A stretch of 64,000 nt of DNA, from the NCBI RefSeq assembly GCF_002252475.1, contig NZ_NNRK01000035.1:124001-188000 (forward strand), given 5' to 3'. This stretch comes from Brucella rhizosphaerae. GTDB taxonomy: Bacteria > Pseudomonadota > Alphaproteobacteria > Rhizobiales > Rhizobiaceae. Below the pieces are notes generated by a model that saw only the letters and a program-made list of their open reading frames with translations, did no database searches and was not told the origin of the DNA. The translations under genes were made by a program, and so were the position numbers. Of this stretch, positions 1 through 64,000 are shown in pieces. Numbering within the stretch: the first letter of the stretch is position 1; each line of letters starts with the position of its first letter.

Positions 1-1737
1 TTATCTCGAAATGACGGTGATAAAACGTCGGAAATTTTTACTTTTCTTTCGGGGGCACTCGGAAAATCTTGGATTTCCACCTGCCTAGATGTGGCCGAAC
101 ACATAGACAACGAGCATCTAGCTGACTTCATGCTAAATCTTAAAAGCATAACAGGCAAGGCTCTTGTAATCTCTATTAGTACGCGGCCAAGTTCACAAGC
201 AAATAGTTTTCATTCGACAGTAATTCCGATAGAAACTTGGAAGAAAATTTTTCAAACAGCTGGCTTCGAGATTTACTCGGACAACTATTTTGATGAGCTG
301 GTTCGGGACGTGCATTTCGTAGGAACTGGATCTGATATTATATCTGTTTCTCATTGGCATAAGATCAATCCTTTCCGAGATGCCAAGAATCATCAGCATT
401 ATTTGATAGTACGTAATAATGGAAGAAAAAGACCTTTATCCTTGCCTAATCTTCGAAAGAAAATATCTGATATTCTTGATATTACTTACAGATGGAGAAA
501 ACGATCCCTTGACCGTACTTATCCGAAGCTAACATACTGTGTTCATTTTATCCAAGATTGGGCCTTCGCTCGCAGTATAATGGATGCTTGGCCGGCCGAT
601 CTATTGCGGGTCACGTTGCGAGAAGATTGTATCAGCGAGTCTTATCAGAGGGTTATTAAAGGATTTCTGATCCAGAAGGGCATCGAATTTAAAACTTTAA
701 ATACGTCAAATGATGCTCGTTCACTTATGTCTCCACCTCTTAACGCGAGCGAGATATGGATGACGGCGACTGAAGGAAATCACAGTGTTACTCATCAGTT
801 AAACTCCGCCGTCATAGCAATGGCACGAGAGACTGGATATCATACCTTTTCACTTCAGCATGGGATGACTATAGCGTCCTCAATATCCCCGGCCTCAGAA
901 GTAATTGGTGTTTGGGACAGCAACGCAAAAGGCGCATTTGCTGCTGCTGTTGCAGACCCTTCAGCCCACGATATAGAGGTTATTGGTTCACCTAAGGCTT
1001 TTGATGCGTCTGTTGAACAACACTCTGATGCTATCGCTAACAGGTTCGGTAAATGGACTAATGATTTCAGGAGCAAGCTTTTGGTTGCGTTGAACCTTCA
1101 TTGGTCGGTTCATAAGCACGGAACAAATGAAACTTATTCATGGATCGAACGTTTAATCACTCATAATCCCGAACATTTGTTTTTCATAAAACCTCACCCC
1201 GACGACAGTTCAATTTATGATTTTGTCTCTGAGAGACAATATAACAATATTATTTTAATCGATGACATTCTACTCACCTCGATGGACTGGCCTTTGATGC
1301 GACTTTTAAAAGCAGTTGATGGAGTACTTACTACTCAATCAACCATAATACTTGATTCACTGATAGCACGAACACCAGTTGTTCGGCTTCCCGTCGAAGA
1401 GTCGAAAGCCTTTGGCCCAGATCTAAAGAATGCTTCCTTCCCGTTTGACAGTATTTCGATTATACCGATAATATCGCATGATGAATGGAGCCAAGGTGCT
1501 ATTCCATCCGCGCTGTCAAAGCCGCCAGTTTCTCTACCGAAAGCCTTCGATAATCACTCGAGTTTTTTCTCAGGCATAGTTGCTTTGAGCGCTACACGAA
1601 AAGGTATGGATTCTAGCTCGATTAGCGCTTCCACATCTAAGGCTCTTTCTGAAGCGATGCAGCATGTAAATTTAAATGGAAATCCTCACAAAGATATTCT
1701 TGCACTAGATTTGGCGCTTGAGAGGTTTCTCAGCTAA
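1..1737 (+). CDS. Methyltransferase-glycosyltransferase fusion, 5' end outside window
   Basis: The reading frame is open from base 1, so the start lies upstream of the window; the first internal start-like codon at 91 (GTG) falls inside a conserved stretch and is not the real start. The visible N-terminal part reads like the end of a class I SAM methyltransferase: a 'CLDVAEHI' motif, then 'ISTRP' and a short stretch ending in an aromatic 'AGFE'. From about residue 240 the chain resembles GT-B transferases of the capsule/CDP-glycerol transferase type: 'SLQHG' near residue 286, 'KPHPDD' near 400 and a later 'TTQSTIILDSLI' element. A role in O-antigen or capsule assembly is inferred from this and from the gtr and rhamnose genes that follow. 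The exact substrate cannot be told. Codon use is A+T-rich compared with genes beyond 8 kb. The gene ends convergent to the GtrC-like gene. Confidence 0.7.
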   Translation, partial: LSRNDGDKTSEIFTFLSGALGKSWISTCLDVAEHIDNEHLADFMLNLKSITGKALVISISTRPSSQANSFHSTVIPIETWKKIFQTAGFEIYSDNYFDELVRDVHFVGTGSDIISVSHWHKINPFRDAKNHQHYLIVRNNGRKRPLSLPNLRKKISDILDITYRWRKRSLDRTYPKLTYCVHFIQDWAFARSIMDAWPADLLRVTLREDCISESYQRVIKGFLIQKGIEFKTLNTSNDARSLMSPPLNASEIWMTATEGNHSVTHQLNSAVIAMARETGYHTFSLQHGMTIASSISPASEVIGVWDSNAKGAFAAAVADPSAHDIEVIGSPKAFDASVEQHSDAIANRFGKWTNDFRSKLLVALNLHWSVHKHGTNETYSWIERLITHNPEHLFFIKPHPDDSSIYDFVSERQYNNIILIDDILLTSMDWPLMRLLKAVDGVLTTQSTIILDSLIARTPVVRLPVEESKAFGPDLKNASFPFDSISIIPIISHDEWSQGAIPSALSKPPVSLPKAFDNHSSFFSGIVALSATRKGMDSSSISASTSKALSEAMQHVNLNGNPHKDILALDLALERFLS

Positions 1738-1993
1738 ATTTATCCTACCATTTTCGCAGTCGAATGCTGATTCGGCTTGACTTCGTGCGTTTCACCCCCA
1801 ATTCGTAATGGAGACAACGTATCTGCTCGCTAAATTGTTTGGGACAGTCATTTCAGCATCATCTATTGTACAGTAATGAGGCCTGTCACAGTGAAAGTGG
1901 ATATTTTATCATCTCTAAACCTGACCTGAGTCCTTAGCTCCCTCCTGTTTTGATGGAGCAGAGCAGTATCGTTTTTTGTCATAATGGCTGGTT
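1738..1993. other. Intergenic, no gene seen
   Basis: This is the gap between two convergent genes, before a dispersed repeat. Short frames here are unlike any protein I know. I see no convincing terminator. Confidence 0.5.
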
Positions 1994-2092
1994 TAGAGCG
2001 TGCTTCGATCTGATTGTATCGGATCAGCGCTCGAGCTATTTGTTTTGAAGCGCATGTCGAAAGCCATTTCATCCGTTTCGGAATAAGCTCTA
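1994..2092. repeat. Dispersed palindromic repeat, diverged copy
   Basis: It starts with 'tagagcg', has a first inverted arm around 'cgatctgat...atcagcgctc', then a region around 'cgcatgtcgaaagcc', and closes with 'agctcta'. It shares order and end sequences with copies at 27641, 42443 and 50581. The layout matches the intergenic palindromic repeats common in Brucella/Ochrobactrum genomes; the family name is from memory. Confidence 0.6.
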
Positions 2093-2108
2093 ATAGCCAG
2101 CTAAAACC

Positions 2109-3545
2109 TTATCTCATGCAAACTACGATAACATCTTCTCTATATTCAATTTCCCAGAAGCGCGGTTCTGGATGGGCTGCGCAAGCGCCCGCTGGCGGCG
2201 ACACCTGTTTATATTTTATACCACTGGTTAGCCATAAGATGGCGTTGTTGCTCCATGTCGTATCAAAAGCCGACAACCCATTATCTCTTGAAACAAATGA
2301 GTTTGTCATGACACCATTTTTCCACGTGCTGACCACTGCAATTTTTGTTTCGGTAGTGATTGGTGATATTTCGTTGATCGCCAATAATATCTGCTTTGCA
2401 GCGAACTGATCAACAACGTTCTGGGACTTCGCTCCCGCGAAGACATTCATCTGATGTACTGCTGATATAGCGACGAAAACACCAAAAGCGACAATGACGA
2501 ACTTGCTGTTAATCTGGCTTTTAAAGCGATTAATAAGTATGAACAATAGGCCTAGTTCAAAAAATACCGAGGCAGAGATACTTCGCGGTGACGGCCAGAA
2601 TAGGTCTGAAAAGAGGTTTAAAGGGCTTGGAAAAATTAGAAAAGCGCATCCTAGCGCCGTTAGAGCAAGTATTCCTCCGCTTGTAGAAGCCTTTCTGAAA
2701 TTGAGAATAAGAGCCACAACAGCTGTTAAATTCAATAATAGAAAGACCAGCCGCTGCGTTATAGGGTAAATATTGTTAATTGCCGTGATGCCGAAAAGTA
2801 TTTCAATTAATGCGGAAAAATAAACAGGAAGATTAGTTATCAAGTTTCCCGAAGCTATTGCTCGCCCGCTTCCATCAGAAAGCAGTTTTATTGAGAGCAG
2901 AAAGAGGAGTGTGCCTATCGCAAAAGCGATTGGGGCTCGAGCGACATCTTGGAGTAACTTCGGCGTGTCGGCTGTACCCTTCATCCACTTATTAATTACT
3001 GAAAGCGATGCTGCGAACAGAATCACCAGAGCAGCAGGCTGATAAGACATTAGAGACAGTGCAACGAAAACCGCGGCAATAAATGCCCAAATTACTCCAG
3101 AATTCATTAACGACAGAATGGCTAGCGCAATAAAAATAAAACCAAACCCGAAAACTGAGTATGACATCGGATAGTAGAATATATTGGTGAAATATCCATG
3201 TACAGTAACCAAGACTATAAAATATGGTAGAACCGAAATAGGCAAATCAGAGTAACGCAGGATTGCGTAACATGTAAGAACAATGCCAATAACTAACGAA
3301 GTTACCCATAACGGCATCATCTCATTATAGTGCACGGCTGCATTCAGAAAGGGTTGAGATATTAATACAATGAAATAGCGAAAGTTATTCCAATGAGTTT
3401 GAATTGATGAAAAATCTGTAGCAGGTCGAGTATTCTGGGAAATGTCATCAGGGCTAGCGACCCCCAGAAAAAGCCAAATCACAGATACTAGAAAAAGAGC
3501 CGAAAGAAATAAATGCGTGTAAAAGTTCTTACCATCATTCGTCAT
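2109..3545 (-). CDS. GtrII-like membrane glucosyltransferase
   Basis: A 478-residue polytopic membrane protein with about ten or eleven hydrophobic helices and a soluble C-terminal tail of roughly 90 residues. The opening helix followed by 'DDISQNTRPATDF' and the run of helices resemble the GtrII family (Pfam Glucos_trans_II), the serotype-specific enzymes that move glucose from undecaprenyl phosphate to O-antigen in the periplasm. The neighbours support this: a GtrA-type flippase lies just upstream on the same strand and a GtrB-type transferase is divergent. The start at 3545 is an ATG; its ATGA overlaps the stop of an alternative frame that runs from gtrA. The sugar and acceptor are unknown. 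Base composition is A+T-rich, which fits transfer. Confidence 0.68.
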   Translation of the reverse strand: MTNDGKNFYTHLFLSALFLVSVIWLFLGVASPDDISQNTRPATDFSSIQTHWNNFRYFIVLISQPFLNAAVHYNEMMPLWVTSLVIGIVLTCYAILRYSDLPISVLPYFIVLVTVHGYFTNIFYYPMSYSVFGFGFIFIALAILSLMNSGVIWAFIAAVFVALSLMSYQPAALVILFAASLSVINKWMKGTADTPKLLQDVARAPIAFAIGTLLFLLSIKLLSDGSGRAIASGNLITNLPVYFSALIEILFGITAINNIYPITQRLVFLLLNLTAVVALILNFRKASTSGGILALTALGCAFLIFPSPLNLFSDLFWPSPRSISASVFFELGLLFILINRFKSQINSKFVIVAFGVFVAISAVHQMNVFAGAKSQNVVDQFAAKQILLAINEISPITTETKIAVVSTWKNGVMTNSFVSRDNGLSAFDTTWSNNAILWLTSGIKYKQVSPPAGACAAHPEPRFWEIEYREDVIVVCMR

Positions 3546-3659
3546 TGTATATGCCCCAGAAACATCGACTTTCTAATCCCCTTATCCATCATAATCGTAT
3601 TGTGAATGAATGAGAATACTGTTGAAATAAGGCTAGGTATTCCGACCATTTTAAATTGT

Positions 3660-4052
3660 TCAAATCTTAAACACCCAAGCCCTTGAAAAGAAAAAAAACA
3701 AAACCGTATACGCCCCCATCGCAATCAGTTGAGGTATTAATATTTGATACTGAGCCAGAGGCAATGATATCTGCAATACAAAGACGTTTACGGTGTAGCA
3801 AATACAGAATGCCGCAAAGAATCGAGCAGACCTTCCCCAGCTACTATCGGATTTGAACGTCCATTTCATATTCCCGAAGTAACTATTCAAAAGCCCCGCA
3901 GCATAACCAACTGCATTAGCGACAAACGGAGTTGCGCCTAGCCAAGTCAGAACAGCAATAACCAGAAGTGTGATGAACGTGTTGATTACGCCAACCACCC
4001 CAAATCGCCCAAACTGCATTATCACATTCATTGTGCGCTCGTCAGATTTCAT
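3660..4052 (-). CDS. gtrA: GtrA-family flippase
   Basis: A 130-residue protein with four hydrophobic helices, the usual size for GtrA. It has the typical N-terminal 'RFGVVGVINT', then 'FVANAVGYAAG', 'NSYFGNMKWTF' and the ending 'FSRAWVFKI'. GtrA proteins are thought to flip bactoprenol-linked glucose, or a related sugar lipid, to the periplasmic side of the inner membrane. It is read toward the GtrC-like gene, 114 bp downstream. An A8 tract at 3691-3698 (T8 in the sense strand) lies in the codons for the last Phe run. The gene starts only 57 bp from the divergent gtrB start. Confidence 0.85.
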   Translation of the reverse strand: MKSDERTMNVIMQFGRFGVVGVINTFITLLVIAVLTWLGATPFVANAVGYAAGLLNSYFGNMKWTFKSDSSWGRSARFFAAFCICYTVNVFVLQISLPLAQYQILIPQLIAMGAYTVLFFFFSRAWVFKI

Positions 4053-4109
4053 TTGATACCGCTTCTGGCAGTTGTTAAGCCACCGAGCAAGAGAATTTCG
4101 GGGCTTAGT

Positions 4110-5153
4110 ATGATTTCTATTTCCATTGTCGTGCCAGTTTATTCTGGTGAAGCGTATCTTCGGGAACTTTGCGAACGCGTGGACAGCGTGCGTTCCAATG
4201 TTATTAACGCAGGTGCTCCATTTGGGGTGTCCGAGTTAATATTTGTGGAAGATGGCGCGAGAGATGCATCTGGCACGATCATTGACGATCTGGGGTCGGA
4301 ATTCGATTGGGTAAAACCGTTCCATTTGTCACGGAATTATGGGCAGCATGCTGCCACTGTTGCAGGTATCGTTCGAAGCTCTGGCGACTGGGTTGTAACA
4401 ATGGATGAAGACTTGCAACACCCACCCGAAGAAATTGAAGGGCTTCTGTTGAAAGCCGTTAGTCTAGGGTCGGATGTCGTTTATGCGAACCCTGAAGAGC
4501 CCGTGCATCAAAGTTTCATGCGAGATTGGACTTCCAAAACTTTCAAGTCCCTGATGGTGCGGTTAAGCGGAAATCAAGACATCACAGTGTTCAACAGCTT
4601 CCGCCTCATTCGTGGTAGCATAGCGCGCGAGGCCTCTCATGCTTGTGGTCACAGCACATACTTTGATATGGCGCTTTCGTGGTTCACGCAGCGCATCTCT
4701 AATGTCACAATGTGCCTGAAGGATGAAAGATACATTGCTACGGGAAAGAGCGGCTACAATCTTAAAAGTCTATTCAGTCACGCCCGCCGTCTCTTGTTTT
4801 CGACACAGGTTAAAGCTCTCCGTGTCGGGAGTGCTATTGGCGGTTTGGCTATTTTTTTAGCATTTCTTTTCTCTGCGGTTGTGATCGTCACCAAACTGAT
4901 TGATCCCTCGCTGATACCTGTAACTGGTTGGCCATCACTGATGATTACGATCATGTTTTTTGGCGGAGTTTCCATCTTCTTAACTGGGTTGGTCATTGAG
5001 TATGTCTCAATCCTTATTATGGATACCCACGGTAAACCGCATTACAATTTTGTCGATCGAAGTTCCGACAAGATGCTCGCTGATTATTTTCAGAGCAACT
5101 CCACGCTCTCAAACCGAGACTATGCGAGCAATGTTCGTTCCGGCAACAAGTAA
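4110..5153 (+). CDS. gtrB: GtrB-like bactoprenol glycosyltransferase
   Basis: A family 2 transferase of 347 residues. The ATG at 4110 was chosen because 'SISIVVPVY', the typical first strand of the fold, follows at once; the frame is open to a TTG at 4053, which would add unlike residues. The DxD-type element is in 'TMDEDLQHPPEEI' near residue 100. Two hydrophobic helices near residues 240-265 and 280-310 match the GtrB/dolichol-phosphate mannosyltransferase-like architecture. The expected reaction is transfer of a sugar from a nucleotide donor to undecaprenyl phosphate on the cytosolic face, feeding GtrA and the GtrC-like enzyme. It is divergent from gtrA, whereas in Shigella and its phages the gtr genes form one operon. 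Confidence 0.8.
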   Translation: MISISIVVPVYSGEAYLRELCERVDSVRSNVINAGAPFGVSELIFVEDGARDASGTIIDDLGSEFDWVKPFHLSRNYGQHAATVAGIVRSSGDWVVTMDEDLQHPPEEIEGLLLKAVSLGSDVVYANPEEPVHQSFMRDWTSKTFKSLMVRLSGNQDITVFNSFRLIRGSIAREASHACGHSTYFDMALSWFTQRISNVTMCLKDERYIATGKSGYNLKSLFSHARRLLFSTQVKALRVGSAIGGLAIFLAFLFSAVVIVTKLIDPSLIPVTGWPSLMITIMFFGGVSIFLTGLVIEYVSILIMDTHGKPHYNFVDRSSDKMLADYFQSNSTLSNRDYASNVRSGNK

Positions 5154-5398
5154 TGCTGTTGCTAATGACAATATGAACCAGAAAATAAAGGCATCTAAAG
5201 TGTGAATGCCGAATTTCTGTTATATCACGTTAATCTAAAGCGTGACCTTCTGCCACCTTAACAGACGAAATTAGAGTAATCGAAGAAAGTTGGCAAGAAA
5301 TAGATCGCTCGACAGTATCCACGAAGGCGCGTCAATACTGAAGGATATCATAAATATTTTCAATAATATCAAGATGAATTAATCGCATTCATTAAAAG
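5154..5398. other. Intergenic between convergent genes, nothing seen
   Basis: This A+T-rich gap separates gtrB from the convergent rhamnosyltransferase gene. No clear hairpin with a T run or other element was found. Confidence 0.4.
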
Positions 5399-6235
5399 TT
5401 AGAATAATTTAAGACCATGAGTTAAGTAAAAGGTTACAGCTGACCTTATGAATACCTTTATATGCCAAAATCCTTTCTTCGAAGCGTGTCCACCTGCATG
5501 CACCACTCGTACGGTTGGCACGTAAGCTGTATCCATTTTTTTAACTGCTCTTAGTGAAAGATCAAAGTCTTCAAAATACAAGAAGAACTTATCACTGAAC
5601 CCACCGGTTTCTTTCAAGCCGGAGCTTCTGAAAAACATGAAACATCCACTCACAATGGGTGGGTTCCAAAAGACAACATCATCCGTTTCAGCTTGCAATT
5701 CATATCGCTCCAATCGCCTAGAGAAAAGTGAGCTAATTATCTTAGGCGCAAAACCTCTTATTATTAGGTCAAAGATAGCCGGATAGCGTTTACATAGATA
5801 TTGTCGTTGCCCATTTGGCCAAACGGCGTGAGGACTTACTAGTCCACAATTTTCATGAGCTCTCATAAACGCGAGTGCATTTATCAGCACATCAGGGTCG
5901 ATCTGGATATCAGGATTGAGGATGAGATGAAATTCACCCATTTGCTGCATAGCGAGGTTGTGAGCGCGGCCAAAGCCTATGTTTCCTTGACCCTGAATTA
6001 GTTTAACTGGCAAGTCTGGATATGAAAGCGGCAAAAAAGACGCGACTTCTTTGCTGGAGGAGTTGTCCACAATTGTGATGGAGAAGGAACAGGGCGCGAA
6101 CTGACGCGCTGCAATTTTCAAACTATCCAGTGTTTTTTTGAGTTCATCAAAGTCAGGGTTAAAGGTAACGATTGAAATCGTTAGCAATGGCTGCTTATTG
6201 TTTTGAGTATCAGCAACTGAGGTAGTACATGTCAT
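5399..6235 (-). CDS. Rhamnosyltransferase-like family 2 glycosyltransferase
   Basis: A 278-residue GT2 protein. Near the N-terminus is 'LTISIVTFNPD', then 'ITIVDNSS', 'GNIGFGRAHN' and the metal-binding region 'LILNPDIQID'. Further on are 'VSGCFMFFRSS' and 'FFLYFEDFDLSLR', where the E-D pair is the expected catalytic base region. This pattern is the WbbL/dTDP-rhamnose transferase type, and the divergent rmlACBD operon that makes dTDP-L-rhamnose begins 123 bp away. I infer that it adds rhamnose to a lipid-linked O-antigen or capsule intermediate in the cytosol. The ATG start at 6235 fits the first strand of the fold. Composition is A+T-rich like its left-hand neighbours. The acceptor sugar is not known. 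Confidence 0.78.
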   Translation of the reverse strand: MTCTTSVADTQNNKQPLLTISIVTFNPDFDELKKTLDSLKIAARQFAPCSFSITIVDNSSSKEVASFLPLSYPDLPVKLIQGQGNIGFGRAHNLAMQQMGEFHLILNPDIQIDPDVLINALAFMRAHENCGLVSPHAVWPNGQRQYLCKRYPAIFDLIIRGFAPKIISSLFSRRLERYELQAETDDVVFWNPPIVSGCFMFFRSSGLKETGGFSDKFFLYFEDFDLSLRAVKKMDTAYVPTVRVVHAGGHASKKGFWHIKVFIRSAVTFYLTHGLKLF

Positions 6236-6357
6236 TCGTCGAATTCTCGGCTCGCTATAAAGTTTCGGCTGTCGTCAAAACGAAGCTATCATCGTAGTCA
6301 TAATACGTGTTTATGGGAACGAAACGAAAGTAGTAAAATGATAGGAAGTGAAATCGC

Positions 6358-7239
6358 ATGAAGGGGATTATTCTCGCTGGCGGCAGTGGTACGAGATTGT
6401 ACCCTTTAACAATAGCGGTATCGAAGCAGATTCTGCCCATTTACGATAAGCCGATGATCTATTATCCGCTTAGCGTTCTTATGCTGGCAGGTATTCGGGA
6501 CATCCTTGTCATCTCCACACCGCACGATCTCCCTCTTTTCAAAAAACTGCTTGGCGATGGCTCAGATTTCGGTATCAGTTTTTCTTACGCAGAACAGGAA
6601 CACCCTAACGGTCTGGCCGAAGCTTTTATCATTGGTCGGGAGTTCATTGGCGATGACAGCGTTGCAATGATCCTTGGTGACAATATTTACTTCGGCGACG
6701 GTCTTTCGAAGCTATCGCAACTCTCTTCTGAGCCAATGAAGGGCGGAACTGTGTTTGCCTATCGCGTAGATGACCCGCAGCGTTACGGCGTCGTGGAGTT
6801 TGATACCAAGACGGGGCAGGCAATATCGATTGAAGAGAAGCCGGAAAAACCGAAGTCGCACTGGGCTGTCACTGGTCTTTATTTTTACGATAATCAAGTT
6901 GTCGATATCGCACGTTCGATTAGCCCGTCTGCGCGCGGCGAGCTTGAAATTACCACCGTCAACAATGTCTATCTTGAACGAGGTGAGTTAAACGTTCAGC
7001 GATTTGGCCGCGGATATGCTTGGCTTGATACCGGAACACACGATAGCCTTCACGAAGCATCGTCTTTTGTTCAGACTATTGAAAAACGACAAGGTATCAA
7101 AATCGCTTGTCCAGAGGAAATCGGTTTAGATAAGAATTGGCTAAGCAGTGAAGCCGTATTGGAACGAGCAGCTAAACTTGGCAAGACAGAATATGCAGCC
7201 TATTTGCGCCGACGTGTTGATGAACTGGGTAGAGATTGA
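6358..7239 (+). CDS. rmlA: Glucose-1-phosphate thymidylyltransferase
   Basis: The first enzyme of dTDP-L-rhamnose synthesis; it joins dTTP and glucose-1-phosphate to give dTDP-glucose. The 293-residue length is typical. The nucleotide-binding signature 'GGSGTRLYP' is at residues 8-16, and '[15 protein letters not shown]', 'GDNIYFG' and 'EEKPEKPKS' follow in the expected order. The start has a purine-rich 'aggaag' upstream. The stop overlaps the start of rmlC (TGATG), so the two are translationally coupled. It leads the order rmlA-C-B-D. Confidence 0.97.
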
Positions 7240-7790
7240 TGCAAGTTCGCCCTTTAGGTTTAGATGGTGTTGTTGAATTTACTCCGCGAAAACTCGGTGA
7301 TGAACGTGGGTTCTTTTCTGAAACCTACAAAGCTGAAGAACTGAGTAAAGCAGGTATTCATCTGCAGTTTGTTCAAGACAACCATTCTCATTCAGCAATT
7401 AAGGGTGTTTTACGTGGTCTTCATTACCAATTGCCACCGTTTGCTCAAGATAAACTAGTGCGCGTAATTCGTGGTGCAATTTTGGATGTTGTAGTTGATA
7501 TCCGGAAAAGCTCATCAACTTTTGGTAAGTGGCTGGCACAAGAAGTCTCAACCGAAAGGTGGAACCAGATTTTCGTTCCGAAAGGTTTTGCGCACGGCTT
7601 TATCACTCTCGTTGAGAACACCGAAGTTGTCTATAAGGTGACGAATTATTACTCTCCCGAGCACGATCGCTCAATACGTTTTGATGATCCGGCGATTGGT
7701 ATCGAATGGCCAATCCCTTCATCGGGTGTGCAGCTTTCAGACAAAGATCAGCAGGCTCCACTGCTCGCCGACGCTGAAGTTTTTGATTGA
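7239..7790 (+). CDS. rmlC: dTDP-4-dehydrorhamnose 3,5-epimerase
   Basis: A cupin-fold epimerase acting on dTDP-4-keto-6-deoxyglucose, the third step toward dTDP-L-rhamnose. The 183 residues hold 'GVLRGLHYQ', which carries the catalytic-base His, then '[18 protein letters not shown]' and '[18 protein letters not shown]', which contains the active-site Tyr region. The ATG at 7239 overlaps the rmlA stop; the TTG three bases upstream is less likely. The last codons run into the ribosome site of rmlB. Confidence 0.95.
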
Positions 7791-7798
7791 GGTATAAT

Positions 7799-8875
7799 AT
7801 GAATATTCTTGTTACGGGTGGCGCTGGTTTTATTGGTTCTGCGGTGTGCCGCCATTTGGCAGTTGATCCGAAGGTTAATGTTATCAATTTCGATAAATTG
7901 ACTTATGCCGGTAACCTGGCCTCACTGCGACAGATTGAAAATCATCCAAATTATAGCTTTCTTCAGGCTGACATCTGCGACGATACTGGTGTTCTGGAAG
8001 CCTTGCGTGCCAATGAGATCGACATTGTCATGCATTTGGCAGCCGAAAGCCATGTCGACCGTTCTATTGATGGACCCGCAGCATTCATCGAAACAAATAT
8101 CATTGGTACATTTCGACTGTTGAATGCTGCTCTGGCTTACTGGCGCGAGCTACCGGAGCCACGCAAATCGGCTTTTCGTTTTCATCATATTTCGACCGAT
8201 GAGGTATTTGGCGATCTGCCTTTCGATAGCGGCATTTTCACCGAGGAAACGCCATATCAACCATCGTCGCCTTATTCCGCTTCGAAAGCTTCGTCCGATC
8301 ATCTGGTGCGTGCCTGGCACGAGACCTATGGGCTGCCGGTCGTGTTGTCCAATTGCTCGAACAATTATGGGCCATTCCATTTCCCTGAAAAGCTGATCCC
8401 ACTTGTCATTCTTAATGCACTCGATGAGAAGCCGCTGCCCGTTTATGGCGCAGGTGCGAACGTGCGTGACTGGCTCTTTGTCGAGGATCATGCGCGGGCT
8501 CTGGCGCTTGTCGCGACGACGGGTAAATTGGGTGAAAGCTATAATATCGGTGGAAGTGCAGAACGCACGAACCTGAATGTAGTGGAAACGATTTGTGCCA
8601 TTCTCGATAAGAAGCGTCCGCGCGCAAACGGCAAGAGCTATGCCGATCTGATCACATTCGTAACGGATCGTCCTGGCCATGATCGTCGTTATGCGATTGA
8701 TGCCTCGAAGATTGAACGTGATTTAGGCTGGAAGCCGCAGGAAACTTTCGAGACAGGACTTGAAAAGACCATTCAATGGTATCTCGACAATGGCTGGTGG
8801 TGGGAGCCAATCCGCAGTGGCAATTATGCGGGTGAACGGCTGGGCAGTGCGGCGGTAAAAGAGGTCAATGCATGA
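7799..8875 (+). CDS. rmlB: dTDP-glucose 4,6-dehydratase
   Basis: An extended short-chain dehydrogenase of 358 residues that converts dTDP-glucose to the 4-keto-6-deoxy sugar. The NAD-binding 'TGGAGFIGS' is at residues 7-15, the 'STDEVFG' element carries the catalytic Thr-Asp-Glu, and 'YSASKA' gives the Tyr and Lys of YxxxK. The ATG at 7799 has a 'gaggt' ribosome site and begins directly at the Rossmann strand; the frame is open to 7787 but that extension is not needed. The stop overlaps the rmlD start (ATGA). Confidence 0.97.
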
Positions 8876-9750
8876 GGATCGTTGTGACCGGGCGGGAAGG
8901 ACAGGTCGTCCAGAGCCTTCTCGAGAAAGCATTGCAACGACCGGATATCGAAGTGATTACGCTGGGCCGCCCGGAGCTGGATTTGGCAAAGCCGGAAACT
9001 GCGCGCAGTGCCATTGAGGCGATCAAGCCCGACCTCGTCGTTTCCGCTGCTGCCTATACGGCGGTCGATCTGGCTGAGGATGAGCCTGAATTAGCTCTTG
9101 CGGTGAATGCAATTGGTGCTCAAGCAGTTGCAGAATCGGCAAAGGCTTGCGGTGTTCCAGTTATCCACATATCGACGGACTATGTTTTTGCGGGCGACGC
9201 CAATGCCCCATACGTCGAAACTGATATCACTGGTCCCCGTAGTATTTATGGGAGCTCGAAGCTTGAAGGCGAGCGTCTGGTTGCACAAGCCAATCCAAAG
9301 CATATCATCTTGCGGACGGCTTGGGTCTATAGTCCCTTCGGCAAGAATTTCGTCAAGACGATGCTGAAGCTGGCTGATACGCGGGACACTCTCTCGGTTG
9401 TTTCTGACCAATGGGGCAATCCAACCAGTGCGCTCGATATCGCAGATGCGATTATCCAGATAGCGGATCAACTGGCGGCAACGCCAGACTTCTCCGCCTA
9501 TGGTGTTTATCACCTGGCGGGTACGGGCGATACGAACTGGAGCGGCTTTGCACGTGCTATATTCAGTGAAAGTGCCGAGCTTGGCGGACCGACGGCGACA
9601 GTTACGGATATTGCAACAGCTGATTATCCAACCAAAGCTGTACGTCCCGCCAACTCACGCCTGTTGACTGCCAAATTCCAGAAGGTGTTCAAATGGTCTG
9701 CACCGCATTGGCAAGCGTCACTACGCGATGTTGTAGCCAGACTGGTTTAG
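8872..9750 (+). CDS. rmlD: dTDP-4-dehydrorhamnose reductase
   Basis: The last step of dTDP-L-rhamnose synthesis: NAD(P)H reduction of the 4-keto sugar. The 292 residues begin with a Rossmann strand and '[10 protein letters not shown]', the GxxGQ form usual in RmlD, and contain 'ISTDYVFAG' and 'YGSSKLEGE' with the catalytic Tyr and Lys. The start overlaps the rmlB stop by four bases. The gene closes the operon and is followed by a hairpin at 9772. Confidence 0.96.
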
Positions 9751-9771
9751 CATCTAATTGGCATGATCTCT

Positions 9772-9808
9772 AACGCGGCATCACTCAACGGGCGGTGTCG
9801 CGTTTTCG
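9772..9808 (+). terminator. Hairpin terminator after rmlD
   Basis: The arms 'aacgcggca' (9772-9780) and 'tgtcgcgtt' (9796-9804) pair except for one G-T wobble, and 'tttcg' continues the T run. It lies 21 bp after the rmlD stop. Confidence 0.6.
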
Positions 9809-10009
9809 TATTGAGCGGAAATAATTTCCGCCTCTGCCTGCCCCTTAAAGCCGCGCGCACCAACCACTTTTCCACACAGCGTTGCTTGCGCCATATATTG
9901 GCGTTGCCTGTTTTAAGTGTGTTGCAATTTAGCGTCTGCCGTCACTCCAAAATACCCAAATTCTGTTAGCAACATCTAGTAACCGTTGAATACAGCCCCA
10001 AATCATATA

Positions 10010-10026
10010 TTGAGCAAATCACTCAA
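10010..10026 (+). promoter_or_regulatory. Candidate IRO box (RirA-type operator)
   Basis: The sequence is an inverted repeat, ttgag-N7-ctcaa, and contains TGA-N9-TCA (10011-10025). In rhizobia the iron-responsive operator bound by RirA is described as TGA-N9-TCA. It lies 64 bp before the receptor start, a sensible position. A second candidate is found before fecI at 55602. The motif is short, so chance matches are possible. Confidence 0.55.
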
Positions 10027-10089
10027 CTTTTAGCCAGCAAGTCCCGATAGGCAAGCCAGCGATCATGCAATGCTTATTTCGGGGACATC

Positions 10090-12444
10090 ATGCTGGGGAC
10101 TTCTGCCTTCCAAAAATCCGTCAATCGTCATTGGTTGAATATGCTTTCTGCCTCTGTGGTGCTCTGCGCCGCTTCACAGGCGCATGCTCAAACGGCCCCA
10201 AAAACGGAAGCCATTCAGCAAAGCCAGAATACAGAAGACGACACTATTGAGCCTATCAGGCTTAAGACAATTACCCTGTCTGCGGAGCGCGCTGCCAAGA
10301 ACCTGCTTGATGTTCCAATGTCGATCAGCGTTATTGATCGTGACACGCTGGACCGACATCAGGTGCGCGATATTCAGGATATGGTGCGATATGAGCCGGG
10401 CGTAAGCGTTGATCGGCAAACGTCGTTGACCAATCCTTTCGGGCAGCTCAATAGCTTCAATATTCGTGGTGTCGGCGGTAACCGTGTGCAAATCCTTGTC
10501 GACGGTGCACGTGTTCAGGAACGCATCACTGATGGTAGCCGCGATTTCGTTGATCCATTCAATATGAAGTCGGTAGAAATCACACGTGGTCCGAATTCGG
10601 TTCTGTGGGGCGCGGATGCTCTGGGTGGCGTCGTGTTCTTCAGAACGCTGGACCCAGAAGATTTGCTGGACGGTACCAAGCCGTGGGCGGTTGAAACCAA
10701 ATTCAGCTATGACAGTTTTGACAAATCGTTCCGTAAACAGATTACCGGCGCGGCTGAGGCTGGCGATTTCAAGGTCCTGGGCAGTTTTGGGCATATGAGT
10801 GCATCTGAGCCGGACATGCGTAAAGCGCGTGCTGATGGAGGCATCTGGGGATGCCCGCGTGAAGCGATCTGGCCGTGCAATAAAGCGTCCCCGATGGACA
10901 CGGATTCCTATAACAGCCTGTTGAAACTTCAGTGGAATCCGTCAACCGATCATGAATTCAAGCTGACCGGTGAATGGTTTGAGCGCAACACTGATGTTGA
11001 TCAAAAGTATGATTCCGGCGCAGCCAATCCGCTCTATGCGAGCATGCCTGCCTATTACAGCTTTTATTATGAAAACGAGAGCTGGGATCGTTCGCTGAAA
11101 ATGCAACGGGCGCGGTTTGCCCTTGATCACCGCTGGACTGTCGGCGCATCTTGGCTGGATGAGGTGAAATGGAACATTTCCTATTCGCCTCAGAGACGCG
11201 ATACGACGAGCAATCAGATCCGCAACTATTCGCTTCTTGCCACACCGCGTCGCGAAAAGCGTATCCAGATCCGCAATTATAGCGAAGACTTTCTGCAGGC
11301 TGATGTTCAGCTGACCTCGTCATTCGAGCTTGGCCAAAGCAGCCATAAACTCATTTATGGCTTTGCGGGTGATATCACCAAGAGCAATTATGACGGTGAG
11401 AATATCACCACCAATCTGAATACAGGCGTTACGACGGTTACGCCGCGACAGGGGTTCAACTTCCCCAAAGTTGATACCATACGTGCTGATTTCTATGTTC
11501 AGGATGAAATCAAACTGTTGGATGAGCGTCTGACGCTTACACCGGGTCTGCGCCTTGCTACTTACTCTCTCGATCCAACTCAGGATGATGGCTACGTTCC
11601 GCTTGAAGGGTTCGAGCCTGAAAAGATGGATAAGGCCCGTCTGATCAAGCGTCTCGGCGCGATCTACAAGCTCGACGATACTTATTCTGTATTCGCCTCC
11701 TATGGCGAAGGTTTCAAGATGCCGACCGCGCAACAGCTCTTTGTTTCGTCCACCTCTATCGGTGCGACGAGCATGGTTGAAGTCATTCCCAATCCGAACC
11801 TGAAGCCTGAATTTGTCCGCAGCTATGAAGCCGGTTTGCGCGGCGAATTTAATCGCGGCTATTTCAGCGCTTCCGCTTTCTATTCTGATTACAAAGATTT
11901 TATCCGTGGGCTGCAACAGGTTCCGGGAACCGCCGACAAATACACCTCTGACAACGTCGAGAGCGTAAAGGTCTGGGGCATTGAGTTTGGTGGCGAATAT
12001 GAGGTCTATAACAACGTTTTCGCCAATGCGGCTCTTTCTTACATGCGCGGTGATCAGCGTGTCGATGCGGGTTCTGAAACGACGCCGTTTGATGGTGCAG
12101 TTCCGCTAACCACGGTTCTGGGGCTGCGTTACATCATCCCCGATTGGAATCTGGAAACAGAGTTTGTCGGCACTTTCGCATCGGGCGTGAAGCGCCGCGC
12201 TGATGAAAATGCTTTCAAACCCTCAAGCTATTCGGTGTTTGATGCCTATGCCAAGTGGTCCCCGACCAAGCATATTGACGTGAATTTCGGCGTCGAGAAC
12301 ATCTTCGACAAGCGCTATTTCCCCAACACGCTGACGGGCTATGCCAACATGCCTGACACCTCGTCTGTGGCGAATGTCAATCCACTGGAAATGCAGGTGG
12401 CACCGGGCCGTACCTTCAAGATTGGTGCAACGATGCGCTTCTGA
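10090..12444 (+). CDS. TonB-dependent receptor, hemoglobin/heme type
   Basis: An outer-membrane receptor of 784 residues. A signal peptide of about 34 residues ends in 'SQAHAQ'. A TonB-box-like stretch ('LKTITLSA') is near residue 60, followed by the plug: 'VPMSISVIDRDTL', 'FNIRGVGGNRVQILVDGARV' and 'ITRGPNSVLWGADALGGVV'. The remainder is a 22-strand barrel ending in Phe, with 'NIFDKRYFPN' near the end. The plug and barrel motifs resemble the hemoglobin/transferrin/lactoferrin receptor family (BhuA, HmuR). Substrate is inferred as heme or hemoprotein because ChaN and a HemS-like protein follow; another chelate cannot be excluded. A candidate IRO box is upstream. It leads a run of five genes, though 73 bp separates it from the ABC gene. 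Confidence 0.87.
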   Translation: MLGTSAFQKSVNRHWLNMLSASVVLCAASQAHAQTAPKTEAIQQSQNTEDDTIEPIRLKTITLSAERAAKNLLDVPMSISVIDRDTLDRHQVRDIQDMVRYEPGVSVDRQTSLTNPFGQLNSFNIRGVGGNRVQILVDGARVQERITDGSRDFVDPFNMKSVEITRGPNSVLWGADALGGVVFFRTLDPEDLLDGTKPWAVETKFSYDSFDKSFRKQITGAAEAGDFKVLGSFGHMSASEPDMRKARADGGIWGCPREAIWPCNKASPMDTDSYNSLLKLQWNPSTDHEFKLTGEWFERNTDVDQKYDSGAANPLYASMPAYYSFYYENESWDRSLKMQRARFALDHRWTVGASWLDEVKWNISYSPQRRDTTSNQIRNYSLLATPRREKRIQIRNYSEDFLQADVQLTSSFELGQSSHKLIYGFAGDITKSNYDGENITTNLNTGVTTVTPRQGFNFPKVDTIRADFYVQDEIKLLDERLTLTPGLRLATYSLDPTQDDGYVPLEGFEPEKMDKARLIKRLGAIYKLDDTYSVFASYGEGFKMPTAQQLFVSSTSIGATSMVEVIPNPNLKPEFVRSYEAGLRGEFNRGYFSASAFYSDYKDFIRGLQQVPGTADKYTSDNVESVKVWGIEFGGEYEVYNNVFANAALSYMRGDQRVDAGSETTPFDGAVPLTTVLGLRYIIPDWNLETEFVGTFASGVKRRADENAFKPSSYSVFDAYAKWSPTKHIDVNFGVENIFDKRYFPNTLTGYANMPDTSSVANVNPLEMQVAPGRTFKIGATMRF

Positions 12445-12517
12445 TCGTCATTGATGATCAACATGCCGGAGCGGTTTGAAAGCGGCTTCGGCTTTCTCAT
12501 GTCAGTATCGGTTGATT

Positions 12518-14254
12518 ATGCTTATTGTTCTCAGACAGTTTTGGCAGCTACTCAAATATTGCAATTCAGGCGAGGGAAAAGCTCTCAGCTGGTCGCTTTT
12601 AGGTTTGATATTCGCTCTCGATTTTATCGGCATTTATCTTGGCGTTAAATTAATCGGGTGGACTGCAGCATTCTATGGCGCCGTTGAGCAAAAGAATGTC
12701 ACGGAAACGTTGTCTCAATTGGGAATTTTCGGCTTAATCGTGACGGGAAACACGCTTATCTTTTTGTTTGGTTTTTATGCCAATGGATGGCTCGAAATAC
12801 GTTGGCGAGAGCGTCTGACAAATGTGGCGTTATCAACATGGTTCGATAACAAAGCTTACTGGCTTTTGGGATTGAAAGACGGGCAAGACAAAAGAAATCC
12901 CGACAATCCAGATCAGCGGATTTCTGAAGATTGCGCCTTGTTTGTAAAGTACACGCTTGAGGAGGGAGTAGGTCTTATAACGCGCGTTGTAGGCTTATTT
13001 TCGTACATTGTGGTGCTTGCAGGCCTTGCCACATTCTCCCTCAGTTTTTCGATTGCAGGATTTAACGTCGAAATACCGAAATATATGCTTTGGGCGCCCT
13101 TTGCTTATGTCGCGCTCTCATCAGTCCTGACACATATGTTCGGCCGCCGTCTGAAAGCAACTTTTATCGAACAACAGAAAAAGGAGGCCGATTTTCGTTA
13201 CGGCATGGCGCATGTACGGCAAAATGCGGGTGAAATTGCTGTTATGAATGGCGAGAAGGCCGAGCGAAAATTTCTGAATGAACGATTTTCAGGTGTTCGA
13301 TCCAATTGGTTTCGTCTTGTCGGCAGGCAGACATTACTTGGCGTTTTCACCCGACCCTATAACTCTACCATCTTGCGTATTCCCCTATTTCTGGCGCTGC
13401 CAGGATATTTTGCAGGCGCGGTGAACTTCGGTGGCTTGATGCAATTAGGCTTAGCCTCACAGCAGGTAGCCACGACATTGTCCTGGTTTATTTTCCGCTA
13501 TCACGTTCTTGCTGAACTGGTATCGGCGATATCGCGTTTGTCCAATTTCTTGAACGCAGCCAATTCGGTTGGGGCAACGCACAAAAAAGCTGTTGTTGAC
13601 GCGACACAACCATCGCTGCAATTGCGCGACGTTTCATTGAAAACGCCTGATGGGCAGACCCTTCTGAACATTCCCGAACTTGAAATCGAGCCCGGCAAAA
13701 CTGTCTGGCTGCGTGGTCGATCCGGGCTTGGAAAGACGACATTGCTTCGTCTGATTGCAGGTGCATGGAATTTAGCAAGCGGAACGGTTCACCGTCCAGA
13801 TGCTTCAATGCTGGTACTTTCGCAAAAGCCCTACATGCCAAATGCCGGGTTATACGATGCGGTCTCCTATCCGCTTCCGGCAGAGAACTTTGACCAGACC
13901 CAGATCGCTGAGGCACTTGCAAAGGTCGGGCTGTCGAAGCTGTCGTCTTATGTGTTTTCTGGAGAACATATCGCGCCGGGAACACTCTCTGGCGGTGAGA
14001 TGCAAAGGCTGGCTCTTGCACGCGCGATCCTGATCAAGGCCGACTGGCTGTTTCTCGATGAAGCCACCAGTGCACTGGACAAGATCGCCGAGGCCGAGCT
14101 GCTGGAGCGTTTGCGAAAAGAACTTCCCAACTCAACCATCGTCATTCTGGCTCACCGCGAGCCTGCAAATCTTGTCATCGACAGCGTCATCGACCTTGAA
14201 ACTTTTAGCGTTACGCAAAAGCAGTCCGAGATGTCTGATCTCCAAACAGCATGA
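12518..14254 (+). CDS. SbmA/BacA-like fused ABC transporter
   Basis: A 578-residue half-transporter with a membrane domain fused to an ATPase. The ATG at 12518 was preferred; the frame opens at a TTG at 12476. The membrane part has the 'NPDQRISEDCALF' element typical of the SbmA/BacA/YddA and Rv1819c group (Pfam ABC_membrane_2 / SbmA_BacA). The ATPase has Walker A 'GRSGLGKTT', signature 'LSGGEMQRLALARA' and Walker B 'WLFLDEATSALD'. Family members take peptides, cobalamin or hydrophilic solutes across the inner membrane. Its place between a TonB receptor and heme-handling genes suggests it takes the receptor's ligand from periplasm to cytosol, in place of a periplasmic-binding-protein system, which is missing here. 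Transport direction is inference. Confidence 0.85.
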   Translation: MLIVLRQFWQLLKYCNSGEGKALSWSLLGLIFALDFIGIYLGVKLIGWTAAFYGAVEQKNVTETLSQLGIFGLIVTGNTLIFLFGFYANGWLEIRWRERLTNVALSTWFDNKAYWLLGLKDGQDKRNPDNPDQRISEDCALFVKYTLEEGVGLITRVVGLFSYIVVLAGLATFSLSFSIAGFNVEIPKYMLWAPFAYVALSSVLTHMFGRRLKATFIEQQKKEADFRYGMAHVRQNAGEIAVMNGEKAERKFLNERFSGVRSNWFRLVGRQTLLGVFTRPYNSTILRIPLFLALPGYFAGAVNFGGLMQLGLASQQVATTLSWFIFRYHVLAELVSAISRLSNFLNAANSVGATHKKAVVDATQPSLQLRDVSLKTPDGQTLLNIPELEIEPGKTVWLRGRSGLGKTTLLRLIAGAWNLASGTVHRPDASMLVLSQKPYMPNAGLYDAVSYPLPAENFDQTQIAEALAKVGLSKLSSYVFSGEHIAPGTLSGGEMQRLALARAILIKADWLFLDEATSALDKIAEAELLERLRKELPNSTIVILAHREPANLVIDSVIDLETFSVTQKQSEMSDLQTA

Positions 14255-14261
14255 GGAAATT

Positions 14262-14975
14262 ATGAGCGAACAACCGATCCGCGCGAAACTATTGGCCGCT
14301 CCGGCTGATGTTCTCAAAACACTGCCCGCGATGGGCAAGCTGATGATCAATTCCAAAAGCTGTGGCGCCACACATGAGCGCATCGGCGTGGTCGAACGCG
14401 TTGAGGTCCGGGATGGTTGGGTGCATTTTTCAGGTCCCGAGCACCATTCGCGGATTGATCTCAATGCCATTGCGTCGATGATTGTTGATCGCAGCAGCAT
14501 CATGCAGGAAAAAGTCTATCCGCGCATAGATCTGCTTGCCTCGGACGAAAGTGTTATCGGCAGTGTCATTGGCTTTGACGGTGCCGAGCCTTTCGACAAG
14601 GCGCTGGATAGCTTCGGGTTCGCAACCCTTGAGCCTAAAGCCAAAGATCAGAGCACAATGGAAAAGCAGGAAGTTGGCGAAGACGATCCGGGTCTTACGC
14701 CGTTTGCTGCTGCTCAGCGGAATAAGGCAGAGATACGCATCGCACTCGAATTGCCTGCTTTCAAACAGGAGTGGAGCGGTGAGATGCCGGAAGTGCGGCC
14801 ATCGCGCGGTTTTATCAATGTGATGAAGCCTGATTTCCATCTGCATCTTAAGGCAGGGCACGTTGCTTCATGGCGTGAGATCAGGAAGGGCGATGATCTA
14901 ACCTTCTATGCGCTCAACGAAGCAGGCGACGAAACAGGTCTCATCGTATCGGGCAACAAGGAAGCGTTCCAATGA
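14262..14975 (+). CDS. HemS/ChuX-like cytosolic heme protein (tentative)
   Basis: A 237-residue soluble protein. The frame is open to 14058 but that part overlaps the ABC gene; the ATG at 14262 with 'aggaaat' before it is the real start. I do not recognise it by a firm signature. The middle ('HHSRIDLNAIASMIVDRSS' followed by 'LLASDESVIGSVIGFDG') and the later 'DFHLHLKAGHVASWREI' stretch resemble the repeating beta layout of HemS/ChuX/HutX heme carriers. It follows the ABC gene by seven bases and overlaps chaN by four. Context suggests a cytosolic role in taking over or breaking down incoming heme. No signal peptide is present. Confidence 0.5.
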   Translation: MSEQPIRAKLLAAPADVLKTLPAMGKLMINSKSCGATHERIGVVERVEVRDGWVHFSGPEHHSRIDLNAIASMIVDRSSIMQEKVYPRIDLLASDESVIGSVIGFDGAEPFDKALDSFGFATLEPKAKDQSTMEKQEVGEDDPGLTPFAAAQRNKAEIRIALELPAFKQEWSGEMPEVRPSRGFINVMKPDFHLHLKAGHVASWREIRKGDDLTFYALNEAGDETGLIVSGNKEAFQ

Positions 14976-15811
14976 ATGCCACGTTATTGAACGACCGGGT
15001 CGGGCAGTGGATTGATCCGCAATCTGGCGCACACCGCACGCATCAATCGGTGATGCAGGATATGGCGCAAAAGCGGGTTGTTCTGCTGGGCGAGACGCAT
15101 GATCGGTATGATATTCACCGCTGGCAGATGCACATCTGCGCCTCTCTGCTCGCTCTTCGTGACGATCTTGCCGTCGGCTTTGAAATGTTTCCGCGACGGC
15201 TTCAGCCGGTGCTTGACGAATGGGTCGAGGGAAAGCTCGACGCCGAGACGTTTCTCGAACGTGTAGATTGGGGAAAAGTCTGGGGCTTTGCGGCCGACCT
15301 CTATTGGCCATTGTTTCATTTTTGCCGTGAGTTTCGTGTCAAAATGCTGGCGCTGAACTGCCGCCGCGATCTTGTCACGCGCGTTGGCAAGGAAGGCTGG
15401 GATGCAATTTTAGAAGAAGAGCGTGACGGTCTGACGCCCGCACGTCCTGCGAGCCTTGCACATCGCGAACATCTGTTGCGCCTGACCAATGGCGGGCCAC
15501 CCGCGATGCAGGGAAAATCTGCCGATGCACCGGAGTTTGATCGGTTCGTCCGTGCACAACAGACATGGGATCGTGCCTTCGCCTGTAATATTGCGACTTA
15601 TCTCAATGAAAAGCCCGACGCGCTGGTTCTCGGTATCATCGGACGCGGGCATATGGAATATGGCTTTGGTACGCCGGACCAACTTGATGATCTTGGCATT
15701 GATCAGGTGGGTGTTCTTCTGACAGAGGATATAAGTGAAGCGCCATCAGCCCCAAAGATTGCAGATATGCCGGCCATCGCCGATGCCGTTTTCGGGTTGG
15801 CTGCTTCGTAG
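14972..15811 (+). CDS. ChaN-family heme-binding protein
   Basis: A 279-residue protein of the ChaN/Cofac_haem_bdg family. The diagnostic element 'VVLLGETHDRYDIHRWQ' is near residue 32, 'VGFEMFPR' follows, and the C-terminal region has 'IGRGHMEYGFGTPDQL'. ChaN of Campylobacter is an iron-regulated lipoprotein that binds stacked hemes; here I see no signal peptide or lipobox, so the protein may be cytosolic. It is coupled to the HemS-like gene (ATGA overlap). The neighbours point to heme acquisition or handling. Confidence 0.8.
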   Translation: MNATLLNDRVGQWIDPQSGAHRTHQSVMQDMAQKRVVLLGETHDRYDIHRWQMHICASLLALRDDLAVGFEMFPRRLQPVLDEWVEGKLDAETFLERVDWGKVWGFAADLYWPLFHFCREFRVKMLALNCRRDLVTRVGKEGWDAILEEERDGLTPARPASLAHREHLLRLTNGGPPAMQGKSADAPEFDRFVRAQQTWDRAFACNIATYLNEKPDALVLGIIGRGHMEYGFGTPDQLDDLGIDQVGVLLTEDISEAPSAPKIADMPAIADAVFGLAAS

Positions 15812-15896
15812 TTGCATATTGAGGGCATCATCGCTGGACAGCACGGTTGCCACTGACCATAAACATTGAACGACAGAGAACCCGAGGATCACGAGA

Positions 15897-16385
15897 GTGC
15901 AAAATTTTACCAGTTTCCGTCTGATCATGATGCTCGGTTCTCTACTGGCTGCGACGGCATATACCATGCCGTCCGTCGCGCAGACTGGACCACGCGTCAC
16001 GACTACACCCGCCGCACCTGCTGAAGTGCCGTCAATCAACAATCAGGCAGAATGGCAGAATGCAGTCGTGCGTATTCTTCAACGCTATGGCCAGCTTCTT
16101 GCGCGTGAGCTTGCGCCTCTGGAACTCGATGGTGTCTTTAAGCCGAAAATCAGCTTCTATCTTTCTTCAGACGGAACCGTGTCGGACGTGAAACTTGTCG
16201 AAAGCTCGGGTGACGATCTGGTTGACGCAGCGGCTTTGAAAGTGCCGACGGCTGGCGCGGCGTTTCCACCATTCACACCGGATATGGCGAGTGACAAACC
16301 CAAACAGCTTATTGCACCGTTCGAGGTTCGTCTCCATAAGCCTGAACCGGAAACAACCCCGACCCCTCCCGCCGCAGCACAATAG
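15897..16385 (+). CDS. Periplasmic TonB C-terminal-domain protein
   Basis: A 162-residue protein starting with GTG at 15897. The first ~28 residues form a cleavable signal peptide ('AYTMPSVAQ'), not the uncleaved anchor with Pro-rich stalk of a true TonB. The C-terminal ~100 residues have the TonB-C layout: 'GVFKPKISFYLSSDGTVSDVKLVESSGDDLVDAAAL', then 'FPPFTP'. A short Pro/Thr tail ends it. Without an inner-membrane anchor it could not carry ExbB/D energy in the usual way. It may interact with the TonB box of the receptor encoded four genes upstream, or with another envelope protein. It is the last gene before the convergent EPS operon, whose stop is only four bases away. Confidence 0.7.
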   Translation: MQNFTSFRLIMMLGSLLAATAYTMPSVAQTGPRVTTTPAAPAEVPSINNQAEWQNAVVRILQRYGQLLARELAPLELDGVFKPKISFYLSSDGTVSDVKLVESSGDDLVDAAALKVPTAGAAFPPFTPDMASDKPKQLIAPFEVRLHKPEPETTPTPPAAAQ

Positions 16386-16388
16386 GGA

Positions 16389-17570
16389 TCAGGCGACCTT
16401 CAGCTCCGCGATAGACAGGCCGGTGTCGGTCATTTTGTTATCGACGCCATTCTCATCGAGAAACTGTTTCATCTCGGCATAGGTTTCAAACCATGCGCGG
16501 TTATATTTGTCGAACAACGACTGGTCCCAATAGTCTTCCAAGCGAAATTGCTTCTCGCTGAAAACATCATAGCTCGGAATTTTATAGGTTTCGGCAAACT
16601 CTGCCGTGCGGCTGTCATAAGTGAAGTAGATAGACGGAATGCCGTTGGCGAGCGCCATCAGGTTGCCGTGCAGACGGTAGCCAAGGACAAGTTGCTGCTC
16701 ATGTACGAGATTTTCGTAATCTGCTACAACGTCCGAATAGAACATACGATGGCGATAGAGGTTTTCGATATCGTCATCGAGATACCAGTCAGCTGTCCAG
16801 CGATGCGCTTTAAGCGCTGCAATCGCCTCTTCTTTTTGTTCGGGCGTACCGAACACCATCTTCTTCTCTTCAATCTCGCCCTGTGCCATCAGCGTGATAT
16901 CGAAACGTTGGGCCATGGACCGGATGAGATCGCGGTGGCGGGTCAGATATTGTTCAATATCCTGCGCATAAGCTGGCGATACCTCGCGGCGTACGGTGAC
17001 ACCCACCTGCCTGACCTCTTCGAGCGGTGGCAGTTTGATGCGAAGATGTTGATTGTTGCGACGAAACGCCGTCGGGCAGCCAATGATACGGACATTTTGA
17101 ATGCCAATATCGTTGAGGACCTGTGCCGTATAAGCGCCCCGTACACCGACAGAAACAGTTGAATCGGAGATCATGCGCAACACGGCTTTCGTTTCTTCAG
17201 AAAGCTGGATTTCGCCGCGCACCGGCGCCTGTGCACCGATGCCAAACGCAATAACAGGCAGTTTCAATCGTTGGAGCACCGGGATCGTATCGCGCCAGTT
17301 CATGTCCTTGTTGATGTAGTTCGAGCCGCGCAGGATGACATAATCATATTCTTCCCGCAGCTGATCGATCTTTTCGGGTGAAAAGTTGGTGATCGGCAGC
17401 TCGGCCGCCTTCTCATAATTCATCAGCTTCAGCGACGACTCGAAAACGAACGCGTCGCCAATGTTATGGTAGTGATTAATGCTGCCCTGCACGTCAGTAT
17501 GACGATACCATCGGACATTGTCGTGATCGTACACTTCTCCTGCCGGGATCATGACGAGGGCGCGTGCCAT
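16389..17570 (-). CDS. Polysaccharide pyruvyltransferase (wgeH position)
   Basis: A 393-residue member of the polysaccharide pyruvyl transferase family. These enzymes add ketal-linked pyruvate from phosphoenolpyruvate to sugars of an exopolysaccharide in the cytosol. Visible features are 'NIGDAFVFESSL' early on, 'VIAFGIGAQAP', 'VGVRGAYTAQVLNDIG', 'RIIGCPTAFRR' and, near residue 300, 'LGYRLHGNLMALANGIPSIYFTYD', the conserved family end motif. It is last in the leftward eight-gene operon and corresponds by position to WgeH (ExpE8) of the S. meliloti galactoglucan cluster. Galactoglucan carries pyruvate, which suits this role. Two further pyruvyltransferase paralogues lie at 37437 and 38673. Confidence 0.82.
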   Translation of the reverse strand: MARALVMIPAGEVYDHDNVRWYRHTDVQGSINHYHNIGDAFVFESSLKLMNYEKAAELPITNFSPEKIDQLREEYDYVILRGSNYINKDMNWRDTIPVLQRLKLPVIAFGIGAQAPVRGEIQLSEETKAVLRMISDSTVSVGVRGAYTAQVLNDIGIQNVRIIGCPTAFRRNNQHLRIKLPPLEEVRQVGVTVRREVSPAYAQDIEQYLTRHRDLIRSMAQRFDITLMAQGEIEEKKMVFGTPEQKEEAIAALKAHRWTADWYLDDDIENLYRHRMFYSDVVADYENLVHEQQLVLGYRLHGNLMALANGIPSIYFTYDSRTAEFAETYKIPSYDVFSEKQFRLEDYWDQSLFDKYNRAWFETYAEMKQFLDENGVDNKMTDTGLSIAELKVA

Positions 17571-17612
17571 AGGCTATTCCTTCTTTTATAAACAGATGCA
17601 GGCGAGCCAGGC

Positions 17613-18935
17613 TCAGCTTGCCTGAGAAAGTGCGGTTTCTGTGACCGCAGGTTTCAGTCTGCGAGGTTTGGCCTCGCGCAGCTGGTTGTAAAGATCGAGA
17701 TGTGCTCTCGCACAATCGACGTAGTGAACCGGTTTGCGGATGGATTGATGCAGGCGGTTCCAGATGTGCGGATCGCTCAGCACTTCGGTAAAACGATCAG
17801 CCAGATCTTCCGCGCTGCGGACACGGAAATGCAGCCCATCCTCACCATCGCGGATTTTTTCTGCCATACCGCCAATGTTGGAGCAGATGACCGGACGACG
17901 ATGATGCAGTGCTTCCTGAATGACGATGGGCGAGTTTTCCCACCAGATCGACGGCATCACAACCCAATCTACCGACTGCATGAGGCGCGGCATCTCTGAA
18001 TTCTGATAAGCGCCGTAAAAGCGAACACGCGGGCCTGCCTCTTCGATCAGTTTTTGCATTCGTTCCTGAAAGGCTGACGGTTGTTTTTCAAGGTTTCCGC
18101 CAAAGATCATCAGGCGCGAATCCTCGCCCCACACCTGCTCAGGAACACGCGAAACTGCATCAACAAGCACATCAATACCCTTGAACGGATTGATCTGTCC
18201 GAAGAATGCGAAACGACTGCGTCGCGGATCGGGTCCGGTCAGCTCGCGTGGTGGCGTTGTTTGTGTGATCGCGATACCATTCTCGATGACGGCCATCTTG
18301 TCGGGATTGATCCCCCATTCGCGATAACGATTTGCCAGAAATTCGCTCGGCGACACAAAAGCATCAGCGAGTTCCAGCATGCCGCGTACAAAGCGTTCGC
18401 GTTTGAGAAAGCGGGCAGGCGGTATGTGCGGAAAGCAGGCGTGGCAATCAATCGGGGAAGCTTCATTGCAGAGCTTCGACGTACCCGCTTTCACCATCTG
18501 GCCATCATTGTTGCAGATGGAAAGAAACTCGTGGAACGTCACTAGAATGACGCGGTCCGGCAGTGCTTCTCGGATGGCATAAAGCGTTTCGAGACCAAGA
18601 CCAAGAACATGATGAAAGTGGACAATATCCGGATCGAAGTCACGTACGAACCGCAGGAGATCGCGACGGATTTCGTCGGTGTTTTTGTTCGACAGATAGA
18701 AATGATCATATTCGTCGGCGTGAAACAGAATCTCGTCACTGGCGCGCCGCATGCTCATGAGAGCAGTGGTGCCGTGCCGGGGGATAGGATGGCTGGCTCG
18801 CGCCAGATAAACCGATTGCACGCCCGGTGTCGCGTTCAATCCCTTGTGCAGATTGTAGGACGCGATTTCACCGCCGCCGAGTGAGATTGACGGGTGGGCA
18901 TGGGAAATGACGAGAACACGGAGTTTTTCGCTCAT
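17613..18935 (-). CDS. Family 4 glycosyltransferase (wgeG position)
   Basis: A 440-residue GT-B transferase. Near the start is 'VLVISHAHPSISLGGGEIASYNL', the usual acceptor-side loop. 'FDPDIVHFHHVLGLG' and 'FGQINPFKGIDVLVDAV' follow. The donor site is in 'VMPSIWWENSPIVIQEALHHRRPVICSNIGGMAEKI', a GT4 E-x7-E type element. It is closely similar in layout to the GT4 at 21970 (both have 'HACF', 'VSPSEFL', 'IWWEN'), so the two are paralogues. The start overlaps the upstream stop by four bases. It matches WgeG (ExpE7), reported as a transferase in S. meliloti. Sugar specificity is unknown. Confidence 0.83.
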   Translation of the reverse strand: MSEKLRVLVISHAHPSISLGGGEIASYNLHKGLNATPGVQSVYLARASHPIPRHGTTALMSMRRASDEILFHADEYDHFYLSNKNTDEIRRDLLRFVRDFDPDIVHFHHVLGLGLETLYAIREALPDRVILVTFHEFLSICNNDGQMVKAGTSKLCNEASPIDCHACFPHIPPARFLKRERFVRGMLELADAFVSPSEFLANRYREWGINPDKMAVIENGIAITQTTPPRELTGPDPRRSRFAFFGQINPFKGIDVLVDAVSRVPEQVWGEDSRLMIFGGNLEKQPSAFQERMQKLIEEAGPRVRFYGAYQNSEMPRLMQSVDWVVMPSIWWENSPIVIQEALHHRRPVICSNIGGMAEKIRDGEDGLHFRVRSAEDLADRFTEVLSDPHIWNRLHQSIRKPVHYVDCARAHLDLYNQLREAKPRRLKPAVTETALSQAS

Positions 18936-21178
18936 GCGGGTTCCTCCATCGTGACCTTGCGCTTGCCCGCAAGAATTGCGGACCAGCGTGCATCAAAAAC
19001 CTGACGATCGATACGTTCGATAAGCGCGATGGTCGATGCTTTATCTGTTACCGAAACATCATCTGCCCCGAGCATTTGTGCTGAAGGCAGCCAATAGGAA
19101 CGCAGTCCGGATTGCTTGAGTTTCAAGCCGAGGTCGAGACCCTTTTCATGGGTGCCGAGATAACCGCGGGTAAAACCACCAGCGGTAAATAGAGCTTCGC
19201 GAGGCATGATGCAGCATTCGAAGGTTGCAGTCGCTACCTCCGTCAATTGCATGCCGGATATTGCATCAATGGGGTAGCCGGCATAGCGGCTGATAAGGGC
19301 GCGGTCTGACTGCGGCCCTGCCACCCATGTTCCCGCCCAGCGGATTGAGTCATCTTCATAGGCAAGTGTCGGAGAAAGCACGCAATCCTTGTGCATCTCG
19401 TAGGCGCTGATGAGTTTGTTGAGCCAGCCAGAACGTCGTGGCAACAGAGAGCCAGCGAGAAAAATGACCTGATCGGTGGAAACCGTACGTGCACCCACTT
19501 CAAGCGCATCATAAAGATCTTCCGAACCATTGGCTGAAACCAGCCGGATGCGCAGCCGATAAAAGTCGGCAAGTCTTCTGATCTGCACCCCGATACGGTC
19601 GATGATTTCCGTAGCCGCCGCAATCACAATGGGCGCTATGCGCGTTTCAGGATCGAGTGCGAGCAGAGCAAGCAGCGGCTCTATTTCTTCGACGCGTTCG
19701 TCAATACCAATGATGATAGCCGGGCCGACTGCGTCCTCAAAGGGACCAAGGTCGACCACGCCAAAGACTTCCGGTGCTGGACGATTGACGCCACGCAACA
19801 GTGGTACAAGCTGTTGATCGACGATGTGGCGCAACGCCCATGCATTGGGATCGGTGGCACGCAGCTGCCGAACAATGGCATCGCGCGACGTCACGCGGGT
19901 GGGGGTGAGCGGAAAGAACGCGCGGCGCCCATCACTGATTGCCAGTTCCAGATAGAACGGCGAAGTGCTGTCGCCTGCAAGTTCAGGGGCAAAAGCCACA
20001 AAGCCATGGGCGTGGCGATTTGGATCAAGACCTGCGTTAAAGGGGGAATGATTATCAAACTCACGCGTTACATCGGAGCGGTCGATGCGTGTCCACGTCG
20101 TGTCGATCTGGATGTCGCCGCGATGTCGCCGAAGCCGCACGCTTTCAACGTGACTGTCGGGATCAAGCAGCCAGCCTGAAATCAATATGCCACTGCCTTC
20201 AACCCGAAAGACATTGTCGATGCCCATGCGAACGGGAAAAGGCAGAGCGGAAACCGTATCTGTACCATCGAAACGATTGGCGGCGGAACGCAGACGCAAA
20301 AGAATATCGGTTGAACTGCGCACGCGTGGCAGGATTGCGCGAATATGGGCGGGTGTTTCGCGTGAGCCTGAGAGAAGTCTGCGGTCATAGACTTCGGTAA
20401 ACCGCCAGCCTCGGCGGCCGCGAAACAAAATGCGCTCGATATCATTGGCTTCCACCGGCTCATTGGCGAGAAGAAGCCCGGCAAAGCCAGAGGCTTGTTC
20501 TTCAAGATCGGGGCGCGCAAAAACACTGATCGAGCATTCGGCGAGTGATGAGTTTTTACCGCTGATCAGAAGCCGCGTGACTGCAGGTGTCAAATCCTGC
20601 GCCCAGCCCTGGACGAAAATATCGCCTTCGTCGCTTCCGCCAATGAGTTCAATACATCCGTCCGAGCGCGCACCTGCCTGCAATAAAACCGTGATTGCAG
20701 ACAATTTTTTCCGGCTGATGGGCCCCGATATCAATCCTTCGACGAGTTCATCGATGACGCCTGAGAGGCTCTGACCGGATAAATCTCCGATCATTGCAAC
20801 GAAATCCGGAACAGATGCCGATCGCGATGCAAAGTTATAGCGCGCGACCTTCGCCCGATGCTGAAACATGATGGTCTTGAGGATACCGCGGCGCAACACG
20901 TTCGTAGGCACAATTGCGACAAAACCATGTGTTCCGGCGGGCGATGGTTCTTTCAAGGGCCAGGTTATGAGACTTGTTTTCACGCTCATCGCCGGGTCGC
21001 CATTGAGAAACGCTGTAACCTGATCGGTGGTGGCACTTCCAATGCCGAGCACTAAGACGAGCGTGTCTTCAATCACGCACCCCACCACCATTTCGCCCTC
21101 CATAATCATAGGAGGACGTTCGGTCGTGCGGCTATTTCTGGCGCCGGATTGAATGTTTGGCCTTTCATCCTGTGTCAT
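18932..21178 (-). CDS. GW-DP module protein with degenerate GT2 domain (wgeF position)
   Basis: A 748-residue protein; the ATG at 21178 has a 'gaggg' ribosome site and sits 10 bases after the upstream stop, while the frame extends to 21229. An N-terminal beta-rich part of ~300 residues is followed by a 'GWLLDPDSHVESVRLRRHRG' module, then a family 2-like domain from about residue 495. Aligned with the paralogue at 24068, that domain has 'FLAGSLLPRRSGW' where the paralogue has 'MLNSDVVPSEHGW', and 'THEKGLDLGLKL' where the paralogue has 'DYEDSDLCLKI'. Both the metal-binding Asp and the E-D base pair are lost, so it is probably not a working transferase. It may be a scaffold or sugar-binding partner. 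Its position corresponds to WgeF (ExpE6). Confidence 0.7.
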   Translation of the reverse strand: MTQDERPNIQSGARNSRTTERPPMIMEGEMVVGCVIEDTLVLVLGIGSATTDQVTAFLNGDPAMSVKTSLITWPLKEPSPAGTHGFVAIVPTNVLRRGILKTIMFQHRAKVARYNFASRSASVPDFVAMIGDLSGQSLSGVIDELVEGLISGPISRKKLSAITVLLQAGARSDGCIELIGGSDEGDIFVQGWAQDLTPAVTRLLISGKNSSLAECSISVFARPDLEEQASGFAGLLLANEPVEANDIERILFRGRRGWRFTEVYDRRLLSGSRETPAHIRAILPRVRSSTDILLRLRSAANRFDGTDTVSALPFPVRMGIDNVFRVEGSGILISGWLLDPDSHVESVRLRRHRGDIQIDTTWTRIDRSDVTREFDNHSPFNAGLDPNRHAHGFVAFAPELAGDSTSPFYLELAISDGRRAFFPLTPTRVTSRDAIVRQLRATDPNAWALRHIVDQQLVPLLRGVNRPAPEVFGVVDLGPFEDAVGPAIIIGIDERVEEIEPLLALLALDPETRIAPIVIAAATEIIDRIGVQIRRLADFYRLRIRLVSANGSEDLYDALEVGARTVSTDQVIFLAGSLLPRRSGWLNKLISAYEMHKDCVLSPTLAYEDDSIRWAGTWVAGPQSDRALISRYAGYPIDAISGMQLTEVATATFECCIMPREALFTAGGFTRGYLGTHEKGLDLGLKLKQSGLRSYWLPSAQMLGADDVSVTDKASTIALIERIDRQVFDARWSAILAGKRKVTMEEPA

Positions 21179-21188
21179 GCGGCGACCC

Positions 21189-21959
21189 TCAGGGCATGAT
21201 TGCGAGTGTGAGGAGCGCGCCAGCGACAAAGCCGGTCAAGACGGCGGCAAGCACGAAAAGAACTTTGATGTCTCCGCTACTCCTTTTGCGCACGTCTTCC
21301 ATACGCTGTTCAAGACCAGCAACGACGCCGTCCATGCGCATGATATGCACATCAAGCTCGGTCATGCGCTGGTGGAGATCAGTACGCAGCGTGTCAACCG
21401 AACCGGCAATGTCGAGCAGATCCGTGGGTGAAGCATTACCAGTGCTGTCGATGGTGGGCGCTGCGCGTTGCAGCGAGCGCTGGTTCACCTGCAACTGGCG
21501 TTGGGCTGCCATCAGCATGTCGAGCTTGTCGAGAATGCGGGTCATTGGCGCTGCGATCAGTGCTTCTGCCGCTTGCTCATCGGGTTTTGGCACACGCAGT
21601 TTCTGCTCTACGCCTGCGGCATTGGCGGCAACCACAACCAGTTCGCCTGAGCGTGCCGCAGCAAACTGAGGCAACATCACTTCGAACGCATGCATTCCGT
21701 CGCCGATGCCATTGCGCTTCAGGTCGGGTCTGTCCTTGTCGGCAGGCGCTTCAGCAATTGGCTTGTCATCCAGCAGAACGCGAATAATGAGCCGTTCGCT
21801 CGGGTATGAAGGATCGAACGCCCAGCCGTAAAGGCGGCCTTCTTCGATGGCGTCAACGCGTCCTTTCATGGCTTCAGTCCTTTGAGGTGTCGGCGAAGCA
21901 CTCTGCGCTTCAGCCGGCTTTTGTGCCTCATCGGATGGAATTTTGGTCGCGATGTTCAT
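21189..21959 (-). CDS. GW-DP domain membrane protein (wgeE position)
   Basis: A 256-residue protein with no family I can name. The N-terminal ~40 residues are Pro/Ala-rich. A compact module follows with 'YGWAFDPSYPSERLIIRVLLDD', a pattern found in many polysaccharide-cluster proteins of this order and also in the two 750-residue proteins of this operon. The C-terminal half is helical, probably coiled coil (about residues 150-220), and ends in one transmembrane helix ('VLFVLAAVLTGFVAGALLTLAIM') with almost no tail. It is thus likely tail-anchored in the inner membrane with the module in the cytosol. It may bring transferases together. It fits WgeE (ExpE5) by position. Confidence 0.6.
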   Translation of the reverse strand: MNIATKIPSDEAQKPAEAQSASPTPQRTEAMKGRVDAIEEGRLYGWAFDPSYPSERLIIRVLLDDKPIAEAPADKDRPDLKRNGIGDGMHAFEVMLPQFAAARSGELVVVAANAAGVEQKLRVPKPDEQAAEALIAAPMTRILDKLDMLMAAQRQLQVNQRSLQRAAPTIDSTGNASPTDLLDIAGSVDTLRTDLHQRMTELDVHIMRMDGVVAGLEQRMEDVRKRSSGDIKVLFVLAAVLTGFVAGALLTLAIMP

Positions 21960-21969
21960 GATCTACCTC

Positions 21970-23229
21970 TCATGCTGCCTCGACACGCGCTGCGCGCAAT
22001 GACCCGATCATGGCGAGATAGCGGGCTGCGGTGGTGTCGATGGTGTCCGGGTGCCGCGCATTTTCGCCAAGCGATTGGCGCAAGTCCGGGTTTTCCGCCA
22101 TGCGGCGCATTGCTTGGGCGAGCGCCAGCGGATCATTGGGCGGAACGGTGAGACCATTGATGCCATCAGTGATCATCTCGGCCATTCCACCAATATTGCT
22201 GCAAATGACAGGGCGGTTTTGTCCCTGTGCTTCCTGAATGACGAGCGGCGCATTCTCCCACCAGATCGAAGGCATGATTGCGCAATCGACAGACTGGATA
22301 AGTTGAGCGATGTCTTCGCGGCGATATGCGCCACGACGTTGCACGATCGGCCATGTTTGCGCAAAAAGCCGGTCGATTTCGCCGACAAAGCTTTCGCTCT
22401 GAAAAGGAGCTGCACCATGAACGCGCAGCTCGAAATCAAAGCCTTCGGAAATCAGCTGTTGGGCGGCCTCAAGCAGGACTGTCGCGCCCTTCCATGGATT
22501 GAGATTGCCGAAATAGCCGAAGGTTGGCTTTGTCCGCTCCTGCTGTCGAAATTCCACTGCTGGCCGCTCCGGCTGACCATTGTGAATGACCTCGATACGA
22601 TCTTCTGCAAGGCCCCATTCCACATAGCGCTGTTTGAGAAATTCGCTCGGTGAGACGAAGACATCGACGGCACTAAGCAGCGATTTGATGTGCCTTTCGC
22701 GCAATACGAACTTATCGAGCGCAATGTCTTTGAAGCAGGCATGACAACGGTCAGGGCTTGCACCATGACACAGCTCTTTGCCTGTGGTGCGCACCATCAG
22801 CCCATCATGGTGGCAGATGGGGTAATAGTCATGCAAAGTCAGAACGATGCGGCAATCGGGCAGGGTGCGGCGCACGATATGCGGGAACTCTGCGCCGAGC
22901 AGCAACAGATGATGCAGATGCACGACGTCAGGTCTGAAATCGCGCAGCAGTTCGACGATATCCGGTACAATGCCATAAAGATCGATCTGGCTCATATAGA
23001 AGCGATCAAAGTGCCCTGACCAGAGTAGAATTTCATCGCCGCCATTGCCGATGCTCTGAAAGCTTGTGCCGGGACGTGCTTCACGATGCACCTTGTTGGT
23101 GGCCCCCATAAACATCGCTTCGCATCCTGCACGCTGATAGGCGCGGAACAGATCATGGGCGAAAATTTCCGTTCCGCCGGGATGAAGCGATGGATGATTA
23201 TGAGCTGCGATGAGCACACGAGGGGCCAT
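21970..23229 (-). CDS. Family 4 glycosyltransferase (wgeD position)
   Basis: A 419-residue GT-B transferase. 'VLIAAHNHPSLHPGGTEIFAHDLFRAY' opens the protein. 'FRPDVVHLHHLLLLG', 'LTLHDYYPICHHDGLMV', 'HACFKDIALDKFVLRERHI' and 'FGYFGNLNPWKGATVLLEA' follow. The donor-site element is 'IMPSIWWENAPLVIQEAQGQNRPVICSNIGGMAEMI'. A Cys-rich patch near residue 155 is shared with the paralogue at 17613. The ATG overlaps the methyltransferase stop (23229). It fits WgeD (ExpE4), listed as a transferase in the S. meliloti cluster. Confidence 0.83.
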   Translation of the reverse strand: MAPRVLIAAHNHPSLHPGGTEIFAHDLFRAYQRAGCEAMFMGATNKVHREARPGTSFQSIGNGGDEILLWSGHFDRFYMSQIDLYGIVPDIVELLRDFRPDVVHLHHLLLLGAEFPHIVRRTLPDCRIVLTLHDYYPICHHDGLMVRTTGKELCHGASPDRCHACFKDIALDKFVLRERHIKSLLSAVDVFVSPSEFLKQRYVEWGLAEDRIEVIHNGQPERPAVEFRQQERTKPTFGYFGNLNPWKGATVLLEAAQQLISEGFDFELRVHGAAPFQSESFVGEIDRLFAQTWPIVQRRGAYRREDIAQLIQSVDCAIMPSIWWENAPLVIQEAQGQNRPVICSNIGGMAEMITDGINGLTVPPNDPLALAQAMRRMAENPDLRQSLGENARHPDTIDTTAARYLAMIGSLRAARVEAA

Positions 23230-24071
23230 CAGGCGGCACCTCCGCGTGAAGCGATAAAGATATCCTGATAATGATCGGCATCAATACCACGCCAGTGGCC
23301 GAAGGATTTCGTTGCAAGCTCCAGCTTACTGCCTGCAAGAGCGCGGTCGAGAAATCCGTTCTCAAAGCCGACAGCTGCAAGGGGGGGAAGCTCTGGCACA
23401 AACCAGCATGGCCCGGCTCCATGACGTTCAAAGGCGAGGCGCTTGTCGCGCTTACCGAAGCGGTCGCGAGCGGCGATATCATCAACGACGAATGCAGTCA
23501 TGAAGAGCTTTCCGCCTGGTGCAAGTACGCGTGATACCTGTTCGAGATAGGTCTTCACTTCATCAGACGGCAGATGCGTGACTACAGACGTCATGATGAC
23601 AAAGTCAAAGCTTCCGTCAGCAAAGGGAAGCGTCAGACTGAGACCGTTCACAGTACCTTTCGGATTGTAGAGGTCATGCGCAATATCGATATGACGGAAC
23701 TCAAAATTCGGGTAATGCGCGGTGATATTCTGTCGGCACCAGTTGACGCCGCCTGATACCGGATCGATACCGGCATAGCGCGCTTTCGCCATATCGAGAT
23801 ATTGCGTCAGCGGCACGGCCATGCGGCCAATTCCCGAACCAATATCAAGCACGCGTGCATCGGGCTTCAAGCCGCCTTTGCGGATGAAATGGCCGAGAAA
23901 TTCAGCGCCAACCGCACGATAATCTCCATCGCCGACAAAAACGCTGTTCGGGTCGGGCGAAGGCAGAAAGCGGTTCTTCAAAACAGAATGTATCAGCCAG
24001 TCAATCTGTTCTTCGGGTATTGCTGGTTTGGCTTCAGGTTCTGGCTGTTTCAGCATTACCACTTCGGTCAA
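23229..24071 (-). CDS. Class I SAM-dependent methyltransferase (wgeC position)
   Basis: A 280-residue methyltransferase. The SAM-binding motif I is 'VLDIGSGIGRMAVPL' near residue 95, motif II region 'GLSLTLPFADGSFDFVIMTSVVTHLPSDEVKTYLEQVSRVLAPGG' near 165-205, and 'FMTAFVVDD' closes the fold. It has the Methyltransf_11/25 arrangement. In an exopolysaccharide operon it probably methylates a sugar hydroxyl or a lipid-linked intermediate. Both ends overlap neighbours by a few bases (start with the gene at 24068, stop with the GT4 start), a sign of coupling. Position corresponds to WgeC (ExpE3). Confidence 0.83.
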   Translation of the reverse strand: MTEVVMLKQPEPEAKPAIPEEQIDWLIHSVLKNRFLPSPDPNSVFVGDGDYRAVGAEFLGHFIRKGGLKPDARVLDIGSGIGRMAVPLTQYLDMAKARYAGIDPVSGGVNWCRQNITAHYPNFEFRHIDIAHDLYNPKGTVNGLSLTLPFADGSFDFVIMTSVVTHLPSDEVKTYLEQVSRVLAPGGKLFMTAFVVDDIAARDRFGKRDKRLAFERHGAGPCWFVPELPPLAAVGFENGFLDRALAGSKLELATKSFGHWRGIDADHYQDIFIASRGGAA

Positions 24072-26344
24072 GCGGCGCTCCTTTCAGATTTGGCCACAAT
24101 CACATTCGAGGGAGCCATCATTTGGTTCTCCTCTTGTGGTGGCGTCATCAGTTCTGTGATTTCTTCATCCCAGCGCTGGGTATGCAGCCAGGAATTATAT
24201 TGGCTGGCGAGGCCGCGCATATAATCGGCACTGCGGCGGATGGAGCGGCGCTCGAAATGGTAGAGGGCAACTCCCGGTTCGTAGAAAATCTGGAAACCAA
24301 GCTGGCGTATCTTCAGGCACAGATCGCTGTCTTCGTAGTCACCAATGACGTAATCTTCGCTAAAGCCGCCCACGAGATCGAATATATCCTTGCGGGTGAT
24401 CAGGCAGGCGCCGGTGACGCCAGGGACATTGCGCGCACGTCGCGCCGGTGCGTAATTACCGGGCATGCCCTTGTGATAGTGATGATTGAGCCAGATGCCC
24501 TGACGATCGCGGGCGAAATAAAGCCCGGCATGTTGCAAAGAGCCATCTTCGAACAGCAGACGCGGACCGATTGCGCCAAGCTTCGGTTCATCGAACAAAG
24601 GCTGAATGAGCTGCTGCAACCAGCCATGTTCGGACGGCACCACATCTGAGTTCAGCATGACAATAGTCGTGCCGGTTGCGAGACTTGCGCCAGCATTGCA
24701 GGCACGGGCATAGCCGCCATTGCGGTTCATGATCGCAAGTTTGAATGGCATATCATGAAGGATGTGCAGGCCACCCAGCATATGCTCGGTATCGTCCTGA
24801 ATTTCAGGAGAATCGAGCACGAAGATGAACTCAGCATTCTCCATCAGCCATGGATCAGTCGCCATCGATGAGAACTGAAACCGCAGAAAATCGAGATTGC
24901 GGTAAAGTGGGATGACGATGGAAGCGAGCGGAGATGCGGGCGTCTCTCCAAATTCTTTGATTTCAGAAATTCGTACCGTCGCGCCAAGTTTCTTTTCAAC
25001 TTCTGTCAGGGCAGGAGCCAGTATCTGTTCAAACACATGCGGCCGCGCTTGCTGTGGTGGAACAGATCGTAAGATCCGCATGCGTTGTGCTGACGGTTCA
25101 AAAGGTTGCGGCGCTGGTATCAGAGGTGCGGTTGCGCCGGAAGAAAGACGCATTTGAAAACGCGGCTGTAACAAGGGGCCAAGATTTTTGGCCGAAGGCA
25201 ACCAGGCAACGAAACCTGTCACGTCTTGCTGTGGCGTATCTTCACGTTTCGCGATCTTGCCTGCGAATTTATGGAAATGCGGCTTCAGTGAAACCGCACT
25301 GCCACTTTCAGGCAGATATTCGATATCAGTAAGCAAACTGGAAGGATCGTGCATCCATCCACCAACGATCAGTCCACTATCAAGCGCCAAAGCGAGGTCG
25401 ATTTCGGCTGCAGGATGGGTGGCTGCCGGATGGGTGGCTGATTGTGAAATCTGACGAACGGGTAACGGGGAGCGTGTCTGTAAATCAATTGCGACAGCCG
25501 TACCGGCTACACTCAGTTTTCCCAATTGGCGAACAAGAAATTCGCGCAAAGCACCATTGCCCTGCCACTTGCTCCACCACATGGTGAAGTCTGCCTGTTC
25601 AGCTGAGCGCGCTGCCAGTTTGCGGACGGCGACGCCTTTTTGTCCGGCCAGGATCAGCAACAGGGAAGATGGCAGATCCTGGGGCGCCTCAACCAGCAAA
25701 TGGCACGGCTGCCAGGCATTGCGCGCTTGCTTGCTTGCGACAAACCGCGGAGGGATCACCATCACACTGCCCGGTGTAACGCCGTAAATAGCTGACACTT
25801 CGCCGAGCATCGGATCAACAGCGGTCTCCAGAAGATGGTGACCTCGAACGGGTTCGCCGCAATATTGCGCTTCCCGGGGTTCTGGCGTTAACGCGAATGT
25901 CAGATCGCGGACAAGGGACGCAAATGTCTGATTACGGGAGAGCCGAAATGTGCTGCGCCAGGTTGTGAGGATATTTGTCAGAAGCTTGATATGCCCCGGC
26001 AAGGTGAGATCATGCACCACATATTCCACATCGAAAGCCGCGAGTTCACTGGCCGGGTAAAGGATCGTCTGTGCCGTTGGGCCCATGGAGCCTGCGGACA
26101 GCGATAATTCGACTGGTTCTGTTCCAGTTCTCATCGCCCAAAACATACGCATGCCACCATTTTCAAGGGGGATGCCGATACTGAGCAGGGGAACAGGCTG
26201 GACAGACATTTCCAGCGTACATTTGGTCGTTGAGCGAGCCGGGCCGGGAATATCCCAGATGACGACAGCCACATCGGCGCAAAGACGGCAAATGGAGAGG
26301 TTCTCAGTTTTGCTTTCAGTGTCCGCCGAATGGTCGAGGTTCAA
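24068..26344 (-). CDS. Multidomain GT2 glycosyltransferase (wgeB position)
   Basis: A 758-residue protein. The only near start is a TTG at 26344, after 'aaaggg'; upstream the frame soon meets a stop, and the next ATG is at residue 46, so the start is uncertain. A long N-terminal beta-rich region contains a 'VGGWMHDPSS' module near residue 335. The GT2 domain starts near residue 475 ('ASIVIPLYRNLDFLRFQF'), with the metal-binding 'IVMLNSDVVPSEHGW' and 'VTGACLITRKDIFDLVGGF...DYEDSDLCLKIR', so its active-site elements are intact. It matches WgeB (ExpE2), a reported transferase. A 15-bp tandem duplication near 25412-25441 gives a repeated 'THPAA'. It is downstream of the RTX gene, past a hairpin at 26449. 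Confidence 0.75.
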   Translation of the reverse strand: MNLDHSADTESKTENLSICRLCADVAVVIWDIPGPARSTTKCTLEMSVQPVPLLSIGIPLENGGMRMFWAMRTGTEPVELSLSAGSMGPTAQTILYPASELAAFDVEYVVHDLTLPGHIKLLTNILTTWRSTFRLSRNQTFASLVRDLTFALTPEPREAQYCGEPVRGHHLLETAVDPMLGEVSAIYGVTPGSVMVIPPRFVASKQARNAWQPCHLLVEAPQDLPSSLLLILAGQKGVAVRKLAARSAEQADFTMWWSKWQGNGALREFLVRQLGKLSVAGTAVAIDLQTRSPLPVRQISQSATHPAATHPAAEIDLALALDSGLIVGGWMHDPSSLLTDIEYLPESGSAVSLKPHFHKFAGKIAKREDTPQQDVTGFVAWLPSAKNLGPLLQPRFQMRLSSGATAPLIPAPQPFEPSAQRMRILRSVPPQQARPHVFEQILAPALTEVEKKLGATVRISEIKEFGETPASPLASIVIPLYRNLDFLRFQFSSMATDPWLMENAEFIFVLDSPEIQDDTEHMLGGLHILHDMPFKLAIMNRNGGYARACNAGASLATGTTIVMLNSDVVPSEHGWLQQLIQPLFDEPKLGAIGPRLLFEDGSLQHAGLYFARDRQGIWLNHHYHKGMPGNYAPARRARNVPGVTGACLITRKDIFDLVGGFSEDYVIGDYEDSDLCLKIRQLGFQIFYEPGVALYHFERRSIRRSADYMRGLASQYNSWLHTQRWDEEITELMTPPQEENQMMAPSNVIVAKSERSAA

Positions 26345-26448
26345 TGCGAGCGCCCTTTCATTCTTGTTGGGGATGCAAACCCGAACACATCACTAAGCCA
26401 GATGTGACAGGCCAGAAATCGAGATCGGAAGGCAGTTGAAGAAGGAAC

Positions 26449-26474
26449 GTGCCCGACGGGAGGATGTCGGGCAC
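26449..26474 (-). terminator. Perfect hairpin after the RTX gene
   Basis: Arms 'gtgcccgac' (26449-26457) and 'gtcgggcac' (26466-26474) pair without mismatch across an 8-base loop. Read leftward it is followed by a T-rich 'gttccttcttc'. It sits 17 bp past the RTX stop and before the wgeB-like gene, so it probably lowers read-through and lets the RTX protein be made in excess. Confidence 0.72.
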
Positions 26475-26490
26475 GCACTCAATCGTTCAA

Positions 26491-27150
26491 TCAGTGAACA
26501 GTGAAGTACTGGTCGGGATGGGACTGTACGTCGTCTGCACTGGTGTTCACGAGGGTAACGGTGTCGCCATTGCCGAGATCGACAACAACATTGCCACCAA
26601 CCTGAGTGACGCGATCTGCGAGGTCATCCGCCGAATTGACATCAAGGCCGTTAATGCCCTGCTGAATCTGGAGGATGTCTTCACCGGGGTTGAAGTCCAG
26701 GATGACGTCGTTTCCGCCGCCGCCGTTGAACAAGAAGACATCGCTACCGGCACCGCCGATAAGGATGTCATTGCCGGCGCCGCCATCAAGGATGTCGTTG
26801 CCGTTTCCACCTTGCAGGATATCGTTCCCGTCGCCGCCAAAGAGAAGGTCTGAGCCATTGCCGCCCTGGAGAACATCGTCTCCAGCGCCGCCAAACAGCA
26901 CATCGTTCCCATTGCCGCCGCTTAGGACGTCGTTTCCTGCATCACCGAACAGAACATCATTACCGTTTCCGCCGAAAAGGAGGTCATCACCGTTTCCGCC
27001 GAAGAGGGTGTCATTCCCGTTATCGCCGAAGATGGTGTCATTGCCATCACCTCCGAAAACGAGATCATCACCGCCATGAGCGCGGATGAAATCGTCAAAG
27101 CGGGAACCGAACAACACGTCGTCGTAGGCGCCGCCTTCTAAAGTGGCCAT
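26491..27150 (-). CDS. wgeA: Secreted RTX calcium-binding protein, WgeA/ExpE1-like
   Basis: A 219-residue acidic, Gly/Asp-rich protein without a signal peptide. Residues ~25-140 are about a dozen consecutive nonapeptides of the form GGxGxDxLx, which wind into a calcium-binding beta roll. The last ~65 residues ('VILDFNPGEDILQI' to the end) look like a type I secretion signal. There is no separate enzymatic domain. The type I exporter pair is encoded just upstream. In S. meliloti, ExpE1 (WgeA) is such a protein, exported by WgdAB and needed for galactoglucan production or release; position and content match. Its promoter region carries a palindrome at 27392. Confidence 0.85.
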   Translation of the reverse strand: MATLEGGAYDDVLFGSRFDDFIRAHGGDDLVFGGDGNDTIFGDNGNDTLFGGNGDDLLFGGNGNDVLFGDAGNDVLSGGNGNDVLFGGAGDDVLQGGNGSDLLFGGDGNDILQGGNGNDILDGGAGNDILIGGAGSDVFLFNGGGGNDVILDFNPGEDILQIQQGINGLDVNSADDLADRVTQVGGNVVVDLGNGDTVTLVNTSADDVQSHPDQYFTVH

Positions 27151-27640
27151 CTGCTTCTCCTTGTGTTCCTGTATGGGTTTACAAAAAGGCCGGAAAATGG
27201 TCCGACCATTATGCTTGTAGTAGTCTGCGCCGCATCAATTACAATTGCAACATTATTAGTTGGTATAAATTTGACGGTCATAAGTAACAAATTATTACGA
27301 ATAGTTTATATTTCAGTTTTATAAAAAGAAATATGATGTATATTTATAATCAATATAATTTATATTTACATTGTATTTGGTGGTAAATTAATTTCAAATT
27401 TGAAATATAGCCCTATAGGAATAATAGTTAATATGTTTCAATAGCATGGCAGAAGGCGCATCGCGTCTCGCGCTAACTGAACGCGTCGGAGAATCTCAAC
27501 CTATGGATGATCTATATTGTGAAATACTCTTCTCGACAGGCTACTGATCTGAAGCTCAGAACAGCAGCCTGATTGAGGTGAAGCATTTCCAGCAAAGGTG
27601 CGTAGCGGTTTTGCGTTGGATCATGCGTCAAACAAATAGT
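27151..27640. other. Long A+T-rich leader of the RTX operon
   Basis: A gap of about 490 bp with no gene. Bases ~27220-27420 are very A+T-rich and may be bent DNA. It holds the palindrome at 27392-27405. I see no single convincing -35/-10 pair. The size suggests complex control of the wge-like operon. Confidence 0.55.
27392..27405. promoter_or_regulatory. Palindrome, candidate WggR-like operator 1
   Basis: 'tttcaaatttgaaa' is a perfect 14-bp palindrome, 242 bp before the RTX start. Core TTCAAA/TTTGAA half-sites are also found at 31088 and 33077, there with one central base. I infer that the MarR regulator at 31129 binds it. Confidence 0.5.
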
Positions 27641-27744
27641 GAGTGCGGTTCCAGGGATTCAATCCCGAACGAACCGCTCTGTCTGTTCATTTTTACGCCT
27701 ATCCTGGTCCGAAAATCGGTCCCCATTTTTCGGTATGTGCTCTA
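27641..27744. repeat. Dispersed palindromic repeat abutting a stop codon
   Basis: It runs from 'gagtgcggtt' through two inverted sections, including 'ccgaaaatcggtccccatttttcgg', to 'gtgctcta'. The second half closely matches the copy at 50581. The terminal 'cta' is the stop codon (TAG on the minus strand) of the HlyD-type gene. Confidence 0.75.
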
Positions 27745-29157
27745 GTCTTCACGGAAGGCCCTGTTGAGGCTGTCGGTAATCGGCGAAACGAGGTAGTCGA
27801 TTGCCCGGCGTTCTTTGTGAACGATAATGATTTCAGCCGGCATCCCCGGATAAAGCCTTGCCGTCGGATTGGCGGTCATCGCTTCCGGTGTGATCTCTGC
27901 CCGAGCTACGAAATAAGCGGTATCTGTCTTTTCATCGAGCGATTGATCGGCGGCAATATAGGTCAGTCTGCCATCGAGTGGTGGCATTGAACGCTGGTTA
28001 TAGGCGGTCAGACGGATCTGCGCGCTTGCGCCCACTGAGATACTGTCGATATCCCGTGGGCTTATCTTCATCTCGACGACCATCGGTTCGTTTTCAGGCA
28101 CGATATCCATGATTGGTTCGCCCGGTGCCACAACGCCACCCGGTGTGCGAAGCCGGATGTTGGCGACAAAGCCTTGCTGTGGGGAGCGAACTTCGACACG
28201 GCGCATGACATCCCTGGCTGCAACGATTCTTTCTTGCACGTCGGAAAGCTCGACCTGACTTGATGTTATCTCGCCCGCGATTTCTGACTGCAGATCGCTC
28301 TCAATGCCAGTCAGTGCAAATTGTGCCCCGGCCTTTGCCTGCCCGGCCTTCGCTTTGTCGCCAGCATATTCGCCGCGATCACCTGCAAGCTGGCTCAGGC
28401 GTGTGTCGATTTCGGTAAGCTTCGACTTTTGAGCGAAGCCTTTTTCAACGAGGCTTGCAATCGCCCGACGCTGTTCGCTGATAAGCTCAATCTGACGATC
28501 TGTGGCTGTAATCTGCGAGGTCGAAGCCTTTTCCTGTTCGGTGTACTGCTCAATGGTTTTCTGCTGAATGTCGATTTTACTCAGCTTCTGAGCAAGGCGC
28601 TTTTGAAAGAAGATGTTCTCGGCACGAATTGCGTTTTCCGCATTTTCTCCACCCTCGGAAAACTTGTCCGGAAAGGCGATTTCCTTGGTGCCGGACTGTT
28701 CAGCACGAAGACGCGCAAGCTTGGCAATCAATCCGATGCGACGGCTTTCCAGCGATTGTAGTTCTGAACGTGCTTTGGTCGCATCAAGCCGGAGAAGCGG
28801 TTGATCAACGGTGACAATATCGCCTTCCTGAACCAGCAAGCGATCAAGAATGCCGCCTTCGAGATGGCTTATGGTCTTTCGCTTGGAATCAACAATGACA
28901 GTACCAATCGCTACAGCGGCACTGCCCAGATTTGCCGAGTAGGCCCAGGCGAAGAAGCCGCCAAAAGCAACGCCTATTGTGGCAAGCCCTGCAATGATGA
29001 GGCCTCGCAAGGGTGATTTGGAATCTTCCTGCTCAATGTCCAGCGCCCATTCAGGCTTTACTGAACCAAACCGTGTGAGCGACTTGTGATCGGACGATTC
29101 TGCACGCGGTGCGAGCAGACTTGATACACGACGCGGAATAACGGACTTGCCTATCAT
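27742..29157 (-). CDS. wgdB: Type I secretion membrane fusion protein, WgdB/ExpD2-like
   Basis: A 471-residue HlyD-family adaptor. After ~45 cytosolic residues comes one transmembrane helix ('GLIIAGLATIGVAFGGFFAWAYS'), then 'VDSKRKTISHLEGGILDRLLVQEGD', a long coiled-coil region (about residues 130-300), the returning 'VRSPQQGFVANIRLRTPGGVVAPG' lipoyl half and the C-terminal 'ARLYPGMPAEIIIVHKERRAIDYLVSPI'. It links the inner-membrane ABC protein to an outer-membrane channel, probably TolC-type, which is not encoded here. It overlaps the ABC gene stop by four bases. In S. meliloti WgdB exports the RTX protein and is needed for galactoglucan. Confidence 0.9.
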   Translation of the reverse strand: MIGKSVIPRRVSSLLAPRAESSDHKSLTRFGSVKPEWALDIEQEDSKSPLRGLIIAGLATIGVAFGGFFAWAYSANLGSAAVAIGTVIVDSKRKTISHLEGGILDRLLVQEGDIVTVDQPLLRLDATKARSELQSLESRRIGLIAKLARLRAEQSGTKEIAFPDKFSEGGENAENAIRAENIFFQKRLAQKLSKIDIQQKTIEQYTEQEKASTSQITATDRQIELISEQRRAIASLVEKGFAQKSKLTEIDTRLSQLAGDRGEYAGDKAKAGQAKAGAQFALTGIESDLQSEIAGEITSSQVELSDVQERIVAARDVMRRVEVRSPQQGFVANIRLRTPGGVVAPGEPIMDIVPENEPMVVEMKISPRDIDSISVGASAQIRLTAYNQRSMPPLDGRLTYIAADQSLDEKTDTAYFVARAEITPEAMTANPTARLYPGMPAEIIIVHKERRAIDYLVSPITDSLNRAFRED

Positions 29158-30929
29158 GCGCTTGCCGCTCCCATTTGCGGGCCACTACTGGCCGGAGTGA
29201 GTGAGGAGACGACATCCGTTCGCGGGCCGAACTGCGTGATGCGCCCATTGTCGAGCACCAGAAGCTTGTCCGCTACCTGCATGATAGACGGACGGTGTGC
29301 GATCATGATGACAATGGCACCATCATCCCGTGCATGTTCGATGGCGCGCATCAGCGCGCGTTCACCGACTGCATCGAGGTTCGAGTTTGGCTCGTCGAGC
29401 ACGATGATGCGCGGCCGGTTATAGAGGCAGCGGGCCAATCCGATGCGCTGACGTTGACCACCTGAAAGCGTCAGCCGCCCATCGCCAACCGGTGTATCGT
29501 AACCAAGCGGCATTCGTCCGATCATTTCATGCACATCGGCAAGGCGCGCGGCTTCAAGGACCCGTTGTGGATCGCTATCGCCCATGCGCGCAATATTGTC
29601 TTTGATCGTCCCATCCAGAAGGGAAACAGATTGCGGGAGGTAACCTGCAATTTCGCCAAACGAGCCACGTTCCCAGAGATAGACATTGTTGCCGTCCAGG
29701 AAGACGCCGCCCGAGGTTGGTTTGACGATGCCGATAAGCAGTCGCGCGAGGGTGGATTTGCCTGCAGCAGATGGCCCTACGATCCCCAGTACCTCGCCGG
29801 GGGAGATGGCGAAGGAAATTCCCTTGATGATCGGGACATCGACGCCGGGTGCTGCATAAATCAGTTTATCGACAACCAGATCACCATTAGGACGCGGAGT
29901 GGGCATGGTCTGGCGCACCGCAAGGTTTTCGGAAAGCAGCGACTGAACGCGCTTCCAGCTCGCAATCGCACTGACCCACTGGCGCCAGTTTTCGACAATG
30001 CGGTCGAAGGGCATCAGCAAGCGGCCGATGATGATGCTGGTCGCGATCATTGCGCCGGGCGTGATTTCCTGCTGCATGGCCAGAAGCGTACCGGCACCAA
30101 GTGAGCCGATCTGGACGATGAAGCGTGCGGTGCGTGCAATGGAGGACATGGCGCGCGCGCGCGTCCCGCCGAGATCAAGGACCTCAAGTGCCTGTACCTG
30201 CATCGTTCGCCAGCGCCGGGCCAGTGCGGGAAGCATCCCCATGGCTTCGATCGCCTCCGCATGACGCAGGCTGCTGCCAATTTTCGCAATAGCTTCAACA
30301 TTGGCCTGATTGGCTTCCTGAATGAGATTGCGTGTCAAAAGATCGGTCAGCACACCACAAGCAACCAGAATGATCACTGCAACGAGGCCAATCAGACCGA
30401 GCATCGGATGCAGCATGAACAGAACACCAAGGAAGATTGGCGACCATGCCGCATCGAATGGCGCGTTGATTGCAGGGGAGGTCAGAAAACTACGAAGTTC
30501 TGTCAGGTCGCGCAGTGTCTGGGTCGCCTTCGGCAGTCCTTGATTGACCGAAGCCTGAACTGCTGCGGTGAGAACTGCGAGATTTAGCCGGCGAACAAGA
30601 GCGCTGCCCATAGCCTGAAATGAGAGGGACCGGATGTACTCCAGCACGCCAAACACCAGCATGGCGCCAACCGCAAGAATCGTCAGCATGGTCAGCGTGT
30701 CCATGCTTCGACTGTTCAACACCCTATCATGAACCTGCAACATATAGAGGGGCACAGTGAGTTGTAGCAAATTGATACAGGCACTCAAAAGCACTGCATA
30801 AAGAAGACCTGACAAGAAAACGCGTCGAGCCTTGAAAATAAGGCTTTTGGACGTGGTGACAGAATCGTCGGGCCTTTTTTTATCCGCTGGGCTCTTGCCA
30901 ACCGGATTGTTTTCGCGAGTATCATTCAT
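29154..30929 (-). CDS. wgdA: Type I secretion ABC transporter, WgdA/ExpD1-like
   Basis: A 591-residue PrtD/HlyB-type exporter with a membrane domain (about residues 30-330) and an ATPase (about 345-580). Walker A is 'GPSAAGKST', the signature '[19 protein letters not shown]' and Walker B 'IIVLDEPNSNLD', with the H-loop in 'MIAHRPS'. There is no peptidase-C39 domain, so the cargo is not cleaved. The N-terminal ~30 residues are hydrophilic. The natural cargo is the RTX protein encoded two genes downstream. It is divergent from the MarR gene across a 199-bp region with a shared palindrome. Confidence 0.92.
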   Translation of the reverse strand: MNDTRENNPVGKSPADKKRPDDSVTTSKSLIFKARRVFLSGLLYAVLLSACINLLQLTVPLYMLQVHDRVLNSRSMDTLTMLTILAVGAMLVFGVLEYIRSLSFQAMGSALVRRLNLAVLTAAVQASVNQGLPKATQTLRDLTELRSFLTSPAINAPFDAAWSPIFLGVLFMLHPMLGLIGLVAVIILVACGVLTDLLTRNLIQEANQANVEAIAKIGSSLRHAEAIEAMGMLPALARRWRTMQVQALEVLDLGGTRARAMSSIARTARFIVQIGSLGAGTLLAMQQEITPGAMIATSIIIGRLLMPFDRIVENWRQWVSAIASWKRVQSLLSENLAVRQTMPTPRPNGDLVVDKLIYAAPGVDVPIIKGISFAISPGEVLGIVGPSAAGKSTLARLLIGIVKPTSGGVFLDGNNVYLWERGSFGEIAGYLPQSVSLLDGTIKDNIARMGDSDPQRVLEAARLADVHEMIGRMPLGYDTPVGDGRLTLSGGQRQRIGLARCLYNRPRIIVLDEPNSNLDAVGERALMRAIEHARDDGAIVIMIAHRPSIMQVADKLLVLDNGRITQFGPRTDVVSSLTPASSGPQMGAASA

Positions 30930-31087
30930 GCGCGATCTGCCTTGTAATGGTCACAGGTGGCGGATATCCCTAAAAAGTGTGTTCTAGTTCTCAAGATCAG
31001 TAAAGTAATACTGCAGAGAATGTGACAGAAAAAAGTTTTTTCGGCGGGGAAATGTGAAAGGAGCCAAATAAATATAACTATAAATTT

Positions 31088-31102
31088 CTTCAAAATTTGA
31101 AG
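31088..31102. promoter_or_regulatory. Palindrome, candidate WggR-like operator 2
   Basis: 'cttcaaaatttgaag' has perfect 7-base arms around one base, 27 bp before the MarR start and 159 bp before the exporter gene. MarR proteins usually bind such sites next to their own gene. Confidence 0.6.
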
Positions 31103-31128
31103 TAAAATTGAAAAATGGAGAGAAAGAG

Positions 31129-31698
31129 ATGCAAAAACTTCTGCACGAGGGAGTGGAAGTCGAAACATCAGTCGATGGATTTACTTCCGTTGACTTTCCT
31201 GAAGTCACCGCCGAGAAACAGGAGCGCAGGCATCCGGTCCATACTGTCGTAATTACGCATTTCGAACTGGCACGGATGATAGAGCGAGTGAACCGCCGCT
31301 TTGTAAGTCTTCTAAAGACAGAGCTTACCAAGTTGGGCGTGGAAGACGTCGGGCCTGCTCAGACATTGGTTCTGATGGCCATCGGTGATGTCGAGCTCAC
31401 TGTGGGTGAACTACTGGATCGCGGACACTATGTCGGATCCAACATTTCCTATTACCTTAAACAACTTACGGACGGCGGATATGTGGATCGTGTTGCCTCT
31501 CAGAGGGACAAACGATCGGCCCGTATTCGCCTGACGGACAAGGGCGAACGGCTGTGTACAAGCTTGCGAAATGCGAGCAGAACCTACAGTCGTGTACTGG
31601 CCCGTGATGACGACGATCTTCGAAATCTTGAGATCGCATACCAAACCTTGCACAGGCTTGAGCTTGTGTGGGGCAATGCTGCTCGCTATGGCATCTGA
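31129..31698 (+). CDS. wggR: MarR-family regulator, WggR/ExpG-like
   Basis: A 189-residue winged-helix regulator. The ATG at 31129 has 'ggagagaaag' upstream; a TTG at 31108 in frame is less likely. Residues ~45-160 form the MarR domain: 'LLKTELTKLGVEDVGPAQTLVLMAIGD', the recognition-helix part 'RGHYVGSNISYYLKQLTDGGYVDRVAS' and the wing 'RDKRSARIRLTDKGERL'. The longer N-terminal arm (~40 residues) is like that of ExpG/WggR and LdtR relatives. In S. meliloti WggR activates the wga, wgd and wge promoters; the same gene order here and the palindromes at 27392, 31088 and 33077 suggest the same job. Ligand unknown. Confidence 0.82.
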   Translation: MQKLLHEGVEVETSVDGFTSVDFPEVTAEKQERRHPVHTVVITHFELARMIERVNRRFVSLLKTELTKLGVEDVGPAQTLVLMAIGDVELTVGELLDRGHYVGSNISYYLKQLTDGGYVDRVASQRDKRSARIRLTDKGERLCTSLRNASRTYSRVLARDDDDLRNLEIAYQTLHRLELVWGNAARYGI

Positions 31699-31744
31699 TG
31701 CATAACGGCAGGTTTTCGACCGATAACCGGACACTTTTTGTGAC

Positions 31745-32974
31745 ATGCGTATAGCTTTTGTGCACAGGCGCGGTTTTGGTCAGTTTGCTGCGTTAGCCGA
31801 GCATCTGGCTACCAGTGGGCATGATGTCAGCCTGATTTGCGAGACAGTGGACCGTCGCCTCCCAGCGGTCCGTGTCATCCGCCACCGAGTAGAGTCTGCT
31901 CCTCGCACCAGAGGTGTGATGGCCAGATATCTGGAGGTGCCCGATCAACACACAAGGATCGGGCATCGGGTGGCTGAAACATTTGAATCCATGGCACGTC
32001 ATGGACAGGCGCCCGACATTGTAATCGGTCACATAGGTTGGGGCAGTATGATGTTCGTCAAAGACGTACTGCCCACAACGCCCGCACTGGGCTATTGTGA
32101 ATTCTTCTATCGTGCTCAGGGTGCCGATGTAGGCTTTGCACCGGATGACAGGCCTGACGCAGAAATGCGAAAGCGGTTGCGTCTTCGAAATATGGCTCAA
32201 CTGGTGACCCTTGATGGCATGGACGGTGGTTTTAGCCCGACACATTGGCAGAAGAGCCTTTATCCCAAAGCCATTCAAAGCCGGATTGCCGTTGTGCATG
32301 AAGGCGTCGATACAAAACTGTTCTATCCCGACAGGCACGCCTCGATCCTGTTGCCAGACGGGCGGACGCTGAAGGCGGGTGCTTCGCGTGTCATCACATT
32401 CGTCGCCCGTGATCTGGAGCCCTACAGAGGGTTTCCGCAAGCTTTTGAGGCGGCAGCAAAGGTTATCCGGCAAAATAATGATGCGATCTTTGTCTTCGTT
32501 GGTGGCGATGGCGTAAGCTATGGAACACCACCGCCTGGCGGGGGTTCCTGGCGGGAACATCTGCTCAACAAGATGGATTTATCGCCTGATCAGTCCAGTC
32601 GCATTGTGTTTCCCGGTACAGTTTCCCATGCGCAATTGCGAAAGCTCTATCAGATATCCACGGCGCACATTTATCTGACATATCCATTCGTTCTGTCATG
32701 GTCTGTGGTTGAAGCCATGGCTTGCGGCGCGCTCATTATCGGTTCAGATACTCCGCCGGTGCGTGAAGTCATCAGGTCGGGCCAAAACGGTCTGCTTGTT
32801 CCGTTCTACGATACAGATGTTCTAGCGCAAACCATTCTGAATGTGCTCAGGGACCCCGATGCATGCCTTCAGATGCGCGCTGCGGCGCGCCGAACAGTCG
32901 AAAAACGCTTTCGGTTGTCGGAATGTTTACAACAGCAAAAAACCTTGATCGATGCAGTATTGAGCGGAAAATAA
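31745..32974 (+). CDS. wgcA: Family 4 glycosyltransferase, WgcA/ExpC-like
   Basis: A 409-residue GT-B transferase. It begins 'MRIAFVHRRGFGQFAALAEHLATSGHDVSLICE', with the N-terminal Rossmann fold; 'VVHEGVDTKLFYPD' bridges to the second domain; 'TFVARDLEPYRGFPQAFEA', 'FPGTVSHAQLRKLYQIS' and 'LSWSVVEAMACGALIIGSDTPPVREVI' form the donor site with the conserved Glu. It stands alone 46 bp after the MarR gene, as expC does in the S. meliloti cluster between expG and expA. It probably adds one sugar of the repeat unit in the cytosol. Confidence 0.82.
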   Translation: MRIAFVHRRGFGQFAALAEHLATSGHDVSLICETVDRRLPAVRVIRHRVESAPRTRGVMARYLEVPDQHTRIGHRVAETFESMARHGQAPDIVIGHIGWGSMMFVKDVLPTTPALGYCEFFYRAQGADVGFAPDDRPDAEMRKRLRLRNMAQLVTLDGMDGGFSPTHWQKSLYPKAIQSRIAVVHEGVDTKLFYPDRHASILLPDGRTLKAGASRVITFVARDLEPYRGFPQAFEAAAKVIRQNNDAIFVFVGGDGVSYGTPPPGGGSWREHLLNKMDLSPDQSSRIVFPGTVSHAQLRKLYQISTAHIYLTYPFVLSWSVVEAMACGALIIGSDTPPVREVIRSGQNGLLVPFYDTDVLAQTILNVLRDPDACLQMRAAARRTVEKRFRLSECLQQQKTLIDAVLSGK

Positions 32975-33172
32975 ATATTATATGGCGACAATTGGGCATT
33001 CAAGGCCTGATGATATAATATAAAAGCCCGTATTTCTGCGTGTTTGTGCCATATGTCCAATACGTATCCAGATTACTTCAAATTTTGAATTAAATAAGTT
33101 CCAAATACTATCAATATTATCATATAGTCTTCGTTATATTACTGTTGACAATACATGGTCTATATTTTCTGA
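32975..33172. other. Control region before the wga-like operon
   Basis: The A+T-rich 198-bp gap carries the palindrome at 33077. A 'ttgaca' at 33145-33150 has no well-spaced -10 box. Confidence 0.45.
33077..33089. promoter_or_regulatory. Palindrome, candidate WggR-like operator 3
   Basis: 'ttcaaattttgaa' is a 13-bp palindrome with one central base, 84 bp before the operon start. It matches the site at 31088 apart from the central base and the outer pair. Confidence 0.55.
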
Positions 33173-34729
33173 TTGAGCACAGATGCCAAACCTCCCAAGT
33201 TGGCTCTTACACAATGGATGGCTATGTTGAGCACACCACTTCCTGCGATCTCGGCGCGGAAAGCCCGCCGTTATGCCATTGCTTCGATGCGTGATCGTGA
33301 AGCGCTGGAATCGACTGCTCTTGGCGCATTGACTGCTTTTGTCGAAAGTGACGGTAAGCCTTTGCGGATGGCGAACACGTTTCCACTTGTTGCTGTTGCC
33401 GCCTCCGATGAAGGCGCGAAAGAACTGAATTCCGTCTTGCAGCAGCTCTACCGCATGCGCACCCTTCCAGAGGTGCCTGTCGTGCGGATTGATGAGACAT
33501 CACCTGAAAACATTCCTTTGCTGGTTTCGCAATTGCTCGAGAGCAGCCTGGATCGCCTCGTTGGCCATGTCAGCAAAGTCCATACAGAGCTTGCCATGCT
33601 GCGCCGTGAGCGCGAAACGATGTTCGAGAATTATCGGGCCATTGAAGATGCATTCCATGCGCGAAACTGGGATTCTTCGACGGAGATTTTCTCTCATGCA
33701 CCTTTGGTCGATCCCAAGGATGAGGGATTTGCGAAGCTGCTGCGCGAATCGGAAATTGAACAGCTCTTCCCGGTTTCAAGTTATGCTGTCTCCGGCTTTG
33801 CACTGCATTTTCGTGATTTGCCCGCAAATCGCAATGGTCAGCTGATTGTAACGCTCGATTATCTCGAAAATGGCGAAGGCATCGCAGAATGGCTGGTGCC
33901 CTATTCGACGCTGCATGCGGAATGGAACTTTTTCTCTTTGCCGAAAGGGTGCGATGGCAGCCATAGAACGCTGCGCCTGCGCATTTCGGCGACTGGCGGT
34001 GTGCCTCCAGAACTCTCGTTGGGCAATGTGATTGCCAATGAACGCTACGCGGCACGCGCCCGCATCCCGCATGGCGATCTTGATATGCGCCCTCTGGCAC
34101 TTCGTATTTTTACGGGGCTTCCGGGCGTTCGGCCTGCATCATTGCCCAACGCAATCGTGCCGACATCGCTCATCAATGGCCGCAAGGTCGATGATTACCG
34201 GATGCCAATTGAGCTGTTGCGCAACGTGGCCAACGTTTCCGTTACACCGCTTACCCCGGATTTTCCGACTGTGCGGTTTCTGGAGCATGAAGATGCCATT
34301 GGTTGCCATCCGCTCGAAGAGGGGATTACCGCCGCAGCGATCCGTCGGGTCGTAGCCCCCGGTACGGTCCGCATTTCAGCGCGTGCTGTCATTGATCATC
34401 CGGAAGGCCAACCCTGCGTTGCCGGATTGCTGCTGGTCAACCTTGCTTCCGATGTGAAAGAGGAAATCGATGCGATTTCCAGTCTCGATCGCCGCCGCCA
34501 GCAGGTTCTGTTCAGTGGCTGGTCAGAAGTAGCACCCAACCGTCCGATCGATATCAATTTCATGCTTGAAGAGCCGATTGATCGAACGATGGACTTGATC
34601 GTGCTGAGCAAGGCTGCGGGAGATTCGGTCGATTTCTCCTGGCTGAAAGTCTTTAATTTCCGCCTTGTAAAACATGTTGAAGCAACCCCCGTTCAGACCA
34701 TACTCAAAGAGGTCGCGAATGTACGATAG
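33173..34729 (+). CDS. EPS-cluster protein of unknown function (wgaA position)
   Basis: A 518-residue soluble protein with no signal peptide. The start is uncertain: a TTG at 33173 gives the full frame, and ATG codons at 33218 and 33224 are alternatives; none has a clear ribosome site. I know of a family of this size in exopolysaccharide loci of this class (DUF6212, from memory) but cannot give a function. A short helical N-terminal half (about residues 90-180) is followed by a beta-rich region with 'GFALHFRDLPANRNGQLIVTLDYLENGEG', perhaps carbohydrate-binding. The stop overlaps the next gene. Its place first in the rightward operon corresponds to WgaA (ExpA1). Confidence 0.55.
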   Translation: MSTDAKPPKLALTQWMAMLSTPLPAISARKARRYAIASMRDREALESTALGALTAFVESDGKPLRMANTFPLVAVAASDEGAKELNSVLQQLYRMRTLPEVPVVRIDETSPENIPLLVSQLLESSLDRLVGHVSKVHTELAMLRRERETMFENYRAIEDAFHARNWDSSTEIFSHAPLVDPKDEGFAKLLRESEIEQLFPVSSYAVSGFALHFRDLPANRNGQLIVTLDYLENGEGIAEWLVPYSTLHAEWNFFSLPKGCDGSHRTLRLRISATGGVPPELSLGNVIANERYAARARIPHGDLDMRPLALRIFTGLPGVRPASLPNAIVPTSLINGRKVDDYRMPIELLRNVANVSVTPLTPDFPTVRFLEHEDAIGCHPLEEGITAAAIRRVVAPGTVRISARAVIDHPEGQPCVAGLLLVNLASDVKEEIDAISSLDRRRQQVLFSGWSEVAPNRPIDINFMLEEPIDRTMDLIVLSKAAGDSVDFSWLKVFNFRLVKHVEATPVQTILKEVANVR

Positions 34730-37403
34730 ATCCCAGGATTTGATCGTTGTCGCTATGCCACTCTACGGTCATGCGGCGCTTGCACTTGAAGCGCTGGAAA
34801 CGCTTCTGGCGTCGGAAACCGTATTTCGTACTCAGATTGTGGTTTCAGTTGATGGTGATCCACGCCGCGAGGTTTTCGATAGCCTCGCTCTTTATGCAGC
34901 AGCCCACCAGAACATCCATGTGATCTTCGGAGAGAATGCGGGGCCGGGTGGCGCACGCAATCGCGCTATCGAATACATTCTGGAGGAAATGCCGGATGTA
35001 AAAGCGGTCTATTTTGTGGATGCTGACAATCGGGTGCAGCCACACACGATTGAAACGCTTTACCGTAAGCTTCTATCGAGCGGCGCTGGTTGGGTTTACA
35101 CCAATATCGATACTTTCTCCGTCAACTGGCGCGCCCATTATGGCGACAGTTATTCGCGGCTGATCCACTGCATTACCGACAATATTTGCGATACCGGCTC
35201 GATGATTTCGGCGGAGCTTTTCAGAAGCGATGTACGCTTCGATGACGACCGGCAAAATGGATTTGAGGATTGGGAGTTCTGGTTATCGGCTATTGAAGCG
35301 GGGTTTGTCGGCGCCCCATGTCACGATACCGGATTTGAATATCGTTTGCGCGCCGAGAGCCGGTTCAAGGAAGCCAATCGCGATCGCTCAGGCTCAATCA
35401 ACTTCCTGCGCAAACGCCACAAAGCGCTGTTCCGTCGTCCGACTCTGGTCGGCTTTGAACACGAGGAATGTCCGCGCTATGGCGTAATCCGCGCAGGTGA
35501 AGGGACTGTCAGTCTTTTCAGCGATCTGAGCCTTGGCACGAAAGATCTCAAGTTTGATGACGCAATTCGCACCTTCTGGGGCAGTATGTCCGAGCCGGAT
35601 AATTTTCACTTCCCGCCGTTTCTTGCTTCCTCAAATACGGAGACGCTGAAGCTTCTGGAGCGTTCGCGGTTGCTGCCCAATATTCTGTCGCGATTGGAGA
35701 AGCTCGCCGAACAGGCCAATGTCGTTTTCGTGGAGCTGACCAATGTTGAAGACGAGCGGCGGATTGATACTGAAATCATGCCGTCAGGTGCGCGGCAGGG
35801 ACCTGCCGATCTGATTTTTGTTTCAACGCGCCTCATGCGCGAGATTATTGAGAACGATGCACTGAGCTGGTTTGCTTCACTTGGTACGCAGCAGTTGTGG
35901 CCGACATCCGCGCGTATGAAAGTGCGGTTCCCCTTTCCACGCGTGCGTCAACGTCGGGCCCTTTCACGGCCGGAGCAGTCAATGCTCAATCTGGTGACAT
36001 CGATTGCCACAAGCCCGCTCAAGCAAAGTGCAGCCATGCGCTGGACGTGGCGTCCACGCCGTTTGCCAGCCCTTTCTGAAATGTATCAGGTGTTGCGCGA
36101 CGAGCTTGGCGGCGGGCCGGTGCTGCCGCTTGCCCATAATGCTGCCAGGAAGAAGACAGCGGCTGTTCTTGTTCCTAATGCCTCTTTTGGCGGTGCTGAG
36201 AAAGTCGCTTACGCGGCAGGACGCGAACTGAAGAACCAGGGTTTTGAAACCCATCTGTTCGTCCTTGGCAACGAACGCATGGATGTGCTTGACGAATTTG
36301 ATCAGTCCTTCGACTACCTTCACTTCTGGAAGGATGGCATTCCGGCCTGGGGCGATACCAATCGCTTTTTGGGGCAGGATTTTATCACCGATGATCACCC
36401 GCTTGATTGGGGGATCTTGCGTGGCCAGCTTTCCGGCTTTGATCTGGTCGTGAACAATCACGTCATGGCAGCGCACCCGCTTATGGGCAAGTTGCGCTCA
36501 GAGGGAACACGCACCGCCTGCTATCTTCATGTGGTGGATGAGACGGTGTTCCGCCGTCAGGCGGGGCAGCCCTATGCAGCTATCGCATTTGAACACGCCT
36601 ATGATGCGTTTCTCACCTGTTCGGACCAGCTCAAAATCTATCTGCACAGCTTTGGTGTTCCGTTCGAGAAGGTGTTCTCGGTACCCAATGGCGCGAGCTT
36701 TTCCATCGATGCAAAGATGCGCGCGCAAGTCACATCGGCGCGCAAGGAATTGCGCAAGGGCAAACCAATACGGATGCTTTATATGGGTCGCCTTGACCGC
36801 CAGAAAGGCATCGACCGGCTGCACGACGCGATCGTGAAGCTGAAAGAACAGGGTATTCCGTTTGAGGCGCAAGCCATTGGCGGCGAAATTCTCTCCGACG
36901 ATCCGAGTGCTTCATGGATGACGCGTCTTAAAGATGCAGGCGTGAAGGTTTCGCCGCCGGTTTTTGACGGCAGGGATATCGCGAACCATCTCGCATGGGC
37001 TGACGTTCTGTTGATGCCGTCGCGCTGGGAAGGTGCGCCGCTGATGATTGCCGAAGCTCAGCAACTCGGTTGTGTTCCCGTTGCGACGGCGGTGGGGGCA
37101 GTTGATGAACTCATCAATCATGGCCGCGACGGCATTCTCATACGCAATGGCAATGACGCGCAAATCGTTGCCGATATGACCCGCATCCTGACCATTCTTG
37201 CGCAGGATCGTGAGGCACTGAAGCGAACTGCGGAAGGAGCGCTCGCTTCGGCGGCACATCGCACATGGTCCTCCGCATTTTCCGAATTCACTGACTGGGC
37301 GAATGAAATCAGTCCGGTTTACCCGCAATCCCGGCCTTCCCAGCCGGAGACACCCAATGATGCACGCGCTGTCGCCATCCTCCCAGGTCGCGCAGTCGCA
37401 TAA
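34719..37403 (+). CDS. wgaB: Bifunctional GT2-GT4 glycosyltransferase, WgaB/ExpA23-like
   Basis: An 894-residue protein. The ATG at 34719 follows 'agaggt' and overlaps the previous stop. The N-terminal half is a family 2 transferase: 'IVVAMPLYGHAALALEALE', 'VFGENAGPGGARN', the metal-binding 'AVYFVDADNRVQP' and 'DRQNGFEDWEFWL'. The C-terminal half from about residue 485 is a GT-B family 4 transferase: 'AVLVPNASFGGAEKVAYAAGREL', 'VPNGASFSIDAKM', 'LYMGRLDRQKGIDRL' and 'VLLMPSRWEGAPLMIAEAQQLGCVPVA'. Two separate active sites suggest that it adds two sugars in sequence. S. meliloti ExpA23 (WgaB) likewise joins what were first called ExpA2 and ExpA3. Confidence 0.85.
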   Translation: MYDRSQDLIVVAMPLYGHAALALEALETLLASETVFRTQIVVSVDGDPRREVFDSLALYAAAHQNIHVIFGENAGPGGARNRAIEYILEEMPDVKAVYFVDADNRVQPHTIETLYRKLLSSGAGWVYTNIDTFSVNWRAHYGDSYSRLIHCITDNICDTGSMISAELFRSDVRFDDDRQNGFEDWEFWLSAIEAGFVGAPCHDTGFEYRLRAESRFKEANRDRSGSINFLRKRHKALFRRPTLVGFEHEECPRYGVIRAGEGTVSLFSDLSLGTKDLKFDDAIRTFWGSMSEPDNFHFPPFLASSNTETLKLLERSRLLPNILSRLEKLAEQANVVFVELTNVEDERRIDTEIMPSGARQGPADLIFVSTRLMREIIENDALSWFASLGTQQLWPTSARMKVRFPFPRVRQRRALSRPEQSMLNLVTSIATSPLKQSAAMRWTWRPRRLPALSEMYQVLRDELGGGPVLPLAHNAARKKTAAVLVPNASFGGAEKVAYAAGRELKNQGFETHLFVLGNERMDVLDEFDQSFDYLHFWKDGIPAWGDTNRFLGQDFITDDHPLDWGILRGQLSGFDLVVNNHVMAAHPLMGKLRSEGTRTACYLHVVDETVFRRQAGQPYAAIAFEHAYDAFLTCSDQLKIYLHSFGVPFEKVFSVPNGASFSIDAKMRAQVTSARKELRKGKPIRMLYMGRLDRQKGIDRLHDAIVKLKEQGIPFEAQAIGGEILSDDPSASWMTRLKDAGVKVSPPVFDGRDIANHLAWADVLLMPSRWEGAPLMIAEAQQLGCVPVATAVGAVDELINHGRDGILIRNGNDAQIVADMTRILTILAQDREALKRTAEGALASAAHRTWSSAFSEFTDWANEISPVYPQSRPSQPETPNDARAVAILPGRAVA

Positions 37404-37436
37404 GTGCATATGTTTGAAATTCAGAAAGGCCGCCTC

Positions 37437-38624
37437 ATGAGCAAGAGCCCACGCATTCTTGTCACCGGTATTCCAAGCTATCTGACGCGCTTTATCCAGC
37501 GTGCGGACAAGTCGCAGATTTACTATTCCGAAAAGCAGCCGAACTCGGAGCCAAAGGATAAGTTTATCCAGGAGCTTAAGAATATCAGTAATACTGGCAA
37601 CTACCTGATCGGAGAGGGCGCAATGTCGGCGCTGCTGCCCTCGGCCAAGCATGTTCCGTTCTGGCACTTGTATAATTGCGTCAACAACGGCACCGGTATG
37701 GAAGAGATCAACAAGGAGTTTGATATCTGCGTTTTCACTTGTGCCAACCTCTTGCGCAAGGGCCTGTCTGCAGATGCGGAAGCGCTCGTATTGTCCAAGC
37801 TGAATATGCCGGTTGTGATGCTCGGTATTGGTATTCAGAACCGCCCTGATATCGAAGCTGATGACGGTCTGCCAGCAGGCACGAAGAAACTCCTTGAAGT
37901 GCTCAAAGACCGTGAGCACTATTTTCTCACCCGCGGAGAAGATGCGGCCGGGTATCTGCGCGATCAGGGCTTTTCATATGTTCGGCCGGTTGGTTGTCCA
38001 TCGCTCTATTTCCGTCCTGATAATATGCGCAAGGCCATTCATCGCCTGCCGGAAGTCAAGGTTGGTGAGGGGCGCACTGTTTTCACCGGCTATATGGGGG
38101 CGGAGCTTGAAACCATTGGCGATATGAATGCGCTGAGCTCAGACGACGGGCGTTCAGCCTATGTCATTCAAGACGAGCTTCTGCACTTCGACATGCAGGT
38201 CGAAGACGACGCAAATGGCCGTGCTTATGACTCCACAACGGGGGAACTCGTTGGACCCCTTGCTTACAAGGGGTCGGGCGATCTTAAGAAAAAGATCGGC
38301 GTTCATGCCTTCCTCGATACCAATCAATGGCGTGCATGGTGTTCAACGATGGATTTCTCATTTGGCCGCCGCTTCCATGGAAATATCATCTCGATGCAGG
38401 CAGGGGTTCCGAGCCTGATGGTCGCTGTCGATGATCGTATGCGTGAAATGCTGAATTTCTCTGGTCTGCCGAAAATCGATGCACGTGATCTCAATGCAGC
38501 CAATGATCGCCGGGCCTTTGTAAGCGATCATATCGCGGCAATGAATATTCCTGACGTGATTGAGAAATATTCGGCACGCGAACGCAATTTCCGAAGCGTG
38601 CTTTCAGAGATTGGCGTCGGGTAA
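37437..38624 (+). CDS. Polysaccharide pyruvyltransferase-like protein 1
   Basis: A 395-residue member of the polysaccharide pyruvyl transferase family. The ATG at 37437 has 'aaagg' upstream; the frame is open to 37404. Marks are 'LVTGIPSYL' at the start, 'NTGNYLIGEGAMSAL', 'PVVMLGIGIQNRP', 'FLTRGEDAAGYLRDQGFSYVRPVGCPSLYF' and 'FGRRFHGNIISMQAGVPSLMVAVDDRMREML'. The His-Gly motif in the last is typical. It would put pyruvate on a sugar of the polymer, although the family also contains members with other roles. It is paralogous to the next gene over the full length. Probable counterpart of WgaD (ExpA4), not certain. Confidence 0.78.
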   Translation: MSKSPRILVTGIPSYLTRFIQRADKSQIYYSEKQPNSEPKDKFIQELKNISNTGNYLIGEGAMSALLPSAKHVPFWHLYNCVNNGTGMEEINKEFDICVFTCANLLRKGLSADAEALVLSKLNMPVVMLGIGIQNRPDIEADDGLPAGTKKLLEVLKDREHYFLTRGEDAAGYLRDQGFSYVRPVGCPSLYFRPDNMRKAIHRLPEVKVGEGRTVFTGYMGAELETIGDMNALSSDDGRSAYVIQDELLHFDMQVEDDANGRAYDSTTGELVGPLAYKGSGDLKKKIGVHAFLDTNQWRAWCSTMDFSFGRRFHGNIISMQAGVPSLMVAVDDRMREMLNFSGLPKIDARDLNAANDRRAFVSDHIAAMNIPDVIEKYSARERNFRSVLSEIGVG

Positions 38625-38672
38625 CTCCCATATTCGACGGTCATTTTATAACTCCAGCGAAGATGGATCACC

Positions 38673-39848
38673 ATGCGCATAATGATCACCGGCATTCCGT
38701 CATATTTGATGCGGACAGTCGAAAGCGTTTCAGGGGCAAGTGTCAAACACCGCCCATATTTCGAGCCCATTCGCACCAAGAAAGATGTGATCGATCAGGT
38801 TAAGAAAATCGCCAATACCGGGAACTACCTCATTGGTGAAGGTGCGGCCAACGCTGTTCGTGGCCACGATGTGACCTATGTGCCATTCTGGCATCTGGCC
38901 AATAGTCTCAATTCGCCTGACACCTATGCCGCGTTGAATGAAAGCTTCGATCTCTGCCTGTTTGCTTCGGCGAACCTTTTGCGCCCCGGCTATGCGGCAA
39001 CAACTGAATCCTTCGTTTTTGAAAAGCTGAACATGCCGATTGTGGTCATGGGCATTGGCATTCAAAAGAAAGAAAACCTGAAGGCTGAACTGCCGGAGGG
39101 CACACGCCGCTTTCTCGAGATCCTGCGCCGCAAGGACAGTTTTTTCCTCACACGGGGTCATTTTACGGCCGAGTTTTTGAAGGATGCGGGCATGAAATAT
39201 GTTCGCCCCACCGGCTGTCCGTCGCTCTATTATGCACCGGACCAGATGAAGCTCTCACTGAGCCGTCTTGCTGATCCAACTCTTGCAGATGCGCAGAAAA
39301 TATCCTTCGGCGGTTATCTCGGCAGCGTTGCTGATACGATTGTCGATGCACATGCGCTGCTCGAAAAGGACAGCGTCGCGAGCTATGTCATTCAGGACGA
39401 AGTCATCGTCTACAATATGAACATGGCGGGCGAAGACCATTCTGAAGCCTATGATCAGGCCGCAAGCCGCATCACGGCACCCGTCGATTACAAACATATG
39501 GAAAAATGGCAGCGCAAAAGCGAGCTGTTGGTATTTTTCGATACCCATAAATGGCGCAGCTGGATTTCCAGTCAGGATTTTGGTCTGAGCCGCCGTTTCC
39601 ATGGCACGATTATCGGCATGCAGTCCGGTATTCCCGGATTGATGATCGCCGTCGATGACCGTATGCGCGAAATGCTGAGCTTTGTCGGCTTTCCGCATAT
39701 TGATGCCAGCGTCTGGAATCGTGAGCCGCAGAAAAAGGCTTTCCTGCGTGATTTCCTTTCCAGGATTGATGTGCCCGCGGCCATCAATCGCTATTCTGAA
39801 TGTGAAGCCAATTTCAACGGTGCACTGAAGGATATCGGTATCCGATGA
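38673..39848 (+). CDS. Polysaccharide pyruvyltransferase-like protein 2
   Basis: A 391-residue paralogue of the preceding gene, with the same opening ('ITGIPSYLMR'), 'NTGNYLIGEGAANAV', 'IVVMGIGIQKK', 'FLTRGHFTAEFLKDAGMKYVRPTGCPSLYY' and 'LSRRFHGTIIGMQSGIPGLMIAVDDRMREML'. The two clearly arose by tandem duplication and later diverged. They may pyruvylate different residues or work as a heteromer. The ATG at 38673 is the natural start; the stop overlaps the start of the glycoside hydrolase gene (ATGATGA). Confidence 0.78.
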   Translation: MRIMITGIPSYLMRTVESVSGASVKHRPYFEPIRTKKDVIDQVKKIANTGNYLIGEGAANAVRGHDVTYVPFWHLANSLNSPDTYAALNESFDLCLFASANLLRPGYAATTESFVFEKLNMPIVVMGIGIQKKENLKAELPEGTRRFLEILRRKDSFFLTRGHFTAEFLKDAGMKYVRPTGCPSLYYAPDQMKLSLSRLADPTLADAQKISFGGYLGSVADTIVDAHALLEKDSVASYVIQDEVIVYNMNMAGEDHSEAYDQAASRITAPVDYKHMEKWQRKSELLVFFDTHKWRSWISSQDFGLSRRFHGTIIGMQSGIPGLMIAVDDRMREMLSFVGFPHIDASVWNREPQKKAFLRDFLSRIDVPAAINRYSECEANFNGALKDIGIR

Positions 39849-40975
39849 TGAAAACCCGCAAGAGCATTGGGGGCGGGATAATGGCACTGACAACGCTCAT
39901 GAGCGCCTTGTTGCTGGCATTCCAACCCAAAGATGCTCTTGCGGATACGCGCTTTGGCGTCAACCGGGTCAATATGGCCTGGCTCAAGCCGGCAGAGCGC
40001 GAACAGATATTCGATCAGATGGTGGAAAACGGCGTGGTGGCAGTTCGGCTGTCACTGACAAGACCTATTGATCAAAGTATCGATGCCGTGCGTCTTGCGC
40101 ATGAAAAGGGCCTCGCCATTCTGCTCGAAATCTCGCTCAACAATGCGGATTTCTATCCTGAAGGGACCAAGCCACGTTCAGGCCGTGGGCGCATCTGGGA
40201 CATGTATCGGCTTTCTGATATTGCGCCGGATCGTTTTCAGCAGGCAATAGCTGACGCTTTGCAGAAGATCGATGCACTGGGTGTGCCGCTGGTGGCTGTT
40301 GAACCCGGCAACGAGATCAACTGGGGCGCCTATAATGGCGATCTCGCCATTTTACCCAGAGAAAAGATGAAGACCGCGCGTTCTCTCAGTGCAATGGAAG
40401 AGCTTCCGCTGGTCGAAAAGGGAGCTGAAAAATACGTCGAGCTTTTGCGTATTGTGCGGGCGTTATTGGCTGATACCAAACATAGTGCCAAGGCAAAAAT
40501 CGTATCGGCTGGCCTTTCGGATATCCCCTTTATTGATGCCGACCGGCGCGGAATAGACAGCGTCGATCCCGCTGTCTTTACCGATCTTCTCAAGAAGTAT
40601 GGTCTGGATGATGCAGCCGATGGCTACGGCATTCATATCTATCCCGGTAGCAATGGCACACGAATTGCTCGCGCCAGCCATATAGGCAATGCGCTGTCTT
40701 TCTGCGGCGGTGAGGATGGCAAACCATGCTGGATCACAGAATGGGGCTTTGCCAATATGTCCAAGGCCTGCCCGGCCAATGACAACAATCGCGAACAGCT
40801 GGTCGAGAAGGCGCGTGACCGCTTCCGTCAGATGATGGATCGCGGCGAGATCGCGGCTGCATATTATTTTGATTGGGATGCAAGTACTTACGGGGTGTGG
40901 CGTTGCGGATCGCTGACGCCTGCCGGTAAAGCCGCAACCCGAGCTGCAACCCGCGCTGCAACGGTGACGAAATGA
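39845..40975 (+). CDS. Secreted clan GH-A-like glycoside hydrolase
   Basis: A 376-residue protein with a signal peptide of about 34 residues ('LLLAFQPKDALA'). The rest reads as a TIM barrel: 'TRFGVNRVNMAWL', 'VRLSLTRP', 'KGLAILLEISL', then 'LVAVEPGNEINWG', which has the Asn-Glu acid/base of clan GH-A, 'GYGIHIYPG' and 'CWITEWGFANM', which has the second Glu as nucleophile. It probably cuts or trims the exopolysaccharide in the periplasm or outside, as hydrolases encoded in EPS operons often do. Both ATG codons at 39845 and 39848 are possible starts. The stop overlaps the SGNH gene. Family number cannot be fixed by eye. Confidence 0.72.
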   Translation: MMKTRKSIGGGIMALTTLMSALLLAFQPKDALADTRFGVNRVNMAWLKPAEREQIFDQMVENGVVAVRLSLTRPIDQSIDAVRLAHEKGLAILLEISLNNADFYPEGTKPRSGRGRIWDMYRLSDIAPDRFQQAIADALQKIDALGVPLVAVEPGNEINWGAYNGDLAILPREKMKTARSLSAMEELPLVEKGAEKYVELLRIVRALLADTKHSAKAKIVSAGLSDIPFIDADRRGIDSVDPAVFTDLLKKYGLDDAADGYGIHIYPGSNGTRIARASHIGNALSFCGGEDGKPCWITEWGFANMSKACPANDNNREQLVEKARDRFRQMMDRGEIAAAYYFDWDASTYGVWRCGSLTPAGKAATRAATRAATVTK

Positions 40976-42120
40976 AACTCAAGACTGTAATCATTGGCGG
41001 TTCAAACACCGTTATGTTGCCCGGCTATCTACCGACGCTGTTGTCGACGATGGCACGGCGTGGCATTGAACTTGATATCGTTGCTGATCTCGCGGTGGGG
41101 GGTACGACAAGTGCGCTTGGCCTCTATCAGCTCAAACAGTTTGATCAGCTCGAGGACTGCGAGCTGCTGCTGATCGAATATGCGATTAACGATGCTTTTG
41201 TTTACGGCGATGAGCGCAGACCGTTCAGGCATTGGGCACGGTTTTATGAGGGCATCATTCGATATGCGCTTGAGCGCAACCCAAATCTGCGGATTGCAAC
41301 GCTCGTGTTTGGTGCACGCAATGGGTCGTTCCTGAATTCCGTTGCCTCGATTGATGCCGGTATCAATTACATCTCGCAATGGTACGGCACGATCTGTGCG
41401 GATGTATCACGAATGCTGATGCAGCAATATGGCCGTGATGTCGTCAGCAATCCCGGCTTCTACCTTGATCAGGGCCATTATGCGCGCCCTGTTTCAACGA
41501 CAATCGTTGCGAATTTGATTGCTGATGCTCTCGAACCGGCTTTGTCGGTTCCGCATCGGCCAAAGGCGCTACCCTTTGCAATTGATCCGGATCATTTTGC
41601 CAATGCGCGCGCGCTGAGTGGCGAGCAACTTTGCAAGCGGCTTGGGCGCGTGCCGGTGCAGTATAGCAACAGGCGGTTCTCTATCTCGGCGCTTGATCTT
41701 GGTTCAGACAGGATGCGTTTTGAGGTTGATAACGGGCAACTGCTTGCAGTTGGCTATGTCTGCGATCCCCGCATTCCACCGCTTGATGTGGCGATTGGTG
41801 AGGATGTCCACCGCGCCGCCATGATGAAGGGTGGTGTGCGCGATGGAACTTATAAATTCCTCGTATCGATGCTGAGCTTCGAGTTTCTTTATGGCACGAA
41901 GCTTCTGGAAGCGCGCGGGAATGTGTCGCTTATCATGTCTGGTGCTGAAGAGGGAACCGAGCATAAGCTACATGTTCCCAAAGACAGCATTCACCAGGAA
42001 GAACTGCCCTTAGAGCCAGTTCTTCCCGTGACGGGCATTCTTTTTTCAGGCAATCTCAAGACTATGACGCTCGAGAAAAAGACTCCTGCCATACCGATCA
42101 TCGCAGAAGCCGCTCAATAA
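40972..42120 (+). CDS. SGNH/GDSL-type hydrolase of EPS operon
   Basis: A 382-residue protein without signal peptide. The block I Ser is in 'IIGGSNTVMLPGYL' (residue ~11), block III is 'LLIEYAINDAF', and block V 'YLDQGHYARP' gives the Asp and His of the triad. The second part (about residues 230-350) is beta-rich. SGNH enzymes in polysaccharide operons add or remove acyl groups; S. meliloti galactoglucan is acetylated, which suits such a role, although this has not been shown for this protein. It is last in the rightward operon and overlaps the hydrolase stop by four bases. Confidence 0.72.
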   Translation: MKLKTVIIGGSNTVMLPGYLPTLLSTMARRGIELDIVADLAVGGTTSALGLYQLKQFDQLEDCELLLIEYAINDAFVYGDERRPFRHWARFYEGIIRYALERNPNLRIATLVFGARNGSFLNSVASIDAGINYISQWYGTICADVSRMLMQQYGRDVVSNPGFYLDQGHYARPVSTTIVANLIADALEPALSVPHRPKALPFAIDPDHFANARALSGEQLCKRLGRVPVQYSNRRFSISALDLGSDRMRFEVDNGQLLAVGYVCDPRIPPLDVAIGEDVHRAAMMKGGVRDGTYKFLVSMLSFEFLYGTKLLEARGNVSLIMSGAEEGTEHKLHVPKDSIHQEELPLEPVLPVTGILFSGNLKTMTLEKKTPAIPIIAEAAQ

Positions 42121-42148
42121 ATAAGTCCAGTAATTTAAAGAAAAATAC

Positions 42149-42334
42149 TCAGGCGGCCTGGTTCAAAAGTGCCAGAGCGCAGTCTCTCCACGCGCTGACT
42201 GCAGTTCCCTGCGTCACATTTTCTACAACAATATGTTTTCCATCGAATACACCGGATGCAATCCAGTGACGTGCTTCTCGCTGATATACATCGATCGTAA
42301 TACCCAGCTGTTCTACTTTGGCTTCTGCCAGCAT
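42149..42334 (-). CDS. Small hypothetical protein
   Basis: A 61-residue protein. The ATG at 42334 has 'ggag' eight bases upstream, better than the longer frame to 42409. The composition is protein-like: 'VEQLGITIDVYQREARHWIASGVFDG', then 'TQGTAVSAWRDCALALLNQAA'. I do not recognise it. It is convergent with the SGNH gene (28 bp) and lies on the ngg strand beyond a repeat. It could still be a chance frame. Confidence 0.45.
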   Translation of the reverse strand: MLAEAKVEQLGITIDVYQREARHWIASGVFDGKHIVVENVTQGTAVSAWRDCALALLNQAA

Positions 42335-42442
42335 ATATTTTGCTCCACGAATGATGAATCTTGGGCGAAGGTCGCAATATAGACCGAATCCACGACAATC
42401 CGATGTCACGTTTGTGCTACCGGATCGTGAATGATATTTTCA

Positions 42443-42514
42443 GTGCTCTAACAGTTTGTTGTGACGCACATCCTGGTCCCAAAACCGTCTCACACTTTCA
42501 GGAATGCGCTCTAA
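42443..42514. repeat. Dispersed palindromic repeat, short copy
   Basis: It starts with 'gtgctcta', has 'gtgacgcacatcctggtcccaaaaccg' in the middle and ends 'aatgcgctcta'. This corresponds to the second half of the copy at 50581. It lies just past the ngg stop. Confidence 0.65.
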
Positions 42515-42522
42515 ACGAACTT

Positions 42523-44331
42523 TTATGATGGAATATTTGTTCCCAATTGCGGAAACAAACATTCAATAAAACGCGCAGCTGTCGGCTGCGGTTCATGATT
42601 TGCAAGGCCAGGCCGCTCGTTGGCTTCGATGAACACATATTCCGGTGTTTCGGGTGATTTCACCATGAAATCGATGCCGACTACCGGAATGTCAATCGCA
42701 CGTGCTGCTTTACACGCAGCATCAACCAATGTCTTGTCCACGGTTGTCGTCACATCGTGGATCGTGCCACCGGTATGAAGATTAGCCGCCTTACGAACTG
42801 TGATTTCACGGCTGTCTGCAAGTACGTCATCTAGTATCAGACCTTGTTGTTCAAGACAACGCTTGGTTTCAGCATCTATCGGAATACGGCTTTCGCCACC
42901 CGTTGCAGCATGGCGGCGGCGGGACTGAACTTCGATGAGCTTGCGTATGGTCGATTTTCCATCGCCAATCACGCGCGGTGGGCGTCGCACAGCGGCCGCA
43001 ACCAGCTTGAAGTCGATAATGACCAGGCGCAAATCTTCACCCTCGAAACAAGCTTCGAGCAGAACAATGTCGCAGACCTCGCGGGCCTGCCTGATCGCTG
43101 CACGCAGGTCTTTCATGGATGAAATACCAACTGAAATGCCGCGTCCTTGTTCTCCGCGGGAAGGTTTTACGACCAGTCGCCCGTGCTTCTCAAGGAAAGC
43201 TGCAAGCGTCTCATCCGAACCATCGGCCGGAATTTGCTCAGGCACGACTATCCCCGCTTTGGCTACCGTGCGTCGCGTAACTGCCTTGTCATCGCAAATT
43301 GACATTGCAACGCCCGAAGTCATTTCGGACAGGCTCTCGCGGCAATGGATTGAACGCCCGCCATGGGACAGACGGAAGAAACCACCCTTGGCATCGGTAA
43401 TGTCCACGTGCACACCACGTCGCAATGCTTCATCGACGATGATGCGCGCATAGGGGTTGAGCGCATCAACGGAGCTGATGGGAAGTGCAAAAAACTTCTC
43501 ATTGATAGCGTTCTTGCGTTTGATTGCAAAAAGCGGAACGCGGCGAAATTTCAGCTTCTCATAGAGCCGGATCGCATTGTCATTGTCATAGAGAACCGAC
43601 AGATCAACATGATTGAGACCACGTGCCTGGAAATGTTCAGCAAGCTTGCGCACGAGCTTTTCGCCAATACCCGGCTGCCGCGCCTGGGGGTGCACCGCAA
43701 GGCACCAGAGCGAACCACCCTGATCAGGATCGTTGAACAGTCGCTGGTGGTTGATCCCTGTAACGGTACCGACAATCTCGCCGGTTGCATCATCCTGGGC
43801 CACAAAATAAGTGACGGCACGATTATCACGCTCGCAGGAAAAGAAATCAGCACGCAGCTGCACCATACCGCAGGCGGCATAGACGGCATTGATGCCGTCT
43901 GCGTCTATTTCGGACACTGCGCGGCGAATGCTGATACCGCGTGTTTGGCGGCCACCGGCTCGATAGTTGGAAAGTTCGAGCCGAAAAGTATGCGATGGAT
44001 CGAGGAAAATTTCCTGTGGCGCTTGTGAAAGCAGGACATGAGGATCGCTGACATAGAAAAGGATATCACGGCTGGCTGGCGCCTCAGCACGCAGGCCTTC
44101 GATGATTGCTTCGTTGCTTTCAAAGGTTTGCGCGAAAAGCAGTCGGCCCCAACCGCAATCGAGAACCACATTGCGGTTGGCGGAGTGTCCTTCTTCCTGA
44201 TTACCCCCATGCAATTGCTCCTGATAAAAGCCCGCGCTTTCTGGTGTGCGCAGCCTTGTCAGCCTGTGCGAGAAAGCGTTTCTCCCTCTTGCTTTCTGCC
44301 GGGTCATTTCAACCTCACCTGTCTTTTTCAT
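42523..44331 (-). CDS. ngg: N-acetylglutaminylglutamine synthetase
   Basis: Makes the dipeptide N-acetylglutaminylglutamine, whose amide (NAGGN) is an osmoprotectant first studied in S. meliloti. About 602 residues from the ATG at 44331 ('gagg' upstream); an ATG at 44307 is equally good and the long open frame to 44583 overlaps asnO. An N-terminal GNAT acetyltransferase domain (about residues 100-270) has 'LWCLAVHPQARQPGIGEKLVRKLAEHF'. The C-terminal part is an ATP-grasp ligase with 'LVVKPSRGEQGRGISVGI' and 'VPVVGIDFMVKSPETPEYVFIEANERPGL'. It is 16 bp downstream of asnO on the same strand. Confidence 0.92.
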   Translation of the reverse strand: MKKTGEVEMTRQKARGRNAFSHRLTRLRTPESAGFYQEQLHGGNQEEGHSANRNVVLDCGWGRLLFAQTFESNEAIIEGLRAEAPASRDILFYVSDPHVLLSQAPQEIFLDPSHTFRLELSNYRAGGRQTRGISIRRAVSEIDADGINAVYAACGMVQLRADFFSCERDNRAVTYFVAQDDATGEIVGTVTGINHQRLFNDPDQGGSLWCLAVHPQARQPGIGEKLVRKLAEHFQARGLNHVDLSVLYDNDNAIRLYEKLKFRRVPLFAIKRKNAINEKFFALPISSVDALNPYARIIVDEALRRGVHVDITDAKGGFFRLSHGGRSIHCRESLSEMTSGVAMSICDDKAVTRRTVAKAGIVVPEQIPADGSDETLAAFLEKHGRLVVKPSRGEQGRGISVGISSMKDLRAAIRQAREVCDIVLLEACFEGEDLRLVIIDFKLVAAAVRRPPRVIGDGKSTIRKLIEVQSRRRHAATGGESRIPIDAETKRCLEQQGLILDDVLADSREITVRKAANLHTGGTIHDVTTTVDKTLVDAACKAARAIDIPVVGIDFMVKSPETPEYVFIEANERPGLANHEPQPTAARFIECLFPQLGTNIPS

Positions 44332-44347
44332 TTTAGGCCTCGTCACC

Positions 44348-46123
44348 TCAGGCTTCCTGCGTCTGAAGCCACATTTCCAGAAGTCCGGCCTGCCAGAGTT
44401 CTGAACCGCGCAGAGGCGTGATGTGATCGGAAGGGTTTGCGAACAGGCGATCAAGGTAATCGCGCTGGAACAATCCACGTTCGCGCGCCTTTTGCGATGA
44501 CAGTGCATCACGCAGCATATCGAGATAGGGACCGGCGATATACTTAAGCTGCGGCACCGGGAAGTAACCCTTCTTGCGGTCAATCACAGCACTTGGCACA
44601 ATCTTGCGGGCCACGTCCTTCAGGATGCCCTTGCCACCATCGCGCAGCTTTTCTTCGGGGGGCATGCGGGCTGCGAGTTCGACCAGCTCATGATCGAGGA
44701 ACGGGACGCGAGCTTCCAGTCCCCAGGCCATGGTCATGTTATCGACGCGTTTGACCGGGTCATCGACAAGCATGATATTGCTGTCGAGACGCAGCGCGCG
44801 ATCAACTGGCGTATCCGCACCATCGCGCAGCAAATGCTCTTCAAGCAGCTCGCGGCTATAATCGCGATCGGGCATCCACTCTTGTGAAAGCTGCGTTCCG
44901 AGCACGTCATGCGAACGGTCACAGAAGGCTTTCGCATAATCGCTGACCACATCATTGGAATCCACCAAAGGCGGATACCAGTGGTAACCTGCGAAGACCT
45001 CGTCGGCACCCTGACCGGATTGCACGACCTTGATGTGCTTGGAAACTTCCTTCGACAGCAGATAAAAGCCGACATTGTCATAGGAAACCATTGGTTCCGA
45101 CATGGCGGCAATGGTGCCGGGAAGGGCATCCATCAGATCAGAAGATGGCACAAAGATCTTGTGATGGTCGGTGCCGAAGTGCTTGGCAATCAGATCAGAA
45201 TAGACGAATTCATCGCCTTTTTCTCCATTGGCTTCTTCAAAGCCGACCGAAAAACTCATAAGGCCGGTCTGGCCGGCTTCTGCCAAAAGACCGACGATGA
45301 GGCTTGAATCCACGCCGCCCGACAGCAGAACGCCAACAGGTACGTCGGAAATCATGCGGCGTTTTACGGCAACACGCAGCATATCGAGCAGCTGCTCCTG
45401 CCAATCTTCGCGGCTCATTGCGCTGTCGCCAGCCAGTCGGCTATGCGGCGGCTGCCAGTAAATGCGGTCGCGAAACTCGCCATTGGCCTGATAAACACGA
45501 ATGGTGGCTGCTGGCAGTTTGCGCACGCCATTGTAAATGGTGCGCGGTGGCGGGACCACGGCATGAAAGCTCATATAGTTATGCAGTGCCGCGCGGTCGA
45601 TTGATGTATCGACGCCGCCAGCCTTCACAAGCGCAGGCAAAGAAGAAGCAAAGCGCAGCGCGCCGCTGACTTCCGCCAGATAGAGTGGCTTGATACCAAA
45701 ACGGTCGCGGGCAAAGATCAGTCTGCCTGTGTCGCGCTCGTGGATGGCAAAGGCGAACATGCCGTAAAAGCGGGACACGCATTCCTCACCCCAGGCGTGC
45801 CACGCCTTGATGATGACTTCCGTGTCGCCGTCGGAAAAGAAGTGGTAGCCTTTGGCTTCGAGTTCAGCGCGCAATTCGCGGAAATTATAAATGCAGCCGT
45901 TGAAAACAACGCTGATACCAAGATCTGCATCAATCATGGGCTGCTGGGATTTTTCAGACAGATCAAGGATTCTCAGTCGCCGGTGTCCGAAGCCGACATT
46001 GCCACGCACAACGATGCCAGACGCGTCTGGCCCTCTGGGGGCAAGAATATCCGCCATTTTCGAGATTGCCGTAACCGACGGCGTACCGCCATCGAACCTG
46101 ACTTCTCCGCAAATTCCACACAT
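44348..46123 (-). CDS. asnO: Asparagine synthetase-like NAGGN amidotransferase
   Basis: Converts the dipeptide to its amide with glutamine as nitrogen donor. The start must be the ATG at 46123, since the next codon is the Cys nucleophile of a class II glutamine amidotransferase ('MCGICGE'); the frame extends nine codons further. The 591-residue chain has 'RGPDASGIV', 'FGHRRLRILDLS', then in the synthetase domain the PP-loop 'LLSGGVDSSLIVGLLA' near residue 260, and 'GQGADEVFAGY'. Length and motifs fit the NAGGN subfamily found beside ngg. A hairpin at 46163 separates it from the upstream regulator gene. Confidence 0.93.
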   Translation of the reverse strand: MCGICGEVRFDGGTPSVTAISKMADILAPRGPDASGIVVRGNVGFGHRRLRILDLSEKSQQPMIDADLGISVVFNGCIYNFRELRAELEAKGYHFFSDGDTEVIIKAWHAWGEECVSRFYGMFAFAIHERDTGRLIFARDRFGIKPLYLAEVSGALRFASSLPALVKAGGVDTSIDRAALHNYMSFHAVVPPPRTIYNGVRKLPAATIRVYQANGEFRDRIYWQPPHSRLAGDSAMSREDWQEQLLDMLRVAVKRRMISDVPVGVLLSGGVDSSLIVGLLAEAGQTGLMSFSVGFEEANGEKGDEFVYSDLIAKHFGTDHHKIFVPSSDLMDALPGTIAAMSEPMVSYDNVGFYLLSKEVSKHIKVVQSGQGADEVFAGYHWYPPLVDSNDVVSDYAKAFCDRSHDVLGTQLSQEWMPDRDYSRELLEEHLLRDGADTPVDRALRLDSNIMLVDDPVKRVDNMTMAWGLEARVPFLDHELVELAARMPPEEKLRDGGKGILKDVARKIVPSAVIDRKKGYFPVPQLKYIAGPYLDMLRDALSSQKARERGLFQRDYLDRLFANPSDHITPLRGSELWQAGLLEMWLQTQEA

Positions 46124-46162
46124 AAAAAGGGTCGAAACCTCCATTGTCATTCACAACAAGCA

Positions 46163-46192
46163 AGGCCGTCGCGTGAGTTCTGGCGGCGGCCT
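46163..46192 (-). terminator. Hairpin after the GntR-type gene
   Basis: 'aaggccgtcgc' and 'gcggcggcct' pair across a short loop with one G-T pair; read leftward it is followed by 'tgcttgttgtg'. It lies between the regulator and asnO. Confidence 0.5.
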
Positions 46193-46242
46193 GTATAATT
46201 GCTAATGCGTGCGCGCCGGGATGGTTCCGAAATTTCTGATTT

Positions 46243-47016
46243 TTATGCGGTTGCAGGCTTTTTCAGTTCATTTTCCTTGAAAAGCATATATTTTTCGGCG
46301 GAAATCATGTGTTCCAACGCGATTTTGCGCGCATCTTCGGCTCTATTCTCCATCAAAGCGGTCAAAAGCCGATGCTGAAAGAGCAGACCTTCTTCGCGGG
46401 ACGCAGGGGTCGGATCGGCATAGATCGAGCGGGCAACGGGCATGTTGCGCAGCAGATTATGCGTGAGGCCAGACATAAAGCCGAGCAGCCGGTTCGGGCA
46501 TAGTTGTGCAAGCTGTGTGTGAAAGTCCAGCTCTGCCACGCGCTGTTCAAACTGATCATCCAGATTGGTCGGTGGGCGATCATAAAACCGCATCGTGCTG
46601 TCTAACTTTTCCAGATCGTCCTGGCTCAGCTTGCCTGCAAGAGAGGCCGCGACTTCCGGTTCAAGCAGCTTGCGGATGGCATAAATTTCCTGAAGACCCG
46701 GCCGGTCGAAGAAGAAATAGTTACCCAGCATCTCCATCGCATGTTGCGCGGATGGTTCGGCTACGAAGACACCACCACCGGGTCCTGTACGCGTGAACAG
46801 CAAGCCCTGGGTTTCCAGTGCCTTCATCGCCTCGCGCGCGGTGCCCTTGGCCGCCTTGAACTGGTCAATCAGGTCTTTTTCCTGTGGCAGCCGGTCACCG
46901 GGCTTCAAATGATCCGTCCGAATAACATCCTTGATGCGGTCAGCAATGACCTCAGGCCGCCGCTTCGCTCTGGTCAGCGATGCACGTTCTGGTTTGCTGC
47001 GGCTGTTCCGGGCCAT
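46243..47016 (-). CDS. FadR-subfamily GntR regulator
   Basis: A 257-residue repressor-type protein. The winged helix is at residues ~20-85 ('VIADRIKDVIRTDHLKPGDRLPQEKDLIDQFKAAKGTAREAMKALETQGLL'), followed by 'GPGGGVFV' and an all-helical FCD domain (about residues 100-235) with 'VAELDFHTQLAQLCPN' and a metal-site-like 'HRLLTALMENRAEDARKIALEHM'. It is the last gene of the transporter run, six bases past the ATPase gene, and precedes asnO-ngg. It may sense a peptide or acid ligand and control the transporter, NAGGN synthesis, or both. Confidence 0.85.
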   Translation of the reverse strand: MARNSRSKPERASLTRAKRRPEVIADRIKDVIRTDHLKPGDRLPQEKDLIDQFKAAKGTAREAMKALETQGLLFTRTGPGGGVFVAEPSAQHAMEMLGNYFFFDRPGLQEIYAIRKLLEPEVAASLAGKLSQDDLEKLDSTMRFYDRPPTNLDDQFEQRVAELDFHTQLAQLCPNRLLGFMSGLTHNLLRNMPVARSIYADPTPASREEGLLFQHRLLTALMENRAEDARKIALEHMISAEKYMLFKENELKKPATA

Positions 47017-47022
47017 GCCTGG

Positions 47023-47820
47023 TTACTCTCTTTTCATACGCGGTGCGCTGTCTATCAGCTGACGTGTATAGGCATGTTGCGGGTTGGCAAAAAGGGCTTC
47101 TGCTGTGGCTTCCTCGACGATTTCCCCATAATACATGACTGCGACACGGTCACTGATCGCTTCCACCACTGCAAGATCATGGCTGATGAACAGATAAGAG
47201 AGGCCGAACTGCTGTTTTAGCTCATCAAGCAGCAGAAGCACTTGCGCCTGAACAGAAACATCAAGCGCGCTCACCGGCTCATCCAGCACGATGATTTCGG
47301 CATCTGCTGCAAGCGTACGCGCAATGGCGATGCGCTGGGCCTGTCCGCCAGAAAACTCATGCGGATAGCGCAACAAGGTATCCTTTGGCATCTGAACCGC
47401 ATCAAGCAGTTCTTCCATGCGCTTCTGACGCTGGTTGCGATCAAGTTCGCTGAGCAGCTTCAGCGGCGTTTCCAATATTTGGCGAATGGTCTTGCGCGGA
47501 TTGAGCGAGGCCACAGGGTCCTGAAACACATATTGGATCATTTTGCCAAAAGCGCGGGGGCCAGAGCGGCGAAGTGCGCTCGCATCCTGACCGGCAATTT
47601 CCATCGTACCATCACTTGGCTCTGTCAGACCGACCAGCATTCGCGCCAACGTGCTTTTGCCGGAGCCGCTTTCGCCAACGATGGCCAGTGTTTCCCCGCG
47701 AGCGAGGTTGAGTGAAACTGATTTTACCGCTTCGACGGTGTGGCGCTGTTTGCCGAAAAGCGTGCGCCCGCCGCCGAAGGTTTTGCTCAGGTTACGCACG
47801 CTGATTGCCGCTTCGCTCAT
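47023..47820 (-). CDS. Oligopeptide ABC transporter ATPase (DppF/OppF-like)
   Basis: A 265-residue ATPase with Walker A 'GESGSGKST', 'YVFQDPVASLNPRKTI', signature 'FSGGQAQRIAIARTL', Walker B 'IIVLDEPVSALD' and H-loop 'FISHDLAV'. The ending '...NPQHAYTRQLIDSAPRM' is typical of the OppF/DppF side. It pairs with the ATPase half of the fused protein upstream; the start overlaps that stop. Energises peptide import at the inner membrane. Confidence 0.9.
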   Translation of the reverse strand: MSEAAISVRNLSKTFGGGRTLFGKQRHTVEAVKSVSLNLARGETLAIVGESGSGKSTLARMLVGLTEPSDGTMEIAGQDASALRRSGPRAFGKMIQYVFQDPVASLNPRKTIRQILETPLKLLSELDRNQRQKRMEELLDAVQMPKDTLLRYPHEFSGGQAQRIAIARTLAADAEIIVLDEPVSALDVSVQAQVLLLLDELKQQFGLSYLFISHDLAVVEAISDRVAVMYYGEIVEEATAEALFANPQHAYTRQLIDSAPRMKRE

Positions 47821-49616
47821 GTTGCCGCCTCCGTCTCATTGTGACTGAACAGCTTTGACACGCGTTCATAGAAGGTCTTGCCCTGACCGAGTTCCGGCAC
47901 GCAGGCAATCAGCCGCCTGGTATAGCTGTGCTGTGGGTTGGCGAGCACGGCTGTTGCCGTTCCTGTCTCAACGATCATCCCGTCTTTCATGACGGCAACG
48001 CGATCACAGATTTCGGAGACCACGCCAAAGTCATGGGTGATGAACAGCAACGCCATGCCGCGTTCGCGCTGCAGATCGCGCAGCAATTCGAGAATGCGCG
48101 CCTGCACGGTGACATCGAGTGCAGTGGTCGGCTCATCCGCAATGATGATATCGGGATCGTTTGCAAGTGCCATGGCAATGCCGACACGCTGGCGCTGACC
48201 ACCGGAAAGCTGATGCGGATAGTGATCCGCACGCTCTTTTGCGTCCGGTATCCCGACCTTTTCCAGCAATGCAACGGCTTCTGCCCGGCGCTCCGATGCA
48301 CTGACAGTTTTATGCGCTGCAATGGCTTCCTCGACCTGTTTGCCGATCGAGTACATCGGGTGCAGCGTCGTCAGCGGGTCCTGAAACACATAAGCGACTT
48401 TGCTGCCGCGCGTGGCAGTCAGTTCGGTTTCAGTCATGTCGAGCACATCTTTACCGTCAAGATAGATGGCACCGTTACGGATCAATCCGGGAGGGGAGGC
48501 GACCAGACCCATAATGGACAGTGCAGTGACGCTTTTGCCCGAGCCGCTTTCACCGATCAGGCCAAGGCATTCGCCACGATTGAGATGCAGTGAGACGTTA
48601 CTGACTGCAGGCGTGTAGCCGCCATTGTTGATGAAGCCTGTTTCGAGTTTCTCAACAGCCAATGCCGCATCCGGCATTTTTGTTTTGGGTGCGGTTCTGT
48701 TTTTGGCAATCGCCGTTACAGAACCGGGACGGGCCAGAGCGCCGGAGCGCAAACGGGGATCAAGCACATCGCGGATACCATCGCCCAGCACATTGAGGCT
48801 GATGACAATCAGGAAAATCATCAGGCCCGGCACGATAGAGACGTGCGGCGCGGTGAACATCTGCGCGCGGCCCTCGCCAAGCATGGAGCCGAGATCGGCC
48901 TGCGGCGGCTGTGCGCCAAGACCCAGAAAACTCAAACCCGCTGTTTCAAGGATCATCCAGCCAGCAGTCGTTGACATGGTGATAACGATCACCGGCAGAA
49001 CATTCGGCAACACTTCGCTCAGCAGGATTGAAATATGTCCTTTGCCCGAAAGCCGGGCGGCATCGACAAATTCGCGATTGGCAAGGCCGAGTGCTGTGCC
49101 GCGTACATTACGTGCAAAGAACGGAATATTGACGACGGCGATTGCATAAAGCGCATTCATCAGCCCCGGACCAAGGGCCGCGACGATTGCCAGGGCCAAC
49201 AGGATATAGGGAAAGGCCATCAGCATATCGATGCCGCGCATCATCAGATTATCCGTGCGTCCACCCGCATAACCTGAGACAAGGCCGATGGCCGAGCCGA
49301 TGACAGCGGCAATCAGCGTGGCTGCAAAGCCGACCGCAACCGAGACACGTGCGCCCCAAAGAAGACGGCTCAGAATATCCCGCCCGAGCTGGTCGGTGCC
49401 AAGCAGATGACCAGCAGAGAAGACGGGTTGCAGCCTGCTTGCCGGTGCCGTTGCATCCGGGTTTGGCAATGGCAGGATCGGCACGATGAGGATCAGCACG
49501 CAGATCAGAGCGAGCAGAAAAAAGCCGAAAGCTGCAAGCCGATTGCTCATCAGAAGGCGCCACGAAGAAAGGCGTGCAGGCGTTGCGGGCGTATAGGTTT
49601 CCGAAAGGGCGCTCAT
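47817..49616 (-). CDS. Fused peptide ABC permease-ATPase (DppC-DppD type)
   Basis: A 599-residue protein joining two parts that are usually separate. Residues ~1-290 are a DppC-type permease: '[27 protein letters not shown]', six helices and the coupling motif '[18 protein letters not shown]'. Residues ~315-599 are an ATPase with Walker A 'GESGSGKSV', signature '[15 protein letters not shown]', Walker B '[12 protein letters not shown]' and H-loop 'FITHDFGV', ending in '[17 protein letters not shown]'. Such fusions are known in this class. Start overlaps the upstream permease stop (ATGA). It works with the permease at 49613 and the ATPase at 47023. Confidence 0.9.
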
Positions 49617-50560
49617 GTGCGTATCCTCGGATCAAGCATGGTTTGAAGAACATCGGCGAGCAGATTGAACAGCACATAGCTGGCCGCCACGATCAGCACA
49701 CCACCCTGTACAAGCAGGATGTCGCGGGTGGAAATGGCCTTTACCAGCATGGCGCCGATACCAGGCCACTGAAACACCGTTTCGATATAGACCGCACCAC
49801 CCAGCACGAAACCTGCCTGTATACCAATCACCGGAATGACGCTCACAAGGGCTGCGCGGAAGGCGTGGCCGTAAATCACGCGCCGCTCGTTCAGCCCTTT
49901 GGCGCGAGCGGTGCGGATATAATCCTGACGCAGCACTTCAAGCATCGCAGCACGTGTCAGCCGGGCAATCACACCGGCTGCGACCACGGCGAGCGTCGAT
50001 GCGGGCAGGATCAGATGCCAGATGAGGTCTTTGAGATCACCGCCACCATAGACCGCATACATGCCCGATGCTGGAAGAATACGCCAATGAACGGCAAAGA
50101 GATAAATCAGCAAAAGGCCAAGCCAGAAAGACGGGATCGAAATGCCAGCCAACACAATGAAGGTGATTGTGCGGTCCGCCCAGCCAAACTGGCGAACAGC
50201 GGAAATAATGCCCGCAAAAAGCCCGAAGATCGAGCAAAGCACGAGGGCAACACCCGCCAGAATGAGCGTGGCCTGAAACCGTTCCAGCACTTCATCGAGA
50301 ACGGGACGGTTCAGCACGAAGGAACGGCCGAAATCGCCGTGTAACAGATTGCCGATCCATATGAAATATTGCTGCACCAGTGGCTTGTCGAGGCCAAGAT
50401 CGCGGTTGATGCGTTCGACATTTTCTGGTGTCGCATAAGAACCGAGCAGGGCCGTAGCGGTGTCGCCGGGTATAGATGCCATCACCAGAAAGACGATGAT
50501 GGATAGCCCGAAAAGCACCGGAATGACCGCGATGAGCCGCTTGAAGATATAGGCTGGCAT
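49613..50560 (-). CDS. Oligopeptide ABC permease (DppB-like)
   Basis: A 315-residue inner-membrane permease of the DppB/OppB family, with the usual start 'FKRLIAVIPVLFGLSIIVFLVM', 'GDTATALLGSYATPENVERINRDLGLD', 'LPASTLAVVAAGVIARLTRAAMLEVLRQDYIRTARAKGLNERRVIYGHA', the family coupling loop, and 'ETVFQWPGIGAMLVKAI'. It forms the channel with the permease half of the next gene. A 328-bp gap with several inverted repeats separates it from the binding-protein gene upstream. Confidence 0.92.
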   Translation of the reverse strand: MPAYIFKRLIAVIPVLFGLSIIVFLVMASIPGDTATALLGSYATPENVERINRDLGLDKPLVQQYFIWIGNLLHGDFGRSFVLNRPVLDEVLERFQATLILAGVALVLCSIFGLFAGIISAVRQFGWADRTITFIVLAGISIPSFWLGLLLIYLFAVHWRILPASGMYAVYGGGDLKDLIWHLILPASTLAVVAAGVIARLTRAAMLEVLRQDYIRTARAKGLNERRVIYGHAFRAALVSVIPVIGIQAGFVLGGAVYIETVFQWPGIGAMLVKAISTRDILLVQGGVLIVAASYVLFNLLADVLQTMLDPRIRT

Positions 50561-50580
50561 TGGCCCTCCTCCGCTTTGTT

Positions 50581-50686
50581 CAGAGCGCGTTTCGATCTGA
50601 CGGAATCACATCAGCGCTCTGACCCTTTTTGTTTTTACGCACATCTTGTTCCGAAAACCGGTTCCCACTTTTCGGGGTGTGCTCTG
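50581..50686. repeat. Dispersed palindromic repeat, full copy
   Basis: Two inverted sections: 'agagcgcgtttcgatctga' with 'tcagcgctct', then 'ccgaaaaccggttcccacttttcgg'. It ends 'gtgctctg'. This is the clearest of four copies (1994, 27641, 42443, 50581) and matches the common Brucella/Ochrobactrum intergenic element, by memory. Confidence 0.8.
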
Positions 50687-50888
50687 GTGGTCCGATTCCG
50701 ACATTTGCATCCCTCGGTTACTGACGTTAAACAAATGTCGGCGTCGCAAAGACACTAGCAACTATATGAATCTATTGGATTTTTCGAATCTGACGTTTAA
50801 AACGGCGTGTATGGCAGTCGGGATTCAAACGTCAAATTCAATCCACTGGCAAAGTTGCGCCAACGGCTTTGAGTGCTGGCGCAAAGCT
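50687..50888. other. Inverted-repeat-rich gap in the peptide-transport operon
   Basis: Between the binding-protein stop and the permease start. Holds 'ccgacatttg' (50698-50707) with 'caaatgtcgg' (50732-50741), and 'tgacgttt' (50791-50798) with 'aaacgtca' (50827-50834). Such hairpins often lower permease levels relative to the binding protein. No gene is seen. Confidence 0.5.
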
Positions 50889-52451
50889 TTATTGTTTCGT
50901 CACTTCCCTGAGGTTGAGCAGAAATGACGGCTGGAGTTTGAAGCCTTGCACGGCTGCTGTTGTGACTGCATTCTGCTTCCAGTTGGCAACGAAGAGCCAT
51001 GGCGCATCGTCGTGGACAATCGACTGGATTTCGCCATAGAGCTTGCCGCGTTCCGACTGATCGGTCGATGTGCGGGCCTTGGTCAGCAACTCATCTACCT
51101 TCGGATTGGAATAATAGCCGGAATTGAAACCGCCTTTGTCCGGCAGCGCTTCGGTGCGCAGCGTCAGGAACGGAACCGTGTCGGGATCATTGGTCATCCA
51201 GGCCATTTCTGCCATATCGGCTTTGCCATCGAGGCCCGAGTTCACCCGACCAAGGAAGGTGTTCCACTCATAGGTTTCGATTTTCACCTTGAAGCCGACG
51301 GCCTGAAGGTCAGCCTGAATGGCAGCACCCATATTGATCGGGTCCAGCATCCCGGAACCGCCTTCCGTCACATAGAATGTGAGTTCTGGATTGGTAGCAC
51401 CAGCCTCCTGCAGCAGCGCTTTGGCTTTTTCAGGGTCATAGGGATAAGGCTCTGTTTTGTCCTCAACCCAGTTGAATGCGGGTGGCACAGGACCGGCTGC
51501 GACAGTGGCCGAACCTTGCAGAACATTATCGACAAGGCCTTGCTTGTTGACTGCGTAGTTTGCAGCCTGACGTACTTTCTTGTCCGCGAACGGCCCGCTC
51601 CTGGTGTTGAGAATACTGAACCAGACATGCGGTCCGGCCTGTTCTGCAACTGCGAAATTCGCATCCTGTTTGAAACTTACGAGATTGTCTGGTGGCACTT
51701 CGACCATAATGTCGATGCCGCCTGCCATCATTTCAGCAACCCGCGTGTTGGCATCGGTGATTGGACGGAAAACGACGGCATTCAATATAGGGGCCGTGTC
51801 CCAGTAATCGGGATTACGCTCGACTACCACACGTTGTCCCGACTGCCATTCCGCGAATTTGAATGGGCCGGTGCCTGATGGATGGCGGCCAAATTCAGCG
51901 CCATATTGCTCGACAGCGGCTGGCGAAACGATGAGGCCCGTCGGATAGGCAAGGTTTGAAAGGAAGGGCGCAAATGGCTCTTTCAGCTTGAACTCGACCG
52001 TGTTCGCATTGATGGCGTTAACGCTCTCAATGGATTCAAAATTGAAGGAAAGCGGAAAGGGGCCGGTATTGTAGAAAGGGTGATCCTTGTTCAACATACG
52101 CTCGAAGTTGAACTTGACCGCTTCCGCGTTGAAATCGGAACCATCGTGGAACTTCACGCCCTGTCTCAGCTTGAACGTATAAGTCTTGCCATCGTCTGAG
52201 ATGGTCCAGCTTTCCGCAAGGGCAGGTTCTATTTCGAGTGTACCGTCCTTATAGCGAACGAGACCGTCATAGATATTGACGAGAATACGGAAATCGTTGG
52301 TCGCCGTGACCGTGTGCGGGTCAAGCGATTGCGGTTCGGCGATCTGCCCGACGATCAGTACATCGGGTGGTGTCTGTGCGGCGGCTTGAAAAGTCGCTGT
52401 GCCCAGAACCAGAGTTGCCGCTGTTAAAACGGCGCGAAATAACCTCTTCAT
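50889..52451 (-). CDS. Peptide ABC transporter substrate-binding protein
   Basis: A 520-residue periplasmic protein of the SBP_bac_5 (DppA/OppA) family. The ATG at 52451 has 'aaaggaac' upstream; the frame extends 16 codons further. The signal peptide ends near 'ATFQAAAQ' (residue ~25). Family marks: 'SLDPHTVTATNDFRILVNIYDGLVRY', 'AESWTISDDGKTYTFKLRQGVKFHDGSDFNAEAVKFNFERML' and 'VRQAANYAVNKQGLVDNVL'. It delivers its ligand to the permease pair. Context suggests NAGGN, its precursors or breakdown products, but the ligand cannot be read from sequence. A strong hairpin lies in its leader at 52468. Confidence 0.9.
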   Translation of the reverse strand: MKRLFRAVLTAATLVLGTATFQAAAQTPPDVLIVGQIAEPQSLDPHTVTATNDFRILVNIYDGLVRYKDGTLEIEPALAESWTISDDGKTYTFKLRQGVKFHDGSDFNAEAVKFNFERMLNKDHPFYNTGPFPLSFNFESIESVNAINANTVEFKLKEPFAPFLSNLAYPTGLIVSPAAVEQYGAEFGRHPSGTGPFKFAEWQSGQRVVVERNPDYWDTAPILNAVVFRPITDANTRVAEMMAGGIDIMVEVPPDNLVSFKQDANFAVAEQAGPHVWFSILNTRSGPFADKKVRQAANYAVNKQGLVDNVLQGSATVAAGPVPPAFNWVEDKTEPYPYDPEKAKALLQEAGATNPELTFYVTEGGSGMLDPINMGAAIQADLQAVGFKVKIETYEWNTFLGRVNSGLDGKADMAEMAWMTNDPDTVPFLTLRTEALPDKGGFNSGYYSNPKVDELLTKARTSTDQSERGKLYGEIQSIVHDDAPWLFVANWKQNAVTTAAVQGFKLQPSFLLNLREVTKQ

Positions 52452-52467
52452 CAGCGGTTCCTTTCGT

Positions 52468-52511
52468 TTAGAGCGCCGTGCGCCCTCCTGGGCGCACAAA
52501 GGTCGCTCTAA
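52468..52511 (-). promoter_or_regulatory. Nested leader hairpin before the binding-protein gene
   Basis: An outer pair 'ttagagcg' (52468-52475) and 'cgctctaa' (52504-52511) encloses a perfect inner hairpin 'gtgcgccc' (52478-52485) tcct 'gggcgcac' (52490-52497). It ends 17 bases before the start codon, next to the ribosome site, so it could affect translation. The ends resemble those of the dispersed repeats. Confidence 0.5.
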
Positions 52512-52611
52512 CAGATTAAATTATGCAGTAGGCCAAATCTGTCAGACTTTAATTTATAGGGAGAAAATGACGTATATCAATAAATTATCATAATTAATTT
52601 GTGCGCATAGA

Positions 52612-52634
52612 AAAGGCGGAGTGAACCCCGCCTT
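52612..52634 (-). terminator. Terminator after the M42 peptidase gene
   Basis: 'aaggcgg' and 'ccgcctt' pair across nine bases and, read leftward, are followed by 'ttctatg'. It lies 22 bp past the peptidase stop. Confidence 0.68.
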
Positions 52635-52655
52635 CGTTTAATGTGCGTTTATGTG

Positions 52656-53813
52656 CTATTCCGTCGGTGTATCGTGCGGCTTCAGATCCTGCTCGGCAGT
52701 TGTCGATTTCTGATGCGTGAACCCCTTGATTCCCTTGGCTGTTTCCTCTGCGTCGCGCTTGATCTCAACGTCGCTCATTGCATAGTGAACAGTGAGTTTT
52801 GCAATGGATGTGAGTGCACTTAAGTGAATACGCTCATAGCCATGTGAGGCATCGACGCCGAACGTGAGAAGTGCCGTGCGAACATCGTGACCGGCTTCCA
52901 CTGCAGAGGCAGCATCGGAGCGGTAATAGCGGAAAACGTCTTTCTGGACGGGTATTTCATGCTCACCGCAGAGCTCATAAAGCTTCTTGGTCAGGTGATA
53001 ATCGAAAGGGCCGGTCTGGTCCGCCATGGCAAGAGTGACGCCAAATTCGGACGAATTCTGCCCGGGCGCCGTGGTGCCATTATCGATAGCAACCAATGAG
53101 GCTATGTCTGGCACCACAACCGCAGAAGCGCCGACGCCGACTTCCTCGCCGATGGTGAAAAGCCAGTATGTATCGACCGGTGTTTCGACCTTAAGGCGTT
53201 GCATTGCTTCAAGAGAAGCCAGCATGATGGCCACCCCTGCCTTGTCATCGAGATGCCGGGAAACGATGAAACCGTTATCGATAAATTCCGGCATTGGATC
53301 GACGGCGACGATATCGCCGACATCAATGCCCAGCTCAATCAGGTCTTCCCTGTTGCGAGCCAGAGCATCGACGCGTAACTCGATATAGGTCCAGCCGATG
53401 GGAAGTGTGTCCACTTCGTCGTTAAATGTATGTCCGGAGGCTTTGAGCGGCAGGATCGAACCGCGATAGGTGCCTTTGGACGAAAATATCGAAACGCGTG
53501 CACCTTCGGCAAAGCGTGCTGACCAGTTGCCAATGGAAACAAGCTCAAGCCGCCCGTTCGATTTGAGATATTTGACCTGTGCGCCAAGCGTATCGAGATG
53601 AGAAACGATACCACGCGCTGGTTTTCTGGAGTTGCCGTTACGGCGGGCACGAATTGCCCCGCGCCGCGTCAGCATAACCTCAAGGCCCAGCCTCTCCAGT
53701 TCGCGTGCAACATAGTGCACCGCTTCATCTGTGAAGCCCGTTGGGCTTGGAATTGCCAACAGGGCGCCTAGTTTTTCGAGTAGGTAGTTCTGATCAATCG
53801 CAATATTTGTCAT
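52656..53813 (-). CDS. NAGGN-system M42-family peptidase
   Basis: A 385-residue zinc aminopeptidase-like protein. Metal and catalytic elements are in order: 'IVSHLDTLGA' near residue 70, 'HTFNDEVDT', 'VSRHLDDKAGVAIM' near 190, 'FTIGEEVGVGAS' with the Glu pair near 225, 'AIDNGTT' and 'GVDASHGYERIH' near the end. A subgroup of M42 proteins occurs next to ngg and asnO in many genomes and is named for that (osmoprotectant NAGGN system). It probably breaks down the dipeptide when osmotic stress ends, but this is inference. It heads the leftward run that includes the peptide transporter and NAGGN synthesis genes. Confidence 0.88.
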   Translation of the reverse strand: MTNIAIDQNYLLEKLGALLAIPSPTGFTDEAVHYVARELERLGLEVMLTRRGAIRARRNGNSRKPARGIVSHLDTLGAQVKYLKSNGRLELVSIGNWSARFAEGARVSIFSSKGTYRGSILPLKASGHTFNDEVDTLPIGWTYIELRVDALARNREDLIELGIDVGDIVAVDPMPEFIDNGFIVSRHLDDKAGVAIMLASLEAMQRLKVETPVDTYWLFTIGEEVGVGASAVVVPDIASLVAIDNGTTAPGQNSSEFGVTLAMADQTGPFDYHLTKKLYELCGEHEIPVQKDVFRYYRSDAASAVEAGHDVRTALLTFGVDASHGYERIHLSALTSIAKLTVHYAMSDVEIKRDAEETAKGIKGFTHQKSTTAEQDLKPHDTPTE

Positions 53814-54033
53814 GGTGAGTTAATCTACGGTCCGGATATTCAACGTCAACCGTGCACATGGATTTAAAGTAAAATCCTGAAGCCGGGCCGGAAACATTCT
53901 TGTGACAGGTTTGACGATTGGTCTGATTTTCTTGATAAATTCAACACAGCAAGCATTGGCTTCACGCCAGGACTTGTGTAGCTTCGACGAAACAACGGGG
54001 GCGTTGATTTGCTGCTTGGGGACATTTATCCTG

Positions 54034-55590
54034 ATGATAAAGCTGCGTACCAACGGGGATCGGTGGTTTGTTGCGCTCGTCGCGTGTGTTGGCGTCGTAA
54101 TAACTATTCTCTTAGGACAGCTGGAGCTGGTCCGACTTGCATATGTTCGTCTGAATGACTATCGGGATAACCTTCTGTCCCATTCGTTGAATGTTGCGAA
54201 ATCTGGTCGCGATACTCTGTTGATCGTCAATAACACCAGTCAGACGTTATGTTCCGATGACAATCTGAAAGAATTGCGACTTCTTACATTCAAAGCGCAT
54301 TACCTGCGCGATATCGGTCGGGTTCTGAACAACCGCATTGTCTGTACCGCGCTCTGGGGGCGTCTTTCTCCGCCCGCTGAATTACCCACAGCAGACAGGG
54401 AAGTGGACGGTGGCCATCGATTGTGGGGGCAGGCCGCAGATATCGGAAGTCATCTGACCAAAGTCGATATGGTCATGCACGGCACAGCCATTGTTTTCAC
54501 ATCACCAGTCGCCTTTGCCCTATATGAACGCGCGCAACCCAATCTGAGTGCCCACATCATCAGTCAGGATGGTCAATATATCTACAGGACATTTGGCGAT
54601 GCTGCTCAATTGACCACCCACCGGCCGGAAAAACTCGCCTGGTATGATTTGCGCTCCCACCGGCTTGCATCCCGGTGCTCCAGCGATGTCGATATATGTG
54701 TGATTGCTGCGCTTACGGGTGTCAGCATATTGCATCAGTCGCCGGGTGTCCTGTTGGCGCTTGTTGCGTTCGGCGGGCTCGCGGGCAGCGGGTTGGGGGT
54801 GGCCGCCGTGCAATGGCGGCGCGGGCATTCTTCTCTCATTCAGCAGGTAAAGCGGTCGATAGCGGAGGGGCGGGTGAATGTTGTTTACCAGCCATTGGTG
54901 CGATTGCGCGATGGGCACGTAAATGGTGCCGAAGTGCTGGCTCGCCTGTCGGATAATCATGGGGCTCCGATTGCGCCTGATGTGTTCATTATGATCGCAG
55001 AGCAACACGGCATTATTAAAGATCTTACACGTATCGTGGTGCGCAAGGCGCTCGATGAAATGCAGGCTTGTCTGCGGAACGATGCCGACTTTTATCTCAG
55101 CCTGAATTTCTCGGTCGATGATGTCATTGATCCAAACACGCTTGAGTTTTTGGATGAAGAAGTCAGGCGGCATGGGCTTTCGGCACAGCAAATCGTGCTT
55201 GAGATCACTGAGCGGTCCACAGCCCATCATGAGCACCTTATTGAAAGCATGAAATCCTTTCGGGCGCGGGGCTACGAGTTCTTCATTGATGATTTCGGAA
55301 CGGGATATTCCAATCTTGCCTATCTGGCAAAACTGCCGATCAGCGGTATTAAAATAGATCGTATGTTTACGCAGGCTATCGGAACCGAAGCGGTTAGTGC
55401 CGAGATTGTTGAGAACATTTGCAACATAGCCCGGCGACTGGAACTCAAGCTGATTGTTGAAGGTGTGGAAACCCGGGAGCAGGCGGAATACGTTCTTGCA
55501 TTGCATTCTGATGCGGTGGGGCAGGGTTGGTATTTTGGCCGGCCGGTGCCTGCCTGGGCCTTGCTCGGGCGTTTGCCAGCGGAAACATAG
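54034..55590 (+). CDS. Membrane EAL-domain c-di-GMP phosphodiesterase
   Basis: Degrades cyclic di-GMP, a signal for biofilm and polysaccharide production. The ATG at 54034 follows 'gggga' and begins right before a transmembrane helix; the frame is open to a GTG at 53902. Residues ~10-30 and ~225-250 are membrane helices around a periplasmic domain of the CSS-motif type, with two cysteines ('TLCSDDNL' and 'RIVCTALWG'). The EAL domain (about 270-518) has 'GAEVLARL', 'LNFSVDD', 'LEITERS', 'FIDDFGTGYSN', 'IKIDRMF' and 'IVEGVET', so it should be active. No GGDEF domain. Redox state of the cysteines may control it, as in E. coli relatives. It is divergent from the M42 gene. Confidence 0.87.
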   Translation: MIKLRTNGDRWFVALVACVGVVITILLGQLELVRLAYVRLNDYRDNLLSHSLNVAKSGRDTLLIVNNTSQTLCSDDNLKELRLLTFKAHYLRDIGRVLNNRIVCTALWGRLSPPAELPTADREVDGGHRLWGQAADIGSHLTKVDMVMHGTAIVFTSPVAFALYERAQPNLSAHIISQDGQYIYRTFGDAAQLTTHRPEKLAWYDLRSHRLASRCSSDVDICVIAALTGVSILHQSPGVLLALVAFGGLAGSGLGVAAVQWRRGHSSLIQQVKRSIAEGRVNVVYQPLVRLRDGHVNGAEVLARLSDNHGAPIAPDVFIMIAEQHGIIKDLTRIVVRKALDEMQACLRNDADFYLSLNFSVDDVIDPNTLEFLDEEVRRHGLSAQQIVLEITERSTAHHEHLIESMKSFRARGYEFFIDDFGTGYSNLAYLAKLPISGIKIDRMFTQAIGTEAVSAEIVENICNIARRLELKLIVEGVETREQAEYVLALHSDAVGQGWYFGRPVPAWALLGRLPAET

Positions 55591-55601
55591 CAATTTTAAG
55601 T

Positions 55602-55616
55602 TGACTAGTTTAATCA
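55602..55616 (+). promoter_or_regulatory. Candidate IRO box before fecI-like gene
   Basis: TGA (55602-55604), nine bases, TCA (55614-55616), the pattern described for RirA operators in rhizobia. It lies 63 bp before the sigma-factor start, in an A+T-rich segment likely to hold the promoter. It is the second such site before an iron gene here (see 10010). Confidence 0.5.
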
Positions 55617-55678
55617 TATATAACAGTAAGAGATAACGCTGCTACAGCAGGCGTGCCAGGGGATTTTGTAATCGGCCC

Positions 55679-56245
55679 ATGCCGGACCGATGCCGTGAAA
55701 TTTGCGCTTTTCGAATGAGTTTCGATCTGATGTGGAATCTGCAACGCCTTTTCCAGAACCATGCGCGGGAATTGAACCGCTTTTTCCGGCGCAGGGGACA
55801 CAATGCAGAAACAGCTGCTGATCTTACGCAGGACACGTTTGTCCGTGTGATGTCTGCATCCTCCTCTGGTTCATCCGGGCAATCGGGCAAAGATAACAAT
55901 CCTCGTGCCTATCTCCATCAGGTGGCTCGCAATCTTTCAATTGATCTTTATCGTCGTGAGCGTGTTGTCGAATATGTAAACATGCCGGATGAAGAATGGC
56001 GCCGCATTGCCGATGTGACGCCAACGCCAGAGACGATCGTCTATGACAGGCAGCGCCTTATGATTATTGAGAAAGCTCTTCTTGAGCTGCCCGAACAGAC
56101 CCGTCGGGCCTTTGAACTCCATCGCCTCGATGAAAAGACGATTGCCCAGGTGGCGGGAGAATTGGGCCTGTCTGTATCCCGGACCTGGACGCTCATCAAA
56201 CGAGGCTACGTGCATTTGAGAGCCTGCTTGAATGAAGATGTATAG
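55679..56245 (+). CDS. fecI: FecI-type ECF sigma factor
   Basis: A 188-residue extracytoplasmic-function sigma factor. Region 2 is at residues ~20-90 ('LFQNHARELNRFFRRRGHNAETAADLTQDTFVRVM' then 'NPRAYLHQVARNLSIDLYRRER'), and region 4 at ~120-180 ('LLELPEQTRRAFELHRLDEKTIAQVAGELGLSVSRTWTLIKRGYVHLRACL'). This is the FecI/iron-starvation group. It should direct RNA polymerase to the receptor promoter in response to ligand binding, through FecR. Start may be 55679 or the ATG at 55715. A candidate IRO box lies upstream, so iron would control the amount of sigma factor. Confidence 0.9.
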   Translation: MPDRCREICAFRMSFDLMWNLQRLFQNHARELNRFFRRRGHNAETAADLTQDTFVRVMSASSSGSSGQSGKDNNPRAYLHQVARNLSIDLYRRERVVEYVNMPDEEWRRIADVTPTPETIVYDRQRLMIIEKALLELPEQTRRAFELHRLDEKTIAQVAGELGLSVSRTWTLIKRGYVHLRACLNEDV

Positions 56246-56423
56246 TCGTGGAGCTGCGATCTGAACGAGTATGATCGGGACCCAGGTTCTTTGTTTAAGT
56301 GCGCATCTTGTCCGCGCGCGGGAGAGAAAATTCTCGCCTTTCATTCGTTACAATCAATAAGAGCTGTTTTATGAGAAGCTGTTCGGCTGCGTGAAGCGGT
56401 TGAACTGGGAGGACTGACGCTGC

Positions 56424-57377
56424 ATGGATGACAAACTGTCGAAAAGCGAAAAGCTGTTCGAGGAGGCTCTGGATATTGTCATCCGCATTCAGGATGACCC
56501 GGACAATCCGGTCGCGCACGATCTTGTCAACCGCTGGCGCGCACGCGGTCCCGAACATGAAGTAGCGTGGCGCGAGGCTATGGAGATCTACGGCATGGCC
56601 GGTAAAGTCATGCAGGATCAACGCCGTGCGAGCCGTGGCCCCAAGATGTCGCGACGCTCGATTTTGACAGGCGGGGCAGCGGGACTCGCCGTTGTTGCAA
56701 GCGGAGCGCTTTTCGGGCCGCAGCTCATATTGCAGGCGCAAGCCGACTATATGACGGCTTCTGCTCAATTACAGGACGTTTCACTCTCTGACGGCAGCAA
56801 GGTAACGCTTGGCCCTGATAGCGCGATCCGCCTGAAGTTCGATGCAAGTGCCCGCCGTGTCGAGCTTCTTTCAGGGATGGCATTTTTCGACGTTAAGCCT
56901 GATTCTGCGCGCCCTTTCAGCGTTGAAACTGGTAATCTGGTAGCGACAGCTTTGGGAACGGCCTTCGATGTGAGCAGTGATGCGGGCTATCTCACGGTTT
57001 CGGTGAACCATGGGCTGGTTGCAGTCAGGCCAACCGGTACGCGCGATACGCTGACACCGCTTGGCGAGGGAGACTGGCTCACTTTCAATGGACAGAACCA
57101 CGATTTTGAACGTGGCAATCGCGATATATCGCAGATCGCCGCATGGCGTCAGGGTATCATTATTGCTGAACGCGATACCATTTCTTCTGTTGTGGCACGC
57201 ATTGCGCGCTGGCAGTCGGGCCGAGTGCTTCTCGCTCAACCGGGTTTCGGAGCGCAAAGGATCAGTGGCGTTTTTGATCTTAATAACCCTGTCTCCGCGC
57301 TTGAGGCGGTTGTCGAGCCCTATGGAGGAAAGGTCCGCCAGATTTCACCTTGGCTGACTGTCATTTCATCGATTTGA
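56424..57377 (+). CDS. fecR: FecR-type transmembrane sigma regulator
   Basis: A 317-residue protein. The cytosolic ~75 residues carry the DUF4880-like opening with conserved Trp ('LVNRWRARGPEHEVAWREA'). One transmembrane segment follows at ~80-100, preceded by 'MSRRSILTGGAAG', a twin-arginine-like motif. The periplasmic FecR domain has 'LSDGSKVTLGPDSAIRLKFDASARRVELLSGMAFFDVKPDSARPFSVETGN' and the C-terminal secretin-like part that contacts the receptor. It holds or activates the sigma factor according to the receptor state. It lies 178 bp after fecI. Confidence 0.9.
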   Translation: MDDKLSKSEKLFEEALDIVIRIQDDPDNPVAHDLVNRWRARGPEHEVAWREAMEIYGMAGKVMQDQRRASRGPKMSRRSILTGGAAGLAVVASGALFGPQLILQAQADYMTASAQLQDVSLSDGSKVTLGPDSAIRLKFDASARRVELLSGMAFFDVKPDSARPFSVETGNLVATALGTAFDVSSDAGYLTVSVNHGLVAVRPTGTRDTLTPLGEGDWLTFNGQNHDFERGNRDISQIAAWRQGIIIAERDTISSVVARIARWQSGRVLLAQPGFGAQRISGVFDLNNPVSALEAVVEPYGGKVRQISPWLTVISSI

Positions 57378-57511
57378 TGATTGCATTTTTATGTAGATTT
57401 TTTTGCTCAGGGGGAGAAAATCGGCGAACCCCACTCGTTTTAAGCAACAGGGTCGGAAGTTAGCTGCTGCCATGCAACCGCCTTTTCACCAATTGATGGA
57501 GTGGTTGAGCG

Positions 57512-60500
57512 ATGGGGCTTCGTGTCGGTAATAGTGTTGTGCGGCGGCTGGGAATGCGAGTTTTGACGGCCACGCTTTTGGGGTCGACATGCATTTATGC
57601 CTTATCCCTTTCTGTAACGGCAAACGCTCAGGCGCAGGCTCAACGGCAGGTTTCGTTCAATATTCCTGCGGGTTCGCTCTCTGCGGCGCTGGCAAGTTTT
57701 GGTCGTCAGGCCGGTATGCAGGTCACTTATCAGCCGCAAATTGCCGCTTCCAGGCAGGCACCGGCTGTATCAGGAAGCATGTCACCGCAAGATGCTTTGT
57801 CACGCGTCCTGTCCGGGTCGAGCCTTTCCTATCGTTTCACCGGGAGCAATACGGTCGCTCTTTCCGAACGGTCGGCAGCAGTGCAAGCCCCTCTGGCAGC
57901 CGACGGTACGACTTTGCTTGATACGATCACCGTCACGGGTGGAAGCGGTGCGGTCGCAGCCGATGCTCCATATTACACCGCCGCACCGACATCTTATATT
58001 GCATCTGAAACCATCGAACGTTTTCGCGGCTCAAGCCCGGCTGATATTTTCCGGGGCACACCGGGTGTGATGTCCGGCGAAGCGCGTAATGGTGCGGGTT
58101 CCGTAGACGTCAACATTCGCGGTATGCAGGGCATGGGTCGTGTTGCAACTACCATCGATGGCGCGGAAAACAGCGTGACGGTCTATCAGGGTTATCAGGG
58201 ACTTTCCAACCGCACTTATATCGATCCTGATCTGATCGCAGGCATCGATATCAACAAGGGGTCGGATGCATCATCGCGCGGTATCGCAGGCAACGTCGCT
58301 ATCCGAACCCTTGATGCTGACGATATCGTTAAGGAAGGCGATAGTTGGGGAATGCGTGTGAAGGGTGAGTACGGATCAAATTCCTCCTCGCCTCATGCGG
58401 GTGCCAAAGGTGGATATGCATGGCCGTATTCGCCGAGCAATGTTCCGGAGGTGGTTGGGTCGCCAGACGGAATGGATCGACCGTCGTTCCTCACCCCGAC
58501 CAACGGTTCTGCCAGTGTTGTTGCTGCGATAAAGGAAGAGAACTACGACATCTTCGCGGGCTATGCCTACCGCAAGCGCGGCAATTATCACGCAGGCAAA
58601 CATGGCCCTGCAGCAAATCCAGTGAATATCGGTCCTGCCACGACCTGTAATTCGTCCGGTTCCTGGTGCCAGAACTGGCCCGAATATATCGAAAATGGCG
58701 GACTTACGAATTATCGTGCAGGCGAAGAAATTCTCAATACGCAGCTTGAAACAAAATCCTTCCTGACAAAAGCGACGCTTCGTTTTGATGGCGGTCACAC
58801 GCTGAAACTTGGCTATACGGGTTTCCGTGGCGAGGCTGGCGATTTGTTGGCATCCCGCTTTACAGGGGACCGCTCTCAGCCGGTGCAGCAGGACCTTACG
58901 TCCGGCACGAAGCTCGATACAGGCACCATGCGTTATTATTGGAACCCTGATGACAATGAGCTCATCGATCTGAAGGCCAATCTCTGGGTAACGAAGCTGG
59001 AACTGCGTAATCCGCGGCGCGGCAACATGATACCGACATCGGAGTCGCTCGGTCTTTCGCCAGATTTCCGCACGGGATCGAATACGATTATGTGGGGCGG
59101 AGATGTTAACAATAAATCCAAGTTCTCGTTTGGGGATTATGGTGATCTCGATCTGAATTACGGCGTCTCTTATATCAGGGAGGATACACGTCCGAGCAAC
59201 TATACCAACGAGCTTGAAGGCTGGCTTAATCTGCGCGATGCCTATCGCGATGAACTTGGTATCTTCACCAAGGCAGCCTATAAGCCAGTGGACTGGCTGA
59301 CACTGAATGCCGGCCTGCGCTATTCGCATTATTGGTCGCATGACCGGCGCACAGAGGCCAATAGTGACGCACAGATCAATACCGAACCAAACCGTGATTC
59401 AGGTGGCTTCAGCCCATCGATTGGCGTCACGGTCGAGCCGTTCGATGGCAGTCAGCTTTATGTGAACTATTCCAATGCGCTGCGGTATCCGAGCCTGTTT
59501 GAATCTGTGTCGGCATTCACCATCATTCCGAATACCAGCTTGCAGCCGGAACGCTCCAGCAATTGGGAAGTGGGTGCCAACTTCACCAAGGATGGTCTGC
59601 TCAATGATGACGACCGAGGCATGGTTAAGTTCGGTTACTTCAACTGGGACGTCAAAGATTATGTGGCGCGCGCATTCCGCGATTTCTACGACGATGGCGG
59701 TAATTTTTCCTTCTCCGGTATGCAGGTCTACAATATCGACCGTGCACGCTTCTCAGGCCTTGAATTCTCAAGCCGCTATGAGGCCGGTGGATTTACCGCT
59801 GATTTCGCGGCAAACTATTATCTCGATGTAGAGTTTTGCCGCACATCCGACACATGCGGAAACAAGTCGCTCTATGGTGATTATGCCACCAATCAGGTAC
59901 CGCCAAAATATACGGTCGATCTTACCGTTTCCCAGAAAATGCTGGAAGACAGACTGACCCTTGGTGGCCGCGTTTCCTATGTTGGTCCACGTGCTATCGG
60001 TCATGGCGATGTCACGGCAGTCGGTGCAAGTGAGTTCATTTCGCAGACGCGCTGGAAGCCTTACACGCTGATCGATGTGTTTGCTGAATATAAGATCAAT
60101 AACAGTCTGACAGCGACGGCTCGCATCGAAAATCTGACGGATCAGTATTATGTTGATCCGCTGGGTCTGGTGAACCAGCCGGGACCGGGCCGCACTTTCT
60201 ATGCAGGGCTTACGAGCAATTTCGGTGGCGATCAGCGTTTGCCGCAGCTTTCGCCATTTTCGCGCTCGCAAGGCGGCGCGCCGGGCATCGACTGGACTGG
60301 CTTCTATGGCGGTGTTCACGCTGGTATGACATCCGGGCGTACATGGGGAACCACGACGGCATTTGACGGCACGGCTGATCCGATTTCTGGTAGTGAATCT
60401 GCGGATCGTGGCTTTGGAAACTCAGCGCTTTTCGGTGTACAGGCTGGCTATAATTATCAGTTCAACAACCGCGTGGTCATCGGCATCGAAGCTGACGTGA

Positions 60501-61135
60501 GCAAGACCCGTCTGAAGGGCACACAGGCAGCTTATATGCAGGAAGACTGGATCGCTGCACAGCAAGACATTGCCGGTATTCAAGCCAATACCCATTATGA
60601 AATCGACTGGACGGGGTCTATTCGTGGGCGCCTTGGCTATGCGCTCGATAACCGCTGGCTTGTCTACGGCACGGCAGGTGTTGCGTTCGCACATGAAAAG
60701 CAGACCCGCGACCAGTATCGTTATGCGGAAGATATTCTGGGTAAGCCGAACTCGAGCCTGTTTTTTGTCGATAAGCAGTCTGGAACACGGGCAGGCGTTA
60801 CAGTTGGCGGTGGCGTGGAATATGCAATCAACGACCGCTGGTCGGTGAACGCCGATTATACCTACAGCCGCTTCGGCAATCGCAGTTTCAATTTCGAAAA
60901 TGCGCGTGCGGGCACTGGTGGTAACTATACAATCAGAGAGCAGACGGGCGTGGAAGTTACACCGCCTGAACCATTCCTGTGCGAAATTTTGGGAGGTTCC
61001 TTCTGCGAACCAACTGAAACACCCGTCTACAAGTATACGGAGCACACTGGCAGCTCGAATGTCGTAAATGGCCGCAAAGCTTCCAATTCTCTCGACACTC
61101 ATACGGTCAAGCTGGGGCTCAACTTCCACTTCTGA
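57512..61135 (+). CDS. TonB-dependent receptor fused to an Omp25-like barrel
   Basis: A 1207-residue outer-membrane protein. A signal peptide ends near residue 42 ('SVTANAQAQ'). The STN signalling domain (about 45-125) has 'FNIPAGSLSAALASFGRQAGMQVTYQP' and 'GSMSPQDALSRVLSGSSLSYRF'. The plug follows ('DINKGSDASSRGIAGNVAIRTL'), then the barrel, whose last strand 'GPGRTFYAGLTSNFG' is near residue 905. After a ~15-residue linker comes a second barrel of ~280 residues that opens 'IDWTGFYGGVHAGM', carries 'GVQAGYNYQFNNRVVIGIEAD' and ends 'HTVKLGLNFHF', as in Omp25/Omp31 proteins. Heme is the likely ligand, since heme oxygenase follows. STN fits control by FecI/FecR. Ordinary receptors lack the second barrel. 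Confidence 0.88.
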   Translation: MGLRVGNSVVRRLGMRVLTATLLGSTCIYALSLSVTANAQAQAQRQVSFNIPAGSLSAALASFGRQAGMQVTYQPQIAASRQAPAVSGSMSPQDALSRVLSGSSLSYRFTGSNTVALSERSAAVQAPLAADGTTLLDTITVTGGSGAVAADAPYYTAAPTSYIASETIERFRGSSPADIFRGTPGVMSGEARNGAGSVDVNIRGMQGMGRVATTIDGAENSVTVYQGYQGLSNRTYIDPDLIAGIDINKGSDASSRGIAGNVAIRTLDADDIVKEGDSWGMRVKGEYGSNSSSPHAGAKGGYAWPYSPSNVPEVVGSPDGMDRPSFLTPTNGSASVVAAIKEENYDIFAGYAYRKRGNYHAGKHGPAANPVNIGPATTCNSSGSWCQNWPEYIENGGLTNYRAGEEILNTQLETKSFLTKATLRFDGGHTLKLGYTGFRGEAGDLLASRFTGDRSQPVQQDLTSGTKLDTGTMRYYWNPDDNELIDLKANLWVTKLELRNPRRGNMIPTSESLGLSPDFRTGSNTIMWGGDVNNKSKFSFGDYGDLDLNYGVSYIREDTRPSNYTNELEGWLNLRDAYRDELGIFTKAAYKPVDWLTLNAGLRYSHYWSHDRRTEANSDAQINTEPNRDSGGFSPSIGVTVEPFDGSQLYVNYSNALRYPSLFESVSAFTIIPNTSLQPERSSNWEVGANFTKDGLLNDDDRGMVKFGYFNWDVKDYVARAFRDFYDDGGNFSFSGMQVYNIDRARFSGLEFSSRYEAGGFTADFAANYYLDVEFCRTSDTCGNKSLYGDYATNQVPPKYTVDLTVSQKMLEDRLTLGGRVSYVGPRAIGHGDVTAVGASEFISQTRWKPYTLIDVFAEYKINNSLTATARIENLTDQYYVDPLGLVNQPGPGRTFYAGLTSNFGGDQRLPQLSPFSRSQGGAPGIDWTGFYGGVHAGMTSGRTWGTTTAFDGTADPISGSESADRGFGNSALFGVQAGYNYQFNNRVVIGIEADVSKTRLKGTQAAYMQEDWIAAQQDIAGIQANTHYEIDWTGSIRGRLGYALDNRWLVYGTAGVAFAHEKQTRDQYRYAEDILGKPNSSLFFVDKQSGTRAGVTVGGGVEYAINDRWSVNADYTYSRFGNRSFNFENARAGTGGNYTIREQTGVEVTPPEPFLCEILGGSFCEPTETPVYKYTEHTGSSNVVNGRKASNSLDTHTVKLGLNFHF

Positions 61136-61282
61136 TTGATTTGAAGTGCGTCATTTTGTGCAAAGGCAGATTTTTTTGCCTTTCCATTGCAAAAAACAGC
61201 TCCCTCAATCGTCTTAGTAATGAGAAAGGCTTGCGTCTGCTGCATATTGGCCAGACCTCGCCTGCCAACAGGGATATACCAC

Positions 61283-61900
61283 ATGACTGACGCCAACGTC
61301 CTTGAGCAACCGATTGCTCTTCCTCGTTCGAAACGCCTGAAGGCGCGCACGACGGGGACGCATGAACGCCTTGATCAGAGCATTATGGCAGGCGATCCAT
61401 TTGCCAGCCGTGAACGTTATGCGTTGTTTGTAGAGGTTCAGTATCAGTTCCATCGCGATATAGATGCACTCTACGATGTTGCGGCGCTCGATGCGTTGCT
61501 GCCGGATTTGCAAGGTCGTCGTCGTTGCGGGCTTGTGGGGCAGGACTTGATTGATCTTGGCGCAGACCTCCCGGCAGCTGACGGTTCTCTTGCTTTTTCA
61601 GCAGGCGAGGATGTCGATCTGCCGACTGCTCTGGGCTGGCTTTATGTCGCTGAAGGCTCCAACCTTGGCGCGGCATTTTTGCTCAAGGAAGCCTTGAAGC
61701 TTGGTTTGTCGGACCAACTTGGCGCCCGTCATCTGGCTGGTGCGCCGGAAGGTCGAGGTTTGCATTGGCGCAGCTTCACCGCAGCTCTCGACGAGATTGA
61801 GCTAACCGATGCGGAAGAGGAGCGTGTTGTTGCGGGGGCGGAAACCGCCTTTCGCCGCGTTCACGAACTGGTGCGGACAATCTTTCATGACCGGCTCTGA
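61283..61900 (+). CDS. Biliverdin-forming heme oxygenase
   Basis: A 205-residue heme oxygenase of the bacterial HemO/BphO group, which opens the heme ring to release iron, CO and biliverdin in the cytosol. The ATG at 61283 fits; an open frame to a TTG at 61187 covers the leader. The likely proximal His is in 'TTGTHERLDQSIM' near residue 25. The distal helix has 'ALGWLYVAEGSNLGAAFLL', with the conserved Gly and Ser residues of the family, near residue 130. It is 147 bp downstream of the double-barrel receptor and reads into the membrane-protein gene. Confidence 0.85.
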   Translation: MTDANVLEQPIALPRSKRLKARTTGTHERLDQSIMAGDPFASRERYALFVEVQYQFHRDIDALYDVAALDALLPDLQGRRRCGLVGQDLIDLGADLPAADGSLAFSAGEDVDLPTALGWLYVAEGSNLGAAFLLKEALKLGLSDQLGARHLAGAPEGRGLHWRSFTAALDEIELTDAEEERVVAGAETAFRRVHELVRTIFHDRL

Positions 61901-61928
61901 TCAGATATCTGCGGGGCGTGAGGCTGCT

Positions 61929-62342
61929 ATGTCCTGTCGCCACGCCACCTATCCCGATGAACGTCAGCGAGCTGGCTATCTCGCACTGGGGCTTTTGTTG
62001 GTTGCTGCGGCCTTGGTCGGCTCACATGTCCGGCTGATGCCTTCAGCCTTGTTTGTCTTCGTTGCGTTGCTTTGTTTTTTGCAGCTCTCATCCAAAGCCC
62101 TGTGCTGGCTGGAGACAAACAGGATCACGCGCCGTCTTATCGATACGTGGCGCAGGCTTGGCACGTGGCCTCGGTTGTTCAGGCTCTACCTGCTCGCTGT
62201 TCCTGCTGTGATCTGTCTGGCAGCGCTGGCATTCGGACCTCGTGCGCTGTGTCTGGAGTTTGTCATCAACGGAATACTGTGTGCGGGCCTGTTGCTCTTT
62301 GTGGGGCCTCAACGCCGTCAGACAAAACACGTGACTAAATAA
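61929..62342 (+). CDS. Small membrane protein of the heme locus
   Basis: A 137-residue protein of unknown family. Three or four hydrophobic helices ('YLALGLLLVAAALVG', 'PSALFVFVALLCFLQLSS', 'LLAVPAVICLAALAF', 'FVINGILCAGLLLFVG') are separated by short basic loops, so it is an inner-membrane protein. The ATG at 61929 has 'gagg' upstream; an ATG at 61887 overlapping the heme oxygenase end is also possible. It lies between heme oxygenase and the Rrf2 gene and is probably cotranscribed with them. Function is unknown. Confidence 0.65.
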   Translation: MSCRHATYPDERQRAGYLALGLLLVAAALVGSHVRLMPSALFVFVALLCFLQLSSKALCWLETNRITRRLIDTWRRLGTWPRLFRLYLLAVPAVICLAALAFGPRALCLEFVINGILCAGLLLFVGPQRRQTKHVTK

Positions 62343-62353
62343 AGATTGTTGTG

Positions 62354-62863
62354 ATGCGATTTACCCGACAGGCTGAGCTTTCGATAGAATTTCTCGTTCT
62401 TTGCGCTCGGGCATCTGCCGGAAGTGCCGTCACCACGCGCACGGCGGCAGAAGCAACCGGCACGACGAAAGATCATGCAGCCCAGATCGTATCCGAGCTT
62501 ATTCATCACGGGTTTCTGGTTGGTACGCGAGGGCGGGGTGGCGGTATTCGGCTGGCGCGACTGCCCAGGTCGATCAATGTAGGCACGGTGCTGCGTCTGA
62601 TGCAGCCGGGCTTTGATGAGCAGGCAGCAAAGGAGAGCGCATCAGGCTCTGCATTCGGCATGCTGCTGCAAGCGGCGATGCGCTCCTTTGTGGCAGCATT
62701 TGACGATTTCACCATTGCCGATCTTGCGATTGAAAGCAGCGACGGACGGCTGGCCTGTCTTGATTGCGATCTGCGAACGCTGATCAATCACGGGCAGATG
62801 CTGTCTGAGCTGCGGCGCAGAGGCGATTACACCGATGCGCCTGCCTGGGCTGGCGTATCATGA
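62354..62863 (+). CDS. Rrf2-family regulator lacking the cluster cysteines
   Basis: A 169-residue Rrf2-type winged-helix protein. It has the expected order: 'MRFTRQAELSIEFLVLCA', the recognition region 'TAAEATGTTKDHAAQIVSELIHHGFLVGTRGRGGGIRLAR' and 'SINVGTVLRLM'. In RirA, NsrR and IscR three cysteines for an Fe-S cluster follow this point. Here that stretch reads 'PGFDEQAAKESASGSAF', without any cysteine; only 'ACLDCDL' near residue 137 has two. It therefore probably does not carry the usual cluster and may sense something else, perhaps heme or redox state. A GTG at 62351 is an alternative start. The stop overlaps tonB (ATGA). Confidence 0.78.
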   Translation: MRFTRQAELSIEFLVLCARASAGSAVTTRTAAEATGTTKDHAAQIVSELIHHGFLVGTRGRGGGIRLARLPRSINVGTVLRLMQPGFDEQAAKESASGSAFGMLLQAAMRSFVAAFDDFTIADLAIESSDGRLACLDCDLRTLINHGQMLSELRRRGDYTDAPAWAGVS

Positions 62864-63717
62864 ACGGGGCTACCGATAGCAAGGGTCTGCGCGGAGGCGC
62901 AAGGGAGCTTGCACTTTGGGCGGGGGCGAGCGTGCTCGTGCTATCTTTGCATATGGGGGCTGCGATGTGGCTTCTGCGTAAGCCGGAAATGATGGCGGCC
63001 GACAATGCACCACCAGCCGCGATCATGATTGAACTCGCTGAAACACCGGAAGCATCTGAGACCGAAGAAAACGAGATAACACCCGACGAGGTGATGTCCG
63101 ACGCAAGTGCTGCGGCTGAGAAAGTTGAAGAGGCGGTTGACGAGCCTGAGGTCGAGCAGGAATTGGTTCAGGACGAGCCGGAGCCTGTCGAAGAAGAGCC
63201 GCAAGAAGAAATGACTCAGCTCGACAAGGTCGAGGTTCCGCTGCCGGTCGCAAAGCCAAAACCACCGGAACCCAGGAAAGAAATCGTCAGGAAGGAAGAG
63301 CCAAAGAAGAAGCCGGTCAAGCAGCGCCAGCAGGAGCAGGCATCATCCAGGCAAGCCGTCAAGGCACAGGCGCAAGTGGCACAATCCAACCGTACTGCGG
63401 CACGACAAACGGCTTCCGGCCTGTTTGCTTCATCCATGACGCCAGCGCGTTGGCAGTCGCGCCTGATGGCGCATCTGGAGCGTCGCAAGAAGTATCCTTC
63501 CGGTGCAAAATCGCGTCGGGAAGAGGGGGTGGTTTATGTTCGCTTCCGCATCGACGATACCGGCAAAGTACTGTCGGCTGCACTTGCACGATCGTCAGGT
63601 TGGCCGGAGCTCGATGAAGAAGTGCTCTCGCTTGTAAAGCGCGCGTCACCTGTGCCAGCCCCGCCGCCTGATGTGAATAAAACAATCACGGCGCCAGTCA
63701 AATTCAGCAGACGATAA
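62860..63717 (+). CDS. tonB: TonB energy transducer
   Basis: A 285-residue protein with the classic TonB plan: a short cytosolic start, one uncleaved transmembrane helix ('LALWAGASVLVLSLHMGAAMWLL', residues ~14-38), an acidic Glu/Pro-rich stretch, a Pro/Lys-rich stretch, and a C-terminal TonB domain ('MAHLERRKKYPSGAKSRREEGVVYVRFRIDDTGKVLSAALARSSGWPELDEEVLSL'). It carries energy from ExbB/D, not encoded here, to the outer-membrane receptors on either side. It is translationally coupled to the Rrf2 gene. Confidence 0.93.
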   Translation: MNGATDSKGLRGGARELALWAGASVLVLSLHMGAAMWLLRKPEMMAADNAPPAAIMIELAETPEASETEENEITPDEVMSDASAAAEKVEEAVDEPEVEQELVQDEPEPVEEEPQEEMTQLDKVEVPLPVAKPKPPEPRKEIVRKEEPKKKPVKQRQQEQASSRQAVKAQAQVAQSNRTAARQTASGLFASSMTPARWQSRLMAHLERRKKYPSGAKSRREEGVVYVRFRIDDTGKVLSAALARSSGWPELDEEVLSLVKRASPVPAPPPDVNKTITAPVKFSRR

Positions 63718-63720
63718 GCA

Positions 63721-63749
63721 GATACGCCGAAAAAAATTTCCGGCGTATC
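63721..63749. terminator. Bidirectional terminator tonB / receptor
   Basis: 'gatacgccg' (63721-63729) and 'cggcgtatc' (63741-63749) pair perfectly across an A/T-rich loop. It separates convergent genes and could end both transcripts. Confidence 0.75.
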
Positions 63750-63755
63750 TTCATG

Positions 63756-64000
63756 TTAGAATTTGCGGCTGAAAGAGACTTTCAGGTTACGGCCCGGCAT
63801 GGCTGAGATACCATCGCTGAGATAAGGCTCGTAGTTCTTGTCGAATACGTTTTCCAGTGCCAGACGCAGTTCAGAATCCTTCATAAAGCCTTGTGTCGGC
63901 GTCCAGTTGAAGAACAGATCATGCACGGCATAGCCGGGGGTCTTGGGCCGATTATAGCTCAAATCACCTTTGACATATGAGGTTCTGTCCTGCTTGTCGA
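63756..64000 (-). CDS. TonB-dependent heme receptor, C-terminal end only
   Basis: The frame is open to the window edge; only the last ~81 residues are visible. The end of the barrel reads 'AVHDLFFNWTPTQGFMKDSELRLALENVFDKNYEPYLSDGISAMPGRNLKVSFSRKF', with the terminal Phe and the 'MPGRN' element seen at the end of hemoglobin/transferrin-type receptors such as BhuA. The codon at 63960-63962 is a TTG inside the frame and not a start. It is convergent with tonB, 38 bp apart. The rest of the gene lies to the right. Confidence 0.82.
   Translation of the reverse strand, partial: DKQDRTSYVKGDLSYNRPKTPGYAVHDLFFNWTPTQGFMKDSELRLALENVFDKNYEPYLSDGISAMPGRNLKVSFSRKF

What the first reader, a model, noticed from the sequence alone, without database searches (positions are those of the whole stretch)
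57512..61135. TonB receptor with a second, Omp25-like beta-barrel in the same chain
The sequence shows STN, plug and receptor barrel ending near residue 905 with a normal last strand, then a short linker and a complete Omp25/Omp31-type barrel of about 280 residues ending in its own C-terminal aromatic strand. Normally each barrel has one BAM signal at the protein C-terminus. A chain with two barrels raises the question of how it is folded, and the extra barrel may bind heme or anchor a neighbour. I do not recall such a protein being described.
Basis: partly seen in the sequence, partly recalled or inferred. Interest (0 to 1): 0.8.

Follow-up and report, generated by a model that had tools for sequence, protein, structure and literature searches.

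The report
Heme receptor fused to second barrel
A bacterial outer-membrane receptor, probably for heme, carries what looks like a second complete membrane barrel on its tail, and relatives with the same design occur in several bacterial groups, so it is real and conserved and poses the question of how one protein chain builds two barrels.

Summary
Window 57512-61135 is one open frame of 1207 residues: STN, plug and a HasR-like TonB-dependent receptor ending at F904, a 23-residue linker, then a barrel of the Omp25/Omp31 type (928-1207). It is not an assembly join: 31 intact fused frames were compared (8 in the window's genus, the others from several families in three orders of Alphaproteobacteria), and selection on linker and tail is purifying. 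Of 43 unfused relatives, 42 end in Phe at the residue aligned with F904, so both parts look complete. Thirty of 31 tails form one clade apart from 55 stand-alone homologues, while the receptors carrying them do not (AU p about 7e-51): the tail was moved between, or repeatedly lost from, related receptors. All 31 tails end in a canonical BAM signal; the receptor's now internal last strand has Leu or Ile for the final Phe in 7 of 31. All 26 fused loci examined have sigma and FecR genes, 5 a heme oxygenase next door. Most likely: a 22+8 two-barrel heme receptor with a tethered accessory barrel, perhaps for ligand capture; that role is inferred. Multi-barrel outer-membrane proteins are a known class, so this is a new variant.

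The parts
57512..61135 (+). two-barrel receptor gene, 1207 aa, single frame
57512..57637 (+). residues 1-42, signal peptide (by inspection)
   Evidence: sequence; no signal-peptide program run
57719..57865 (+). STN signalling domain, residues 70-118
   Evidence: Pfam PF07660
57977..58282 (+). plug, residues 156-257, with the apical motif YxGYxG (Y228 stands where HasR has His at chain position 189)
   Evidence: PF07715
58781..60223 (+). receptor barrel from the Pfam start (residue 424) to its last strand ending at F904
   Evidence: PF00593 424-875; TIGR01785 to 904; unfused relatives end here
60224..60292 (+). linker, residues 905-927, expected in the periplasm
   Evidence: 18-28 residues in 31 of 31 fused proteins; topology inferred
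60293..61132 (+). second barrel, residues 928-1207, Omp25/Omp31-type, eight strands assigned by eye
   Evidence: no structure model
60896..61090 (+). long fourth extracellular loop of the second barrel, residues 1129-1193, with conserved ends ARAG and NGRKASN
61091..61132 (+). last strand of the second barrel, residues 1194-1207, with the BAM signal GLNFHF
   Evidence: G..[FWY].F at the end in 31 of 31 fused tails
55679..56245 (+). ECF sigma factor gene, FecI-like
56424..57377 (+). FecR-type anti-sigma gene
61187..61900 (+). heme oxygenase gene (start codon not settled)
   Evidence: PF01126 E 5.8e-25; no NCBIfam match
61809..62342 (+). DUF454 membrane protein gene (listed start overlaps the gene before; true start probably later)
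   Evidence: PF04304
62351..62863 (+). Rrf2-family regulator gene
   Evidence: PF02082
62860..63717 (+). TonB gene
   Evidence: PF03544

Best explanation
It is a TonB-dependent receptor of the HasR type, probably for heme, whose chain continues into a second, eight-stranded outer-membrane barrel. Shown: one intact frame; a complete receptor plus a complete Omp25-type domain by homology; wide conservation; a tail family met only on these receptors in what was searched; gene context of sigma factor, FecR and, in some loci, heme oxygenase and TonB. Inferred: both barrels span the outer membrane side by side, joined by a periplasmic linker (an even number of strands puts all barrel ends in the periplasm). 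BAM takes the tail first, because it carries the canonical C-terminal signal, and then folds the receptor from an internal strand that no longer needs a terminal Phe. The tail's loops, above all the long fourth loop, lie beside the receptor mouth and act as a tethered accessory surface that catches heme or a heme carrier, or holds the receptor in its working state. Heme is then pulled in by TonB, opened by heme oxygenase, and its arrival signalled through STN, FecR and the sigma factor.
For: Domains. HasR is the best solved relative over STN, plug and barrel. Tail profile against stand-alone Omp25-like barrels: hhalign probability 100, E 1e-43 over tail columns 21-224; with the mixed profile A4 the best solved matches are small barrels, NspA, Opa60 and OmpA. 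Conserved fusion. Position of F904: unfused 42 F and 1 L of 43, fused 24 F, 6 L, 1 I of 31 (Fisher p 0.008, not corrected for relatedness). Signal G..[FWY].F at the tail end 31 of 31; G..[FWY].[FWY] at receptor ends 0 of 74. Thirty of 31 tails in one clade, support 98, on receptors that are not one clade. [NTDVS]GR in the last 32 residues: 29 of 31 fused, 1 of 55 stand-alone. Sigma and FecR genes in 26 of 26 fused loci; heme oxygenase next door in 5 of 26 fused and 7 of 21 unfused. Omp31 of B. suis was reported to bind hemin (passage in PMC9728373).
Against: No structure model (tool off), so strand count, two separate barrels and their placement rest on homology. Neither heme-ligand His of HasR is kept: position 189 is Y228 here (Tyr in 74 of 74), position 603 falls in a gap. 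No His column of the tail is kept in 80% of 22 members; its loops are less alike than its strands (mean pair identity 0.26-0.34 against 0.39-0.58). Heme oxygenase is no more frequent beside fused than unfused receptors. Many relatives do without the tail, so it is not needed for basic uptake. Hemin binding by Omp31 is that of a different, stand-alone protein; the nearest stand-alone relatives in my set are about 33-35% identical to the tail, and that they are Omp31-like is recalled.
Confidence: 0.5

Rival explanations
1. The tail is an assembly or stability aid: it brings a strong C-terminal BAM signal and a quick-folding small barrel that starts or steadies the large receptor, and binds no ligand.
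For: Tail end fits GXX-aromatic-X-aromatic in 31 of 31, receptor ends in 0 of 74; the review PMC13067283 (passages) describes that motif and folding from C- to N-terminus.
Against: Unfused relatives with the same kind of receptor end exist in numbers (43 in the set) and need no tail; the fused tails share a loop-4 signature (29 of 31 against 1 of 55), which a mere folding aid would not need.
Confidence: 0.22
2. The tail is a partner-binding or adhesive surface (as in Opa or Omp25-type proteins) whose link to the receptor is regulatory: it is made only when heme is sensed.
For: Long loops; Opa60 among the solved matches; all 26 fused loci examined sit in sigma/FecR units.
Against: No member of this tail family was met alone: none in 47 loci and none near in score, where at most 5 candidates a genome were scored. 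That points to a task tied to the receptor.
Confidence: 0.13
3. The tail anchors the receptor to peptidoglycan, as Omp25-type barrels do in Hyphomicrobiales.
For: Related barrels are tied to peptidoglycan through N-terminal Ala-Asp motifs by LD-transpeptidases (passages of PMC12729407).
Against: A motif of that kind lies ahead of the barrel in 50 of 55 stand-alone relatives but in 1 of 31 fused linkers, where it is internal anyway (a loose pattern).
Confidence: 0.04
4. Ligand is not heme: a HasR-like receptor that lost both His ligands takes another compound, and the tail serves that.
For: His 189 and 603 of HasR are not kept; 21 of 26 fused loci showed no heme oxygenase next door (phmmer with two seed proteins at E 1e-4, so remote ones could be missed).
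Against: TIGR01785 over cut-off; heme oxygenase beside fused and unfused members in several groups (L055); Tyr is a known heme ligand (recalled).
Confidence: 0.1
5. Assembly join, frameshift or pseudogene.
For: Frame-broken copies exist: one in a congener (L016 and L042, apparently the same species in two collections) and L150 in another family.
Against: 31 intact fused frames from separate genome records, and purifying selection over linker and tail.
Confidence: 0.01

Closest known systems
HasR (TonB-dependent hemophore/heme receptor with STN domain; PDB 3csl, 3ddr, 5c58)
   Same: STN, plug and barrel align in three stretches up to the last strand; sigma and anti-sigma genes beside it (that has loci have them is recalled)
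   Different: both heme-ligand His absent, no HasA gene found in the own genome, and a second barrel follows
Omp25/Omp31 family of Hyphomicrobiales (Omp31, Bartonella Hbp; Pfam OMP_b-brl)
   Same: tail is homologous over about strands 1-7 by hhalign and its last strand aligns too
   Different: not met stand-alone, no N-terminal AAD motif, longer loop 4 with the NGRKASN end
Multi-barrel outer-membrane proteins (Solan et al. 2021; GfcD of E. coli)
   Same: two barrels in one chain
   Different: GfcD is described as 12 plus 13 strands with a periplasmic domain between (PMC11494523, passages); here a TonB receptor is joined to an eight-stranded barrel by a short linker. Whether Solan et al. list such a case could not be checked
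Two-part heme receptors with a separate capture protein (HasA-HasR, HpuA-HpuB; recalled)
   Same: proposed division of labour, capture and transport
   Different: here the proposed capture part is an integral barrel in the same chain; not shown

Membership tests
TonB-dependent receptor | plug and barrel domains in order | tested here: met
   PF07715 and PF00593 over cut-off; 22 strands assumed from the family, not modelled
TonB-dependent transducer (FecA/HasR kind) | N-terminal STN domain with sigma and anti-sigma genes next door | tested here: met
   PF07660; sigma and FecR genes in 26 of 26 fused loci, window included, and in 20 of 21 unfused
TonB heme/hemoglobin receptor (TIGR01785) | score over the curated cut-off | tested here: met
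   353.9 against 316.85 bits
HasR | heme-ligand His at 189 and 603 (positions recalled; a His stands at both when the chain is counted by eye) | tested here: not met
   Y228 and a gap
HasR | partner hemophore HasA encoded in the genome | tested here: not met
   PF06438: none in own genome (where no control rang); one search found it in 2 of 31 genomes, so the search can find it
Omp25/Omp31-type eight-stranded barrel | sequence homology over the whole barrel | tested here: met
   (columns 21-224 of 303; last loop and strand not in that alignment but aligned)
Omp25/Omp31-type eight-stranded barrel | eight closed transmembrane strands | not testable with these tools
   structure prediction off; eight strand-like stretches by eye, mean amphipathic score 2.18 in them against 0.67 elsewhere (segments chosen beforehand; strand 5 weak, some peaks at segment edges outside)
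Multi-barrel outer-membrane protein | two complete barrel domains in one chain | tested here: met
   by homology only

The most novel reading that the evidence does not exclude
The tail is a transferable co-receptor: a small barrel that arose once, is never made alone, and has been handed between lineages of heme receptors, where it catches heme or a heme carrier beside the receptor mouth in the same chain; BAM folds both barrels one after the other from a single chain, using a C-terminal and then an internal signal.
Probability: 0.22. Interest if true: 0.8.

Novelty: new variant of a known kind. Interest (0 to 1): 0.6.

Why it matters
BAM is thought to fold a barrel from its C-terminal signal towards the N-terminus (PMC13067283, passages). 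A chain with two barrels needs a second start at an internal strand or a different order. Here natural pairs exist, the same receptor family with and without the tail, so the requirement for a free C-terminal Phe, the order of folding and the use of an accessory barrel can be compared directly. If the tail catches ligand, it would be a co-receptor built into the receptor chain.

Tried and rejected
Assembly join or frameshift: rejected by separate genomes and dN/dS. Peptidoglycan anchor through the N-terminus: unlikely. A stand-alone copy of the tail: none among the frames of at least 80 aa in 26 fused and 21 unfused loci. In 397 genomes the three fused hits scored 460, 390 and 295 bits and the next best 141; those three sequences were in the profile, so their high scores are by construction, and at most 5 candidates a genome were scored. 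Tail remnant behind L057, whose receptor ends LGGE: none seen in the locus. HasA. More receptors from viral contigs: none. Papers on the same combination: searches listed none; Solan et al. 2021 was not held, and what I remember of its abstract (eight-stranded barrels prevail in the combinations) is recalled. Loop conservation as proof of a binding surface: not upheld, loops vary more than strands.

Rows left out before counts: L016, L042, L150 (frame-broken), L146 (cut by a contig end), duplicates L038-L041 and L048, L135 (another architecture), L087-L089 (copies), and distant receptors L002-L004, L006, L007; other distant receptors fell to a rule that the BLAST match must run from before residue 200 to beyond 890. 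G956:C1:2953467 (fused, 1152 aa) and a further fused frame of 1183 aa in L162 had no locus and are not in the trees. L052 (Shinella) is fused but its tail lies outside the clade; it may be a separate event and was not among the 30 of the AU test. L057 counts as unfused. Stand-alone rows in the tail tree were those with a BLAST match of at least about 140 tail residues and a frame of at most 480 aa. Genome counts are lower bounds, because only the best candidates were scored (2 a genome, 5, up to 19).
Full report
What is there. The stretch 57512-61135 is a single open frame of 1207 residues. Pfam finds STN, plug and TonB receptor barrel, and then OMP_b-brl at 925-1131, all over the gathering scores; NCBIfam places the first part in the TonB heme/hemoglobin receptor family over its cut-off, to residue 904. 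The closest solved protein is HasR, over STN, plug and barrel. The genome shows one such gene, several unfused receptors and stand-alone Omp25-like frames.

It is real and widespread. In the window's genus 8 of 35 genomes have the fused gene intact, one more has it frame-broken, two have only unfused relatives, and 24 have no match at E up to 1e-150. Intact fused genes lie in records titled Brucella pseudogrignonensis and B. pituitosa. In plasmids the fusion appears in Ancylobacter, Pseudochrobactrum, Ketogulonicigenium, Novosphingobium and Shinella, with the four Pfam parts over cut-off in one protein of each. In 397 genomes of the order, 22 have a relative at E up to 1e-90 and three of these carry the fusion, the window's own included (frames checked). 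In 385 genomes of the class, 4 have one and only the window's is fused. In the family of G399, 12 of 198 genomes have a match; of 21 matches 18 are intact fusions, one is broken, one is cut by a contig end and one is unfused. In the family of G225 1 of 8 genomes has a match. Only the best candidates of each genome were scored, so these are lower bounds. Pfam found the four parts in L137, L144, L145, L151, L060 and L068, the STN of L151 and L060 a little under its cut-off. dN/dS against five congeners is between 0 and 0.21 where it could be computed; linker values exist for four of the five, tail values for three.

Two complete parts. Of 43 unfused receptors, 42 end in Phe at the position of F904 and one, L057, ends LGGE, as if a tail had been lost there (inference, no remnant found). 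The tail aligns with stand-alone Omp25-like barrels with hhalign probability 100, and the mixed profile A4 matches the solved small barrels NspA, Opa60 and OmpA (the profile of fused tails alone gives only weak matches, best E 0.0022 to Opa60). Eight strand-like stretches can be assigned by eye. The linker is 18-28 residues in 31 of 31 (which corrects two pattern errors).

A travelling tail. A tree of 74 receptors (31 fused) needs 8 changes between fused and unfused, at least 6 forced by well-supported branches, and holding 30 fused receptors together is rejected (log-likelihood 589 lower, AU p 6.9e-51). Yet 30 of 31 tails form one clade with support 98, apart from 55 stand-alone relatives; L052 is the exception, and the grouping of all 31 has support of only 48. 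Identities agree: L060 has a receptor 54% and a tail 32% like the window's, L144 a receptor 37% and a tail 44%. So either the tail was passed between receptor lineages, or an old fusion lost its tail many times; the trees cannot tell gain from loss. Both trees were quick searches with some long branches.

Signs of the fused state. The last residue of the receptor barrel is F in 24, L in 6 and I in 1 of 31 fused proteins. Tails end in the GXX-aromatic-X-aromatic signal in 31 of 31, receptors, fused or not, in 0 of 74. Tails share a loop-4 end of the type NGRKASN ([NTDVS]GR in 29 of 31 against 1 of 55) and lack the AAD motif found ahead of the barrel in 50 of 55 stand-alone relatives (1 of 31 fused). 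Eight of the 31 are from one genus, so these counts are not independent. Loops as a whole are less conserved than strands.

Context and likely work. All 26 fused loci examined have sigma and FecR genes beside the receptor, as have 20 of 21 unfused ones. A heme oxygenase lies directly downstream in 5 of 26 fused (window, L177, L051, L164, L166; in L162 it is some 6 kb away) and in 7 of 21 unfused loci; TonB, sometimes with ExbB and ExbD, follows in part of both (phmmer with few seeds, so remote relatives may be missed). HasA was not found in the own genome and in 2 of 31 genomes overall, on other contigs or far from the receptor. The His at HasR positions 189 and 603 are not kept; Y228, Tyr in 74 of 74, stands at the first. 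The reading I favour is a heme receptor with a tethered accessory barrel, folded tail first. That heme is the ligand I put at about 0.7; that the tail helps catch it at about 0.35. A hemin-binding precedent exists for Omp31 of B. suis and the Bartonella Hbp proteins (intro passage of PMC9728373), but these are different proteins.

Known or new. Multi-barrel outer-membrane proteins are a published class; I saw this only through passages of citing papers (PMC11494523, PMC8592465, PMC10745669). In the recent BAM review PMC13067283 the terms Solan, two barrels and multiple barrels do not occur. The receptor plus Omp25-type combination was not found in print by the searches made. I class it as a new variant of a known kind.

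Noticed in passing
L135:3520-8403 (Methylocystis bryophila plasmid NZ_CP019949.1): A TonB-dependent siderophore receptor of 1627 aa followed by three OMP_b-brl stretches in the same chain, apparently a separate multi-barrel receptor.
   Followed up: partly
L108:1225-3381, L114:157-2217 (G422, G288): OMP_b-brl barrel fused in front of an OprB carbohydrate porin, frames of 719 and 687 aa; plasmid hits H69, H74 and H75, annotated 'carbohydrate porin', may be alike.
   Followed up: partly
L110:1246-2790 (G271); also G411:C9, G273:C6, G122:C1: Frames of 498-577 aa with two OMP_b-brl-type stretches in tandem (only L110 checked with Pfam).
   Followed up: partly
L057 (G352): Unfused receptor that ends LGGE, like the fused linker start, with L in place of the final F: perhaps a receptor that lost its tail.
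   Followed up: partly
G888 (L160, L161, L162): One genome with at least four fused receptors: three and a further one upstream in tandem in L162.
   Followed up: no
window 61187-62342: The listed heme oxygenase and DUF454 frames overlap by about 90 bases; start codons need checking.
   Followed up: no
L199 (G888:C4) and L200 (G111:C5): HasA-family matches over the cut-off in two genomes that also have these receptors, not next to them.
   Followed up: no
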